A DNA stretch of 45,468 nucleotides from contig JAGATW010000058.1 in assembly GCA_017621085.1 (NCBI GenBank), positions 1 through 45,468 on the forward strand, written 5' to 3'. Under the pieces are notes generated by a model, which saw only the letters and a list, made by a program, of their open reading frames with translations, had not been told where the DNA came from and did no database searches. The position numbers were made by a program, and so were the translations under genes. Source of the DNA: Clostridia bacterium (GTDB lineage Bacteria > Bacillota > Clostridia > Oscillospirales > CAG-272). Positions 1 to 45,468 of the stretch are shown piece by piece; the stretch's first letter is position 1; each line of letters opens with the position of its first letter.

Positions 1-88
1 CTATTATGGGTTAACAGATTGCTTTGCAAATTTCGAGCGAACAAATAAGGGCTTAGACAAATTAAAAATTTGTAGGCGATTAAAAAAT

Positions 89-164
89 CGGCAAGAGTTT
101 TTAATGCAGTATAAGACTTTATTTGTCGCTCCAAATCGAGTTCAATCAGGGTTGGTAGTGGCTA
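89..164. repeat. 76-bp dispersed repeat, copy 1
   Basis: This 76-bp stretch recurs at 31144-31219 in the same orientation with only two differences that I can count (C/T at 147 and T/C at 159). No start codon with a ribosome binding site lies in it. It sits just before a terminator hairpin, near small hairpins of the kind found in the palindrome arrays (for example TTGC-TTT-GCAA around 19-29). It appears to be a non-coding intergenic repeat; its role is unknown. Confidence 0.85.
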
Positions 165-176
165 CACGAATACTAA

Positions 177-207
177 AAAACAAGGTGGGACACCCCCACC
201 TTGTTTT
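177..207 (+). terminator. Rho-independent terminator of an upstream gene
   Basis: A perfect 13-bp stem (AAAACAAGGTGGG, 177-189, with its complement at 195-207) closes a 5-nt loop and ends in TTTT. No gene is visible in 1-176, so the transcript it ends starts outside the window. It separates that unit from the promoter at 221-249. Confidence 0.8.
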
Positions 208-220
208 GAGCAAATAACTC

Positions 221-249
221 TTGCAAATATGATGAAAAAGTAGTAAAAT
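221..249 (+). promoter_or_regulatory. Sigma-A promoter for the DUF5685 gene
   Basis: TTGCAA (221-226), a 17-bp spacer and TAAAAT (244-249) lie about 32 bp before the chosen start at 281. Confidence 0.65.
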
Positions 250-280
250 ATAAAAAATGCGACTAAAGGAGGCAAGAGAG

Positions 281-1150
281 ATGTTTGGTTACATTAAGCC
301 TAATATACCTGAATTAAGGGTTAAGGACCACGAGCTATACAAGGCTACATATTGTGGCTTATGTCGCACAATGGGAAAATGCACAGGCTGTGCATCTAAA
401 TTTACACTAAGCTATGATTTTGCCTTTTTTGCATTAGTCAGAATGGCACTTGAAAAGACACAGGGTCAAGTAAAAATGCGTCGCTGTATGGTACATCCCT
501 TTAAGAAAAGACCTATTATGGAGATAAATCCTGTCCTTGAATATTCTGCAAAATCAAGCGTGATTTTAACACGCTTAAAGCTAAAGGACAATGTAAATGA
601 CTCAAGGGGAATTTCGCGTCTGAAAGCAAAAATAGTGGGACTTGTGTCGCTCTTTTTCAAAAAAACGGACAAAAGCCTACTTCCCTTAGAGGAAAAAATC
701 AAGGAATGCATTGACAATCTTACCACTCTTGAAAAAGAGGAGTGCGACTCCATTGATAAGGTGGCAGACACCTTTGGTCAGCTTTTAGGTAATGTTGCGT
801 CCTTTGGCTTGGAAAAGGAAAAAGCAATTTTAGGCTATGAAATAGGCTACCATTTAGGCAAGTGGATTTATGTAATAGATGCTTGCGATGATTTAACAAG
901 GGACGTAAAGTCAGGCTCATATAATGTACTAAAAATTGCCTTTGGTAACAGTCTTGACAACAGTCAAAAATATTTAGTGCGAAGCGCTATGTTCTTAGAG
1001 CTTAACAAAATGGCAAAAGCTACCGAGCTTATTGATTTTACTGAGCATAGGGACGTAGAGGCGATTATTAAAAACATAATTTTTGACGGTCTTATAGAGG
1101 AAACAAACCGAGTTTTAGACATAAAAGAGGAAACAAACGAGAAAAATTAA
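281..1150 (+). CDS. DUF5685 family protein
   Basis: A protein of 289 aa of unknown function. The N-terminus MFGYIKP...PELRVKDHELYKA.YCGLCR is the hallmark of the DUF5685 family of Clostridia. I start it at ATG 281, not at the in-frame ATG at 257, because AAAGGAGG lies at 266-272, 8 nt before 281, and the family begins with MFGYIKP. Cysteines are concentrated near the N-terminus (YCGLCR, then KCTGC), which suggests metal binding or a redox site; this is inference. The C-terminal half is helical, with a YVIDACDDLTRD segment recalling the Asp-rich helices of prenyl-synthase-like all-alpha folds. No signal peptide or membrane helix is seen. It precedes a J-domain gene but has its own promoter. 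Confidence 0.8.
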   Translation: MFGYIKPNIPELRVKDHELYKATYCGLCRTMGKCTGCASKFTLSYDFAFFALVRMALEKTQGQVKMRRCMVHPFKKRPIMEINPVLEYSAKSSVILTRLKLKDNVNDSRGISRLKAKIVGLVSLFFKKTDKSLLPLEEKIKECIDNLTTLEKEECDSIDKVADTFGQLLGNVASFGLEKEKAILGYEIGYHLGKWIYVIDACDDLTRDVKSGSYNVLKIAFGNSLDNSQKYLVRSAMFLELNKMAKATELIDFTEHRDVEAIIKNIIFDGLIEETNRVLDIKEETNEKN

Positions 1151-1190
1151 CAGTTTTCTTAAAAATCACATAGTTTTCACCTTATCTTAC

Positions 1191-1219
1191 TTTACAAATG
1201 TTAATAATTATGGTAAAAT
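1191..1219 (+). promoter_or_regulatory. Sigma-A promoter for the J-domain gene
   Basis: TTTACA (1191-1196), a 17-bp spacer and an extended -10 TGG-TAAAAT (TAAAAT at 1214-1219). Confidence 0.65.
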
Positions 1220-1250
1220 GTAGCTAATAATGTTTACAAGAATAATAACG

Positions 1251-1282
1251 CAGTAAGCCATGCGTTTTGCTTGGCTTAGCTG
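1251..1282 (+). promoter_or_regulatory. Leader hairpin before the J-domain gene
   Basis: In the 5' UTR, CAG-TAAGCCA pairs with TGGCTTA-G-CTG (one bulged G) around an 11-nt loop. The stem ends a few nt before the ribosome binding site GGAGGAG. It could stabilise the transcript or modulate initiation; no T-tract follows, so it is not a terminator. Confidence 0.4.
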
Positions 1283-1297
1283 TATTGGAGGAGCTTA

Positions 1298-1888
1298 ATG
1301 AAAAATCCATATGATGTGCTTGGCGTTTCCCCTTCAGCAACTAATGAAGAGGTAAGAAATGCTTATAAAGCCCTTGCAAAAAAATATCATCCCGACAACT
1401 ATGTTGATAGTCCCTTAGCCGATATGGCAGAGGAAAGGATGAAGGAAATTAATGAAGCCTATGACGAGATTTTGCGCATGAGAACTTCAGGCTCATCAAA
1501 CCATCAAGATAACTCAAATTCGTACACGTCCGGGGGCTTTTCTTCAAATGATGACCCGATTTACAATCAAGCAAGAGGTATGATTAACAGGGGCGAGTAC
1601 AAGCAAGCCGAATCACTTCTTAACGGAATAGACCAAACAAGGCGAAATGCAGAGTGGTTTTTCCTAAAGGGCTGTATTCTCGTACACAGGGGCGACTATT
1701 TTGATGCTTTAAGGTACATTGAACGCGCTTGTGAGCTTGACCCCGGCAACAGAGAATATTCAACTCTGAGAGATAATCTGCGTGTACAGTCACAAAGCTA
1801 CGGTAATATGAATTCAAGACAATCAGGGGGATGCTCCATGTGCGATGTTTGCTCTATGCTTATTTGTCTTGATTGCCTTTGCAGATAA
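1298..1888 (+). CDS. J-domain protein with TPR-like region and Cys-rich tail
   Basis: A protein of 196 aa. Residues 1-65 form a J domain with the HPD tripeptide (KKYHPDN), which in this family stimulates the ATPase of DnaK-type Hsp70. A Ser/Asn-rich linker (about 66-90) follows, then two helical repeats resembling TPR units (about 95-160; note the pattern [18 protein letters not shown]). The last 20 residues are Cys-rich ([18 protein letters not shown]), suggesting metal binding or lipid/membrane attachment. There is no zinc-finger or C-terminal DnaJ domain, so it is a type III J protein and not the main DnaJ. GGAGGAG lies 5 nt before the ATG. Its stop is 2 nt before the next gene, so the two are probably co-translated. 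Confidence 0.8.
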
Positions 1889-1890
1889 GA

Positions 1891-2406
1891 ATGAAAACGA
1901 CTAAATATATAACCTTTAGCGCACTTATGTCTGCTCTTAGCGTTGTAATTTTACTCCTTGGCTCGATAATTGACATTTTCGACCTTGTAGCGGTTATGAT
2001 AACTGCTGTAATTCTTTTAATCGCAAGGCACGAAATGGGTGCTAAAGCATTGGGAATTTACGTTGTAACAGGACTGATTGCTTTTTTGGTTTTGCCAAAC
2101 AAGCTGATTTCCATTGAGTATTTTATTATTGCCATATATCCTATGCTAAAGCCTGTATTTGATAAGCAGTGTCAGGCTGTTAAGTGGTTGCTTAAAATTA
2201 TTTACATTCTTGCCTCTGCCCTTGGCTTAGTTTTGGTAATGAAAATATTTACTCCCGACTCCCCACTTTATTGGGACGCAATTTTTGCACTTGGCCTTGT
2301 AGTAATTTTCTTTATTTATGACGTTTTGCTGTTCAGAATTTCAATGTACTACGGATTTAAATTAAGAAACAAGCTGAGAATAGACAAATTCTTTAATCAA
2401 AAGTAA
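1891..2406 (+). CDS. Small integral membrane protein, unknown function
   Basis: A protein of 171 aa, almost entirely hydrophobic, with about five or six predicted membrane helices and a basic C-terminal tail (KLRNKLRIDKFFNQK). I use ATG 1891, two bases after the stop of the J-domain gene, rather than the upstream in-frame TTG at 1873 that would overlap it. No strong ribosome binding site is visible, which fits translational coupling. The overall look (N-terminal FSALMSALSVVILLLG, paired helices) recalls ECF-transporter S components, but I see no diagnostic motif. A terminator follows directly. Confidence 0.6.
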   Translation: MKTTKYITFSALMSALSVVILLLGSIIDIFDLVAVMITAVILLIARHEMGAKALGIYVVTGLIAFLVLPNKLISIEYFIIAIYPMLKPVFDKQCQAVKWLLKIIYILASALGLVLVMKIFTPDSPLYWDAIFALGLVVIFFIYDVLLFRISMYYGFKLRNKLRIDKFFNQK

Positions 2407-2408
2407 CT

Positions 2409-2440
2409 AAAACCACAGTAAAAAATGCTGTGGTTTTGTT
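2409..2440 (+). terminator. Terminator after the membrane-protein gene
   Basis: A 10-bp stem AAAACCACAG / CTGTGGTTTT with a 9-nt loop is followed by GTTTA. It closes the J-domain/membrane-protein unit just before the promoter of the yicC operon. Confidence 0.75.
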
Positions 2441-2467
2441 TATTCATACAATAATATTATAAAAAAG

Positions 2468-2497
2468 TTGACAAATCAATATAATATAAGTTAAAAT
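2468..2497 (+). promoter_or_regulatory. Sigma-A promoter of the yicC-to-rsgA operon
   Basis: A consensus TTGACA (2468-2473) and TAAAAT (2492-2497) are 18 bp apart. A further TATAAT at 2503-2508 lacks a -35 at proper distance. The next plus-strand terminator I can see is after spoVM (13982), so this may be the main promoter for more than 11 kb. Confidence 0.65.
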
Positions 2498-2530
2498 AGT
2501 AGTATAATATTATAATTAGGATGTGAAAAT

Positions 2531-3418
2531 ATGTTTAGAAGCATGACTGCCTTTGGCAGAGCAAGAGAAACAGTTGGCGGCAAGGACATTTGCGCAGAGA
2601 TTAAATCTGTTAACAACAGATACCTTGACTGCACTGTTAAAATTACAAGATTATATAGCTTTTTAGAGGACAAAATTAAGCAATATCTTCAATCAAAGGG
2701 CATTTCAAGAGGTAAGGTTGAGGTTTATGTTTCAATTGATTTGTTAGAGCAGGACGGAGTTGAAATAAGTCTTGATACTGCCTATGCAAAATCATATATT
2801 GACGCACTGTATAAGCTTCGTGACACCTTTGATTTAAAGGACGATATTACCGTTTCAAGGGTGGCTGCAAATAAGGACATATTTACAGTTAAAAAGCCGG
2901 AGGACGATATTGAAAGGGACTGGGCTGATATTAAGGTTGTTCTTGATAAAGCTCTTGATACCTTTATTGAAAGAAGAAATATTGAGGGTGAAAACCTATA
3001 TAACAATATTTGCGAAAAAATCGAAAGCATTAAGGGCTATCTTAAGGTAATTGAGAAAAATTCCCAAAGCGACATTAACGGCTACGCTAAAAAGCTTGAG
3101 GAAAGAATTGTTAAGTTTTTAAATGACAATTCCGTACAAATAGACGAGCAAAGAATATTAACCGAGGTTGCTGTTTTTGCCGACAAGGTTGCAATTGACG
3201 AGGAGCTTGTCAGATTAAACAGCCACTTTGACGCATTTGAGGACATTGTAAAATCAAACGAGCCTGCAGGCAGAAAGCTTGACTTTTTGCTTCAGGAAAT
3301 GAACAGAGAAACAAATACCATAGGCTCAAAGGCATCTAACTCCGACACGGCTCATTTAGTGGTTAACATTAAAAACGAGCTTGAAAAAATAAGAGAGCAA
3401 ATTCAAAACATAGAGTAA
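2531..3418 (+). CDS. yicC: YicC/YloC family endoribonuclease
   Basis: A protein of 295 aa, the normal family length. It starts with MFRSMTAFGRA (family signature S-M-T-G/A-[FY]-G) and ends in a conserved C-terminal segment (ENEPAGRKLDFLLQEMNRETNTIGSK, read in two parts as GRKLDFLLQEMNRE and NTIGSK), so both the N-terminal YicC domain and the C-terminal DUF1732 domain are complete. Family members are metal-dependent endoribonucleases; the E. coli protein acts on small RNA. It is the first gene of the operon, and its neighbours remA, gmk and rpoZ are in the order usual for Clostridia and Bacillus. The gap to remA is 5 nt. Confidence 0.93.
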   Translation: MFRSMTAFGRARETVGGKDICAEIKSVNNRYLDCTVKITRLYSFLEDKIKQYLQSKGISRGKVEVYVSIDLLEQDGVEISLDTAYAKSYIDALYKLRDTFDLKDDITVSRVAANKDIFTVKKPEDDIERDWADIKVVLDKALDTFIERRNIEGENLYNNICEKIESIKGYLKVIEKNSQSDINGYAKKLEERIVKFLNDNSVQIDEQRILTEVAVFADKVAIDEELVRLNSHFDAFEDIVKSNEPAGRKLDFLLQEMNRETNTIGSKASNSDTAHLVVNIKNELEKIREQIQNIE

Positions 3419-3423
3419 AAGAT

Positions 3424-3672
3424 ATGAAGTTTATAAATTTGGGCTTTAACAATATGATTCTTGATGAAAGAATTGTGGCAATAGTATCTCCTGACTCTGC
3501 CCCAGCCAAAAGAACGGTTATGGAGGCAAAGGAAAATGGCAGAATTATTGACTGTACAGGTGGCAGAAAGACTAAGTGCGTTATAATTACAGATTCTGAC
3601 CACGTGGTTTTATCAGCACTTTCTGCTGATGTTTTAGGAAGCAGATTAAATAATGAGGATAGTGAGGAATAA
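3424..3672 (+). CDS. remA: RemA family regulator (DUF370)
   Basis: A protein of 82 aa with the family features: N-terminal MKFINLGFNNMILDERIVAIV and the central GRIIDCTGGRKTK. In Bacillus subtilis RemA is an oligomeric DNA-binding protein that activates matrix and osmoprotection genes; in Clostridia its targets are unknown. It is always found between yicC and gmk in these genomes, as here, with 5 nt to yicC and 3 nt to gmk. The last residues (RLNNEDSEE) form a short acidic tail. Confidence 0.9.
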   Translation: MKFINLGFNNMILDERIVAIVSPDSAPAKRTVMEAKENGRIIDCTGGRKTKCVIITDSDHVVLSALSADVLGSRLNNEDSEE

Positions 3673-3675
3673 GGA

Positions 3676-4281
3676 ATGAGAAAGGGAATTTTGTTTATTC
3701 TATCAGGTCCGTCAGGAAGCGGAAAGGGAACAATTTTAAGCAAAGTTTTAGAAAAGCACCCTGAAATTAAGCTTTCCGTATCTATGACAACAAGGAAAAT
3801 AAGACCTACCGAAACACCTGATGTCAGCTACTATTTTGTAACAAAAGAGGAATTTGAAAGCAGCATTAAAAACGGTGAGCTTTTAGAGTATGCTACATTT
3901 GACGGTGAGTATTACGGAACACCCAAAAAGAAAATTGACAGCTACTTGGAAAAGGGCATAGACGTTATTTTGGAAATAGAGGTTCAAGGTGCTATGCAGG
4001 TGCTTGAAAAGGCAAAGGATGCAGTAGCTATTATGATTACTCCGCCTGACATTCAAACACTTGAAAAATGGTTAAGAGGCAGAGGCACAAATTCAGAAAA
4101 AAGCATTTTGGAAAGACTTGCAACTGCAAGACAGGAGGTTAAGTATTTACCAAAATATCACTATTCTGTAATAAATGAGGAAAACAAGCAGGACGAATGC
4201 GCCGAGCTTATATATTCAATTATGCAGGCAGAGCATAATAAAACAATACATAGAAAAAATTTAACTGATAAATTTGAATAA
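3676..4281 (+). CDS. gmk: Guanylate kinase
   Basis: A protein of 201 aa that phosphorylates GMP (or dGMP) with ATP in the cytoplasm. The P-loop GPSGSGKGT is at residues 10-18; the GMP-binding segment follows (SVSMTTRKIRPTE and the YYFVTKEEF region), and ILEIEVQGA matches the Walker B/substrate strand. Length and domain order are standard. The start is fixed by the tight 3-nt spacing to remA and GGAA upstream within the remA end. Confidence 0.95.
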   Translation: MRKGILFILSGPSGSGKGTILSKVLEKHPEIKLSVSMTTRKIRPTETPDVSYYFVTKEEFESSIKNGELLEYATFDGEYYGTPKKKIDSYLEKGIDVILEIEVQGAMQVLEKAKDAVAIMITPPDIQTLEKWLRGRGTNSEKSILERLATARQEVKYLPKYHYSVINEENKQDECAELIYSIMQAEHNKTIHRKNLTDKFE

Positions 4282-4301
4282 TATTAAGGAGAAAATATAA
4301 A

Positions 4302-4802
4302 ATGCTTTATCCATCAATTCAAGAAATTTTAAAGGCAACAGCAAAGGACGGAGAGGAAAGATTAAATAAGTACTCTGTTACAATGGCAACTGCAAAGTGC
4401 GCTCGTATGATTACAAATGACTATATTGAGCAACGTCACGATGCGGAAAGAAAGGTTGCAAACAAGGAAACAGACAAGGACATAGCATCCCTTGTAAACA
4501 AGAATTACAGAGATGAAAAGGCTGTAAGAAATGCTCTTTTTGAAATGAAGGAGGGCAAGTTTGAGGTTTATCTTCCCGGTGAAGAGGGCTACGAAGAATC
4601 AATAGTTATAGTTGAGGACTATGTTGAGCCAAAGGAGGAGTTCAAGCCATTTAAGCCCATTAACTTAAATCCTGTTAAGGACGAGGGTGAAGAAGCAAGC
4701 GAAGCATTTGATGACTTTGACAGCAAGGATTTAATGGATGCCGATGAGGTATATACAGAAGAGGAAGGCTACACAGTAGCAGACGCAGAGGATTTTGAAT
4801 AA
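4302..4802 (+). CDS. rpoZ: RNA polymerase omega subunit, extended form
   Basis: A protein of 166 aa, about twice the usual omega length (roughly 65-95 aa). The N-terminus MLYPSIQEIL, the helix YSVTMATAKCARMI and the segment NALFEMKEGKFEV match the omega core that chaperones the beta-prime subunit. Between them lies an extra charged stretch (about residues 40-75, rich in K/E/D). After residue 95 follows a strongly acidic tail with many E and D residues (for example DDFDSKDLMDADEVYTEEE). Position between gmk and priA is the normal one for rpoZ. AAGGAGAA precedes the ATG. The assignment to omega is firm by context, less so by sequence. Confidence 0.8.
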   Translation: MLYPSIQEILKATAKDGEERLNKYSVTMATAKCARMITNDYIEQRHDAERKVANKETDKDIASLVNKNYRDEKAVRNALFEMKEGKFEVYLPGEEGYEESIVIVEDYVEPKEEFKPFKPINLNPVKDEGEEASEAFDDFDSKDLMDADEVYTEEEGYTVADAEDFE

Positions 4803-4822
4803 TTAATTTAAGGAGGCAGGGC

Positions 4823-7300
4823 ATGGTTAAAGAATATATTAGCGTATATATACTTGACGTGCCTTACCACGCCGACTGCGAATATACCTATTTTGTTCCC
4901 ACGCACCTAAGAAATGAAATAGAAAGAGGCACAGCGTTAGTTGTGCCATTTGGCTCTACTAAGAGAACAGCTATTGTATCAAGGGTTGATGCAAAGCCCC
5001 CTGAGGTTAAAGAAATTAAGCCTGTGCTGTTTGTGCTATCCGGGTATTTTAAGCTTGATGAAAATATGATGGAGCTATGCTCCTTTATGAAAAGTCAAAC
5101 TCTTTGCACCTTTGGTGAGGCAGTTAAATGTATAATTCCCACCTTTGCCATAGCTAAGGCTACTCAAATTTATTGGGTAAGTGGGGAAATGGAAAAGCCA
5201 AGCCCACTTTATGAGTATATTTTACAAAACCCACGGGTAGATATAAAAAAGCTTAACACTCGCTTTGAAAATGTACAAAGGGAGCTTAATTCCTTAGTTA
5301 AAAAGGGGTACATTTCAAAGGACACGGTTGTTTTGGAAAAGGACAAAAGCAAGTACGAAACAAGGCTTTATTTAACCGTTGACAAGGAAGAAGCCCTTAA
5401 AATAGCAAACGGTGAGAGCCAAACAAAAATAAGAGGCAAAAAGCAGGCTGAAATTTTAAGACTGCTTTGTGAATATGATGAGCTTGAGGACCGTGTGCTA
5501 TACGATATGGCATCTACTCTAAAAACCAGTGTTGACACGCTTATTAAAAAGGGACTTGTGGGAACAAGAAAAATAGAAATTTCAAGAAATCCGTATTCCA
5601 CCATTCCAAAAAGAGAGGGCAAGGTTGAATTAAATGAGGAGCAAGCACAGGCATTTAATACCCTATGTCGGCTTTTAAACGATGAAAAGCCAAGAGGCGC
5701 ACTTTTATACGGTGTTACGGGAAGCGGAAAAACAAGCGTTATTACTAAAATGATAGACGAGGCAATTTCTCAAAATAAGGGAGTAATTGTCTTAGTACCC
5801 GAAATATCGCTAACTCCACAAACAGTAGATGTATTTTGTGGCTATTATGGGGACAGGGTGGCTGTTATACACTCTAATTTATCAAACGGTGAACGCTTTG
5901 ATACATACAAAAAAATACTAAGAGGAGATGCCGATATTGTAATTGGCACTCGCTCAGCAATCTTTGCCCCTGTTAAAAATCTCGGTATGATAGTAATTGA
6001 CGAGGAGCAGGAGCATACATATAAATCCGACACAAGCCCGAAATATTTAGCCCACGATATTGCAAGGTTTAGATGTGCTAAGACAGGCTCGCTTATGCTT
6101 CTTGCCTCAGCTACACCGTCCCTTAATTCATATTATAAGGCTTTAGGTGGCACATATACCTTAGTTAAGCTAACGAAAAGATATGGTAATGCCAGCCTGC
6201 CCGATGTAATTATTACAGATATGCGTAAGGAAAGAGTACGTGGCAATATGGGGGCGTTTGGCACAAAGCTAACCGAGTATATGTCAAGGGTGGCTGAGGA
6301 TAACAAGCAAGCCATACTGTTTTTAAACAGGCGTGGCTATCACTCCTCCGTTTCCTGTCAGGAGTGCGGTAAGGCAATTGAGTGTCCAAATTGCTCAGTG
6401 GCGCTAACCTATCACTCATACAGAAAAATCAGTGAGGAATTAAGCCCTGAAAATGCAGAGGAGATAATGGGCAAGAGTGGAATATTAAGATGTCACTATT
6501 GTGGCTATCACGCACCGTTACCTAAAAAATGCAGTAATTGTGAGGGTCAGCACTTTAACTATGTAGGCTTTGGCACACAAAAAACAAATGATGATTTAAA
6601 GGAGCTGTTTCCAAGCATTAAGACCTTACGTCTTGATGCAGATACAACAACCTCAAAAGCATCCTATGAGGAAATTTTAGGTAGCTTTAAGAATAAGGAG
6701 GCAGAGGTTTTAATAGGCACGCAAATGGTAACTAAGGGTCACAATTTCCCTCTTGTTACATTGGTTGGCGTTATTATGGCTGATACTATGCTTTATACAA
6801 GCGATTACCGTGCAAGTGAAAAAACCTTTTCAATGCTCACCCAAGTAATAGGCAGAGCAGGAAGAGCCAAGGACCACGGTGTTGCAATTATTCAAACAAA
6901 CTCACCTAATGAGCAAACAATACTTTTATCTGCAAGGCAGGACTATGAGTCCTTTTACGAAAATGAAATTCAAATAAGACGCGCATATGAATTTCCACCC
7001 TTTTGCGATATTGCCCTGATTACTATTTCAAGTGTAAAAGAGGCTTTGCTTAACGAGGGAGCTATGGGCGTTATTAAGGAGCTTGAAAGGAAAATTACCG
7101 AAATCGGCGCTCCTGCCAAGGCATACGGACCCTTTGAAGCACCAATATACAAATCAAACGGTAGATACAGAAAGAGAATACTTATAAAATGCAAGCTTAA
7201 TAATAAGCTAAGAGAGGTATTTTCCGAAATTTACATAAATTACACAAAATCAAGCGACAAGAATTTTATGTCAATTGATTTTAATCCATCTAACATATAA
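4823..7300 (+). CDS. priA: Primosomal replication restart helicase PriA
   Basis: A protein of 825 aa that recognises stalled forks and reloads the replicative helicase. In order: a 3'-DNA-binding domain (from about residue 5), a winged helix, Walker A GVTGSGKT (about 297-304), the Walker B motif DEEQEH (about 392), and eight cysteines for two zinc ions spread over about residues 511-575 (CQECGKAIECPNC, CHYCG, CSNC). Between the first and second Cys pairs there is an insert of about 20 residues (ISEELSPENAEEIMGKSG) not usual in PriA. The end of helicase motif VI (QVIGRAGRA) and the C-terminal domain are intact. Start by AAGGAGG 7 nt upstream. Confidence 0.93.
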   Translation: MVKEYISVYILDVPYHADCEYTYFVPTHLRNEIERGTALVVPFGSTKRTAIVSRVDAKPPEVKEIKPVLFVLSGYFKLDENMMELCSFMKSQTLCTFGEAVKCIIPTFAIAKATQIYWVSGEMEKPSPLYEYILQNPRVDIKKLNTRFENVQRELNSLVKKGYISKDTVVLEKDKSKYETRLYLTVDKEEALKIANGESQTKIRGKKQAEILRLLCEYDELEDRVLYDMASTLKTSVDTLIKKGLVGTRKIEISRNPYSTIPKREGKVELNEEQAQAFNTLCRLLNDEKPRGALLYGVTGSGKTSVITKMIDEAISQNKGVIVLVPEISLTPQTVDVFCGYYGDRVAVIHSNLSNGERFDTYKKILRGDADIVIGTRSAIFAPVKNLGMIVIDEEQEHTYKSDTSPKYLAHDIARFRCAKTGSLMLLASATPSLNSYYKALGGTYTLVKLTKRYGNASLPDVIITDMRKERVRGNMGAFGTKLTEYMSRVAEDNKQAILFLNRRGYHSSVSCQECGKAIECPNCSVALTYHSYRKISEELSPENAEEIMGKSGILRCHYCGYHAPLPKKCSNCEGQHFNYVGFGTQKTNDDLKELFPSIKTLRLDADTTTSKASYEEILGSFKNKEAEVLIGTQMVTKGHNFPLVTLVGVIMADTMLYTSDYRASEKTFSMLTQVIGRAGRAKDHGVAIIQTNSPNEQTILLSARQDYESFYENEIQIRRAYEFPPFCDIALITISSVKEALLNEGAMGVIKELERKITEIGAPAKAYGPFEAPIYKSNGRYRKRILIKCKLNNKLREVFSEIYINYTKSSDKNFMSIDFNPSNI

Positions 7301-7311
7301 AGGAGCAGAAT

Positions 7312-7791
7312 ATGGCACTGTTAAAAATCGTTAAGGAAAACGAGGATTTGGAATTTTTAAGAAGAAAAAGCTCAGAGGTTACAGAAATCACCCCAAGAAT
7401 TACAGAGCTTCTTGATAATATGATAGAAACAATGCGCAATGCAAACGGCTGTGGTCTTGCAGCTGTGCAGGTTGGCGTTTTAAGACGAATTGTTGTTATT
7501 GAAACCGAGGATGGCTTATTTGAGCTTATAAACCCTGTTATTACAAAAAAGACAGGGGAGCAACAGGGTATGGAGGGCTGTCTTTCCCTGCCCGGTAAGT
7601 GGGGAATTACAAAGCGTCCGCAATGTGTAACCGTACGCGCACTTGACAGAGAGGGCAAGGAGTTTGAGCTAACAGGCTACGACCTTTTAGCAAAGGCAAT
7701 TTGCCACGAGGTTGACCACTTAGACGGAATTATCTACACAGATAAGGCTGTAAGAATGCTAAGTGCTGAGGAATTAGAAGAGGAAGAATAA
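7312..7791 (+). CDS. def: Peptide deformylase
   Basis: A protein of 159 aa that removes the formyl group from the N-terminal methionine of nascent proteins. All three metal/active-site motifs are present: GCGLAAVQVG, EGCLSLPG (metal Cys) and HEVDHLDG (two metal His and the catalytic Glu). AAAGGAG precedes ATG. The stop codon shares one base with the fmt start, so removal and addition of the formyl group are translationally coupled, as is common. Confidence 0.95.
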   Translation: MALLKIVKENEDLEFLRRKSSEVTEITPRITELLDNMIETMRNANGCGLAAVQVGVLRRIVVIETEDGLFELINPVITKKTGEQQGMEGCLSLPGKWGITKRPQCVTVRALDREGKEFELTGYDLLAKAICHEVDHLDGIIYTDKAVRMLSAEELEEEE

Positions 7792-8717
7792 TGAGAATAT
7801 TATTTATGGGAACTCCCGAATTTGCAATGAATAGCTTAAGAGCTATTTATGAGGGTGGAGAGAACATTGTAGGCGTTGTTACAACACAGGACAAGCCTAA
7901 GGGCAGAGGAATGGTTTTAACTCCAAGCGATGTGAAAAAGTATGCTCTTGAGGTAGGCATACCCGTATATCAGCCGCTTACCCTAAAGGACGGAGCATTT
8001 CTTGACACCTTAAAGGAGTTGGACCCTGAATTAATTATAGTTGTGGCATACGGAAAAATACTTCCGAAATACGTTTTAGATTACCCAAAATACGGTTGCA
8101 TTAATGCCCACGCATCTATTTTGCCAAAATATCGTGGGGCTGCCCCTATTCAAAGAGCCATTATTGATGGAGATTTTGAAACAGGTGTTAGCATTATGAA
8201 AATGGACGTAGGTCTTGACACAGGAGATGTAATGCTTGTAAAAAGGGTGTGTATTGAGGAAAATGACAATTTTGAAAGCGTACACGATAAGCTGGTTGTG
8301 GCAGGGTCGAAAGGACTTTTAGAAGCAATTGACCTGTTTAAAAACCATAAGGCTACCTTTACAAAGCAGCCTGATAATTTTACCTATGCCGAAAAGATTA
8401 CAAAGGCAGATTGCCTGATTGACTTTAATAAGCCTGTTAAGTGCGTACACGACCAAATAAGAGGCTTAAGTCCAATACCTCTATCCTTTACAAAAACCCC
8501 CGACGGTAAAATTTTAAAGGTAACTAAGGCTCACATTTCAAGGGATGTAAGGGCCGATAAGGCAGGCACGGTTGTTTTACTAAAGGACGGAATTTATGTT
8601 TCCTGTCTTGACGGTGTAATTGTCCTTGATGAAATTATACCCGAGGGCAAGGGCAGAATGAGTGCTTCTTCATATATTAACGGACGAAAAATAAACGTAG
8701 GCGATATTTTAGGCTAA
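7791..8717 (+). CDS. fmt: Methionyl-tRNA formyltransferase
   Basis: A protein of 308 aa that formylates initiator Met-tRNA with 10-formyl-tetrahydrofolate. N-terminus RILFMGTPEFA, the folate-binding/catalytic segment HASILPKYRGAAPIQ (Asn-His-Asp centre: INAHASILPKYRG and DVGLDTGDVM) and a C-terminal tRNA-binding domain (about 205-308) are complete. Its ATG overlaps the def stop by one base (TAATG). Confidence 0.95.
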   Translation: MRILFMGTPEFAMNSLRAIYEGGENIVGVVTTQDKPKGRGMVLTPSDVKKYALEVGIPVYQPLTLKDGAFLDTLKELDPELIIVVAYGKILPKYVLDYPKYGCINAHASILPKYRGAAPIQRAIIDGDFETGVSIMKMDVGLDTGDVMLVKRVCIEENDNFESVHDKLVVAGSKGLLEAIDLFKNHKATFTKQPDNFTYAEKITKADCLIDFNKPVKCVHDQIRGLSPIPLSFTKTPDGKILKVTKAHISRDVRADKAGTVVLLKDGIYVSCLDGVIVLDEIIPEGKGRMSASSYINGRKINVGDILG

Positions 8718-8740
8718 AATACAAAAAGGAGGGGATACGT

Positions 8741-10042
8741 GTGGATAATCCAAGAAAATTAGCTCTTGAGTCCCTTGTAAAGAGTGACACACAGGGATGC
8801 TTTACCAACATTGAAATAAACACAGTATTAAAGCGTGCAAAAATGGAAAAATCAGACTCCTCTCTTTATACACTTTTATACCTTGGAGTTATGGAAAAAA
8901 AGCTTTTTCTTGACTATATAATAAGCAAATACTCCAAATCTAAGCTTGATGAAATAGATATAGAAGCCTTGAATGCCATAAGGCTTGGTCTTTATCAGCT
9001 TATTTTTACCGATAGAATACCCGACTACTCAGCAGTTGACGAAAGCGTTAATTTATCTCCCAAGAGAGCAAAGGGCTTTGTTAATGCCATTTTAAGAAGC
9101 TTTTTGCGAAACGACAAGAGGGTAGAATTGCCAAATGACATATGGGAAAGAGCAAGCGTTGTTGCCTCTGTTCCTATGGGAATAGTTAATTTATTCAGGT
9201 CATCCTATGGGGATGAATGCACGCTTAAGCTTTTAGAGTACAATTCACAGGACTATGCTTTGTCCTTAAGAGTAAATACTCTAAAATCAACAAAAGAGGA
9301 AATATTTGATTATTTAACTAATAAGGGCTTTAGCCCAAGGTATTCAAAATACGCACCCGACATTATAAAATGCGCCTGCACAGTTGAGGAAATTTCCCAT
9401 TTAATCGACACAGGTAAGGTCTTTATTCAAGATGAGTCCTCACGCGTATGCTCCATAGCAGTTGATGCTAAGAGTGGGGAAAGGGTGGCTGATGTGTGCG
9501 CTTGTCCCGGTGGAAAAACCTTTTCTATGGCTATTGATATGGAAAATAAGGGGGAAATTTTGTCCTCTGATTTACATAAGAACAAGCTTAGTCTAATTGA
9601 AAAGGGGGCTTTAAGGCTCGGTATTGATATTATTAAGACAAAAGAGCAAAACGCAAAGGAATATGTAAGTGACTATAATCAAGCCTTTGATAAGGTTTTG
9701 TGTGACGTGCCCTGCTCAGGTCTTGGGGTAATATTTAAAAAGCCCGATATAAAGTACAAGAATATTAATGATATTGCATCACTTCCAAGGGTGCAATACG
9801 ATATTCTTTCAAATGCTTCAAAATACGTTAAAATAGGTGGCTATCTTGTATATTCAACCTGTACTGTTTGCAAAGAGGAAAATGAAAATAATGTCCTTAA
9901 ATTCTTAAGTGAAAACAAGGACTTTGAATATGCGGACTTTTGTGTGGGGGATGTAAGCTCACAAAACGGAATGTACACCTTTATGCCACATATAAACGAC
10001 ACAGACGGATTTTTTATAGCTAAGCTAAAAAGGATTAAATAA
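8741..10042 (+). CDS. rsmB: 16S rRNA (cytosine(967)-C(5))-methyltransferase
   Basis: A protein of 433 aa. Residues 1-140 form the NusB-like RNA-binding domain; the rest is an m5C methyltransferase with the SAM motif DVCACPGGKTF, DVPCSGLGV (one active-site Cys in the PCSG motif), and STCTV near motif VI (the second Cys). The start codon is GTG at 8741, supported by AAAGGAGGGG at 8726-8734. In many Clostridia a yugP-type peptidase gene sits between fmt and rsmB; it is absent here. The stop shares one base with rlmN. Confidence 0.93.
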   Translation: MDNPRKLALESLVKSDTQGCFTNIEINTVLKRAKMEKSDSSLYTLLYLGVMEKKLFLDYIISKYSKSKLDEIDIEALNAIRLGLYQLIFTDRIPDYSAVDESVNLSPKRAKGFVNAILRSFLRNDKRVELPNDIWERASVVASVPMGIVNLFRSSYGDECTLKLLEYNSQDYALSLRVNTLKSTKEEIFDYLTNKGFSPRYSKYAPDIIKCACTVEEISHLIDTGKVFIQDESSRVCSIAVDAKSGERVADVCACPGGKTFSMAIDMENKGEILSSDLHKNKLSLIEKGALRLGIDIIKTKEQNAKEYVSDYNQAFDKVLCDVPCSGLGVIFKKPDIKYKNINDIASLPRVQYDILSNASKYVKIGGYLVYSTCTVCKEENENNVLKFLSENKDFEYADFCVGDVSSQNGMYTFMPHINDTDGFFIAKLKRIK

Positions 10043-11082
10043 TGGAAAATAGCAAAAATGATATTCTTTCTCTAACCTTACCCGAGGTTGAAGAAATAGT
10101 TTTAGACTTAGGCGAGCCAAGGTTTAGGGCAAAGCAAATTTATGGCTGGATTAATAAGGGTATGTGGGGAAGCGAAATGAAAAATGTTCCCGCCCTTTTA
10201 CAAAAAAAGCTTGAGGACGTGTGCGAATTTCGTATGCCCACTATAAAAAGAAAGCTTGTTTCCCATCTTGATGGCACAATTAAATATTTGTTTGAGCTAA
10301 TTGACGGTGAGTACATAGAGTCCGTATTTATGAGGTATGAGCACGGTAACACCCTTTGTATTTCCTCACAGGTAGGATGCAGAATGGGATGTAAGTTTTG
10401 CGCCTCAACCCTTTTAGGCAGAGTGCGTGACCTTTTGCCCTCTGAAATGCTTGGACAAATTATAGCTGCTCAAAAGGATACGGGGGAGCGTATTTCCAAT
10501 GTTGTTATGATGGGAATAGGTGAGCCACTTGATAATTACGATAACACGATTAAGTTTTTACGTCTTGTAAGCGACGAAAACGGACTTAACATAGGCTTAA
10601 GGCATATTTCCGTTTCCACCTGTGGTCTTGTAGATAAAATTGAAAGGCTATGGGATGAGGGCTTGCCAATTACCCTGTCAATTTCATTACACGCATATGA
10701 TAACGAGGTAAGAAGCGGTATTATGCCCGTAAACAACAAATACCCAATTGAAGGCTTACTTAAGGCTTGTGACACTTATTTTAAGAAAACAGGCAGGCGT
10801 GTGTCCTATGAATATACGCTGATTGCAGGTAAAAACGATACACAAGAGGGAGCTGTGCAGCTGGCAGGCATACTTAAAAAATACATTCACGGACCCTGTC
10901 ACGTTAACTTAATTCCTTTAAATGAGGTTAAGGAAACAAGGCTTGAAACGTCTAAGAATGTAAATGCCTTTAAAAATAAATTAGTGTCCCTTGGCATTAA
11001 TGCCACAGTCAGAAGAAGACTTGGCTCAGATATAAATGCCTCCTGTGGTCAGCTAAGAAGACAAGAAAAGAAGGATGACTAA
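10042..11082 (+). CDS. rlmN: Dual-specificity 23S rRNA/tRNA (adenine-C2)-methyltransferase
   Basis: A protein of 346 aa, a radical-SAM enzyme that methylates C2 of an adenine in 23S rRNA and in some tRNAs. The Fe-S motif CRMGCKFC (CxxxCxxC) and the flanking GNTLCISSQVG are present. The second catalytic Cys is in SCGQLRR near the C-terminus, and the SAM region GIGEPLDNY is also present. No cfr-like changes are visible. It overlaps rsmB by one base (TAATGG). Confidence 0.95.
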   Translation: MENSKNDILSLTLPEVEEIVLDLGEPRFRAKQIYGWINKGMWGSEMKNVPALLQKKLEDVCEFRMPTIKRKLVSHLDGTIKYLFELIDGEYIESVFMRYEHGNTLCISSQVGCRMGCKFCASTLLGRVRDLLPSEMLGQIIAAQKDTGERISNVVMMGIGEPLDNYDNTIKFLRLVSDENGLNIGLRHISVSTCGLVDKIERLWDEGLPITLSISLHAYDNEVRSGIMPVNNKYPIEGLLKACDTYFKKTGRRVSYEYTLIAGKNDTQEGAVQLAGILKKYIHGPCHVNLIPLNEVKETRLETSKNVNAFKNKLVSLGINATVRRRLGSDINASCGQLRRQEKKDD

Positions 11083-11088
11083 AAACAA

Positions 11089-11865
11089 ATGATTTGCGTA
11101 GGAAATACAGATATAGGTATGGTAAGGGATGTAAATCAGGATACCTTTATCTTAAAAAAATACTCGGAAAAAACCTGCTTGTGCGTTGTATGTGACGGTA
11201 TGGGCGGAGCTAAGGGTGGAGAGGAAGCCTCTCGCTTAGCCTCAGAAGCCTTTGCACAGGTGGTTGACGAATTTATAACTCCATACATAGGCAGAAAGGA
11301 CAAGGGCTTTAGTGCAAACGATGTAAGAAAAACGCTAAAGCTGGCTCTTTCCAAGGCAAACGAGGCGGTTTACACCTTTGCTAAAGCAAACTCAAGGCTA
11401 AAGGGAATGGGTACAACTCTTGTTTGCGCCCTTGTAATCGGTAATACTGTATTCGGCTTAAACGTAGGGGACAGTAGAATGTACTTTATGAAGGGAAGCA
11501 AAATAAAGCAAATTACCAAGGACCACTCCTATGTTCAATTTTTGCTTGACACAGGCAAAATTACCAAGGACGATATGGAGTATCAATTAAACAAGAACGT
11601 AATAACAAGGGCAGTAGGCACGGAAATTTCCGTTGACCCCGATATATACAGGTCAAATGTAAGTAACGGAACCTTTATTCTGTTATGCTCCGACGGTCTT
11701 TGCAATTACGTAAATGATGAAACAATTTGCGATATAGTTTCCAATGACGTTTTATCAAAAAAGATTGATGAAATCGGCTTGAATATAAAGTCAAGAAGGT
11801 TGATTGATACAGCAAATAACAATGGTGGCGGAGATAATATCACCGTTGCATTAATTAAGGTTTAA
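11089..11865 (+). CDS. prpC: PP2C-type Ser/Thr protein phosphatase
   Basis: A protein of 258 aa, the partner phosphatase of the kinase that follows. PP2C metal and catalytic motifs are all seen: DIGMVRDVNQD (start), VCDGMGG, GTTLVCAL, GDSRMY, LLCSDGL and DNITVAL. No membrane helix is visible. It lies 6 nt after rlmN and 18 nt before the kinase. Known homologues dephosphorylate the kinase and its substrates to balance growth, germination and cell-wall control. Confidence 0.93.
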   Translation: MICVGNTDIGMVRDVNQDTFILKKYSEKTCLCVVCDGMGGAKGGEEASRLASEAFAQVVDEFITPYIGRKDKGFSANDVRKTLKLALSKANEAVYTFAKANSRLKGMGTTLVCALVIGNTVFGLNVGDSRMYFMKGSKIKQITKDHSYVQFLLDTGKITKDDMEYQLNKNVITRAVGTEISVDPDIYRSNVSNGTFILLCSDGLCNYVNDETICDIVSNDVLSKKIDEIGLNIKSRRLIDTANNNGGGDNITVALIKV

Positions 11866-11883
11866 GAAAGGATGTGCGCTTAA

Positions 11884-12843
11884 ATGAGTGAAAAAAACGA
11901 AAAATACGATAAATATAAAGCATATTTGGGACATATACTTGACAAGCGCTATGTCCTTGAGCATTTAATCGGTGTAGGCGGTATGGCTGTTGTATTCAGA
12001 GCCAGAGATATAACTCTTAACGATATGACAGTTGCAGTTAAAATGCTAAAGGAGGAGGCAGCCCTTGATGAGCAAATTGTAAAGCGCTTTAAAACCGAGG
12101 GCAAGGCACAATCCACAATTCATCATCCTAATATTGTAAGGGTATTTGAGGTGTCTGTAACCGGTGAGGTTAAGTATATGGTTATGGAATACGTTTACGG
12201 TATAACCCTTAAAAACTATTTGGTAGGCAAAAAGGGACCCCTTAGCTTTGATGAATTAATGAGCTACGGTATTCAGGTGTTAAATGCAATGGCAGAGGCA
12301 CACGATAATATGATAATCCACAGGGACATTAAGCCACAAAACATAATGGTTTTGCAAAACGGACAAATTAAAATGATGGATTTCGGTATTGCCAAGGTGC
12401 CGAATACCGAAACTGTTACGGTAACAGACAAGGCAATAGGAACGGTTTACTATATGTCACCTGAGCAGGCAAGGGGTAAAAAGGTAGATACAAGAACAGA
12501 TATTTATTCCTTTGGTGCAACACTATACGAGCTTTGCACAGGCAAAACACCCTTTAACGGTGATAGCCCCTGCGATATTTTAGTTAAGCATATAACAGAG
12601 GAGCCAATCCCACCAAGAAGCATAAATTCAGCAGTGCCAAAGGGACTTGAGCAAATTATTTTGTGCGCAATGAGTAAGTCGCCGCTTGACCGCTTTGACA
12701 CAGCAGAGGAAATGCTTGGCTATATGAAGAAATTAAGAAAGAATAAAAAGCTAAGATTTAAGGAGCTGCCAAATTACAGCAGATTTGGCGACGTAGTTCG
12801 TAAAATCAAAAAAGTCTTTAAAAGAAAAAAGGACGTAAAATGA
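11884..12843 (+). CDS. Ser/Thr protein kinase, PrkC position but lacking TM and PASTA domains
   Basis: A protein of 319 aa made of a kinase domain only. Visible motifs: glycine loop IGVGGMA (29-35), Lys53 in VAVKML, the catalytic loop HRDIKPQN (about 145-152), DFGIAK (about 166) and GTVYYMSPEQARG. A basic C-terminal tail (KKVFKRKK) ends the protein. PrkC-type kinases normally continue with a transmembrane helix and several PASTA repeats that bind muropeptides (about 600-700 aa). Here the stop codon is overlapped by the rsgA start (ATGA at 12840-12843), so the short form looks stable and not a fresh truncation. It may be anchored by its basic tail or act in the cytoplasm. Confidence 0.9.
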   Translation: MSEKNEKYDKYKAYLGHILDKRYVLEHLIGVGGMAVVFRARDITLNDMTVAVKMLKEEAALDEQIVKRFKTEGKAQSTIHHPNIVRVFEVSVTGEVKYMVMEYVYGITLKNYLVGKKGPLSFDELMSYGIQVLNAMAEAHDNMIIHRDIKPQNIMVLQNGQIKMMDFGIAKVPNTETVTVTDKAIGTVYYMSPEQARGKKVDTRTDIYSFGATLYELCTGKTPFNGDSPCDILVKHITEEPIPPRSINSAVPKGLEQIILCAMSKSPLDRFDTAEEMLGYMKKLRKNKKLRFKELPNYSRFGDVVRKIKKVFKRKKDVK

Positions 12844-13775
12844 TAAAAGGAACAGTTTTAAAGGGCGTTGGCGGTCTTTACACGGTTGAGTTGGATGAAG
12901 AATATCAGGAAAAAAGAGAAATAACTCTAAGAGCAAGAGGAGCCTTCAGACACGAAAAGCTTGTGCTTTTAACAGGTGACAGAGTAGAGGTTGAGCCACT
13001 TGCCGACGGTAGCTTTTTCTGTAAAAGCATTATTGAAAGAAAAAACTCACTAATTCGCCCACCGCTTGCCAACCTTGATATTATATTTGTGGCAATTCCC
13101 TGCAAAAAGCCAATGCCGTCCTTTGAAATTATTGATAAAATGATTTCAATAGCAGAGCATAACAAAATCGAGCCTGTAATTTTAATTACAAAGTCCGACC
13201 TTGAATTTGATTTTGCCAAGGAAATGTACAATATTTATAAAAACAGTGGCTTTGATGTGTTTATAACCTCATCGGAAAACAAAGAGGGCGTGGATGATTT
13301 TCGTAATTACTTGAAAAATCTCACAATAAACAACGCGCCTATATGCGCCTTTGCAGGTGTTTCGGGGGCGGGTAAAAGCACTTTTATGAATGCAATTTTC
13401 CCATCTCTTGAATTGGAAACAGGGGATTTGAGCCGAAAAATTGAACGTGGCAAAAACACCACAAGACACACAGAGCTTTTTCCCTTAAGCAAGCTTTTAG
13501 GAAGCGAGCATAAGGGCTATTTGGCAGATACCCCCGGCTTTTCACTTCTTGACTTTGAACGCTTTGACTTTTTTGATTTAGAGGATTTAATTTACACCTT
13601 CAGAGAATTTAAGAGCTCTTGTGGTAAATGTAAATACACAAAATGCTCTCACACAAAGGAGGAGGGCTGTGACGTAATTGCAAGGGTTAAGCGTGGTGAA
13701 ATTGAAAAAACAAGACACCAAAGCTACGTTGCACTTTATGATATTTTAAAGAAAAAGCCAACCTGGAAAAAGTAA
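12840..13775 (+). CDS. rsgA: Small-subunit ribosome biogenesis GTPase RsgA
   Basis: A protein of 311 aa, a circularly permuted GTPase that checks maturation of the 30S subunit. In order: an OB domain (1-75), the G4 motif TKSD, the P-loop GVSGAGKST (173-181), the G3 motif DTPGFS, and a zinc motif CGKCKYTKCSHTKEEGC. It overlaps the kinase stop by four bases. In Bacillus subtilis rpe and thiN follow; here the next gene is spoVM. Confidence 0.95.
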   Translation: MIKGTVLKGVGGLYTVELDEEYQEKREITLRARGAFRHEKLVLLTGDRVEVEPLADGSFFCKSIIERKNSLIRPPLANLDIIFVAIPCKKPMPSFEIIDKMISIAEHNKIEPVILITKSDLEFDFAKEMYNIYKNSGFDVFITSSENKEGVDDFRNYLKNLTINNAPICAFAGVSGAGKSTFMNAIFPSLELETGDLSRKIERGKNTTRHTELFPLSKLLGSEHKGYLADTPGFSLLDFERFDFFDLEDLIYTFREFKSSCGKCKYTKCSHTKEEGCDVIARVKRGEIEKTRHQSYVALYDILKKKPTWKK

Positions 13776-13898
13776 CAAACCTATAAAATTTCCATAATAT
13801 GTATTAGGCGCGTAATTTCTACGTTTATTAGCAAGCTAAAATCGTCTTAACGTGACGTGGCTAAAAGCCTTTTGCAAAATATTATAGGAGCATTTTAT

Positions 13899-13973
13899 AT
13901 GAAAATCGTACTTATAAAATCACCTAAAATACTCGCGCCAATCCTTCGCAGATTATTTAAGGTGAATAAATAA
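13899..13973 (+). CDS. spoVM: Stage V sporulation protein SpoVM
   Basis: A 24-aa ORF reads MKIVLIKSPKILAPILRRLF followed by KVNK. The Bacillus subtilis SpoVM (26 aa) also starts with MK, has K-x-P-K at residues 7-10 and an amphipathic helix with basic residues; Pro9 is present here. SpoVM senses positive membrane curvature and anchors the spore-coat ATPase SpoIVA on the forespore. AGGAG (13886-13890) lies 8 nt before the ATG. The order prkC-rsgA-(rpe-thiN)-spoVM in Bacillus supports the call. A strong terminator follows. A mother-cell sigma promoter is expected; CATAATAT near 13793-13800 is a weak candidate only. This indicates that the host can sporulate or recently could. Confidence 0.85.
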   Translation: MKIVLIKSPKILAPILRRLFKVNK

Positions 13974-13981
13974 AAAACAAA

Positions 13982-14021
13982 AAGAAGAATTATGTATAAC
14001 ACATAATTCTTCTTTTTTTTT
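13982..14021 (+). terminator. Terminator after spoVM
   Basis: A perfect 14-bp stem AAGAAGAATTATGT / ACATAATTCTTCTT closes the loop ATAAC and is followed by a run of eight T. A-rich sequence on the other side could make it bidirectional for the converging PHP gene. Confidence 0.85.
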
Positions 14022-14058
14022 AGTTCCATAATTCTTTTGATAGGTGAGGGGAGTTATG

Positions 14059-14166
14059 CACGCATTCTGCGTGATGATATGCAAGGCTTTGCCTTGGTGA
14101 TATACAACACCTTGTGTTGATGATATGCAATGCTTATGCATTGATGATATACAACGCATTCTGCGT
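14059..14166. repeat. Tandem array of five diverged mini-palindromes, about 23-nt period
   Basis: Five hairpins start at 14059, 14082, 14105, 14128 and 14154, the first four exactly 23 nt apart: CACGCA-TTC-TGCGTG, CAAGGC-TTT-GCCTTG, CAACAC-CTT-GTGTTG, CAATGC-TTAT-GCATTG and ACGCA-TTC-TGCGT. They are separated by an 8-nt spacer of the form RTGATATR. The stems differ in sequence but each is perfectly self-complementary. The array lies between the converging spoVM and PHP transcription units. A single unit related to the first one, with its flank GTTATGCACGCATTCTGCGT, occurs inverted at 34866-34890. Confidence 0.85.
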
Positions 14167-14171
14167 ATTTT

Positions 14172-14216
14172 GGCCCCTTTGTAAAGGGGGCTGTCACCAA
14201 AGGTGACTGAGGGATT
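14172..14216. repeat. Solo inverted-repeat end of a MITE-like element
   Basis: Two hairpins in series (GGCCCCTTT.GTAAAGGGGGC, then GTCACC-AAA-GGTGAC) followed by TGAGGGATT. The same plan and end sequence are found, inverted, as the right end of the element at 45249-45362, with GTCGC-AAA-GCGAC in place of the second stem. Elements of this type are widespread in Ruminococcaceae-like genomes. Only one end is visible here, so it is a remnant or solo copy. Confidence 0.65.
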
Positions 14217-14225
14217 TATACCTTT

Positions 14226-14888
14226 TTATTGCTTATTTAGTGTATAATTGCCTGACTTTAAAATCTCTACAAGCTGGGTCATTGAGGTAATTTCCTCATC
14301 TGTTATAATACCACCGTTTGCATTTGAGTCATCATAGTGAAAATCAGTGCCTGATGTCTTAATAAGACCAAATCTGTCTGCCCACATATCTGCAATTTCG
14401 TTTCTTGAATCGTGGTCCTTGTGTCCGTTAAACACCTCAATACCGTCAAGATGATGTGGGTAAACAATTGTCATATTGTTTCTGAATGGGTGCGCCTGTA
14501 TAAACAAGCAACCGTTTTCATTTGCTAAACGATGGAACTTATCAGGGCCAAGAGTAAACATATCAGGGTTATTTCTTAAAAACTCCTCGGTAATACCAAA
14601 AACAAGATAGTCATTAATATTTTCATCAAATCTTAATTCCATACCTAAAAGTATGTTTAGCTTGCCCTCGGCTTCCTTTTTTAATATATAGTAGCCATTT
14701 AAATATTTATCTATCCAGTCATTCCAGTCAGTTGATTTAAGGTATTTCATAGTACCACGGTTGAAGTGATTTGCTAATACAAGGGTAGTATAGCCTGCCT
14801 TAGTAAATTTTTCAATAATTTGAGATGCATTAACCCATGCACACTCGCTAACATCCTTTGAATGACAATGTAATTCGGTTTTAAACAT
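14226..14888 (-). CDS. PHP-domain phosphoesterase
   Basis: A protein of 220 aa. The PHP metal ligands are recognisable: HCH in TELHCHS (residues 8 and 10), His in LVLANHFN, His in FIQAHPFR, Glu in IEVFNGH and the Asp-x-His pair in SGTDFHYD. Such proteins are metal-dependent phosphoesterases related to histidinol phosphatase and the PHP domain of DNA polymerase; the substrate of this one is unknown. It has its own consensus promoter and lies at the 3' side of the nucleoside operon but is separated from it by a terminator. GAGGCG provides a modest ribosome binding site. Confidence 0.8.
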   Translation of the reverse strand: MFKTELHCHSKDVSECAWVNASQIIEKFTKAGYTTLVLANHFNRGTMKYLKSTDWNDWIDKYLNGYYILKKEAEGKLNILLGMELRFDENINDYLVFGITEEFLRNNPDMFTLGPDKFHRLANENGCLFIQAHPFRNNMTIVYPHHLDGIEVFNGHKDHDSRNEIADMWADRFGLIKTSGTDFHYDDSNANGGIITDEEITSMTQLVEILKSGNYTLNKQ

Positions 14889-14922
14889 ATTATCGCCTCA
14901 CAGTATAATTAATAATAAGATA

Positions 14923-14951
14923 ATTATATAACTAAAATTCTAAATAGTCAA
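14923..14951 (-). promoter_or_regulatory. Sigma-A promoter for the PHP gene
   Basis: On the minus strand TTGACT and TATAAT are exactly 17 bp apart (-35 at 14946-14951, -10 at 14923-14928). Confidence 0.8.
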
Positions 14952-14969
14952 TAGAAAATATCATCAATA

Positions 14970-15004
14970 AAAAGAAAATGTGGCTTTTTGCCACATTTTC
15001 TTTT
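14970..15004 (-). terminator. Terminator of the deo/pdp operon
   Basis: A perfect 15-bp stem (14970-14984 with 14990-15004) with a 5-nt loop lies 2 nt after the pdp stop on the minus strand and ends in TTTT. Confidence 0.85.
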
Positions 15005-15006
15005 AA

Positions 15007-16302
15007 TTAAATAACATCAAAGATTAAAGCTTCAGACAAAGGCTCGTTTTTTGAAATTTTAATAGCATCATCAAGAGCTAAAATGCACTCATCAAAGTAA
15101 TTTTTGCTCGAATACATAGTGGCAATTACCTCACCACTCTTAACATAGTCACCATAGGATTTATTAAATATAATTCCTGCGGTGTAGTCAATTTTGTCCT
15201 CTAACTTAACTCTGCCTGCGCCTAAATGCATTGAGGCATAGCCGATTTTATCTGCCACCATTTTACAAATATAGCCATCACTCTTAGCCCTGTATTCTTG
15301 CTTATAGCTTGACTTAAGTAGCTTTTCGGGCTTATCTATAAAGGAAATATCTCCACCCTGATAGCATATCCACTCGCTAAGCTTATCCAATGCCTTGCCA
15401 CTTGAAATTGCATCCAAAACAAGGGATTTTGCCAACCCTGTGTCAATATTTTTACAAAGGGATACCATATTTGCAGCAAGAGAAATACATATTTCACTAA
15501 GCCTTTTTTCTCCCTTCCCGCTTAAAACCTGTATAGCCTCCCATACCTCTGTGCGATTGCCTACTGCATAGCCTAAGGGGATGTCCATATTGGTAACAAG
15601 AGCGCGTACATTACGTCCAAAGGATTTGCCTATTTTTATCATTTCTTTTGCCAAAAGCGTTGCTTCGTTGCTTGTTTTCATAAAAGCACCACTTCCGCAC
15701 TTAACGTCTAAAACTATATTGTGTGAGCCTGAGGCAAGCTTTTTTGACAAAATGCTTGATGCAATTAAGGGGATTGAATCAATAGTGGCAGTAACATCAC
15801 GCAAAGCATACAGCTTTTTGTCAGCAGGGGCTAAATTGCCACTTTGTCCTACAACGCAAATACCGATTTTTTCAACCTGTGACATAAAGCACTCCGGCGC
15901 AAGCTGGGATTTGTAGCCTGTTATACTCTCAAGCTTGTCAACAGTTCCACCTGTAAAGCCAAGACCTCTGCCTGACATTTTAGCAACCCTGCCACCAAGA
16001 CAGGCAACAATGGGAGCAACAATTAATGTAGTTTTGTCCCCAACTCCACCTGTGCTGTGCTTATCAACGGAATAGGTGGAAAAGCGTGAAAGGTCAACGC
16101 ACTCTCCGCTGTTAAGCATAGCCTTAGTTAAGTAAAAGGTTTCCCGATCATTCATACCTTTTAAGCAAATAGCCATTAAAAGGGCAGAGGCTTGATAGTC
16201 GGCAACTGACCCATCCATATAGCCGTTAATAAAGAAATCAATTTCCTCACTCGTTAATTCAAGTCCTTGCTTTTTCTTAGTAATAATTTCGTAAATGCTC
16301 AA
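15007..16302 (-). CDS. pdp: Pyrimidine-nucleoside phosphorylase
   Basis: A protein of 431 aa that splits thymidine, uridine or deoxyuridine with phosphate into base and (deoxy)ribose 1-phosphate. The glycosyltransferase-family signature is clear: VDKHSTGGVGDKTTL for phosphate binding and SGRGLGFTGGTVDKLES for the anti motif, and MSIYEIITKKKQG at the start. Length is normal for the dimeric Pdp family. It is the last gene of the deoC-deoD-deoB-cdd-pdp unit, 13 nt after cdd. Confidence 0.93.
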   Translation of the reverse strand: MSIYEIITKKKQGLELTSEEIDFFINGYMDGSVADYQASALLMAICLKGMNDRETFYLTKAMLNSGECVDLSRFSTYSVDKHSTGGVGDKTTLIVAPIVACLGGRVAKMSGRGLGFTGGTVDKLESITGYKSQLAPECFMSQVEKIGICVVGQSGNLAPADKKLYALRDVTATIDSIPLIASSILSKKLASGSHNIVLDVKCGSGAFMKTSNEATLLAKEMIKIGKSFGRNVRALVTNMDIPLGYAVGNRTEVWEAIQVLSGKGEKRLSEICISLAANMVSLCKNIDTGLAKSLVLDAISSGKALDKLSEWICYQGGDISFIDKPEKLLKSSYKQEYRAKSDGYICKMVADKIGYASMHLGAGRVKLEDKIDYTAGIIFNKSYGDYVKSGEVIATMYSSKNYFDECILALDDAIKISKNEPLSEALIFDVI

Positions 16303-16315
16303 AAAATCACCTACT

Positions 16316-16720
16316 TTATTTTATGCTTTTTTTGTCAAAGGAATTGGGAAAAAGCTGACCCAGTGTGCATAATTTTCTTTCCCTGCCATTAAAAAGCACT
16401 ATTTCAAGGGAGCTTTCACAAAATTCACTCATAACCTGCCTGCAAGAGCCACAGGGGTAGGTAAAGTCACAAATTTCATCAATGCCACCAACAATGGCAA
16501 TAGCTAAAAACTCCTTGTCCCCTTGGCTTATAGCCTTTACAATAGCTGTTCTTTCTGCACAAATGCACTCACCAAAGGATGCATTTTCCACATTACAGCC
16601 TGTATAAATTTTTCCGTTTTTGCAAAGCAAGGCGCACCCTACCTTAAAGTTAGAATAAGGAGAATAGGAGTACTCTCTTGCATTTTGAGCTTCTTTGATT
16701 AAAAGGTTATAATTTACCAT
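16316..16720 (-). CDS. cdd: Cytidine deaminase
   Basis: A protein of 134 aa that converts cytidine or deoxycytidine to uridine forms. Zinc and catalytic motifs are present: CAERTA (Cys and catalytic Glu) and PCGSCRQ (two Cys). The substrate motif NVENASFGE is also seen. This small homotetrameric class fits the length. It lies 18 nt after deoB and feeds uridine to Pdp. Confidence 0.95.
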   Translation of the reverse strand: MVNYNLLIKEAQNAREYSYSPYSNFKVGCALLCKNGKIYTGCNVENASFGECICAERTAIVKAISQGDKEFLAIAIVGGIDEICDFTYPCGSCRQVMSEFCESSLEIVLFNGRERKLCTLGQLFPNSFDKKSIK

Positions 16721-16738
16721 AAATTAACCACTCCCCCC

Positions 16739-17899
16739 TTAATTTAATCTTTTTAATATGCTATTTTCGTTATTTTTGTAGTTAATTTCCAAATAGTCTG
16801 CTACCGTGTGACCGATTGCAGTATAGCTATCAAGAGTGCCAAGATTTTTAGGCTCTATGCCATCTTTAATTATTAATAAGGGAATATGCTCTCTTGTATG
16901 GTCAGTGCTTTCGTCCCCTGGGTCACAGCCGTGGTCTGCCGTTATAATTAACAAATCGTCCTTTTTAAGCTTACTGATAATTTTTGGTAAGTGCTTATCA
17001 AAATAGGAAAGAGCCATAGCATACCCATTTGTATCATTTCTGTGTCCGTATAGCATATCAAAGTCAACTAAGTTAATAAAGGCAAGACCGCAAAAGTCCA
17101 TATCTAAAAGCTCAAGTGTCTTTTCAATTCCTTCATTATTTGAGTGAGTTGGGTAATGCTCTGTTATACCCATACCTGCAAAAATATCGTTAATTTTACC
17201 AACGGAAATAACGCTAAGTCCCTGATGGCTAATAGCGTCAAGTATAGTTTTTTCACTTGGCTCAAGGGAAAAATCACGCCTGTTAGCTGTGCGCACATAC
17301 TCACCGTTCCTTTTAATAAAGGGACGTGCAATTACTCTGCCAACACCATGCTCACCCTTTAGCATTTCTCGAGCTGTTTTACAATAGCCATACAATTCCT
17401 CAAGTGGAATAATATCTTCATTTGCGGCGATTTGAAAAACGCTGTCAGCCGATGTATATACAATTAGCTTACCCGTTTTTTCCTGCTCGGCACCATAGTC
17501 CTTAATTACCTCTGTACCCGAATAAGGAAGATTACAAATTACCCCTCTGCCACTTAGCCTTTTAAATTTGTCAATAACCTCTTCGGGAAAGCCGTTTGGG
17601 TAGGTAGGAAGTGGCTTTTTGGACACAATTCCCGCAATTTCCCAATGTCCCACAGTTGTGTCCTTACCCATTGATTTTTCCATGCATCTGCCAAAAACAG
17701 CGCAAGGCGTGGATGTTTTTTCAATACAATCAACTCCGTCAATGTTGCCAAGACCACATTTTATAAGGTTAGGAATTTGTAATTTATCGGATTTTGTAAG
17801 GCTTTTTAAGGTGTTAGCGCCCATATCACCAAATTTATCAGCATCGGGCAAATAGCCTATGCCAAAGCTGTCAAGAACAATTAAAAATACTCTTTTCAT
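16739..17899 (-). CDS. deoB: Phosphopentomutase
   Basis: A protein of 386 aa that interconverts (deoxy)ribose 1-phosphate and 5-phosphate. It belongs to the alkaline-phosphatase superfamily: the N-terminal metal Asp is in VLDSFGIG, the phospho-acceptor Thr in GKDTTVGHWE, and metal ligands in DFDMLYGHRND, ITADHGCDPG and HTREHIP. The ATG overlaps the deoD stop by four bases (ATGA). Confidence 0.95.
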   Translation of the reverse strand: MKRVFLIVLDSFGIGYLPDADKFGDMGANTLKSLTKSDKLQIPNLIKCGLGNIDGVDCIEKTSTPCAVFGRCMEKSMGKDTTVGHWEIAGIVSKKPLPTYPNGFPEEVIDKFKRLSGRGVICNLPYSGTEVIKDYGAEQEKTGKLIVYTSADSVFQIAANEDIIPLEELYGYCKTAREMLKGEHGVGRVIARPFIKRNGEYVRTANRRDFSLEPSEKTILDAISHQGLSVISVGKINDIFAGMGITEHYPTHSNNEGIEKTLELLDMDFCGLAFINLVDFDMLYGHRNDTNGYAMALSYFDKHLPKIISKLKKDDLLIITADHGCDPGDESTDHTREHIPLLIIKDGIEPKNLGTLDSYTAIGHTVADYLEINYKNNENSILKRLN

Positions 17900-18612
17900 A
17901 GCTTAATTGCAGTTTCAAGGGCTAAGATCATCATCTCCGTAAATGAGCTTTGCCTTTCATCACTTGTAGTTTCCTCTTTTGTTATTAAATGGTCGGAGAT
18001 TGTGCATATGGCAAGGGCATTTTTGCCTAAGCGAGAAGCATTCATATAAAGGGCGGCTGATTCCATTTCCACAGCCATAACGCCCATTTTGCCCCAATCC
18101 GAGGAATTATCATCGCTATAAAAGGTGTCGCTTGACAATAAATTGCCAACGTGATAGCTCACACCCATTTCCTTGGCTGTATTTACACACGCTTCAAGAA
18201 TTTTGTAGCTTGCAATAGGAGCAAATGTGCCACTCAATCCATATTGAATTGCATAATTAGAGTTCGTACAAGCTCCCATTCCTATTACAATATCACGTAT
18301 TTTTATTGAGCTTTGCATAGCTCCTGCCGAGCCTACACGAATTATATTTTCCACATCATAGGCAGAAAACAGCTCGTAGGAGTAAATGCCAATAGATGGC
18401 ATACCCATTCCGCTTGCCATAACGCTTACAGGCACACCCTTATATGTACCTGTGTAGCCCTGTATTCCACGTACGTTATTTACAAGACGTGGATTTTCCA
18501 AAAAGTTCTCAGCTATAAACTTAGCACGTAGTGGGTCACCCGGCATTAAAACGGTTTTTGCAAAGTCACCCCTTTGTGCGCTTATATGAGGTGTTGGAGT
18601 ATTAATAGCCAT
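17896..18612 (-). CDS. deoD: Purine-nucleoside phosphorylase, DeoD type
   Basis: A protein of 238 aa that phosphorolyses purine (deoxy)nucleosides. DeoD-type features: the start TPHISAQRGDFAKTVLMPGDP, VMASGMGMPS, RVGSAGA for phosphate, AVEMESAAL for ribose, and ICTISDH (catalytic Asp). Its start lies inside the last codons of deoC, whose GGAGGAGAT serves as its ribosome binding site. Confidence 0.95.
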   Translation of the reverse strand: MAINTPTPHISAQRGDFAKTVLMPGDPLRAKFIAENFLENPRLVNNVRGIQGYTGTYKGVPVSVMASGMGMPSIGIYSYELFSAYDVENIIRVGSAGAMQSSIKIRDIVIGMGACTNSNYAIQYGLSGTFAPIASYKILEACVNTAKEMGVSYHVGNLLSSDTFYSDDNSSDWGKMGVMAVEMESAALYMNASRLGKNALAICTISDHLITKEETTSDERQSSFTEMMILALETAIKL

Positions 18613-19273
18613 TTATATCTCCTCCTTGGTTTTTAATTATATTTACAATTCTGCTTGTGCCTAATCTTGACGCGCCTAAATTAATAAAGTCGATTGCGTC
18701 CTCAAGTGAGCTAATACCACCTGCTGCCTTGATTTTTACATTTTTTCCTATGTGCTTGGAAAAGAGAATAATGTCCTCCTTAGTAGCACCCTTAGTGGAA
18801 AAGCCTGTTGAGGTTTTTATAAAGTCAGCACCACTATTGGTTACAATTTCGCACATTTTAATTTTTTCCTCGTCTGTTAAAAGACAGGTTTCAATAATTA
18901 CCTTCAAGGTTTTACCCTCAATGCTTTCCTTAATTGCCTTAAGGTCGGACAGAACCTTTTGGTAATTCTTGCTCTTTAAATCACCTATGTTTATAACGGT
19001 GTCAATTTCATCAGCACCGTTTAATACAGCTTGCTTTGACTCAAAGCATTTTGCCTCAACCGTTGAATATCCACAAGGAAAGCCCGTAACTGTGCAAATC
19101 TTAATTTCATCGCCTACATATTCCTTTGCCATTTTTACAAATGATTGAGGAATACAAACAGATGCGCAGGAAAAGGCAAGACCCTCATCACAGGTTCTTT
19201 TAATGTCCTGCCAGGTTGCCTCCGGCTTTAGATATGTGTGGTCAACTTTTGATAAAATGTCAATTAGCTCCAT
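18602..19273 (-). CDS. deoC: Deoxyribose-phosphate aldolase
   Basis: A protein of 223 aa that cleaves 2-deoxyribose 5-phosphate to glyceraldehyde 3-phosphate and acetaldehyde. The Schiff-base Lys is in FIKTSTGF, a further Lys in VKIKAAGG, and the starting DHTYLKPEAT is typical. I take ATG 19273 rather than an upstream in-frame codon because GAGGAG precedes it by 7 nt and the family starts there. It overlaps deoD by 11 nt. First gene of the nucleoside operon; no transporter gene is linked. Confidence 0.93.
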   Translation of the reverse strand: MELIDILSKVDHTYLKPEATWQDIKRTCDEGLAFSCASVCIPQSFVKMAKEYVGDEIKICTVTGFPCGYSTVEAKCFESKQAVLNGADEIDTVINIGDLKSKNYQKVLSDLKAIKESIEGKTLKVIIETCLLTDEEKIKMCEIVTNSGADFIKTSTGFSTKGATKEDIILFSKHIGKNVKIKAAGGISSLEDAIDFINLGASRLGTSRIVNIIKNQGGDINGY

Positions 19274-19305
19274 AAAAATTCTCCTCAAAAATAGTATCTG
19301 ATATT

Positions 19306-19334
19306 ATTTTACCATATATTTCTCTTTAATGCAA
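19306..19334 (-). promoter_or_regulatory. Sigma-A promoter of the nucleoside salvage operon
   Basis: On the minus strand TTGCAT and an extended -10 TGG-TAAAAT are 17 bp apart. It diverges from the promoter at 19371-19399. I see no clear DeoR-type operator. Confidence 0.6.
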
Positions 19335-19370
19335 TAAGTGAAAAAATATTAACAAATTGTTAAAAACCCC

Positions 19371-19399
19371 TGTACATTTTCGACAAGATGTGATATAAT
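19371..19399 (+). promoter_or_regulatory. Sigma-A promoter for the E2-like gene
   Basis: TGTACA, a 17-bp spacer and an extended -10 TGA-TATAAT (TATAAT at 19394-19399). Confidence 0.65.
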
Positions 19400-19400
19400 A

Positions 19401-19422
19401 TTTTGTGGACTAATCCACAAAA
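19401..19422 (+). promoter_or_regulatory. Palindrome at the transcription start of the E2-like gene
   Basis: TTTTGTGGA-CTAA-TCCACAAAA (9-bp perfect stem) lies directly after the -10 box and spans the expected start site. It could be an operator for a dimeric repressor or a protective 5' hairpin of the mRNA. Confidence 0.5.
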
Positions 19423-19441
19423 CTCGAAAAAGAGGTATTAT

Positions 19442-20314
19442 ATGAAAGAGAAAAAGCCCAAAAAAATTAAGGACAAAATCAGACGTGTCCGTTCTATTAG
19501 CCCAATGGCAAGGATTGTTCCTTACATTATGGAGAACAGAATAGGCTCACAAAACTTTATTTTTGACAAAATTTATCTTTCTAAGATTGACAAATACATA
19601 AAACAAAAGCAGGAACAGGGTCTTAAAAGCTTTAACCTTATGCACGTAATTATTGCTGCATATGTAAGAACCTGCTCACAGCGTCCCGCTATTAATCGCT
19701 TTATAAGAGGACAAAAAATATACACTCGTCGTATGGTAGAGGTTTCCTTGACTATAAAAAAGGAAATGAATATTGACTCTCCCGACACGGTTGTAAAAAT
19801 TCTTGTAGAGCCAAATGCAACTGCCGAGGATGTATATTACGCACTTAATGAAAAAATTGAAGGGTACAGAGAGGTTAAAAACAGTAGCTTTGACAAGCTT
19901 GCCAAGGTTCTTAACTTTATTCCGGGCTTACTTTTAAGATGGACAGTTCGCTTCCTTCGCTTCCTTGACTACTTAGGACTTTTACCAAGGTCCTTAACTG
20001 CCCTTAGCCCATTCCATTGCTCATTCTTTATTACCTCAATGGGCTCACTTGGTATTCCTCCAATCGTTCACCATTTATATGATTTCGGCTCTTGCCCAAC
20101 ATTCTGCTCCTTCGGTGCAAAGCAACGTGAGCTGAAGCTAGAGGCTGACGGCAGCATACAAAGGCAAACCTACGTTGAGGTTAGCTATAACCTTGACGAG
20201 CGTATTTGCGATGGCTATTATTTCGCCTCAGCTCTTAGATACCTAAAGAGCATTTACAAAAGCCCTGAAATCCTTGATAACCCACCTGAGGTGGTTATTG
20301 AAGACATAAGATAG
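19442..20314 (+). CDS. Stand-alone E2/CAT-fold acyltransferase-like protein with altered motif
   Basis: A protein of 290 aa resembling the catalytic domain of 2-oxoacid dehydrogenase E2 subunits, without lipoyl or E1-binding domains. The segment SFFITSMGSLGI and the C-terminal VSYNLDERICDGYY match the E2 core, but the catalytic motif DHRxxDG reads DERICDG (residues 252-258): the active-site His is replaced by Glu. Residues about 155-190 are unusually hydrophobic (FIPGLLLRWTVRFLRFLDYL) and could touch the membrane. ATG 19442 is chosen for AGAGG upstream. No E1 or E3 gene is near. It may be a non-classical acyltransferase or a pseudo-enzyme; function unknown. Confidence 0.75.
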   Translation: MKEKKPKKIKDKIRRVRSISPMARIVPYIMENRIGSQNFIFDKIYLSKIDKYIKQKQEQGLKSFNLMHVIIAAYVRTCSQRPAINRFIRGQKIYTRRMVEVSLTIKKEMNIDSPDTVVKILVEPNATAEDVYYALNEKIEGYREVKNSSFDKLAKVLNFIPGLLLRWTVRFLRFLDYLGLLPRSLTALSPFHCSFFITSMGSLGIPPIVHHLYDFGSCPTFCSFGAKQRELKLEADGSIQRQTYVEVSYNLDERICDGYYFASALRYLKSIYKSPEILDNPPEVVIEDIR

Positions 20315-20430
20315 CAATATGACACAACAGGGTCATATCGCAGTGATATTGTGCTAAAGCACGGTGATATTCGGCTTTGCCGAGCGATACAATCCGCACT
20401 GTGATTTTTTGCGTAAACGCAAAAGCGAAA
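20313..20430. repeat. Mini-palindrome array, copy A (collinear with 34990-35105)
   Basis: Hairpins GTGCT-AA-AGCAC (20351-20362), TCGGC-TTT-GCCGA (20371-20383) and TTTTGCGT-AA-ACGCAAAA (20407-20424) are linked by GTGATAT-like spacers. It follows the stop codon of the E2-like gene directly. Read on the minus strand, 34990-35105 has the same order of hairpins and the flank ATGACACA..GGG, so the two are diverged copies of one element of about 110 bp. Confidence 0.8.
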
Positions 20431-20450
20431 ATTAACCTTAAAATGACAAT

Positions 20451-20478
20451 AGCCTTCCAAAACGGAAGGCTATTTTTG
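20451..20478 (+). terminator. Terminator for the E2-like gene
   Basis: AGCCTTCC / GGAAGGCT (8 bp, loop AAAAC) followed by ATTTTTGTT on the plus strand. On the minus strand the same hairpin may serve pepD, with a weaker T-tract. Confidence 0.7.
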
Positions 20479-20501
20479 TTGCTCTTTTCAGAGGTGAATT
20501 T

Positions 20502-21920
20502 TTAAATATTTTTCAAAAATTCAACCACTGTGTCGTAGATTTTGTCCATTGACTTAATTTCCATAGTTTCCTGTGGAGTGTGCAAATCGTGTACGTTACA
20601 GCCAACGGAAATTGCCTCTAAGTCCTTAATGCCTGCAGAAATTATGCCACACTCAAGTCCTGCGTGTATTAAGGTTGCCTCGGTTTTTTCTCCGCTTACC
20701 TTTTCATATGCGCCTTGCCAGCTTGTAACAAGTGGGGATGAGGCAGGGCTTTGCCAGCCCGGGTATTTTTCGTGGTGGTATGTATCTCCACCTATTTCAT
20801 TTGCTAAGCTATTAAGAAATTCAACGCTTTCCTTAAGTCCGCTTTCCTCATAGCAGCGTGAGGAAAAGCCTATTGATATGTTATTTTCGTTAGTTCTTAT
20901 TCTTGCAAGGTTGCGGGAGAGTCTTGGCAAAATAGGAGCTGCTTTTCTATACTCTAAAACTCCGTTGTCAACCAACAATACTTTAATGATTTTGTCAGTG
21001 TCATCATCTAAAATTCTTTGGGACGTGGTTGTTTTTTCAATTTTTACGCACAATTCGTTGTCCTCGCTTGCCTTTAAAAATGACCTTGCGTAATCGTTAA
21101 TTTCGCCACCGTCAATTTCCTTATCAGCTATAATTACGCACTCGCACTCTCTTGGTATTGCATTGTCCTTATCTCCACCGGAAATGTAGGAAATATTAAA
21201 GGCGATTTCGCTTTTTAGCTTACTTAAAATTTTGCCCATTAAAATGTGTGCATTAAGTCTGTTTTTGTCAATGTCCTCACCGGAGTGACCACCACATAAG
21301 CCACCTATTGTAATTTTGTAACCGTTAAAGACGCCCTTTTCCCTTTTGACAGGTAAGGTAAGCTCTGTCCTTATACCACCACAGCAGCCGATAATAACGC
21401 TGTTTTCCTCGGCTGAGTCAAGGTTAACCATTCGCTTTGCGGTAAGCTGACTATAATCAAATTTAGATGCGCCAACAAGACCAATTTCCTCGCTTGAGGT
21501 AAACAAGCATTCAATTTTCGGATGGGAAATGCTTTCATCCTCAAGAATTGATAGCATAATTGCAACTCCAAAGCCATCATCAGCACCAAGAGTTGTGTTG
21601 TTTGCCCTTAAAATATTTCCCTCTTGAATTAATTCAATAGGGTCCTTTGAAAAGTCGTGAATTGTTTCCTTGTTCTTTTCTGCCACCATATCTGTATGGG
21701 CTTGGAGCATTATTGAAGGCTCATTTTCCCTACCCTGTGTCGCATTTTTAACAATTAATACGTTGTTTGCCTCGTCCTTAATTGCGTATAAATTATGCTT
21801 GTCTGCAAAGCTAAGTAAGTAATTTGCAATTTCTCCTTCATTACCCGATGCACGAGGTATTCTTGATATAATTTCAAAATACTCAAATGGCCTTTCGTTT
21901 TTAACTCTCTGTATGTACAT
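20502..21920 (-). CDS. pepD: Aminoacyl-histidine dipeptidase (PepD, M20 family)
   Basis: A protein of 472 aa, a cytoplasmic dizinc Xaa-His dipeptidase. Metal and catalytic residues: QAHTDMV (His and Asp), GADDGFG (bridging Asp), SSEEIGLVG (catalytic Glu pair), GLECG and DLHTPQE near the C-terminus. The lid domain lies between about residues 195 and 380. I start at ATG 21920 (MYIQRVK), 10 nt after AAAGGAG; the in-frame upstream TTG is less likely. It has its own promoter and is not in an operon. Confidence 0.9.
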   Translation of the reverse strand: MYIQRVKNERPFEYFEIISRIPRASGNEGEIANYLLSFADKHNLYAIKDEANNVLIVKNATQGRENEPSIMLQAHTDMVAEKNKETIHDFSKDPIELIQEGNILRANNTTLGADDGFGVAIMLSILEDESISHPKIECLFTSSEEIGLVGASKFDYSQLTAKRMVNLDSAEENSVIIGCCGGIRTELTLPVKREKGVFNGYKITIGGLCGGHSGEDIDKNRLNAHILMGKILSKLKSEIAFNISYISGGDKDNAIPRECECVIIADKEIDGGEINDYARSFLKASEDNELCVKIEKTTTSQRILDDDTDKIIKVLLVDNGVLEYRKAAPILPRLSRNLARIRTNENNISIGFSSRCYEESGLKESVEFLNSLANEIGGDTYHHEKYPGWQSPASSPLVTSWQGAYEKVSGEKTEATLIHAGLECGIISAGIKDLEAISVGCNVHDLHTPQETMEIKSMDKIYDTVVEFLKNI

Positions 21921-21953
21921 AAGCAAAAATCTCCTTTAATAGTCGTTTTTACT

Positions 21954-21982
21954 ATTGTATCATTTTTCTTTCTAAAATTGAA
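21954..21982 (-). promoter_or_regulatory. Extended -10 promoter for pepD, with start-site palindrome
   Basis: On the minus strand an extended -10 TGA-TACAAT lies 17 bp after a poor -35 (TTCAAT). The expected start site falls in an inverted repeat ATAGT-N7-ACTAT (21939-21955). Confidence 0.5.
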
Positions 21983-22016
21983 TACTATTTCATAAAATTT
22001 CTAAATTTCCATAAAC

Positions 22017-22042
22017 AAAAGGAAGACAAGCGTCTTCCTTTT
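22017..22042 (-). terminator. Terminator of proS
   Basis: AAAAGGAAGAC / GTCTTCCTTTT, an 11-bp perfect stem with a 4-nt loop, lies 4 nt after the proS stop on the minus strand. Confidence 0.85.
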
Positions 22043-22046
22043 AGTA

Positions 22047-23777
22047 TTAGTCGATATTGTTTTCGATTTGAGCAATTAGCTCTTGTATTTTTGATTTTGC
22101 CTCTCCGGCTGCGGTTTGTGGGTTTAGGTCAAGCTGGAAGGACTTGTCACGGGCGCAAAGCTCAACTGCGCCTCTTTCAAGTGTTCTTGGGCTGACAATC
22201 ATTCTGACAGGAACGCCGATTAGGTCAGCGTCGGAGAACATAACTCCTGCGCTTACATTTCTGTCATCATAAATAACCTCAACGCCTATGCGCTTTAATT
22301 CCTCATAAAGCTTGTCCGCTGTTTCCTTAACCTGTGGGTTATCAACACGAATAGCGCAAAGGTGAATTTGCCAAGGTGCAATTGTAATTGGCCAAATCGG
22401 ACCAAACTTATCGTGGCTTACCTGACAAATAGATGCCATAAGTCTGCCAACGCCAATACCATAGCAGCCCATAATCGGGTACTGTAATTCACCGTTTTGG
22501 TCAAGGTATTGCATACCCATTGATTCTGTATATTTTGTGCCAAGCTGGAATATGTTACCAACCTCAATACCACGCTTAATGGAAATTGAGTGCTTACCGC
22601 ATACAGGGCAAATACCACCCTTATATGCCTTAGCTACGCTTACATATTCAACCTTGCCATAGTCGCGCTCGATATTAAAGCCTGTTAAGTGGTAGTTTTC
22701 CTCATTTGCACCGCAAATTAGGCTATTTATACCCTTTAAGGATTCATCAAATACAATTGTTACATTTTCAGGCAAGCCACAAGGACCGATAAAGCCTGCA
22801 ACAACACCCATATCCTGTGTAACTACTGCCGGGTGTACCTCTGCTTTTAGGTGATTTCTTAATTTTGTTTCGTTAACCTCTAAGTCACCACGAACAAAAA
22901 CAATAACTAAGGAGTCATCAGCATTTCTTTGATAAAGAACAGCCTTGCAGGTGTCCTTCTCTCCCTTACCTAAGAACTTAGAAACCTCCTCAATTGTCTT
23001 TTGATTTGGTGTATGTACCTTTGTTAATTCCTCAATTTCGCCACTTACATTTTCAACAATGCAATCAGCAACCTCCATATTGGAGCGATAGCCACACTCA
23101 TCACATATAACAAGCGTGTCCTCACCAATTTCGGTAAGGAGCATAAATTCGTGGGAAATACGACCGCCCATCATACCTGAGTCAGACTTTACAGCAACTA
23201 CGTTTGTTGCGCCACAACGAGCAAAAATTCTTTCATATGCGTGGTAGCAAACGTCGTAATACTCCTCTAAGTCCTTCATTGAGGTATGGAAGGAATAAGC
23301 ATCCTTCATTGTAAATTCACGTGTACGAATAAGACCGCCACGGGAACGAGGCTCGTCACGGAACTTTGTTTGAATTTGGTAAATCATAAATGGGTATTTT
23401 TGATAGCTTTGCGCAGCATCTCTTGCAAGGTGAACTGCTGCCTCCTCGTGTGTCATACCCAAAACCATATCAATACCATTTCTGTCCTTAAATCTTAAAA
23501 GCTCAGAGCCTATGGTATTATAACGGTCAGACTCCTGCCAAAGCGCGCCCGGCATTACAACAGGGAACATAACCTCTTGACCGTCAATTTTATCCATTTC
23601 CTCACGGAGAATATTTTCAATTTTCTTAGTAATTCTTTTAGCGGGCATATAAAGGGAGAAAAGTCCTGTACCAACAGACTTCATATATCCTCCACGCACC
23701 ATTAATGCCTGACTTTCAATTGTACAATCGGCAGGTGCTGTTTTAAATCTTTCGCCAAGTAATGAGCTAACCTTCAT
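22047..23777 (-). CDS. proS: Prolyl-tRNA synthetase
   Basis: A protein of 576 aa that charges tRNA-Pro. It is the bacterial type: class II motif 2 is FRDEPRSRGGLIRTREF, motif 3 is CYGIGVGRLMASI, the editing insert lies between them (about residues 225-390), and an anticodon-binding domain ends the protein. I choose ATG 23777 (MKVSSLLGERFK) with AGAGGAC upstream, not the upstream in-frame codon. The leader is only about 30-40 nt, too short for a T-box, so regulation by uncharged tRNA is not visible. Confidence 0.95.
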   Translation of the reverse strand: MKVSSLLGERFKTAPADCTIESQALMVRGGYMKSVGTGLFSLYMPAKRITKKIENILREEMDKIDGQEVMFPVVMPGALWQESDRYNTIGSELLRFKDRNGIDMVLGMTHEEAAVHLARDAAQSYQKYPFMIYQIQTKFRDEPRSRGGLIRTREFTMKDAYSFHTSMKDLEEYYDVCYHAYERIFARCGATNVVAVKSDSGMMGGRISHEFMLLTEIGEDTLVICDECGYRSNMEVADCIVENVSGEIEELTKVHTPNQKTIEEVSKFLGKGEKDTCKAVLYQRNADDSLVIVFVRGDLEVNETKLRNHLKAEVHPAVVTQDMGVVAGFIGPCGLPENVTIVFDESLKGINSLICGANEENYHLTGFNIERDYGKVEYVSVAKAYKGGICPVCGKHSISIKRGIEVGNIFQLGTKYTESMGMQYLDQNGELQYPIMGCYGIGVGRLMASICQVSHDKFGPIWPITIAPWQIHLCAIRVDNPQVKETADKLYEELKRIGVEVIYDDRNVSAGVMFSDADLIGVPVRMIVSPRTLERGAVELCARDKSFQLDLNPQTAAGEAKSKIQELIAQIENNID

Positions 23778-23812
23778 AATATAGTCCTCTCTTCTAAATA
23801 ACTTATTAAATA

Positions 23813-23841
23813 AATATAACACACAAATATTAGTTTGTCAA
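23813..23841 (-). promoter_or_regulatory. Sigma-A promoter of proS
   Basis: On the minus strand TTGACA and an extended -10 TGT-TATATT are 17 bp apart. Confidence 0.8.
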
Positions 23842-23869
23842 TTATTTTTGTTGAAAAACAGAAATTAAA

Positions 23870-23944
23870 AAGGGCAGAAAACTGATATGTACCTCCAAAA
23901 GTGTCTAACTTTTGGAGGTACATATCAAACAACCTTTCTGCCAA
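23870..23944. repeat. Long two-step palindrome between the TIR gene and proS
   Basis: A perfect 20-bp stem (23883-23902 with 23908-23927) closes the 5-nt loop GTCTA; an outer stem GGCAGAAA / TTTCTGCC flanks it. The inner stem contains TACCTCC/GGAGGTA. It starts 7 nt after the TIR stop on the minus strand and ends before the proS promoter. A terminator for the TIR gene is possible (CCCTTTTTAATTTC follows on that strand), but the stem is longer than any other terminator here; a small mobile palindrome is an alternative. Confidence 0.7.
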
Positions 23945-23950
23945 AATTAG

Positions 23951-24817
23951 TTATTTGAATGATTTTTCAATATGCTTAATCAAATCCTTAGTCGCCTGTT
24001 CATTTTCCGCATTAAAGAGAGATTGGCAATTAATAAGAGTGATTTTTGGCTTTTTTGCATCAAGCTCTGAAATACCTATGGTTAAAACAATATCGTGGTC
24101 AGGAGCTATCATCTTATCCCTGCCGATAAAGGAAAGGACAACAGTTGCAACTATTGTTTTAGAGCCTGTGTGAGAAAAATATGGGTCATCAAAGGTAGCT
24201 ATATAGCTTAGCCTTGCGCTTAAGCTATACTCATCCTGCGGTGTGTATTTCCAAAGGGTAAGCCTTTTTCCCTTATCATCAACAATACAAACGCCAAAGC
24301 GCATTTGGTCCTGTCCGTTGTATTTTGAGGATGACATTAAAGAATAATACTCACACTCCGAATAAAACCTATTAAGCTCACTTATATAAAATGGTTCTTC
24401 TATATGGTTAAATACCTCAATCGGTAGTCCCTTTACAATTTTATCTCTAAATCTAAAAATGCTATCTTTAAAATTTCCCTTAGTACATTCAGCCAAGCGA
24501 TATGCATCCTGTGTACATAGAGGAAATCCAAAGTCATCTAAATAAACCGTGTAAACATGCTTTTTGCTTTTACGAGCAAGGGTCAAATCCCTCTCAACGT
24601 GGCGAGAAACAATAGAGTTTCTTGTAACAAGGAGCAAAACGCAATTAGAGGACAAAAGCCTTTGATTGCTTTCCTCATCCGAGGCTATGCCTGTATCAAG
24701 CCATAAATTACAGCCGCTTATCATTAAAGCCTTGCGTAGTTCAAGTGCTATTTCCTTATCCTTAAAGGAATAGGTCATAAACACATAAGGGGCATTTCCC
24801 AAATATAGCTTTTCCAT
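23951..24817 (-). CDS. Solitary TIR-domain protein
   Basis: A protein of 288 aa. Residues about 9-130 form a TIR domain: strand YVFMTYSFKDKEIALELRKAL, then NLWLDT, SSNCVLLLVTRNSIVSRHVERDL and VYTVYLDD. Glu75 (in SRHVERDL) sits where NAD-cleaving TIR domains have the catalytic Glu; this is inference. Residues about 140-288 are an unrecognised mixed alpha/beta domain with no membrane helix. AAGGAGG precedes ATG 24817. It has its own near-consensus promoter and no linked SIR2, SMODS or Thoeris partner gene. Possible roles are a single-gene NADase effector or a signalling scaffold. Confidence 0.8.
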   Translation of the reverse strand: MEKLYLGNAPYVFMTYSFKDKEIALELRKALMISGCNLWLDTGIASDEESNQRLLSSNCVLLLVTRNSIVSRHVERDLTLARKSKKHVYTVYLDDFGFPLCTQDAYRLAECTKGNFKDSIFRFRDKIVKGLPIEVFNHIEEPFYISELNRFYSECEYYSLMSSSKYNGQDQMRFGVCIVDDKGKRLTLWKYTPQDEYSLSARLSYIATFDDPYFSHTGSKTIVATVVLSFIGRDKMIAPDHDIVLTIGISELDAKKPKITLINCQSLFNAENEQATKDLIKHIEKSFK

Positions 24818-24847
24818 ACACAACCTCCTTGTAAGATTTACCACAGT

Positions 24848-24876
24848 ATTATAACATATTTTAAATAAAAAGTCAA
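24848..24876 (-). promoter_or_regulatory. Near-consensus promoter of the TIR gene
   Basis: On the minus strand TTGACT and TGT-TATAAT are 17 bp apart. It lies in the short gap after the GH92 stop, so the TIR gene is expressed independently of it. Confidence 0.8.
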
Positions 24877-24878
24877 AT

Positions 24879-27068
24879 TTATTTTGTAAGAATAAGCTCT
24901 AATTTTCCACCATTTGTAATTTGGTCATAGGAAATATAATATTCATTTATTTCCTTACCGTTTAGCTTGATTTTTTCAATGTATGGGTATTCGTTCGGGT
25001 CCTTGTCGCACTCAACTGCAAAGGTTGTACCGAGTGAGCAGCTATGGTATTTTTCATTCAGCTTAATTTCCCCACGCTTAAAGAGTGGTGTATTAATATA
25101 GTATAGCGGCTTGCCCATACAAGGCTGTGCAAAGCCTAAGGCTGATAGCACATACCAGGCTGAGAGCTGACCAACGTCCTCATTACCGCAAAAGCCGTAT
25201 GCACCAAGTCTATACGCTTCCTTTTGTACACGTCTTGTCCAATACTGTGTGCGTCTTGGTAAGCCAAGGTCGTTAAAGTAGTGGGTTATATTATGGCAGG
25301 GCTCGTTTGAATGATTATAGGCTTCATTCCATAGCTTTGAAAAATCTGCCTCCTCAAATAGCCTTTCCAAAAGAGCAATTGCTCTTTCCTTGCCAAAAAG
25401 CTCACACAAGCCTTTAATGTCATAAGGCGCAAACCAGCCTTGCTGGAATATGTTGCTCTCAACACAGCCGATTGAAGAATATTCGCTATCTACCTCTATG
25501 AATTTACCGTTTTCGTCCCTTGGACACATAAAGCCAAGGTCCTTATTGTAGTTGTCCTTGTAGGTACTTACTCTTTGTAAAAGGTATTCGTAATCCTCTT
25601 TTTCCCCAAGATCATATGCAAAGGAAGCGAGAGCGTAGTTAGCCATTAAAAATTCAAGGGTTTCGCTTAAGGAATTCTTAACATAAGTCCTTTCGGTAAG
25701 GTCCTTCGGGTAAAGGCTGTTAAATTCTTGACCGTAGCTTTCCTTTATACCAAAAACAGACTTTTTGCAAAGGTCATAGGCAAAATCGTAATTAAATCTA
25801 TCAATACCCTTAACATAAGCATCGGCTAAAACAATTAAGCCCGGGTCACCAACCATACATTTTGAGTCGTTGCCCATTAATTCCCAACGTGGAAGGGAGG
25901 AATTTCTAAAGGTGGCAATATTTAAAAGTGACTTAATCGTATCGTTTACGCACTCGGGGTCAATCAAGGTAAGCCAAGGGAATTGACTTCTGTAAACATC
26001 CCAGCCACTAAACATTGTACGATGGTTGTAATTTGATTTCATTCCACCCTCAAGCACACAAGAAAATCTTCCGTCACAATCGGTCATTGTGCGTGGGTCA
26101 AGCATAGTATGGTAAAGGCAGGTATAAAACAATGTTAAATCCGTTTCCTCTCCACCCTGTACGCTTGCACAGCTAAGTGCATTTTCCCAAGCTAAATCAG
26201 CCTCGCCCTTTAGCTTATCAAAATCAAAATGACTGCATTCGGTATTCAGGTTGTTTATAGCTCCTATAATATCAACGTAGGAAATACCACCCTTTACTAA
26301 TATTTCCTCATTTTCCTCTGTGTCAAAGCAGGCAATAAGATGTAAATCTGAGCCTGTTGCACATTTAACGCTTGGATTTAAAAGATTTTCATTTTCAAAA
26401 AAGCAGGTATATTTTGGCTCCTTTGATAGCTCAAGGCAAAAATGAAGCTTGTAGCTAATGTTACCGTTACCTCTGCCAAAGCCACCGCCCTTTGGTGTAC
26501 AGGTAATACTGCCGAATATTCTATTACCTGAAATTGTAACGCCTTCAACGTCTGCTCCTCCCGCAATTCTACGTGAGAAATTAAAAATAATTCCACTCTC
26601 ACTTGATTTTGGGTATGTAAAGCGCAGCATACCCGTATGCTCTGACACAGTTGCCTCTGCCTTTACATTGTATCTATCAAGTAAAACAGAGTAATACCCT
26701 GCCAAGGCTACCTCATTTTCGTGGCTAAAGGAAGATTTCCAACCATCCTTACCCTTTACAAAGGGAACCTCGTCGTTTGAGCCACTACGCAAATCGGTTT
26801 TGCCTACAATAGGCATAATTTGTATATTGCCCAAATCTCCATACCAGCCAATGCCACTCATATGGTTAAAGCTAAAGCCCTCTATTGTGCTTTGGCAATA
26901 GTTATAGCCTGTACCGTTATCTCCACTTGTGGTAGTGTCCGGTCCTAATTGTACCATACCATAGGGGTATGTAGCGCAGGGATGAGTTTTGCCTCCTCCA
27001 TGCATGCTTTCTTTTTGCTCATCGCCAACTGTTCCGATAATTGGATCTACATAGCTTGTTCTTTTCAT
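24879..27068 (-). CDS. GH92 family alpha-1,2-mannosidase-like glycosidase, no signal peptide
   Basis: A protein of 729 aa. GH92 features: VDPIIGT at the N-terminus, HGGGKTHPCATYPYGMVQLGPDT, the segment GFSFNHMSGIG, GDPGLIVLADAYVKGI, and GFCGNEDVGQLSAWYVLSALGF in the helical catalytic domain. GH92 enzymes are Ca-dependent, inverting exo-alpha-mannosidases. The start MKRTSYVDP has no signal peptide, so this enzyme is cytoplasmic, unlike many Bacteroides members. The ATG is only 2 nt after the Fe-ADH stop and lacks its own good ribosome binding site, pointing to translational coupling. Substrate is probably a short imported mannoside. Confidence 0.88.
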   Translation of the reverse strand: MKRTSYVDPIIGTVGDEQKESMHGGGKTHPCATYPYGMVQLGPDTTTSGDNGTGYNYCQSTIEGFSFNHMSGIGWYGDLGNIQIMPIVGKTDLRSGSNDEVPFVKGKDGWKSSFSHENEVALAGYYSVLLDRYNVKAEATVSEHTGMLRFTYPKSSESGIIFNFSRRIAGGADVEGVTISGNRIFGSITCTPKGGGFGRGNGNISYKLHFCLELSKEPKYTCFFENENLLNPSVKCATGSDLHLIACFDTEENEEILVKGGISYVDIIGAINNLNTECSHFDFDKLKGEADLAWENALSCASVQGGEETDLTLFYTCLYHTMLDPRTMTDCDGRFSCVLEGGMKSNYNHRTMFSGWDVYRSQFPWLTLIDPECVNDTIKSLLNIATFRNSSLPRWELMGNDSKCMVGDPGLIVLADAYVKGIDRFNYDFAYDLCKKSVFGIKESYGQEFNSLYPKDLTERTYVKNSLSETLEFLMANYALASFAYDLGEKEDYEYLLQRVSTYKDNYNKDLGFMCPRDENGKFIEVDSEYSSIGCVESNIFQQGWFAPYDIKGLCELFGKERAIALLERLFEEADFSKLWNEAYNHSNEPCHNITHYFNDLGLPRRTQYWTRRVQKEAYRLGAYGFCGNEDVGQLSAWYVLSALGFAQPCMGKPLYYINTPLFKRGEIKLNEKYHSCSLGTTFAVECDKDPNEYPYIEKIKLNGKEINEYYISYDQITNGGKLELILTK

Positions 27069-27070
27069 GT

Positions 27071-28168
27071 TTACATAAGACTTGATTTATATATTTCAAT
27101 TTCCATTTCCCTTGTAACCTCATATGGGCAGGAGGCTACATTACGAGCTTTAATTGAAATTTCTGACCAGTCTATTATCTCCTTTTCATTAAAATTACGC
27201 ACACGGGGTAGGATTTTTTTAAGATATTCCTTGAAATTCTCAAGAGATTTAATGCCAAGCGCACATAAGCAATTTGACACTCTTACACTATCAACCCTTT
27301 TTAGATATTCATACACCAAATAGCCATTTGCCATTCCGTGAGGAATATCGCAAAAGTATGTTAGTGCATAGCCCATTGAATGTACAATCGTAGTACCCGT
27401 TTGGGAAATTACTATTCCACCTAAAGAGGACGCCCACAAAAGCTCTGTACAAGCATTAATGTCTAAATTTCCGTTTTCTAAAGCATTTAGGTGCTTACCT
27501 ATAATTCTTAGTCCCTCAAGAGCCATATAGTCGCTTGAAGGGGATGCTTTTTTGTTTGTATAGCCTTCAATTAAATGACACATAGCATCAACCGCTGTAT
27601 TTCTTGCAACCTGTAAGGGCAAGGAAATGGTATATCTGCCATCTAAAAAGGCTGTTTTAAAAAAGCAATCAACACAGGAAAAGCTCCTTTTTGTTTTTTC
27701 CTTGTGCAGAGTAAGAATTGAATAAGGTGTTACCTCAGACCCTGTGCCTGATGTTGTCGGAATTGCAACCATTGGCAGCGGCTTATTTTTGTATTTGCCT
27801 GTAAAAATGTCGTATGGCTGAAAACCCTCGTTCACCTCATTTGTTGCATAAACGCCAATTGCCTTAGCCGCGTCCATAGGGGACCCACCACCTATTGAAA
27901 TTATAAAGTCTGCTTGACATTCACGTGCGAAAATTCCACCCTTAATCATATCGTTAATTTCCGGGTTATTTTCCACTTTATCGTACACGTGGTAGGGTAT
28001 TTTTTCATTTTCAAGGACAGAAATTACATCATCAAGTGCTCCTGATTTTTTGCCCGAGCTTTTGCCCGTTACAATCAAAGCTCTTGTACCGATAATTAAT
28101 TCCTGTGGATTTGTTGTAACACAATTTTCTCCAACAATTACCTTAGTTGGCATATGAAATTTAAACAT
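27071..28168 (-). CDS. Iron-containing alcohol dehydrogenase
   Basis: A protein of 365 aa, group III Fe-dependent ADH family. The NAD-binding motif IGGGSPMDAAKA and PTTSGTGSEVTPYSI are typical; metal ligands are Asp/His in AVDAMCHLIEGY, His in IVHSMGYAL and His in IPHGMANG. The oxidised or reduced substrate (an aldehyde/alcohol or a lactaldehyde-like compound) cannot be assigned. AGAGGTGAT lies before the ATG. It is the first gene of a two-gene unit with GH92, so it may act on a product of the mannoside route. Confidence 0.9.
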   Translation of the reverse strand: MFKFHMPTKVIVGENCVTTNPQELIIGTRALIVTGKSSGKKSGALDDVISVLENEKIPYHVYDKVENNPEINDMIKGGIFARECQADFIISIGGGSPMDAAKAIGVYATNEVNEGFQPYDIFTGKYKNKPLPMVAIPTTSGTGSEVTPYSILTLHKEKTKRSFSCVDCFFKTAFLDGRYTISLPLQVARNTAVDAMCHLIEGYTNKKASPSSDYMALEGLRIIGKHLNALENGNLDINACTELLWASSLGGIVISQTGTTIVHSMGYALTYFCDIPHGMANGYLVYEYLKRVDSVRVSNCLCALGIKSLENFKEYLKKILPRVRNFNEKEIIDWSEISIKARNVASCPYEVTREMEIEIYKSSLM

Positions 28169-28185
28169 TATATCACCTCTTTTTA

Positions 28186-28214
28186 ATTATATAATATTTT
28201 TTCCTTTAAGTCAA
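28186..28214 (-). promoter_or_regulatory. Promoter of the Fe-ADH/GH92 unit
   Basis: On the minus strand TTGACT and TATAAT are 17 bp apart. It lies back to back with the fumC promoter. Confidence 0.8.
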
Positions 28215-28222
28215 ATATAATC

Positions 28223-28251
28223 TTGAAAATGTTATACTAATATGTTAAAAT
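28223..28251 (+). promoter_or_regulatory. Promoter of fumC
   Basis: TTGAAA, a 17-bp spacer and an extended -10 TGT-TAAAAT. Confidence 0.7.
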
Positions 28252-28280
28252 ATTTTTACTATTCAAATGGGGGGTTATTT

Positions 28281-29645
28281 ATGGAATATCGTAAGGAGCA
28301 TGATTCTATGGGTGAGGTATTAGTGCCAAGCAACCAATATTGGGGGGCGCAAACCCAAAGAAGCTTAGAAAACTTTAATATAGGCTGTGAAAAAATGCCT
28401 GTTGACATTATTAACAACCTCTTTATCTTAAAGCTTGCTTGCGCAAGGGCTAACCACAAGCTAAAGCCTGAAAAAATGACTAAGGAAAAGCTTGAATTAA
28501 TAGAAAAAGCCTTTGAAGAGCGTGATGAGCTTATATACAGTGAATTTCCACTTAGCGTATGGCAAACAGGAAGCGGCACGCAAACAAATATGAATATAAA
28601 TGAGGTTATTGCAAATTACTGTAATTCTCTTTGTGAAAAAAAGCTTTTGCATCCTAATGATGATATAAATATGTCCCAAAGCTCAAATGACGTTTTTCCA
28701 ACTGCAATACATTTAGCTTGCAGTGGTGGAATTTATTCTTTACAAATGATGCTTGAAGGACTTATCACCACCCTTCGCAGTCTTGAGAAAAAATATAAAA
28801 GAGTAGTTAAAAGCGGAAGAACACACCTGCAAGATGCAACACCTATTACCTTTGGTCAGGAAATTTCAGGCTGGCGTTCATCCTTGGAGGTTGATATGAA
28901 GCTTCTTGATGAAGCCCTAAAGCCTCTTTGCTCTTTAGCAATAGGTGGAACTGCTGTTGGTACAGGACTAAATGCGCCAAAGGGCTTTGATGATGCTGTT
29001 TGCAGGGAGCTATGTAGCTTAACAGGGAAAAAATATGTACCCGCAAAGAATAAATTCCACGCACTTTCATCAAAAAGTGAGGTTGCTTTTGCCCACGGTG
29101 CATTAAAAGCTCTTGCTTGTGACTTGATGAAAATTGCAAATGATGTAAGATGGCTTTCCAGCGGTCCAAGATGCGGTCTTGGTGAAATTACAATACCTGA
29201 AAACGAGCCTGGGTCATCAATTATGCCGGGCAAGGTAAACCCAACACAATGCGAGGCTATTACTATGATTGCAACACAGGTAATGGGCAATGATGCAACT
29301 ATTGGCATTTGCGCATCTCAGGGCAATTTTGAACTTAATGTTTTTATGCCCGTTATTGCTTATAACTTTATGCAATCAATTAACCTTTTATTTGACGGTA
29401 TTAATTCCTTTAATAAAAATTGTATAAGCGGACTTAAGGCAAACAAGGAAAAAATGCGTCAAAATTTACATAATTCCTTAATGTTAGTAACGGCTCTTAC
29501 TCCTTATATAGGCTACGAAAAGGGTGCTGAAATTGCAAAATCAGCTCACAAAAAGGGTATTTCCTTAAAGGAAGCCTGTCTTAGCTTAGGCTATCTTACA
29601 GAAGAGGAATTTGACAAATATTTTCATCCCGAGGAAATGGTATAA
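28281..29645 (+). CDS. fumC: Class II fumarate hydratase
   Basis: A protein of 454 aa that interconverts fumarate and malate. Class II signatures: WQTGSGTQTNMNINEV (fumarase rather than aspartase, which has AGTSTNMN), SGRTHLQDATPITFGQE (catalytic His), and GSSIMPGKVNPTQCE. I use ATG 28281 after GGGGGG; an upstream in-frame ATG lies inside the promoter. It is monocistronic. An oxygen-stable fumarase is found here without other TCA genes; it may supply or use fumarate in a fermentation pathway. Confidence 0.93.
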   Translation: MEYRKEHDSMGEVLVPSNQYWGAQTQRSLENFNIGCEKMPVDIINNLFILKLACARANHKLKPEKMTKEKLELIEKAFEERDELIYSEFPLSVWQTGSGTQTNMNINEVIANYCNSLCEKKLLHPNDDINMSQSSNDVFPTAIHLACSGGIYSLQMMLEGLITTLRSLEKKYKRVVKSGRTHLQDATPITFGQEISGWRSSLEVDMKLLDEALKPLCSLAIGGTAVGTGLNAPKGFDDAVCRELCSLTGKKYVPAKNKFHALSSKSEVAFAHGALKALACDLMKIANDVRWLSSGPRCGLGEITIPENEPGSSIMPGKVNPTQCEAITMIATQVMGNDATIGICASQGNFELNVFMPVIAYNFMQSINLLFDGINSFNKNCISGLKANKEKMRQNLHNSLMLVTALTPYIGYEKGAEIAKSAHKKGISLKEACLSLGYLTEEEFDKYFHPEEMV

Positions 29646-29667
29646 AAGGCTAATAAAATATAATTCT

Positions 29668-29702
29668 GCCACATTATGTTTTTTTGCATAATGTGGCTTT
29701 TT
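29668..29702 (+). terminator. Terminator of fumC
   Basis: GCCACATTATG / CATAATGTGGC, an 11-bp perfect stem, followed by TTTTTG. Confidence 0.85.
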
Positions 29703-29714
29703 GTAAAAAACACC

Positions 29715-29743
29715 TTGACAAATGCAATTTAAAGTATTACAAT
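29715..29743 (+). promoter_or_regulatory. Promoter of the antiporter gene
   Basis: Consensus TTGACA, a 17-bp spacer and TACAAT. Confidence 0.8.
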
Positions 29744-29784
29744 AGGTGAGGCTTTAAAAAAATATATAAAAAGAAGGCGAATTT

Positions 29785-31083
29785 ATGGAAATTTTATTTA
29801 GCTTGTCTATTGCTTTATTTGCAGGACTTTTGCTGTCACGCTTAGCTAAGCTTGTACAGCTTCCTGCTGTTACTGCCTATTTGGTGGCAGGTATTTTAAT
29901 AGGACCGTTTTGCTTAGGTGCATTCGGTATTGAGGGTCTTGGCTTTACTCATCTTGATATTGATATGAAAAAATTCTCTATCATATCAGATGTTGCTCTT
30001 GGCTTTATTGCCTTTTCTATCGGTAATGAGTTCCGTTTAAGTGAGCTTAAGCACATTGGTAAAAAGGCTACAATTATCGGTATTTTCCAGGCTGTATTTA
30101 CAACTATCGTTGTTGATGCTGCTCTTATCGGCTTACACTTTATTCTCGGAGATAAATTCCCACTTGAGGCAGCTATTATTCTCGGTGCTGTTGCATCTGC
30201 TACTGCTCCTGCCGCTACTCTTATGGTCGTTAAGCAATACAAGGCAAAGGGCCCTGTAACAAGCACACTCTTGCCTGTTGTAGCTCTTGACGATGCTGTC
30301 GGTCTTGTATTATTCTCAATCTCCTTTGGTATTGCAAACGCACTTTATATGGGCAAGCCCGATATGGTTTCAATTATTGTTGAGCCTATTTTAGAGGTTG
30401 TTGTTTCCATTGGCTTGGGTATTTTAATGGGTCTTATCTTTACATTTATTGAAAGATTTTTCCACTCTCGCTCAAAGCGTTTAAGCGTTAGCGTTGCTTT
30501 TGTTTTCGCAACCGTTGCAATTTCAACCCTTAACTTCCACATAGGACCTGTACACGTAACCTTCTCACCACTTCTTTCCTGTATGATGCTTGGCACAATA
30601 TTCTGTAATATTTGTGATTTTGCAAGCGAATTAATGGACCGTCTTGACAGATGGACAGGACCTATATTCATTTTGTTCTTTGTTTTAAGCGGTGCAGAGC
30701 TTGAAATGACAGTATTTGCAGACGGAATTGTCATCTTAATTGGTGGCGTTTACATAATTTCTCGTTGCTTAGGTAAATACTTTGGCGCAAGAATCAGCGC
30801 AGACATTTCCCACGCAGAGTCAAATGTTAAAAAATATCTTGGCATTACTCTTTTCCCACAGGCAGGAGTTGCTCTTGGTATGGCAATGAAGGCATCAGCC
30901 TTTGGCGGTAGCATTGGTCACTTAGTTGCAAACATTACACTTTTCTCCGTTTTGATTTATGAGCTTGTAGGACCGTTCCTTACAAAAATCTCACTCCAAA
31001 AGGCAGGAGAAATCGACCCCGAGGGTAAAATAAGTAACCGTATTAAGGACCACGACAGACACGCAAATACAAATAAAATATAA
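29785..31083 (+). CDS. Cation/proton antiporter (CPA family)
   Basis: A protein of 432 aa with about 11-13 membrane helices and no C-terminal TrkA/RCK regulatory domain. The N-terminus (RLAKLVQLPAVTAYLVAGILIGP) is typical of the KefB/NapA-like CPA2 group, and a paired-Asp motif sits in a helix (ALDDAVGLVLFS), where CPA2 antiporters bind Na or K and protons. A helix near the end, PQAGVALGMAM, matches the core of this family. The hydrophilic C-terminus is short (RIKDHDRHANTNKI). It is monocistronic, with GAAGGCG before the ATG. The ion cannot be decided from sequence. Confidence 0.88.
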   Translation: MEILFSLSIALFAGLLLSRLAKLVQLPAVTAYLVAGILIGPFCLGAFGIEGLGFTHLDIDMKKFSIISDVALGFIAFSIGNEFRLSELKHIGKKATIIGIFQAVFTTIVVDAALIGLHFILGDKFPLEAAIILGAVASATAPAATLMVVKQYKAKGPVTSTLLPVVALDDAVGLVLFSISFGIANALYMGKPDMVSIIVEPILEVVVSIGLGILMGLIFTFIERFFHSRSKRLSVSVAFVFATVAISTLNFHIGPVHVTFSPLLSCMMLGTIFCNICDFASELMDRLDRWTGPIFILFFVLSGAELEMTVFADGIVILIGGVYIISRCLGKYFGARISADISHAESNVKKYLGITLFPQAGVALGMAMKASAFGGSIGHLVANITLFSVLIYELVGPFLTKISLQKAGEIDPEGKISNRIKDHDRHANTNKI

Positions 31084-31089
31084 AACCGT

Positions 31090-31128
31090 AAGGCAAGCAG
31101 TAAGAGGGGTATGCTTGCCTTATTTTTA
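31090..31128 (+). terminator. Terminator of the antiporter gene
   Basis: AAGGCAAGCA / TGCTTGCCTT (10 bp, 12-nt loop) followed by ATTTTTAT. Confidence 0.8.
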
Positions 31129-31276
31129 TAGCGTGGTGATATTCGGCAAGAGTTTTTAATGCAGTATAAGACTTTATTTGTCGCTCCAAATCGAGTTCAA
31201 TTAGGGTTGGTAGCGGCTAGCGGTGATATGAAAGGCGATAATAGACGCATTGATGATAATAATGCGTAGCCAAAAC
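31129..31276. repeat. Composite repeat: 76-bp repeat copy 2 inside GTGATAT-type sequence
   Basis: The 76-bp repeat of 89-164 recurs at 31144-31219. It is flanked on the left by GTGGTGATATTCGG and on the right by GCGGTGATATGAAAGG, and then by an inverted repeat ACGCATT-N10-AATGCGT (around 31250-31270). The GTGATAT spacers are those of the mini-palindrome arrays, so the 76-bp unit seems to be inserted in, or part of, such an array. The region lies between converging genes and contains no gene. Confidence 0.75.
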
Positions 31277-31309
31277 AAAAAGGTGAGCATTTTAAATGCT
31301 CACCTTTTT
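31277..31309 (-). terminator. Terminator of hpf, probably bidirectional
   Basis: AAAAAGGTGAGCA and its complement form a stem of about 13 bp, with T-runs on both strands. Confidence 0.8.
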
Positions 31310-31346
31310 AGGGGGGAAAATGGGTATATATAAAATCCTTTTTTAC

Positions 31347-31871
31347 TTAAATTTCAGGAACGATTAAGCCATAGCCACCTGCTTTTCTCTTATATACTAC
31401 GCAGGTTTCAAGGGTTTCTGCATCCTTGAATACATAAAAGTCGTGACCCAAAAGGTTCATTTGCATAATTGCTTCTTCAACATTCATTGGCTTGAATGGG
31501 AAGGTTTTTACCTTTATTTTGTCGTAGCTTTCTTCTTCTATATCAGGCATTTCCTCATCAATTTGAGCAAACACCTCTTCCCTTATTCTTTTTTGTAATT
31601 TTGTTTTATTCTTTCTTATCTGACGCTCAAGACCATCTATTGCACGGTCAACTGATGTTGCAAAGGACTCACTCGCTTCCTCTGCTCTATATACAATTCC
31701 CTGTGAGCGAATGGTAATTTCAACCTTTTCAAGCTCGTTAGGCATTGAGAATGTAATATCCATTTCAGCCTCGCCTACAAAGAATTTGTCAAATTTAGCC
31801 AGCTTCTTTCGAGCCATTTCCTTAACTGAGTCATAAACTCTCATTTGTCTTGCAGTAAAGTTCATTTTCAT
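31347..31871 (-). CDS. hpf: Long-form ribosome hibernation promoting factor
   Basis: A protein of 174 aa. Residues 1-100 are the RaiA/S30AE domain that binds the 30S decoding site; residues about 115-174 (KVKTFPFKPMNVEEAIMQMN to the end) are the dimerising C-terminal domain that pairs two ribosomes into inactive 100S particles. This is the usual form in Gram-positive bacteria. I use ATG 31871 (MKMNFTARQ), with GCGAGGTG upstream, not the earlier in-frame codon, which would lie upstream of the promoter-proximal palindrome. Confidence 0.92.
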   Translation of the reverse strand: MKMNFTARQMRVYDSVKEMARKKLAKFDKFFVGEAEMDITFSMPNELEKVEITIRSQGIVYRAEEASESFATSVDRAIDGLERQIRKNKTKLQKRIREEVFAQIDEEMPDIEEESYDKIKVKTFPFKPMNVEEAIMQMNLLGHDFYVFKDAETLETCVVYKRKAGGYGLIVPEI

Positions 31872-31895
31872 AGTAACACCTCGCCTTGAGTGATT

Positions 31896-31925
31896 CAAAG
31901 GAATTTCCTTTGTAACCATATTATA
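31896..31925 (-). promoter_or_regulatory. Extended -10 promoter of hpf with palindrome at the start
   Basis: On the minus strand TGTGA-TATAAT (TATAAT at 31920-31925) has no good -35. A 17-nt palindrome, CAAAGGAA-T-TTCCTTTG (31896-31912), begins at about +1. It may be an operator for a stationary-phase regulator or a 5' mRNA hairpin. Confidence 0.5.
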
Positions 31926-32069
31926 TCACACTTTATTGTAAAAATAAATAGTTTTTGTGATATTTTTTAAAATATTTTGTGAAAATTAGCTAAAACATAT
32001 GAGAAAGCTTACAAAATCATAAAAAATTGATTTTTCTCCAATTATATTATTAAAAATAAGGTATTTTGT

Positions 32070-32098
32070 TTGACATTTGAACCAAAATATGTTATACT
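32070..32098 (+). promoter_or_regulatory. Promoter of the pfp/DUF1846 unit
   Basis: TTGACA, 17 bp, and an extended -10 TGT-TATACT. Confidence 0.8.
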
Positions 32099-32128
32099 AT
32101 TTCTTGTTGATGACAGGAGGCTTTTTAT

Positions 32129-33355
32129 ATGGGATTTTCTAAATTAAATGCTATTGTTGGCCAGTCAGGTGGTCCAACATCTGCCATTAATGCAACTCTT
32201 AGAGGTGTAATTGAAGGCGCAAGTAAAAAATTTAATAAGCTTTATGGTATGCGCAACGGTATTTCCGGTCTTTTGGAAAACAGAATTACGGATTTGACTT
32301 ATCTTTATAATGAGGACGAGCTTCTTTATTCCTTGTCCTTAACCCCTGCATCTGCTCTTGGCTCTTGTAGGTTTAAGCTACCAAGCGACCTTTCAAGCCC
32401 TGTGTACAGGGAAATTTTTGATATTCTTTATAAAAACGATATAGGCGTATTTTTCTACATTGGTGGCAATGACTCTATGGACACGGTTGATAAGCTTAGT
32501 AAATATGCTAAGCTAAATTCCTTAGATGTTATTATTATCGGTGTGCCTAAAACTATTGATAATGACTTGATTTTAACCGACCATTGCCCCGGCTACGGCT
32601 CTTGTGCAAAATATGTTGCCACAACTGTTTATGAGGTTGCAAGAGATATTGCCTCATACAAGCTTCCAAGCGTAACCTTTGTTGAGGTTATGGGACGTGA
32701 AAGCGGTTGGATTGGCTGTGCCTCAGCTCTTTCCAAGTGCTACTTTGGTGTTGGGGCTGATTTGGTTTATCTACCCGAGGCAGGCTTTTCATCAGGCAGA
32801 GTTTTAGGCGACCTTGAAAATATGCTAAAGCAAAAAAATGATATTTTGGTATCAATCAGTGAGGGTGTTTCCTTTGATACAGCAGTTGGCGAGGAGGATG
32901 CCTTTGGACATAAGGCGCTGTCAGGCATTGGAAAAACACTTGAGCTTCTTGTTAAAAGAGAAATTGGCTGTAAGGTAAGAAGCATTGAATTAAATTTACC
33001 TCAACGCTGCGCCGCACACTTGGTTTCCAAAACAGATATTGAGGAAAGTGTGCTAATTGGCAAAAGAGCAGTTATGCTCGCTTGTGCTGAGAATAGTGGT
33101 AAAATGGCAGCCTTTGTTCGTGCGCAGGGTGAATATTCTGTCAGCGTTGATATGGTTGATGCATCCTTGGTTGCAAACGCAATTAAGTGCGTTCCACGTG
33201 ATTATATTAATAAAGAAGGTAACTTTATAACCGACAAATGTGTTGAGTATATTTCACCTTTAATCAAGGGTGAGATGGATATAAAATATGAAATGGGCTT
33301 GCCTCGGCATTTTGAAATGCCTGACGGGAATGGAGGAATGGCATGTATAAAATAG
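32129..33355 (+). CDS. pfp: 6-phosphofructokinase, probably pyrophosphate-dependent
   Basis: A protein of 408 aa that phosphorylates fructose 6-phosphate in glycolysis. The motif PKTIDND has Lys where ATP-dependent enzymes have Gly (PGTIDND), and GGNDSMDT has a side chain where they have the second Gly of GGDGS; both point to pyrophosphate as phosphoryl donor and a reversible reaction. MGRESGW is the sugar-phosphate site. The Asp that normally binds Mg in GG-D is Asn here. AGGAGG lies before the ATG. The gene overlaps the DUF1846 gene by 13 nt. Confidence 0.88.
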   Translation: MGFSKLNAIVGQSGGPTSAINATLRGVIEGASKKFNKLYGMRNGISGLLENRITDLTYLYNEDELLYSLSLTPASALGSCRFKLPSDLSSPVYREIFDILYKNDIGVFFYIGGNDSMDTVDKLSKYAKLNSLDVIIIGVPKTIDNDLILTDHCPGYGSCAKYVATTVYEVARDIASYKLPSVTFVEVMGRESGWIGCASALSKCYFGVGADLVYLPEAGFSSGRVLGDLENMLKQKNDILVSISEGVSFDTAVGEEDAFGHKALSGIGKTLELLVKREIGCKVRSIELNLPQRCAAHLVSKTDIEESVLIGKRAVMLACAENSGKMAAFVRAQGEYSVSVDMVDASLVANAIKCVPRDYINKEGNFITDKCVEYISPLIKGEMDIKYEMGLPRHFEMPDGNGGMACIK

Positions 33356-34830
33356 GCTTTGATAATAATAAATATCTTAAGCTTCAATCTGAGAAGATAA
33401 AGGAAAGAATCGCCAAGTTTGGCGGTAAGCTTTACCTTGAATTTGGCGGTAAGCTTTTTGATGATTTTCACGCATCAAGAGTTTTGCCGGGCTTTGAGCC
33501 TGATAGCAAAATCAGAATGCTATCCGAATTAAAGGACCAGGCTGAAATTATAATTGCAGTTAACTCTGCTGATATTGAAAAAAATAAGGTAAGAGGCGAC
33601 CTTGGTATTACCTACGATTTAGACGTTTTGCGTCTTATAGATGCCTTTCGTGGCTTTGGCCTTTATGTTGGCAGCGTTGTTCTTACTCGCTTTGTTTCCA
33701 CCTCAAGTGTAAGAGCCTTCAAAAGAAAGCTTGAAAAGCTTGGTATAAAGGTTTACAAGCATTACGACATTAAAAATTACCCATATGATATTGAATATAT
33801 TGTAAGTGATGAGGGCTACGGTCAAAACGAATATATAGAAACAGAAAGGTCCTTAGTTGTAGTAACTGCTCCGGGTCCGGGCAGTGGCAAAATGGCTACC
33901 TGTCTTTCCCAAATATATCACGATTACAAAAGAGGCATTAAGGCAGGATATGCTAAGTTTGAAACCTTCCCAATTTGGAACCTTCCAATTTCTCACCCTG
34001 TAAATGTTGCATACGAGGCTGCAACTGCCGATTTAAATGACGTTAATATGCTTGACCCGTTCCATTTGGATGCATATGGCGAGGCTGCTGTTAACTATAA
34101 CCGTGACGTTGATATTTACCCTGTTTTAAGAGCTATGTTTGAGGGTATTATGGGCAAGTGTCCGTATAAGTCCCCAACAGATATGGGCGTTAATATGGTG
34201 GGTAATTGTATTTTTGATGATGAGGCTGTACGTGATGCTGCAAACAATGAGATTATAAGAAGATATTATAACGCATTGTGTCAGCAAAGAAAGGGTACTC
34301 CTTGCGAGGCTGAAATAAACAAAATTAAGCTGCTTATGAACCAAAGCGGAATTAACGCAAAGGAAAGAAGATGCATTGTAGCAGCCTTGGAAAAGGCTGA
34401 AAAAACAGGTGGACCTGCTGCTGCAATTGAGCTTCGTGACGGAAGAATAGTAACGGGAAAAACATCCTCCCTGCTCGGTGCCTCAAGTGCTGTTTTAATT
34501 AACGCAGTAAAGGCTTTAGCGGGCATTGAGAAAAAGGTTGACATCATTTCCCACGAGGTTTTAGAGCCTGTACAAAAGCTAAAGGTTGAAAACCTTGGTA
34601 ACCATAACCCAAGACTACATACAGACGAGGTGTTAATTGCCTTAGCAATAACAGCAAGCACAAGCGACGACGCTAAGCGTGCAATGGATTGTCTTAAGGA
34701 TTTAAAGGGAACGGAATTGCACTCCACGGTTATCTTGTCCCCTGTTGACGTTGCCACCTTTAGAAAGCTTGGTGTAAACCTTACCTGTGAGCCTGTTTAT
34801 CAAACAAAAAAGCTATTCCACGGAAATTAA
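33343..34830 (+). CDS. DUF1846 family protein
   Basis: A protein of 495 aa of unknown function; the family is recognised by its N-terminus (KIGFDNNKYLKLQSEKI), the P-loop-like APGPGSGKMATCL (about residue 176), and the block YKSPTDMGVNMVGNC. The P-loop-like motif suggests nucleotide or phosphate binding (inference). It starts inside the end of pfp, with GGAGG 6 nt before the ATG, so the two are translationally coupled. Such coupling with a PPi-type phosphofructokinase hints at a metabolic link. A clear terminator follows. Confidence 0.88.
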   Translation: MYKIGFDNNKYLKLQSEKIKERIAKFGGKLYLEFGGKLFDDFHASRVLPGFEPDSKIRMLSELKDQAEIIIAVNSADIEKNKVRGDLGITYDLDVLRLIDAFRGFGLYVGSVVLTRFVSTSSVRAFKRKLEKLGIKVYKHYDIKNYPYDIEYIVSDEGYGQNEYIETERSLVVVTAPGPGSGKMATCLSQIYHDYKRGIKAGYAKFETFPIWNLPISHPVNVAYEAATADLNDVNMLDPFHLDAYGEAAVNYNRDVDIYPVLRAMFEGIMGKCPYKSPTDMGVNMVGNCIFDDEAVRDAANNEIIRRYYNALCQQRKGTPCEAEINKIKLLMNQSGINAKERRCIVAALEKAEKTGGPAAAIELRDGRIVTGKTSSLLGASSAVLINAVKALAGIEKKVDIISHEVLEPVQKLKVENLGNHNPRLHTDEVLIALAITASTSDDAKRAMDCLKDLKGTELHSTVILSPVDVATFRKLGVNLTCEPVYQTKKLFHGN

Positions 34831-34836
34831 TAAATT

Positions 34837-34865
34837 AAAAAGACGACCCTTAGGTCGTCTTTTTT
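34837..34865 (+). terminator. Terminator of the pfp/DUF1846 unit
   Basis: AAAAAGACGACC / GGTCGTCTTTTT (12 bp) around CTTA, ending in a T-run. Confidence 0.9.
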
Positions 34866-34900
34866 AGCATTTCATCACGCAGAATGCGTGCATAACTTTC
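34866..34900. repeat. Single mini-palindrome unit, inverted relative to 14050-14080
   Basis: On the minus strand this reads GTTATGCACGCATTCTGCGT with flanking GGGAGAAA, matching the start of the array at 14055-14074, including the same stem CACGCA/TGCGTG. A second hairpin TTCTCC-CACC-GGAGAA lies beside it. Confidence 0.7.
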
Positions 34901-34943
34901 TCCCACCGGAGAAGGCAAATGGCAGGTTTATAGGAATAAATTA

Positions 34944-34978
34944 GGCTCTCTTTAGACAAGAGAGCCCATTTGTTTTTG
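34944..34978. terminator. Hairpin with T-tract between the converging genes
   Basis: GGCTCTCTT / AAGAGAGCC (9 bp) followed by CATTTGTTTTTG on the plus strand. It could be a second terminator for the DUF1846 unit or, read the other way, serve the dehydrogenase gene. Confidence 0.55.
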
Positions 34979-34989
34979 TAGCTTATCTC

Positions 34990-35105
34990 TTTTGCGTTTA
35001 CGCAAAAATATCACTGTGTGGATGTTAATACACACAATATCACTCGGCATAGCCGAATATCACTGTGCTTTAGCACAATATCACTGAAGGATGGCCCTGT
35101 GTCAT
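34990..35105. repeat. Mini-palindrome array, copy B (inverted copy of 20313-20430)
   Basis: Four hairpins are separated by a constant ATATCAC (GTGATAT on the other strand): TTTTGCGT-TT-ACGCAAAA (34990-35007), TGTGTG-N10-CACACA (35015-35036), TCGGC-ATA-GCCGA (35044-35056) and TGTGCT-TT-AGCACA (35064-35077). The order is the reverse of copy A, and the loop TTT/ATA difference, the longer third hairpin and the spacer changes show divergence. It ends 6 bp from the stop codon of the dehydrogenase gene. Confidence 0.85.
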
Positions 35106-35110
35106 CTTGC

Positions 35111-36124
35111 CTACGCCATTGTGGCAAGCATTTTTTCGGTAACCTCGTACATAGTTGGCTCACCATTTAAAAGATGCTCAAATTGGTCAACTACGATTTC
35201 GGACATTCTTGCAACCTCATTTGCTTGGCTACCTGCAATATGTGGTGTCATAAACACATTTTCAAGAGTGAAAAATCTTTCATCCTTTGGTGGCTCTTCC
35301 ACGGTTACATCAAGAACTGCGCACAAATCCTTCCTCTTTTCAAGGGCAGACAGCATTCCGTTTTCATCCACCTGTGCGCCACGACCTGTGTTTATAAAAG
35401 TACCGTTTTTCTTCATATTTTCAAAGTATTCACCCTTAAAAATACCAACTGTTGCAGGTACATTTGCCAAGTGATTTGACACAACATCACATTCCTTAAA
35501 CAGCTCATCAAGGGTATCAAGCTTGGTAACTCCCAGCTCTTTTGCTCTTTCGTGAGTTAAGAAAATATCATAAACTAAAATGTTTAACTTGTATGGTTTT
35601 AAAAGCTCAACAACCTTTTTACCGATCATACCAAGACCAACAATACCTACATTTGTATTGTAGCTGCCTGCGTGAGCGCGAGAAGTATCTCCTGCCACCT
35701 TGTATGCATAAGCATTTTTGTACATACGACAGGCTTGATAAAAGCCCTTATTGGCAAGAATAATTTGTGATGCTGAAAATTCAGCAACAGGCACAGCATT
35801 AGCAGCAAATGCGCTGAATATTTTAATACCCTTGTTAAGATAATGCTGAGCAAAGTATTTTACACTGCCTGCCGCATAAAAAAGAGCCTTCATATTTGGG
35901 AAAAAGCGAGAAAAATCGTCCTTGTCCTCGCTACCCCCCGGCATTGACCAGGTAGAGAATACATACTCAACCTCTTTAAATGCGTCGGGGTTAGCCTCTA
36001 AATCCTCTTGGCAATAAACATTATCTAAATCTATATCAATTAATGACTTAATTCTTTCCTGTGTTTCCTTTGGGTAAACGTAGTCAATATTACCCTTGTT
36101 GTTTGCTAAAAAAATTGCTTTCAT
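35111..36124 (-). CDS. D-2-hydroxyacid dehydrogenase family protein
   Basis: A protein of 337 aa. The NAD motif GIVGLGMIGKKV with Asp in LVYDIF, and the catalytic Arg (NTGRGAQVDE), Glu (VEEPP) and His (TPHIAGS) are all in place. Substrate is unknown; members reduce 2-keto acids or glyoxylate-type compounds. I take ATG 36124 with GCGAGGT upstream. It diverges from the redox/lyase cluster that begins at 36284, sharing 159 bp, so common regulation is possible. The end contacts palindrome array copy B. Confidence 0.88.
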   Translation of the reverse strand: MKAIFLANNKGNIDYVYPKETQERIKSLIDIDLDNVYCQEDLEANPDAFKEVEYVFSTWSMPGGSEDKDDFSRFFPNMKALFYAAGSVKYFAQHYLNKGIKIFSAFAANAVPVAEFSASQIILANKGFYQACRMYKNAYAYKVAGDTSRAHAGSYNTNVGIVGLGMIGKKVVELLKPYKLNILVYDIFLTHERAKELGVTKLDTLDELFKECDVVSNHLANVPATVGIFKGEYFENMKKNGTFINTGRGAQVDENGMLSALEKRKDLCAVLDVTVEEPPKDERFFTLENVFMTPHIAGSQANEVARMSEIVVDQFEHLLNGEPTMYEVTEKMLATMA

Positions 36125-36160
36125 AAGATTACCTCGCAAGATTAAAATTACTACTCTTTT

Positions 36161-36189
36161 ATTTTGGCACAAAATCCCCTCTTTGTCAA
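36161..36189 (-). promoter_or_regulatory. Promoter of the D-2-hydroxyacid dehydrogenase gene
   Basis: On the minus strand TTGACA, 17 bp, and an extended -10 TGC-CAAAAT. Confidence 0.6.
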
Positions 36190-36221
36190 GGCTTTTACAG
36201 GTAAAAACTGTCTTTTATTCC

Positions 36222-36250
36222 TTGACTTTTCATATATTATATGATAATAT
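36222..36250 (+). promoter_or_regulatory. Promoter of the OYE/SDR/FAD/TIM/lyase cluster
   Basis: TTGACT, 17 bp, and an extended -10 TGA-TAATAT; the -10 is only a 4/6 match, suggesting need for an activator. Confidence 0.5.
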
Positions 36251-36283
36251 TTAAATAAGATATTATTTAAAGGAGAGCTACAT

Positions 36284-37606
36284 ATGGCATATAATGTTCC
36301 GCAAAGTAAGGAAGCCTTTTTGAAAATGTGTGAGGAAAGTGGCACAGCCTTTCCATATTCAGAGGACTTATCTGTTTTTAATAAGGAAATAACAATCGGA
36401 GGCAAAACCCTTCATAACAGAATTGTATATCAAGCTATGGAGGGGTGTGACGGTACATACGACGGTGCTCCCGATGAATTAACTAAGCGTAGATATATGC
36501 GCTTTGCACGAGGCGGTGCAGGTCTTATTTGGTTTGAGGCAACTGCTGTTTTAGGCGAGGGCAGAGCTAATCCTCGTCAAATGTACCTAACCGACAAGAC
36601 AAGGGACGATTTTAAAAGAATTGTTAGTGATATTAAGGAAGAAGGAATTAAAGCAAACGGCTTTGAGCCAATTGTTGTAATTCAGCTAACTCACTCAGGC
36701 AGATATTCCAAGCCCGAGGGTGTGCCATCTCCCTTAATTGCATACAATAATCCGATTTTTGAAAAGGACAATCCTATTGACAAGTCAAGAATTGTAAGTG
36801 ATGAATATCTTGACACATTGCACGAGGCTCTTGTTAAAAATGCATTAATTGCCAAGGAGCTTGGCTTTGACGGTGCTGATATTAAAAGCTGTCACAGATA
36901 CCTTTTAAGTGAGATTTTATCAGCCTATAATCGTGAAGGTCGCTACGGTGGCAGCTTTGAGAACAGAACAAGGCTTTTAACAGGCGCTGTAAAGGATGCA
37001 AAGGCCTTAACAGGTAAGGACTTTATAATCACCTCACGTCTGAACGCATACGACGGCTTTGAATATCCGTACGGCTTTGGCGTATCTCCAAACGGTGGCA
37101 TTACCCCCGATTTTACCGAAACAAAAATGCTTCTTTCCAAGCTTGTGGAAAATGGCATTGATATGATTGATATTACAATGGGTAACCCATACTTTAATCC
37201 ACACGTTAATCGCCCGTATTCTAAGGGTGGCTATGAGCCGCCGGAGCATCCGTTGGTTGGCGTTCAAAGAATGCTTGACGGTATTTCTGAGCTTAAAAAG
37301 GACACGCCTGTTCCCATTATTTCCTCAGGAATTACATTCTTAGGCTCAGTTAGTGCAAATGTATGCGCAGGCTATATGGAAAAGGGTGGCTTTGATATGG
37401 CAGGCTACGGTAGGCAAACCCTTGCATACCCCGATTGCGCAAATGCAATTACAAGTGGCGCAAATTTAGACGCTAAAAAGCTTTGCATTTGCTGTAGCAA
37501 ATGTACGGAGATTATGAGAAAGCCGGGCGGAACACCGGGCTGTGTTGTAAGAGATAATGAGGTTTATATGCCTCTTTACAAAAAGCTTGTATTAGGTAAG
37601 GAGTAA
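36284..37606 (+). CDS. Old-yellow-enzyme-type NADH:flavin oxidoreductase with Fe-S cysteines
   Basis: A protein of 440 aa. The FMN TIM barrel is shown by VIQLTHSGRYS, GFDGADIKSCHRYLLSEIL (substrate-binding and active-site loop) and RYGGSFENRTR. A Cys cluster CICCSKC followed 12 residues later by another Cys matches the 4Fe-4S site of 2,4-dienoyl-CoA-reductase-like enzymes. The C-terminal FAD/NAD domain of the large enzymes (about 640 aa) is missing, so electrons must come from a partner. Family members reduce activated C=C bonds. First gene of a five-gene unit; AAAGGAGAG precedes ATG. Confidence 0.88.
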   Translation: MAYNVPQSKEAFLKMCEESGTAFPYSEDLSVFNKEITIGGKTLHNRIVYQAMEGCDGTYDGAPDELTKRRYMRFARGGAGLIWFEATAVLGEGRANPRQMYLTDKTRDDFKRIVSDIKEEGIKANGFEPIVVIQLTHSGRYSKPEGVPSPLIAYNNPIFEKDNPIDKSRIVSDEYLDTLHEALVKNALIAKELGFDGADIKSCHRYLLSEILSAYNREGRYGGSFENRTRLLTGAVKDAKALTGKDFIITSRLNAYDGFEYPYGFGVSPNGGITPDFTETKMLLSKLVENGIDMIDITMGNPYFNPHVNRPYSKGGYEPPEHPLVGVQRMLDGISELKKDTPVPIISSGITFLGSVSANVCAGYMEKGGFDMAGYGRQTLAYPDCANAITSGANLDAKKLCICCSKCTEIMRKPGGTPGCVVRDNEVYMPLYKKLVLGKE

Positions 37607-37611
37607 TAATT

Positions 37612-38367
37612 ATGAAAAAAGTTGCTATTATAACAGGTGCTGCAGGTGGAATTGGCTATGCTACCTGTGAAAAATTTAATAAAGAGGGCTACTCAATTGT
37701 AGCTATGGACATAGTTGACGCAGATAAGGTTGCTGACAAATTTGAAGGCTTTAGCGATTGCGTTTACGTTAAGGGCAATCTTGCCTCAGGTGAGGACAGA
37801 GAAAGCCTTGTTAATACAGCCATTAATACATATGGCAGAATTGATGTGCTTGTAAATGTTGCAGGTGTTGCTCCAAGAGTGAGAAACGATATTCTTGAAA
37901 TGACAGAGGAAAGCTATGACTTTGTAATGGGCATTAATACAAAGGGTACACTTTTCTTAACACAGTTGGTAGCTAACCAAATGATTAAGCAGGAAAAGGT
38001 AAGCGGTATTAAGGGCTATATTGTAAACGTGTCCTCCTGCTCTGCATATACATCCTCAACAAGCAGAGGTGAGTACTGTATTTCCAAGGCAGGTGCTACT
38101 ATGATTACAAAGCTTTTTGCTGACCGTCTTGCCTCTGAGGGCATTACAGTTAATGAAATTTGCCCCGGTATTATTGCAACAGGTATGACTGAAAAGGTTA
38201 AGGAAAAGTATGACAATTTAATTGCAGGTGGTCTTGTTCCTCTTGGAAGATGGGGCTTACCACAGGATTGCGCTAACGCAATTTACACACTCTCCAGCGG
38301 TATGCTTGGCTATACAACAGGTCAATCTATCATTGTTGACGGTGGTATGCACATTCAAAGATTATAA
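37612..38367 (+). CDS. Short-chain dehydrogenase/reductase
   Basis: A protein of 251 aa, classical SDR. The NAD(P) motif TGAAGGIG (8-15), NVAG, the catalytic Ser (VSSCSAYTS) and YCISK (Tyr-x3-Lys) are present; the end IIVDGG is typical. Asp at the end of strand 2 (VAMDI) suggests NAD rather than NADP. Substrate unknown; it lies 5 nt after the flavin oxidoreductase and 11 nt before the FAD flavoprotein, so it belongs to the same pathway. A sugar- or uronate-type dehydrogenase (KduD-like) is one possibility. Confidence 0.9.
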   Translation: MKKVAIITGAAGGIGYATCEKFNKEGYSIVAMDIVDADKVADKFEGFSDCVYVKGNLASGEDRESLVNTAINTYGRIDVLVNVAGVAPRVRNDILEMTEESYDFVMGINTKGTLFLTQLVANQMIKQEKVSGIKGYIVNVSSCSAYTSSTSRGEYCISKAGATMITKLFADRLASEGITVNEICPGIIATGMTEKVKEKYDNLIAGGLVPLGRWGLPQDCANAIYTLSSGMLGYTTGQSIIVDGGMHIQRL

Positions 38368-38378
38368 GGAGCTTAATA

Positions 38379-40331
38379 ATGAAGGAAGCATATACAAGCA
38401 TACAGGGCGTACAGGTTAAAAAAATTACACTTGATGCTCTTGTAATAGGTACAGGTGCAGCAGGCTATAACGCAGCTATACGTCTTGATAAATATGGAAT
38501 TTCCGATGTGGCAATAGTTACTGAGGGAATTAATATGGGTACATCACGTAACACAGGCTCTGATAAGCAGACCTACTATAAAATGAACCTTTGCGCCGAT
38601 TACCCTGACTCTCCTAAGGCTATGGCACAGGACTTTTTCAAGGGCAAGTGCGTAGATGGTGACAATGCTTATGCAGAGGCGGCTCTTTCCGTTCCTTGCT
38701 TTTTACAGCTATGCGAATTAGGAGTTGAATTCCCTGTTAATCGCTTAGGTGAGTACGTTGGCTATAAAACAGACCACGACCCAAGGGCAAGAGCTACAAG
38801 CGTTGGACCTCTTACCTCTAAAATGATGACTGAGTGCCTTGAAAGAGAAGCTCAAAGACGCAATATTAAAATATACGATAAGCTTCAAATTATTGAATTT
38901 ATTAAGGATAATGGCGTATGCGTTGGCGTTCTTTGCTTAAATAAGGTATCAACTGACGAAAACGACAGATTTGTTTTATTCCACGCAAAAAATACAGTAA
39001 TTGCCACAGGTGGCCCTGCGGGAATGTATGCGGACACAGTATTCCCCCTTGGTCACCACGGTGCATCAGGCGTTGCCTTTGAGGCAGGTGTTATTGGTAA
39101 AAACCTTACGGAGTGGCAGTATGGCCTTGCCTCCACAAGCCCACGCTGGAACGTTTCAGGCACTTATATGCAGGTGCTTCCTCGCTTTGTTTCCGTTGAT
39201 GAAGATGGTAACGAATACGAGTTTTTAAATGACTATTTTGATAATATCGGTACTTGCTTATCTAAGATATTCAGAAAGGGCTACGAATGGCCATTTGACT
39301 GTAAAAAGGTTATGAATGGCTCATCAATTATTGACCTTTTGGTGTTTAGAGAGTGCGTAATGAAGAAAAGACGCGTTTATCTTGACTTCCGTAAAAACCC
39401 GTATGGTCTTGATGAATTACCCTATGACAAGCTTGATAGTGAGGCACGTGAATATCTTGAAAATGCACACGCCTGCTTTGGCACTCCCCTTGCAAGACTT
39501 CAATTTATGAATATGCCGGCCTACGACCTCTATCTTTCCAAGGGCGTTGACCTTGAAAAGGAAATGCTTGAAATTGCTCTTTGCGCACAGCATAACAATG
39601 GTGGACTTGATGTTGATATGTGGTGGCAAACAAATGTAAAGCACTTGTTTGCTTGTGGTGAGGTTGCAGGCAGCCACGGTATTTATCGTCCCGGTGGAAG
39701 CGCGCTTAACGCAGGTCAGGTTGGCTCTATGCGTGCAGCTCAATATATCTCCAAGCATAATGAAAATGAGTGCTTTGATGAAAAAACAGTGGACACTGTG
39801 GCGCAAAAAGCTATTTTAAAGCACTTAAAGCTAACAAGAGAAATGCTTTGTGACAGCTGTAACTTAGAGGAGCTTTGGGACAAATATACAAAGAAAATGA
39901 GTGAGGCGGCAGGCCCTATTAGAATTTGCTCACTTATGGACGATGCTATTTGTGATTGTATTGATGCTCTTGACGATTTTGGTAGCCTTGTAAAGCTTGA
40001 TAATGTAAATAAGCTATGGAAGGCATATCGTTTGCGTGATGCCTTAATAGCACAGGCTACATATATGACAGCTATGAAGGAATATGTAAAAATGGGTGGA
40101 AAGAGCCGTGGCTCAGCCCTTTATTCCTCACCAAGCGGAAATGTACCTGATAAAATGGAGGAGCAATTCCGTTTTGAGCTTGACGGTGGCGACTTTGACG
40201 CAGTTGTTCAAGAGGTTAACTTTGCAAATGATTTATCTGTAAATATTCGTCCTGTACGTCCTTTACCCGAGGGTGGAGGCTTCTTTGAAAACGTATGGCG
40301 CGAATACAGAGAAAATAAAAATATTTTCTAA
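38379..40331 (+). CDS. FAD flavoprotein of the fumarate reductase/succinate dehydrogenase family
   Basis: A protein of 650 aa. The FAD motif is VIGTGAAGYNAAI (about 22-34); further typical parts are IATGGPAGMY, GHHGASGVAFEAG (a TGDG-like region), FACGEVAGSHG and RPGGSALNAGQVGS. The C-terminal helical domain (about 480-600) is of the SdhA/FrdA type. No Fe-S subunit or membrane anchor gene is linked and there is no signal peptide, so it is a cytoplasmic, possibly soluble, ene-reductase or dehydrogenase. AAGGAGC overlaps the SDR stop. Its pairing with the OYE-type protein is unusual. Confidence 0.85.
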   Translation: MKEAYTSIQGVQVKKITLDALVIGTGAAGYNAAIRLDKYGISDVAIVTEGINMGTSRNTGSDKQTYYKMNLCADYPDSPKAMAQDFFKGKCVDGDNAYAEAALSVPCFLQLCELGVEFPVNRLGEYVGYKTDHDPRARATSVGPLTSKMMTECLEREAQRRNIKIYDKLQIIEFIKDNGVCVGVLCLNKVSTDENDRFVLFHAKNTVIATGGPAGMYADTVFPLGHHGASGVAFEAGVIGKNLTEWQYGLASTSPRWNVSGTYMQVLPRFVSVDEDGNEYEFLNDYFDNIGTCLSKIFRKGYEWPFDCKKVMNGSSIIDLLVFRECVMKKRRVYLDFRKNPYGLDELPYDKLDSEAREYLENAHACFGTPLARLQFMNMPAYDLYLSKGVDLEKEMLEIALCAQHNNGGLDVDMWWQTNVKHLFACGEVAGSHGIYRPGGSALNAGQVGSMRAAQYISKHNENECFDEKTVDTVAQKAILKHLKLTREMLCDSCNLEELWDKYTKKMSEAAGPIRICSLMDDAICDCIDALDDFGSLVKLDNVNKLWKAYRLRDALIAQATYMTAMKEYVKMGGKSRGSALYSSPSGNVPDKMEEQFRFELDGGDFDAVVQEVNFANDLSVNIRPVRPLPEGGGFFENVWREYRENKNIF

Positions 40332-40393
40332 TAAAATTGACATCGTGGGGGAGGTCTTGCTCCTTACGTTCACAATTAAACAAGGAGAATTAT

Positions 40394-41191
40394 ATGAAAA
40401 CAGGTCTTGTATCCATTTCCTTCAGAAAAAAATCTATTAAGGAGCTGATTAAGGCAGCTAAGGAAAGTGGTCTTGAGTATATTGAATGGGGTGGGGATGT
40501 TCACATTCCTATGGGAAATGTTAAGCTTGCACGCAAGGTTAAAAGGCTTATGAACGGCGCAGGCTTAAAATGTGAAACCTATGGCTCATATTTTGGAGTA
40601 GTTTACCATTGTGATGAGCATTTTCCAATGCCATTTAAAAAGGTTTTAAAAACTGCAAAGGCTTTAGGTGCTAAAACCGTTCGTGTTTGGCTTGGCTGGC
40701 CCTGCTGTGGCTGTAAAAAGGGCAAGGGCGTTTATCTTTGCGAAAAGCAATTTAAGAAAAACGTAACTATTGCAAAATATCTTTGCAATGAGGCTAAAAA
40801 GTTTGGTATGACACTATCTATTGAGTGCCACTTTGCCACCCTTTCCGACGATTATCACGACACCTTAAGATTTTTAGACGAGGTTAATTGCGACAATTTA
40901 AAGCTTTATTGGCAGCCTAACCATTCTAAATCCTTTGAATATAATTTAGAGGCATTAAAGGCACTTCGCCCATACATTACAAACGTACACGTATTTAACT
41001 GGAACGAAAAGGGCGAAAAGTTCCCGCTTATTGAGGGTCGTGACCAATGGAATGAGTATTTTAAGGTGCTAAATGACGAAAATAGCGAGGGACGTGTATG
41101 CTTTCTTGAGTTTATGCCTGATGGTGAGCTTGATTCTTTACCAACAGAAGCAGGCTCACTTAAGACAATTTTAGGAGGAATAAGCAAATGA
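40394..41191 (+). CDS. TIM-barrel sugar isomerase/epimerase-like protein
   Basis: A protein of 265 aa of the xylose isomerase-like TIM-barrel (AP endonuclease family 2) superfamily: IEWGGDVHI, LSIECHFA (metal Glu), YWQPNHS, NVHVFNW (metal His) and a final FLEFMPDG (Glu). These metal ligands suit a ketose/aldose isomerase or epimerase. I start at ATG 40394 (AAGGAG 8 nt upstream) rather than upstream in the 62-nt gap. The stop overlaps the next gene's ATG by four bases. Confidence 0.85.
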   Translation: MKTGLVSISFRKKSIKELIKAAKESGLEYIEWGGDVHIPMGNVKLARKVKRLMNGAGLKCETYGSYFGVVYHCDEHFPMPFKKVLKTAKALGAKTVRVWLGWPCCGCKKGKGVYLCEKQFKKNVTIAKYLCNEAKKFGMTLSIECHFATLSDDYHDTLRFLDEVNCDNLKLYWQPNHSKSFEYNLEALKALRPYITNVHVFNWNEKGEKFPLIEGRDQWNEYFKVLNDENSEGRVCFLEFMPDGELDSLPTEAGSLKTILGGISK

Positions 41192-42882
41192 ATATTTTAG
41201 AAAAAGCTTCCAATCCCAAATTTTGGGAAATGGTAAAAAACAGCCCCGAATATAAGCCTATGGTAGATGCGGTGCTAAAGGAATATGATAAATACTGTAT
41301 CGGTGAAGTTGAAACAACAAAGTTCTCAAAATTCCGTCTATTTAAGGACAAGGGAGATAGAGAAGCTTATCAGAAAGTATTCTTTAAGCGTCAGCACAGA
41401 ATGTATACAATGGCATTTATGTGCTTGCTTTATCCTGAAAACGAGGAATATTTAGAGCTTTTGCAGGACACAATTTGGGAAATTTGCGACCAATACGTAT
41501 GGGCTTTGCCTGCACATATTGATAATATAGAGGTAAATGACAACTGCGAGCTTGATTTAGACGCTACAACTATGGCAATGGCTCTTGCATATATTAAGGT
41601 GATGCTAAATGATAGACTTCACCCTCTTATCAAGTCAAGAATTGACTATGAAATTGATAGACGTATAATCAAGCCATTTATGGAAAAGAGATGGCATTGG
41701 GAATACCGTCAAAACAACTGGACTGCGGTTTGTGCAGGTGCTGTTGGATGTACAGTAATGGTTAACCGTCCTGAGCTTTTTGAGCTTGTTCGTGACAGAA
41801 TTAATATGGATATGGCAAGCTACATTTCCTCATATAAGGGGGACGGAGTTTGCGTTGAGGGCGCAGGATATTGGAGCTACGGCTTTGGCTATTTTGTAGA
41901 GTATGCAGAAATGCAAAAGCATTTTACAAAGGGCGAATTTGACCTTTTGAAAGATGATAAAATCAAGGAAATTTCAACCTTTTTACAAAAGCTGTTCCTT
42001 GATAAGGACGTAATTGTAAACTACGGCGATTGTGGTGTAAATGTTGTTGTTCCTGTTGGCTTTATGTATGGCTTGAAATCACTTTTCCCAAATGATGTAG
42101 AGCTGCCACCTTCTGCAAGAATGACTATTGAGACTCATTATTTTCCAGCCTGCTTAAGAGCATTTGTTTGCTTTGATAGCACCTTTGGCTCACAGGATAT
42201 TTCCCAATATGCTGAATATTATATGAAGGATTGCGGTTGGTTTGTAAAAAGAACTCCTAAATACGGCTTTAGCGCACGTGGTGGCTGCAACGGAGAGAGC
42301 CATAACCACAATGACGTTGGCTCATTTATTTTATCAATTGACAATGAGCAATTATTGATTGATATGGGTGGCCGTCCTTACACAAGACAGTACTTTGAGG
42401 ACGGAGTGCGCTATACCTTCTTAGAAACCTCATCAAGAGGACACAATACACCTATTATTAACGGAAAATATCAAGCTAACATTCCCGAGGCTTACCCGAC
42501 AACCTCGTATGAAAACGGTGTTTTCAGCGTTGATTTTAAGGTAGCCTACGATATACCTGAGCTAAAAGCATTAGTGCGTGACTATTCATTTGATGAAAAA
42601 TCCATTACTGTTTTGGATAAATTTGAAATCGAAGGGAATGCATCCTTTACCGAAAGGCTCGTTTCCTACATTGAGCCTACTATCTCAAGTGGCTGTATTG
42701 ACTATGGCAAGGTAAGAGTGGTGTTTGACGGTGCTATTGCTGCTGCAAGAGTGGAAAAGGACACACACGCCATCGAGCTTAATCAAGATGGCTCAATAAA
42801 GAAGGGCGTAGATGTTTACTTAATCAGCATTGACGTAAAGGAGCCAAAGAACAGCTTTAGCTTTACAATTGAGGTGAAATAA
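41188..42882 (+). CDS. Heparinase II/III-like polysaccharide lyase, cytoplasmic
   Basis: A protein of 564 aa. The N-terminal half is an alpha-toroid with NNWTAVCAGAVG and CVEGAGYWSYGFGYFV (a Tyr typical of the active site). The C-terminal half is the beta-sandwich with ESHNHNDVGSFIL (metal/catalytic His) and SSRGHNTPIING, the Heparinase II/III-like signature. There is no signal peptide, so it would act on imported oligosaccharides or glycosides. These enzymes cleave uronic-acid-containing chains by beta-elimination, giving 4,5-unsaturated sugars. The family member cannot be named further. Confidence 0.85.
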   Translation: MNILEKASNPKFWEMVKNSPEYKPMVDAVLKEYDKYCIGEVETTKFSKFRLFKDKGDREAYQKVFFKRQHRMYTMAFMCLLYPENEEYLELLQDTIWEICDQYVWALPAHIDNIEVNDNCELDLDATTMAMALAYIKVMLNDRLHPLIKSRIDYEIDRRIIKPFMEKRWHWEYRQNNWTAVCAGAVGCTVMVNRPELFELVRDRINMDMASYISSYKGDGVCVEGAGYWSYGFGYFVEYAEMQKHFTKGEFDLLKDDKIKEISTFLQKLFLDKDVIVNYGDCGVNVVVPVGFMYGLKSLFPNDVELPPSARMTIETHYFPACLRAFVCFDSTFGSQDISQYAEYYMKDCGWFVKRTPKYGFSARGGCNGESHNHNDVGSFILSIDNEQLLIDMGGRPYTRQYFEDGVRYTFLETSSRGHNTPIINGKYQANIPEAYPTTSYENGVFSVDFKVAYDIPELKALVRDYSFDEKSITVLDKFEIEGNASFTERLVSYIEPTISSGCIDYGKVRVVFDGAIAAARVEKDTHAIELNQDGSIKKGVDVYLISIDVKEPKNSFSFTIEVK

Positions 42883-42970
42883 TGCTTGAAAAATTTCAAG
42901 CTCTAAAAGCGAGCCACCTACAATGACGGCTTGTTGTATAAATATTGATGTGCTGCGTGCGCTCTGAAAA

Positions 42971-43001
42971 GAGCAAATTTGAATTTACAATTGAAATATA
43001 A
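42971..43001 (+). pseudogene. Possible remnant of a duplicated lyase 3' end
   Basis: The bases reading SKFEFTIEI-stop here resemble the true end of the preceding gene (NSFSFTIEVK-stop, 42853-42882); TTTACAATTGA is identical. Only about 30 bp are alike and no more of the gene is visible upstream, so chance or a short local duplication cannot be excluded. Confidence 0.25.
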
Positions 43002-43004
43002 AAT

Positions 43005-43040
43005 AACAACCTCGTAAATGATACGAGGTTGTTGATTTTC
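43005..43040 (+). terminator. Terminator of the redox/lyase cluster
   Basis: AACAACCTCGTA / TACGAGGTTGTT (12 bp, loop AATGA) followed by GATTTTC. Confidence 0.8.
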
Positions 43041-43084
43041 TATAAATCGTCAGCTTAAATCCTGCAAGAGCAAGACTAAGAAAA

Positions 43085-43114
43085 AAGGAGTGCCTATAAC
43101 TATCGGCACTCCTT
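43085..43114 (-). terminator. Terminator of the membrane-protein gene
   Basis: AAGGAGTGCC / GGCACTCCTT (10 bp) followed on the minus strand by TTTTCTT. Confidence 0.8.
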
Positions 43115-43120
43115 AAGGTT

Positions 43121-44056
43121 TTATTCAATGGATATATTTTTATCAGTATTAACGGAAAGGTTTTGTAATTCTTCGTTAGTCGCTTCTTTTGAGCCCTTGT
43201 GATGGTGACGACGTTGTGAATGTTCCTTGTCCATTACGACTTTCATAGTTCTTGGAATAGCAATCATTTTTGAAAGAGCATAAATACCAAGAGCAAACGC
43301 TAAGAAAATTTCGAACTCGGTAATTGTAACCTCTTGCACATATCCAAAGAATTTAGCAAGCATAACTGAGCCTGTGATTGACATAGTATAAACAAACAAT
43401 AAGAATGAGAACAAAATATATAGTCTTGGCGCAGGAGTTAAAAGCTCAAATCTTATTTCAAATGCAAGGAATAAAAGGAGCAACACATAGAAGAATAAAT
43501 GTGTAATTTTAAAGTAGTTGGACATTGGAAGACCGTTCCAGGTGTATATTAACAAAAGACCTAAAACAGCCCAAGTAATAGCACCGATTGAAGCTACATA
43601 CTTGATTGAAATCGGTATATGAATTCTTTTTTTGCGAATTTTCTTAGGAATCATACCCAAAATTAAATAAAGAATAAACGGTACAAAAGGAATAAGTCTT
43701 AAAATTCTAAGTGTAGGTAAGGTCGAAGGAGCAATTACAAAACGGAAAAAGTCATAAAAGAATAGTGCAGCAGCCAACGCAGCGGTTAAAGCTGCAGCAA
43801 AATGGCAAAAGCCGAATGACTTTTTAATTTTTGCAATGTGAATGCTTTTTACCTTAACTGAAAAGAAAATAACGGCACCTATTGCCAATAAAAAGAATAA
43901 AACAGTGCAAATAGGGATTACATTTTTAAAATCAATGGTAATTGTATCGCCATGATAGTAGTAAATCATTGTAAGTAAGCCAAATAGAGCTGATACAACA
44001 GCAAGTGCTACTATAATAGGAATGAATTTTTTAAACAAATTATAGGTTTTAGTCAT
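43121..44056 (-). CDS. Polytopic membrane protein with eight helices, unknown
   Basis: A protein of 311 aa with about eight hydrophobic segments and a charged, His-rich cytoplasmic tail (HSQRRHHHKGSK, about residues 280-292, then an acidic end). Start at ATG 44056, after GAAAGGAC. I do not recognise a family; segment spacing (two to three helices, basic loops, then five more) does not match a transporter motif that I know. It is monocistronic, facing araD, with its own promoter and terminator. Confidence 0.7.
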   Translation of the reverse strand: MTKTYNLFKKFIPIIVALAVVSALFGLLTMIYYYHGDTITIDFKNVIPICTVLFFLLAIGAVIFFSVKVKSIHIAKIKKSFGFCHFAAALTAALAAALFFYDFFRFVIAPSTLPTLRILRLIPFVPFILYLILGMIPKKIRKKRIHIPISIKYVASIGAITWAVLGLLLIYTWNGLPMSNYFKITHLFFYVLLLLFLAFEIRFELLTPAPRLYILFSFLLFVYTMSITGSVMLAKFFGYVQEVTITEFEIFLAFALGIYALSKMIAIPRTMKVVMDKEHSQRRHHHKGSKEATNEELQNLSVNTDKNISIE

Positions 44057-44085
44057 AATAAGTCCTTTCAATATTATTCCACTAT

Positions 44086-44114
44086 AGTTTATCACACCTT
44101 TTGCAAAAAATCAA
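44086..44114 (-). promoter_or_regulatory. Promoter of the eight-helix membrane-protein gene
   Basis: On the minus strand TTGATT, 17 bp, and an extended -10 TGA-TAAACT. Confidence 0.6.
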
Positions 44115-44163
44115 GCAAAATCAGAAAATACTCGTTATTTTAATAAAAAGTTTTCATTGATTA

Positions 44164-44192
44164 TTGACTATTTGAAAATAATTTGCTACTAT
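44164..44192 (+). promoter_or_regulatory. Promoter of araD
   Basis: TTGACT, 17 bp, and an extended -10 TGC-TACTAT. Confidence 0.7.
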
Positions 44193-44220
44193 ATATAAAA
44201 AAGAACAAGGAGGCACTAAA

Positions 44221-44922
44221 ATGCTTGAACAGTTAAAAAAAGAGGTTTACGAGGCAAATATGATGCTCGTAAAATATAACTTAATTACATTTACTTGGGG
44301 TAATGTAAGTGGAATTGACAGAGAAAAGGGACTTGTGGTAATTAAGCCATCAGGTGTTGAATATGATGAATTAACTCCCGATATGCTCCCTGTTGTTGAT
44401 TTAAACGGTAATGTAGTTGAGGGAACACTTAAGCCATCCTCCGATACACCAACGCACTTAGAATTATATAAGGCATACCCCCAAATCGGCGGAGTTACCC
44501 ACACACACTCCTCTTGGGCAACAATCTATGCACAGGTTGGCAGAGGCATTACACCATACGGTACAACTCACGCAGACTATTTTGGTACAACAATTCCTTG
44601 CACAAGGAAAATGACCGATGAGGAAATTAAGGGAGAGTACGAAAAGGAAACAGGCACAGTAATCCTTGAAGCAATCAAGGACATAGGACCAATCCAAATG
44701 CACGCTGCCCTTGTACACTCTCACGGACCGTTCACCTGGGGAGATAATGCTAAAGCTTCTGTTGAGGCAGCAGTAGTCCTTGAACAGGTTGCTATGATGT
44801 CCTACAATACGGAAATGCTAATGCTCAGCGCAAATGGCAGCACCCAAAGAATGCAGGAAACGTTGTTAAGAAAGCATTACGACAGAAAGCACGGACCGAA
44901 TGCGTATTATGGACAAAAATGA
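44221..44922 (+). CDS. araD: L-ribulose-5-phosphate 4-epimerase
   Basis: A protein of 233 aa, class II aldolase fold. Zinc ligands are in [11 protein letters not shown] (two His) and [22 protein letters not shown] and the C-terminal HGPNAYYGQ identify the epimerase that converts L-ribulose 5-phosphate to D-xylulose 5-phosphate. AAGGAGG precedes ATG. It is alone, without araA or araB, so the source of L-ribulose 5-phosphate (arabinose, ascorbate or a uronate-related route) is not visible. A terminator overlaps its stop codon. Confidence 0.92.
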
Positions 44923-44939
44923 GTTTTCAACTCGTTTTT
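44915..44939 (+). terminator. Terminator overlapping the araD stop codon
   Basis: AAAAATGAGTT / AACTCGTTTTT (11 bp with one T-G wobble, loop TTC); the stop TGA is in the stem and the descending arm supplies the T-run. Confidence 0.65.
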
Positions 44940-44940
44940 G

Positions 44941-45081
44941 TCAACTATGATTGCGTTTCACGCAAGTTATGAGACTCCGTCGTTATGAATAGCTAAAGCT
45001 ACGTTATGAGTGTTAAAGATAGCAATCATATCATAACCCTTATACAACAAGCTCATAACGTTTACAAGGTGAACTCATAAC
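44941..45081. repeat. Mini-palindrome array with GTTATGA/TCATAAC spacers
   Basis: GTTATGA occurs at 44966, 44982 and 45003, alternating with TTGCG-TTTCA-CGCAA, GAC-TCC-GTC and TAGCT-AA-AGCTA. The complement TCATAAC then occurs at 45031, 45053 and 45075 (exactly 22 nt apart), with GTTTACAAGGTGAAC and CTT...AAG hairpins between. The whole array is thus an inverted repeat of spacers. No gene is seen in it. Confidence 0.8.
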
Positions 45082-45112
45082 ATTTCCGTCAAGTCAAATA
45101 ACGCACAAACTC

Positions 45113-45139
45113 AAAGAGCGATTTTTGTCGCTCTTTTTT
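45113..45139 (+). terminator. Hairpin terminator after the array
   Basis: AAAGAGCGA / TCGCTCTTT (9 bp, 6-nt loop) followed by a run of T. Confidence 0.75.
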
Positions 45140-45248
45140 GCTTGGTGCCTTTTAGGCGTGGAAATAAACCCCTAGTTCTACTAGGGGAAAAAGACGAGAG
45201 GAACTGCAAAAAATTCGGGCGAGCTTAACGCAAGCCCATAAAAAAGAA
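45140..45248. other. Gene-free stretch with a small hairpin
   Basis: No gene is seen from 44923 to the window end. This part holds CCCCTAG-N5-CTAGGGG (45169-45187). A related CCCC-TTCTA-GGGG hairpin is at 45447-45459 near the window end. The rest shows nothing I can name. Confidence 0.5.
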
Positions 45249-45362
45249 AGCCTCCCCTGTGTAAGGGGAGGTGGATTGCGAAGCAAGACGGAAGGGTTGT
45301 AAGATTATGAGGAACAATCCCTCAGTCGCTTTGCGACAGCTCCCTTTACACAAAGGAGCCTA
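45249..45362. mobile_element. MITE-like element with about 50-bp imperfect terminal inverted repeats
   Basis: The left end (AGCCTCCCCTGTGTAAGGGG, then AGGTGG, a small stem and AAGGGTTGT) is mirrored by the right end (AGGCTCCTTTGTGTAAAGGG, then AGCTG, a small stem and GAGGGATTGT when read inward on the minus strand). Each end folds into two hairpins; the centre is about 14 bp. No coding sequence is inside. I recall similar elements as abundant in Ruminococcaceae. A solo end is at 14172-14216. Flanking target-site duplications are not obvious. Confidence 0.7.
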
Positions 45363-45468
45363 AACTCAGTCCGTTTTACGGAGTGCTGTGCGTGTAATGC
45401 TATGATAGAATTTCGGCACCTCCCCACGAGGGTAAGCCTGTAATATCCCCTTCTAGGGGTATGCATAC

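Follow-up and report, generated by a model that had tools for sequence, protein, structure and literature searches.

The Hairpin Array and Its Genomic Neighborhood

The stretch of DNA analyzed here, called the window in the following (45,468 nucleotides, contig JAGATW010000058.1 of the Clostridia bacterium assembly GCA_017621085.1), carries at positions 14059-14166 a confirmed row of five hairpins connected by four 10-nt linkers of the consensus GRTGATATRC. It is located between a terminator-like hairpin with 21-nt arms (95% complementary) and a T-run (13975-14021) and the 3' end of a convergent gene for a PHP-like protein of 220 aa (14226-14888, minus strand; PF02811, E-value 1.2e-4, 22.9 bits, below the cut-off of 26.4), and a second palindromic repeat module (14172-14216, plus strand) adjoins it. 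The terminator belongs to a SpoVM-like ORF of 24 aa (13899-13973, plus strand; NF033436, 29.6 bits, below the cut-off of 31), RsgA being the further gene product encoded on that side. The SpoVM-like ORF behind rsgA is smaller than the 60-aa cut-off for ORFs and is conserved at the same place in relatives. A search of positions 13700-14500 against Rfam returned 15 weak matches, none of them at the gathering score and none to rRNA, and ARAGORN reported neither a tRNA nor a tmRNA in the whole window.

As judged from the positions of the RTGATATR cores (14074, 14097, 14120, and 14144; spacing 23, 23, and 24 nt), the original prediction of five hairpins, the first four with a 23-nt period and a constant RTGATATR spacer, describes the array correctly, the spacer being part of the longer linker. 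The stems read CACGCA/TGCGTG in hairpin 1 (14059-14073), CAAGGC/GCCTTG in hairpin 2 (14082-14096), CAACAC/GTGTTG in hairpin 3 (14105-14119), CAATGC/GCATTG in hairpin 4 (14128-14143), and ACGCA/TGCGT in hairpin 5 (14152-14166), while the linkers read on the plus strand GATGATATGC (linkers 1 and 3, 14073-14082 and 14119-14128), GGTGATATAC (linker 2, 14096-14105), and GATGATATAC (linker 4, 14143-14152). Since hairpins 1 and 5 are identical in their 13-nt core (family D3), the array contains four stem sequences rather than five, and the claim that each stem has its own sequence had to be given up. The same array is found by TRF (14072-14157, period 23) with a score of 93, the highest of its 15 rows. 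Folded as RNA, both strands are more stable than expected, with z-values of -3.95 for the plus strand (none of 200 shuffles as good) and -3.28 for the minus strand (one of 200 as good); in the centroid fold of the latter, hairpin 1 pairs through its arm with that of hairpin 5, so that hairpins 2-4 are enclosed. The array is assigned here to the minus strand, which reads GYATATCATC and is the putative folding strand.

For the identification of empty sites, the flanks of the array were compared with 30 genomes of the same genus and the gap between them was read. In six relatives (G014, G016, G020, G021, G022, and G026) the genes follow each other in the same order and orientation, and all six are devoid of the array, which identifies it as a recent insertion. 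In other genomes the PHP-like gene is inverted relative to rsgA, and the gaps read in two of these (G001 and G012) likewise contain no array; the stretches read in G003, G017, G018, and G025 do not lead straight into the PHP-like gene.

Distribution of the GATGATATRC Family

The host assembly (1.9 Mb, 65% complete) contains 14 exact matches to TGATGATATRCAA on five contigs and none to a reversed control pattern. In the search of relatives, the linker pattern occurred in 34 of 58 genomes including the host's own, the reversed control in four, once each, both among the matches listed. A two-linker pattern was found in at least 119 stretches of genome contigs, with 53 stretches from viral contigs left out of the study; six of the 80 matches listed carry titles of other phyla, and the remainder come mostly from uncultured gut Clostridia. 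Some of the 151 clusters obtained are likely to be chance matches, e.g., L050, L060, L068, and L093, which come from other phyla. The pattern is widespread in the host and its relatives, rather than a single or decaying occurrence, which had been named as the outcome that would speak against a maintained system. The copies of the host can be aligned, with loops appearing more variable than stems by eye, and the window stems AAGGC, ACAC, and ATGC rank among the commonest of the family. One congener, G025, carries ten near-identical arrays of four or five hairpins each, with differences in entire units and in the letters of the loops. Beside arrays of this genome (L247, L248, and L249), further hairpins are joined by GATTCCATACA, which resembles the linker family of GTATGGAATC.

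Two-Halved Relatives Behind Terminators and tRNA Genes

The larger relatives of the array are elements of about 200 nt which lie behind terminator-like hairpins, often those of tRNAs. They begin with a terminal arm, which is followed by hairpins joined through GYATATCATC linkers, by a centre that is complementary to this arm, by hairpins with the inverted linker, and sometimes by a gene for a PF05635 protein. The linker numbers are most often 3 + 3 (44 of 118 elements). Among the 118 distinct elements, 91 show a match of arm and centre at nine or all 10 positions, compared to 25% for random partners; the terminal arm also folds as a hairpin of its own. The fold of one example (z -6.4) is largely due to pairing of linkers with inverted linkers, so the linkers need not be open and more than one fold is available to such an element. 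The search pattern for this set required a start after TTTAT(T)CC-like letters, and a T-run is thus built into it. A hairpin below -8 kcal/mol is present in the 60 nt upstream of 111 of 115 elements, a count made without a shuffled control. A tRNA 3'-end motif was recorded at most 130 nt upstream of 48 of 114 elements, on the other side of none of 106, and at 2.1% of random positions.

The genes following these elements are diverse. A PF05635 protein is encoded by the first gene at 11 of 92 oriented arrays, which rejects the notion that array and four-helix-bundle gene always occur together. Comparison of 58 first genes showed these 11 as the largest family and one further family of two, most of the others being unrelated. 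This diversity, together with the many arrays standing alone, makes it very improbable that the arrays are the boundaries of gene cassettes, at which small units of promoter and gene would recombine in the manner of integron attC sites. Such an arrangement would fit the contigs L011 and L075, on which array and small gene alternate twice in one orientation, and the TATAAT motif near the far end of 40 of 92 oriented arrays, a row count without a chance control.

Several neighbors of individual arrays were recorded along the way. Two arrays on L011 (positions 1-1100, host contig C63) enclose a gene for a 120-aa protein, and a 158-aa protein is encoded after the second one in a cassette-like order; neither protein has a match in Pfam. 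A tmRNA gene (999-1367, plus strand) lies just upstream of the two-halved array of L030, and a Gut-1 RNA (1267-1340, minus strand; RF01706, 50.6 bits at a gathering score of 50) about 90 nt from that of L015. The Rfam searches of L015, L016, L030, and L031 gave 11 matches in total (tRNA, tmRNA, and Gut-1), none of them over the array.

Covariation of the Stems and the Folding Strand

Self-complementarity is a general property of the segments between the linkers, since 170 of 235 distinct ones (72%) possess end stems with 4 bp or more, compared to 19% after swapping of the right halves. Of the hairpins 13-16 nt long (n = 138), 103 are perfect, 24 contain one defect, and 11 more than one. Their stem positions form Watson-Crick pairs in 81-100% of the cases, exceeding all 300 shuffles at 18 of 20 positions, and three or four types of pairs are used at 16 of the 20. 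For the hairpins of this size class, the covarying stems bear out that pairing is preserved through changes on both sides, be it by selection or by template switching. In agreement with the original prediction, the array is no plain tandem repeat. The covariation is weak in the 18-nt hairpins (n = 16), with only two of seven positions above all shuffles. The linkers stay fixed while the stems covary.

The remaining defects point to the strand that is folded. In the two-halved relatives, the single defects of the first half, written on the tRNA-sense strand, comprise 13 G.T and two A.C mismatches of 22, those of the second half two G.T and seven A.C of 13 (Fisher's test, p 0.003, with small numbers). 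The bias thus flips between the halves, which places the wobble pairs of both on the strand reading GYATATCATC and, within the limits of these small numbers, favors selection on that strand in its folded form. The linkers are also more open on this strand in 21 of 22 head-to-tail arrays, an effect to which the higher G and U content of the opposite strand contributes.

Mutation alone might in principle generate such structures, with slippage adding units and template switching, a known source of perfect stems, converting quasi-palindromes into perfect ones in otherwise neutral repeats. The copies of G025 differing by whole units agree with this explanation. It is nevertheless considered quite improbable, because it accounts neither for linkers kept while the stems change, nor for the match between a separate arm and centre across about 100 nt, nor for wobble pairs biased to one strand.

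PF05635 Proteins and Their Linker Families

The four-helix-bundle gene found with some of the arrays belongs to PF05635, the family of rRNA intervening-sequence and Avd-like proteins. The one protein scanned, that of L075, matches PF05635 with 69.9 bits (cut-off 33.8; E-value 2.5e-19) and TIGR02436 with 76 bits (cut-off 24). The nearest solved sequence is 2rld (E-value 1.3e-17). A homologue from Xanthomonas is presented as a homopentameric ring in a section of PMC4990558, which also states that no function is known for the S23p (PF05635) proteins encoded by rRNA inserts.

In the genus and order, PF05635 genes are also found behind arrays with other linkers, which include at least AGTGATATT, AATGAAGC, AGCTAAATT, AATGATGT, AGTGAAGT, AGTTATGA, GTATGGAATC, GTATGTAATC, and CATGAATTG. 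Inversion of the linker was seen in 31 of 35 labelled elements of these kinds, and the complementarity between terminal part and centre of all 31 was reached by at most four of 200 shuffles, although the complementary run includes linker letters in about half of them and is not independent evidence there. A tRNA was detected by ARAGORN within about 700 nt in 38 of 87 PF05635 rows (among which one gene is represented by two loci and a broken gene enters the count twice), each time upstream and on the same strand, and Rfam adds upstream tRNAs missed by ARAGORN in four rows (L359, L362, L366, and L368). In view of the 38 rows, it would be an overstatement to place almost all PF05635 genes behind a tRNA. 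In the wider phylum, PF05635 matches occur in 35 of 199 genomes. Some of these genes are located inside 23S rRNA (L443 and L455) or RNase P RNA (L450), and several, including these three, sit behind short direct repeats.

No PF05635 gene is present beside the window array. The host assembly contains a single match on contig C112, which fits no linker family by the rule used and whose repeats read GTTATGA by eye. The supposition that every host of an array possesses a matching protein failed in G025 (90% complete), where the ten array copies are accompanied by one PF05635 match of another linker clade.

A view on the relatedness of the proteins shows that linker family and protein clade are firmly congruent in this sample. 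Out of 67 distinct proteins of at least 95 aa, 50 could be labelled by a linker present in at least three copies upstream, and 17 unlabelled ones were left out. The 15 linker states require 14 changes on the protein tree, which is the minimum, whereas 500 shuffles required 30-35; restricted to linker families with at least two members, 44 proteins with nine states require eight changes. Note that the labels were assigned after seeing the sequences that the protein alignment is short (119 columns), and that 30 of 64 inner branches are open. The similar linkers GTATGGAATC and GTATGTAATC belong to neighboring clades, and the congruence is not a species effect, since different families (AGTTATGA, AGTGAAGT, and GATGATATRC) are carried by the single genome G010. 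Congruence alone could be the consequence of linkage between array and gene, which by itself produces it. That the linkers remain fixed while the stems change suggests recognition.

A tRNA-His Gene as Insertion Hotspot

The tRNA-Arg/tRNA-His gene pair was read at 27 loci, of which 23 are readable beyond tRNA-His, two end at a contig edge, and two could not be parsed. By eye, the 3' end of tRNA-His is occupied in 17 of the 23 readable congeners by elements of six families, several of which are halves or remnants. GATGATATRC elements or remnants are found in G002, G010, G013, G016, G021, G022, G024, and G026, AATGATGT in G003, G008, and G014, AGTGATATT in G004 and G028, GTATGGAATC in G012 and G023, GATGAAATC only in G020, and ATATCAT, whose letters are close to GATGATATRC, only in G018. 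No element was seen by eye at this site in G001, G005, G007, G009, G011, and G025. The same gene follows in G003 and G013, which carry different linker families.

This replacement of one family by another at a single tRNA 3' end, and the six of 23 congeners in which it is empty, argue against the arrays being host-domesticated 3'-end or insulator elements, which would protect transcripts or limit readthrough and supercoiling from one neighboring gene to the next as BIMEs do, with the protein gene as a frequent passenger. Their position at the 3' ends of genes, the site of the window array between convergent genes, and the stable hairpin upstream of nearly every two-halved element (counted without shuffled control, the T-run being part of the search pattern) agree with such a role. 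A general 3'-end function does not predict the congruence between linkers and proteins, and this explanation appears rather unlikely to us.

Comparison With Known Systems

The arrays come nearest to the rRNA intervening sequences by their protein and to REP elements by their habit, and they belong to neither by the features compared here. The intervening sequences are characterized in part of PMC4990558 as inserted, structured sequences with complementary arms at their borders and a PF05635 gene in some copies. The relatives of the arrays share all of these properties, and the PF05635 genes inside 23S rRNA (L443 and L455) and RNase P RNA (L450) belong to the same phylum. In contrast to the intervening sequences, the arrays are found behind terminators, often of tRNA genes, and in the window between protein genes; they consist of a row of several hairpins with constant linkers, and the PF05635 gene, missing beside the window array and present at 11 of 92 two-halved relatives, follows the array instead of residing within a stem.

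With REP elements and BIMEs, the arrays share short palindromes dispersed in many copies, at the 3' ends of genes and in arrays, but differ in combining a constant linker with variable stems. Mobilization by a Y1 transposase, as in a REP/RAYT system, would be in line with the dispersal and with the Y1 matches in 13 of 30 genomes. The other 17 genomes have no Y1 match and include the array-bearing G016, G020, and G025, no Y1 gene linked to an array was seen by eye within 5 kb in the 30 genomes among the matches listed, and the linker is not GTAG, the mark of REP elements; we therefore regard this explanation as extremely improbable. A likeness to diversity-generating retroelements is given by the resemblance of PF05635 to Avd, as mentioned in a passage of PMC10053308, but RVT_1 domains occur in only three of 30 genomes of the genus and not in the host assembly. 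Neither Y1 transposases nor reverse transcriptases, both searched as potential mobilizers, account for the movement of the elements.

As in CRISPR arrays, constant parts are regularly interspersed with variable ones, but the constant part is only 10 nt long and the variable part is a self-complementary palindrome from a stem repertoire common to several genomes, in accordance with the earlier exclusion of a CRISPR. No Rfam family was matched at the gathering score over the array of the window or those of L015, L016, L030, and L031. In the open-access literature searched, no description was found of hairpin arrays with PF05635 genes behind tRNA genes; a '23S rRNA IVP' appears in a legend panel of PMC10910872 on CRISPR adaptation associations, and another part of that paper describes tRNA arrays with variable spacers.

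A Possible Role of Linkers and Stems

With the array, its insertion, the family, the covariation, the two-halved plan of the relatives, and the siting at tRNA genes firmly established, the reading we prefer, to which we give about an even chance of being correct, is that the window array is a GATGATATRC-family copy in head-to-tail form, dispersed and of recent origin, and that the family represents the non-coding portion of an insertion element residing behind terminator-like hairpins, often those of tRNAs, with a PF05635 gene in some copies. The protein would read the linkers, and the stems would act as spacers. On the strand reading GYATATCATC, the stems may fold and thereby hold the linkers open at regular spacing; the presumably ring-shaped four-helix-bundle protein could then bind the linkers, and the complex might serve the upkeep or the movement of the element, for which the array may be important. 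No gene of this kind adjoins the copy in the window, which would represent a non-autonomous derivative of REP-like character; its linker and stems, common to both types, suggest descent from the two-halved elements. The ten copies of G025 without a matching protein and the low share of arrays followed directly by the gene (11 of 92) count against this reading. Compared with the original prediction, maintained pairing and a widespread pattern are retained, and the tie between linker and protein and the two-halved relatives, which it had missed, are added.

A more far-reaching version, proposed here only tentatively, is that of a new class of mobile elements sited after terminators, frequently those of tRNA genes. 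A toroidal four-helix-bundle protein would here recognize a linker code specific to its clade and presented between freely evolving hairpins, and the window array would be a non-autonomous satellite. If true, PF05635 proteins in and outside of rRNA would gain a function, namely binding of the repeats of their own element. The family obtains a candidate target in a linker whose changes coincide, in the sample studied, exclusively with changes of protein clade, and this makes a direct binding test possible. The row of palindromes in the window would then be one member of a broad class inserted recurrently behind terminators and tRNA genes of gut Clostridia.

The second palindromic module, which adjoins the array in the window and in the copies on host contig C19, is built of a short variable stem enclosed by constant flanks (TGTC...GACTGAGGGATT). 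It also occurs in the window at 45316-45338 (minus strand) and is dispersed alone elsewhere, with 11 distinct inner sequences among the loci compared, most of which are self-complementary.
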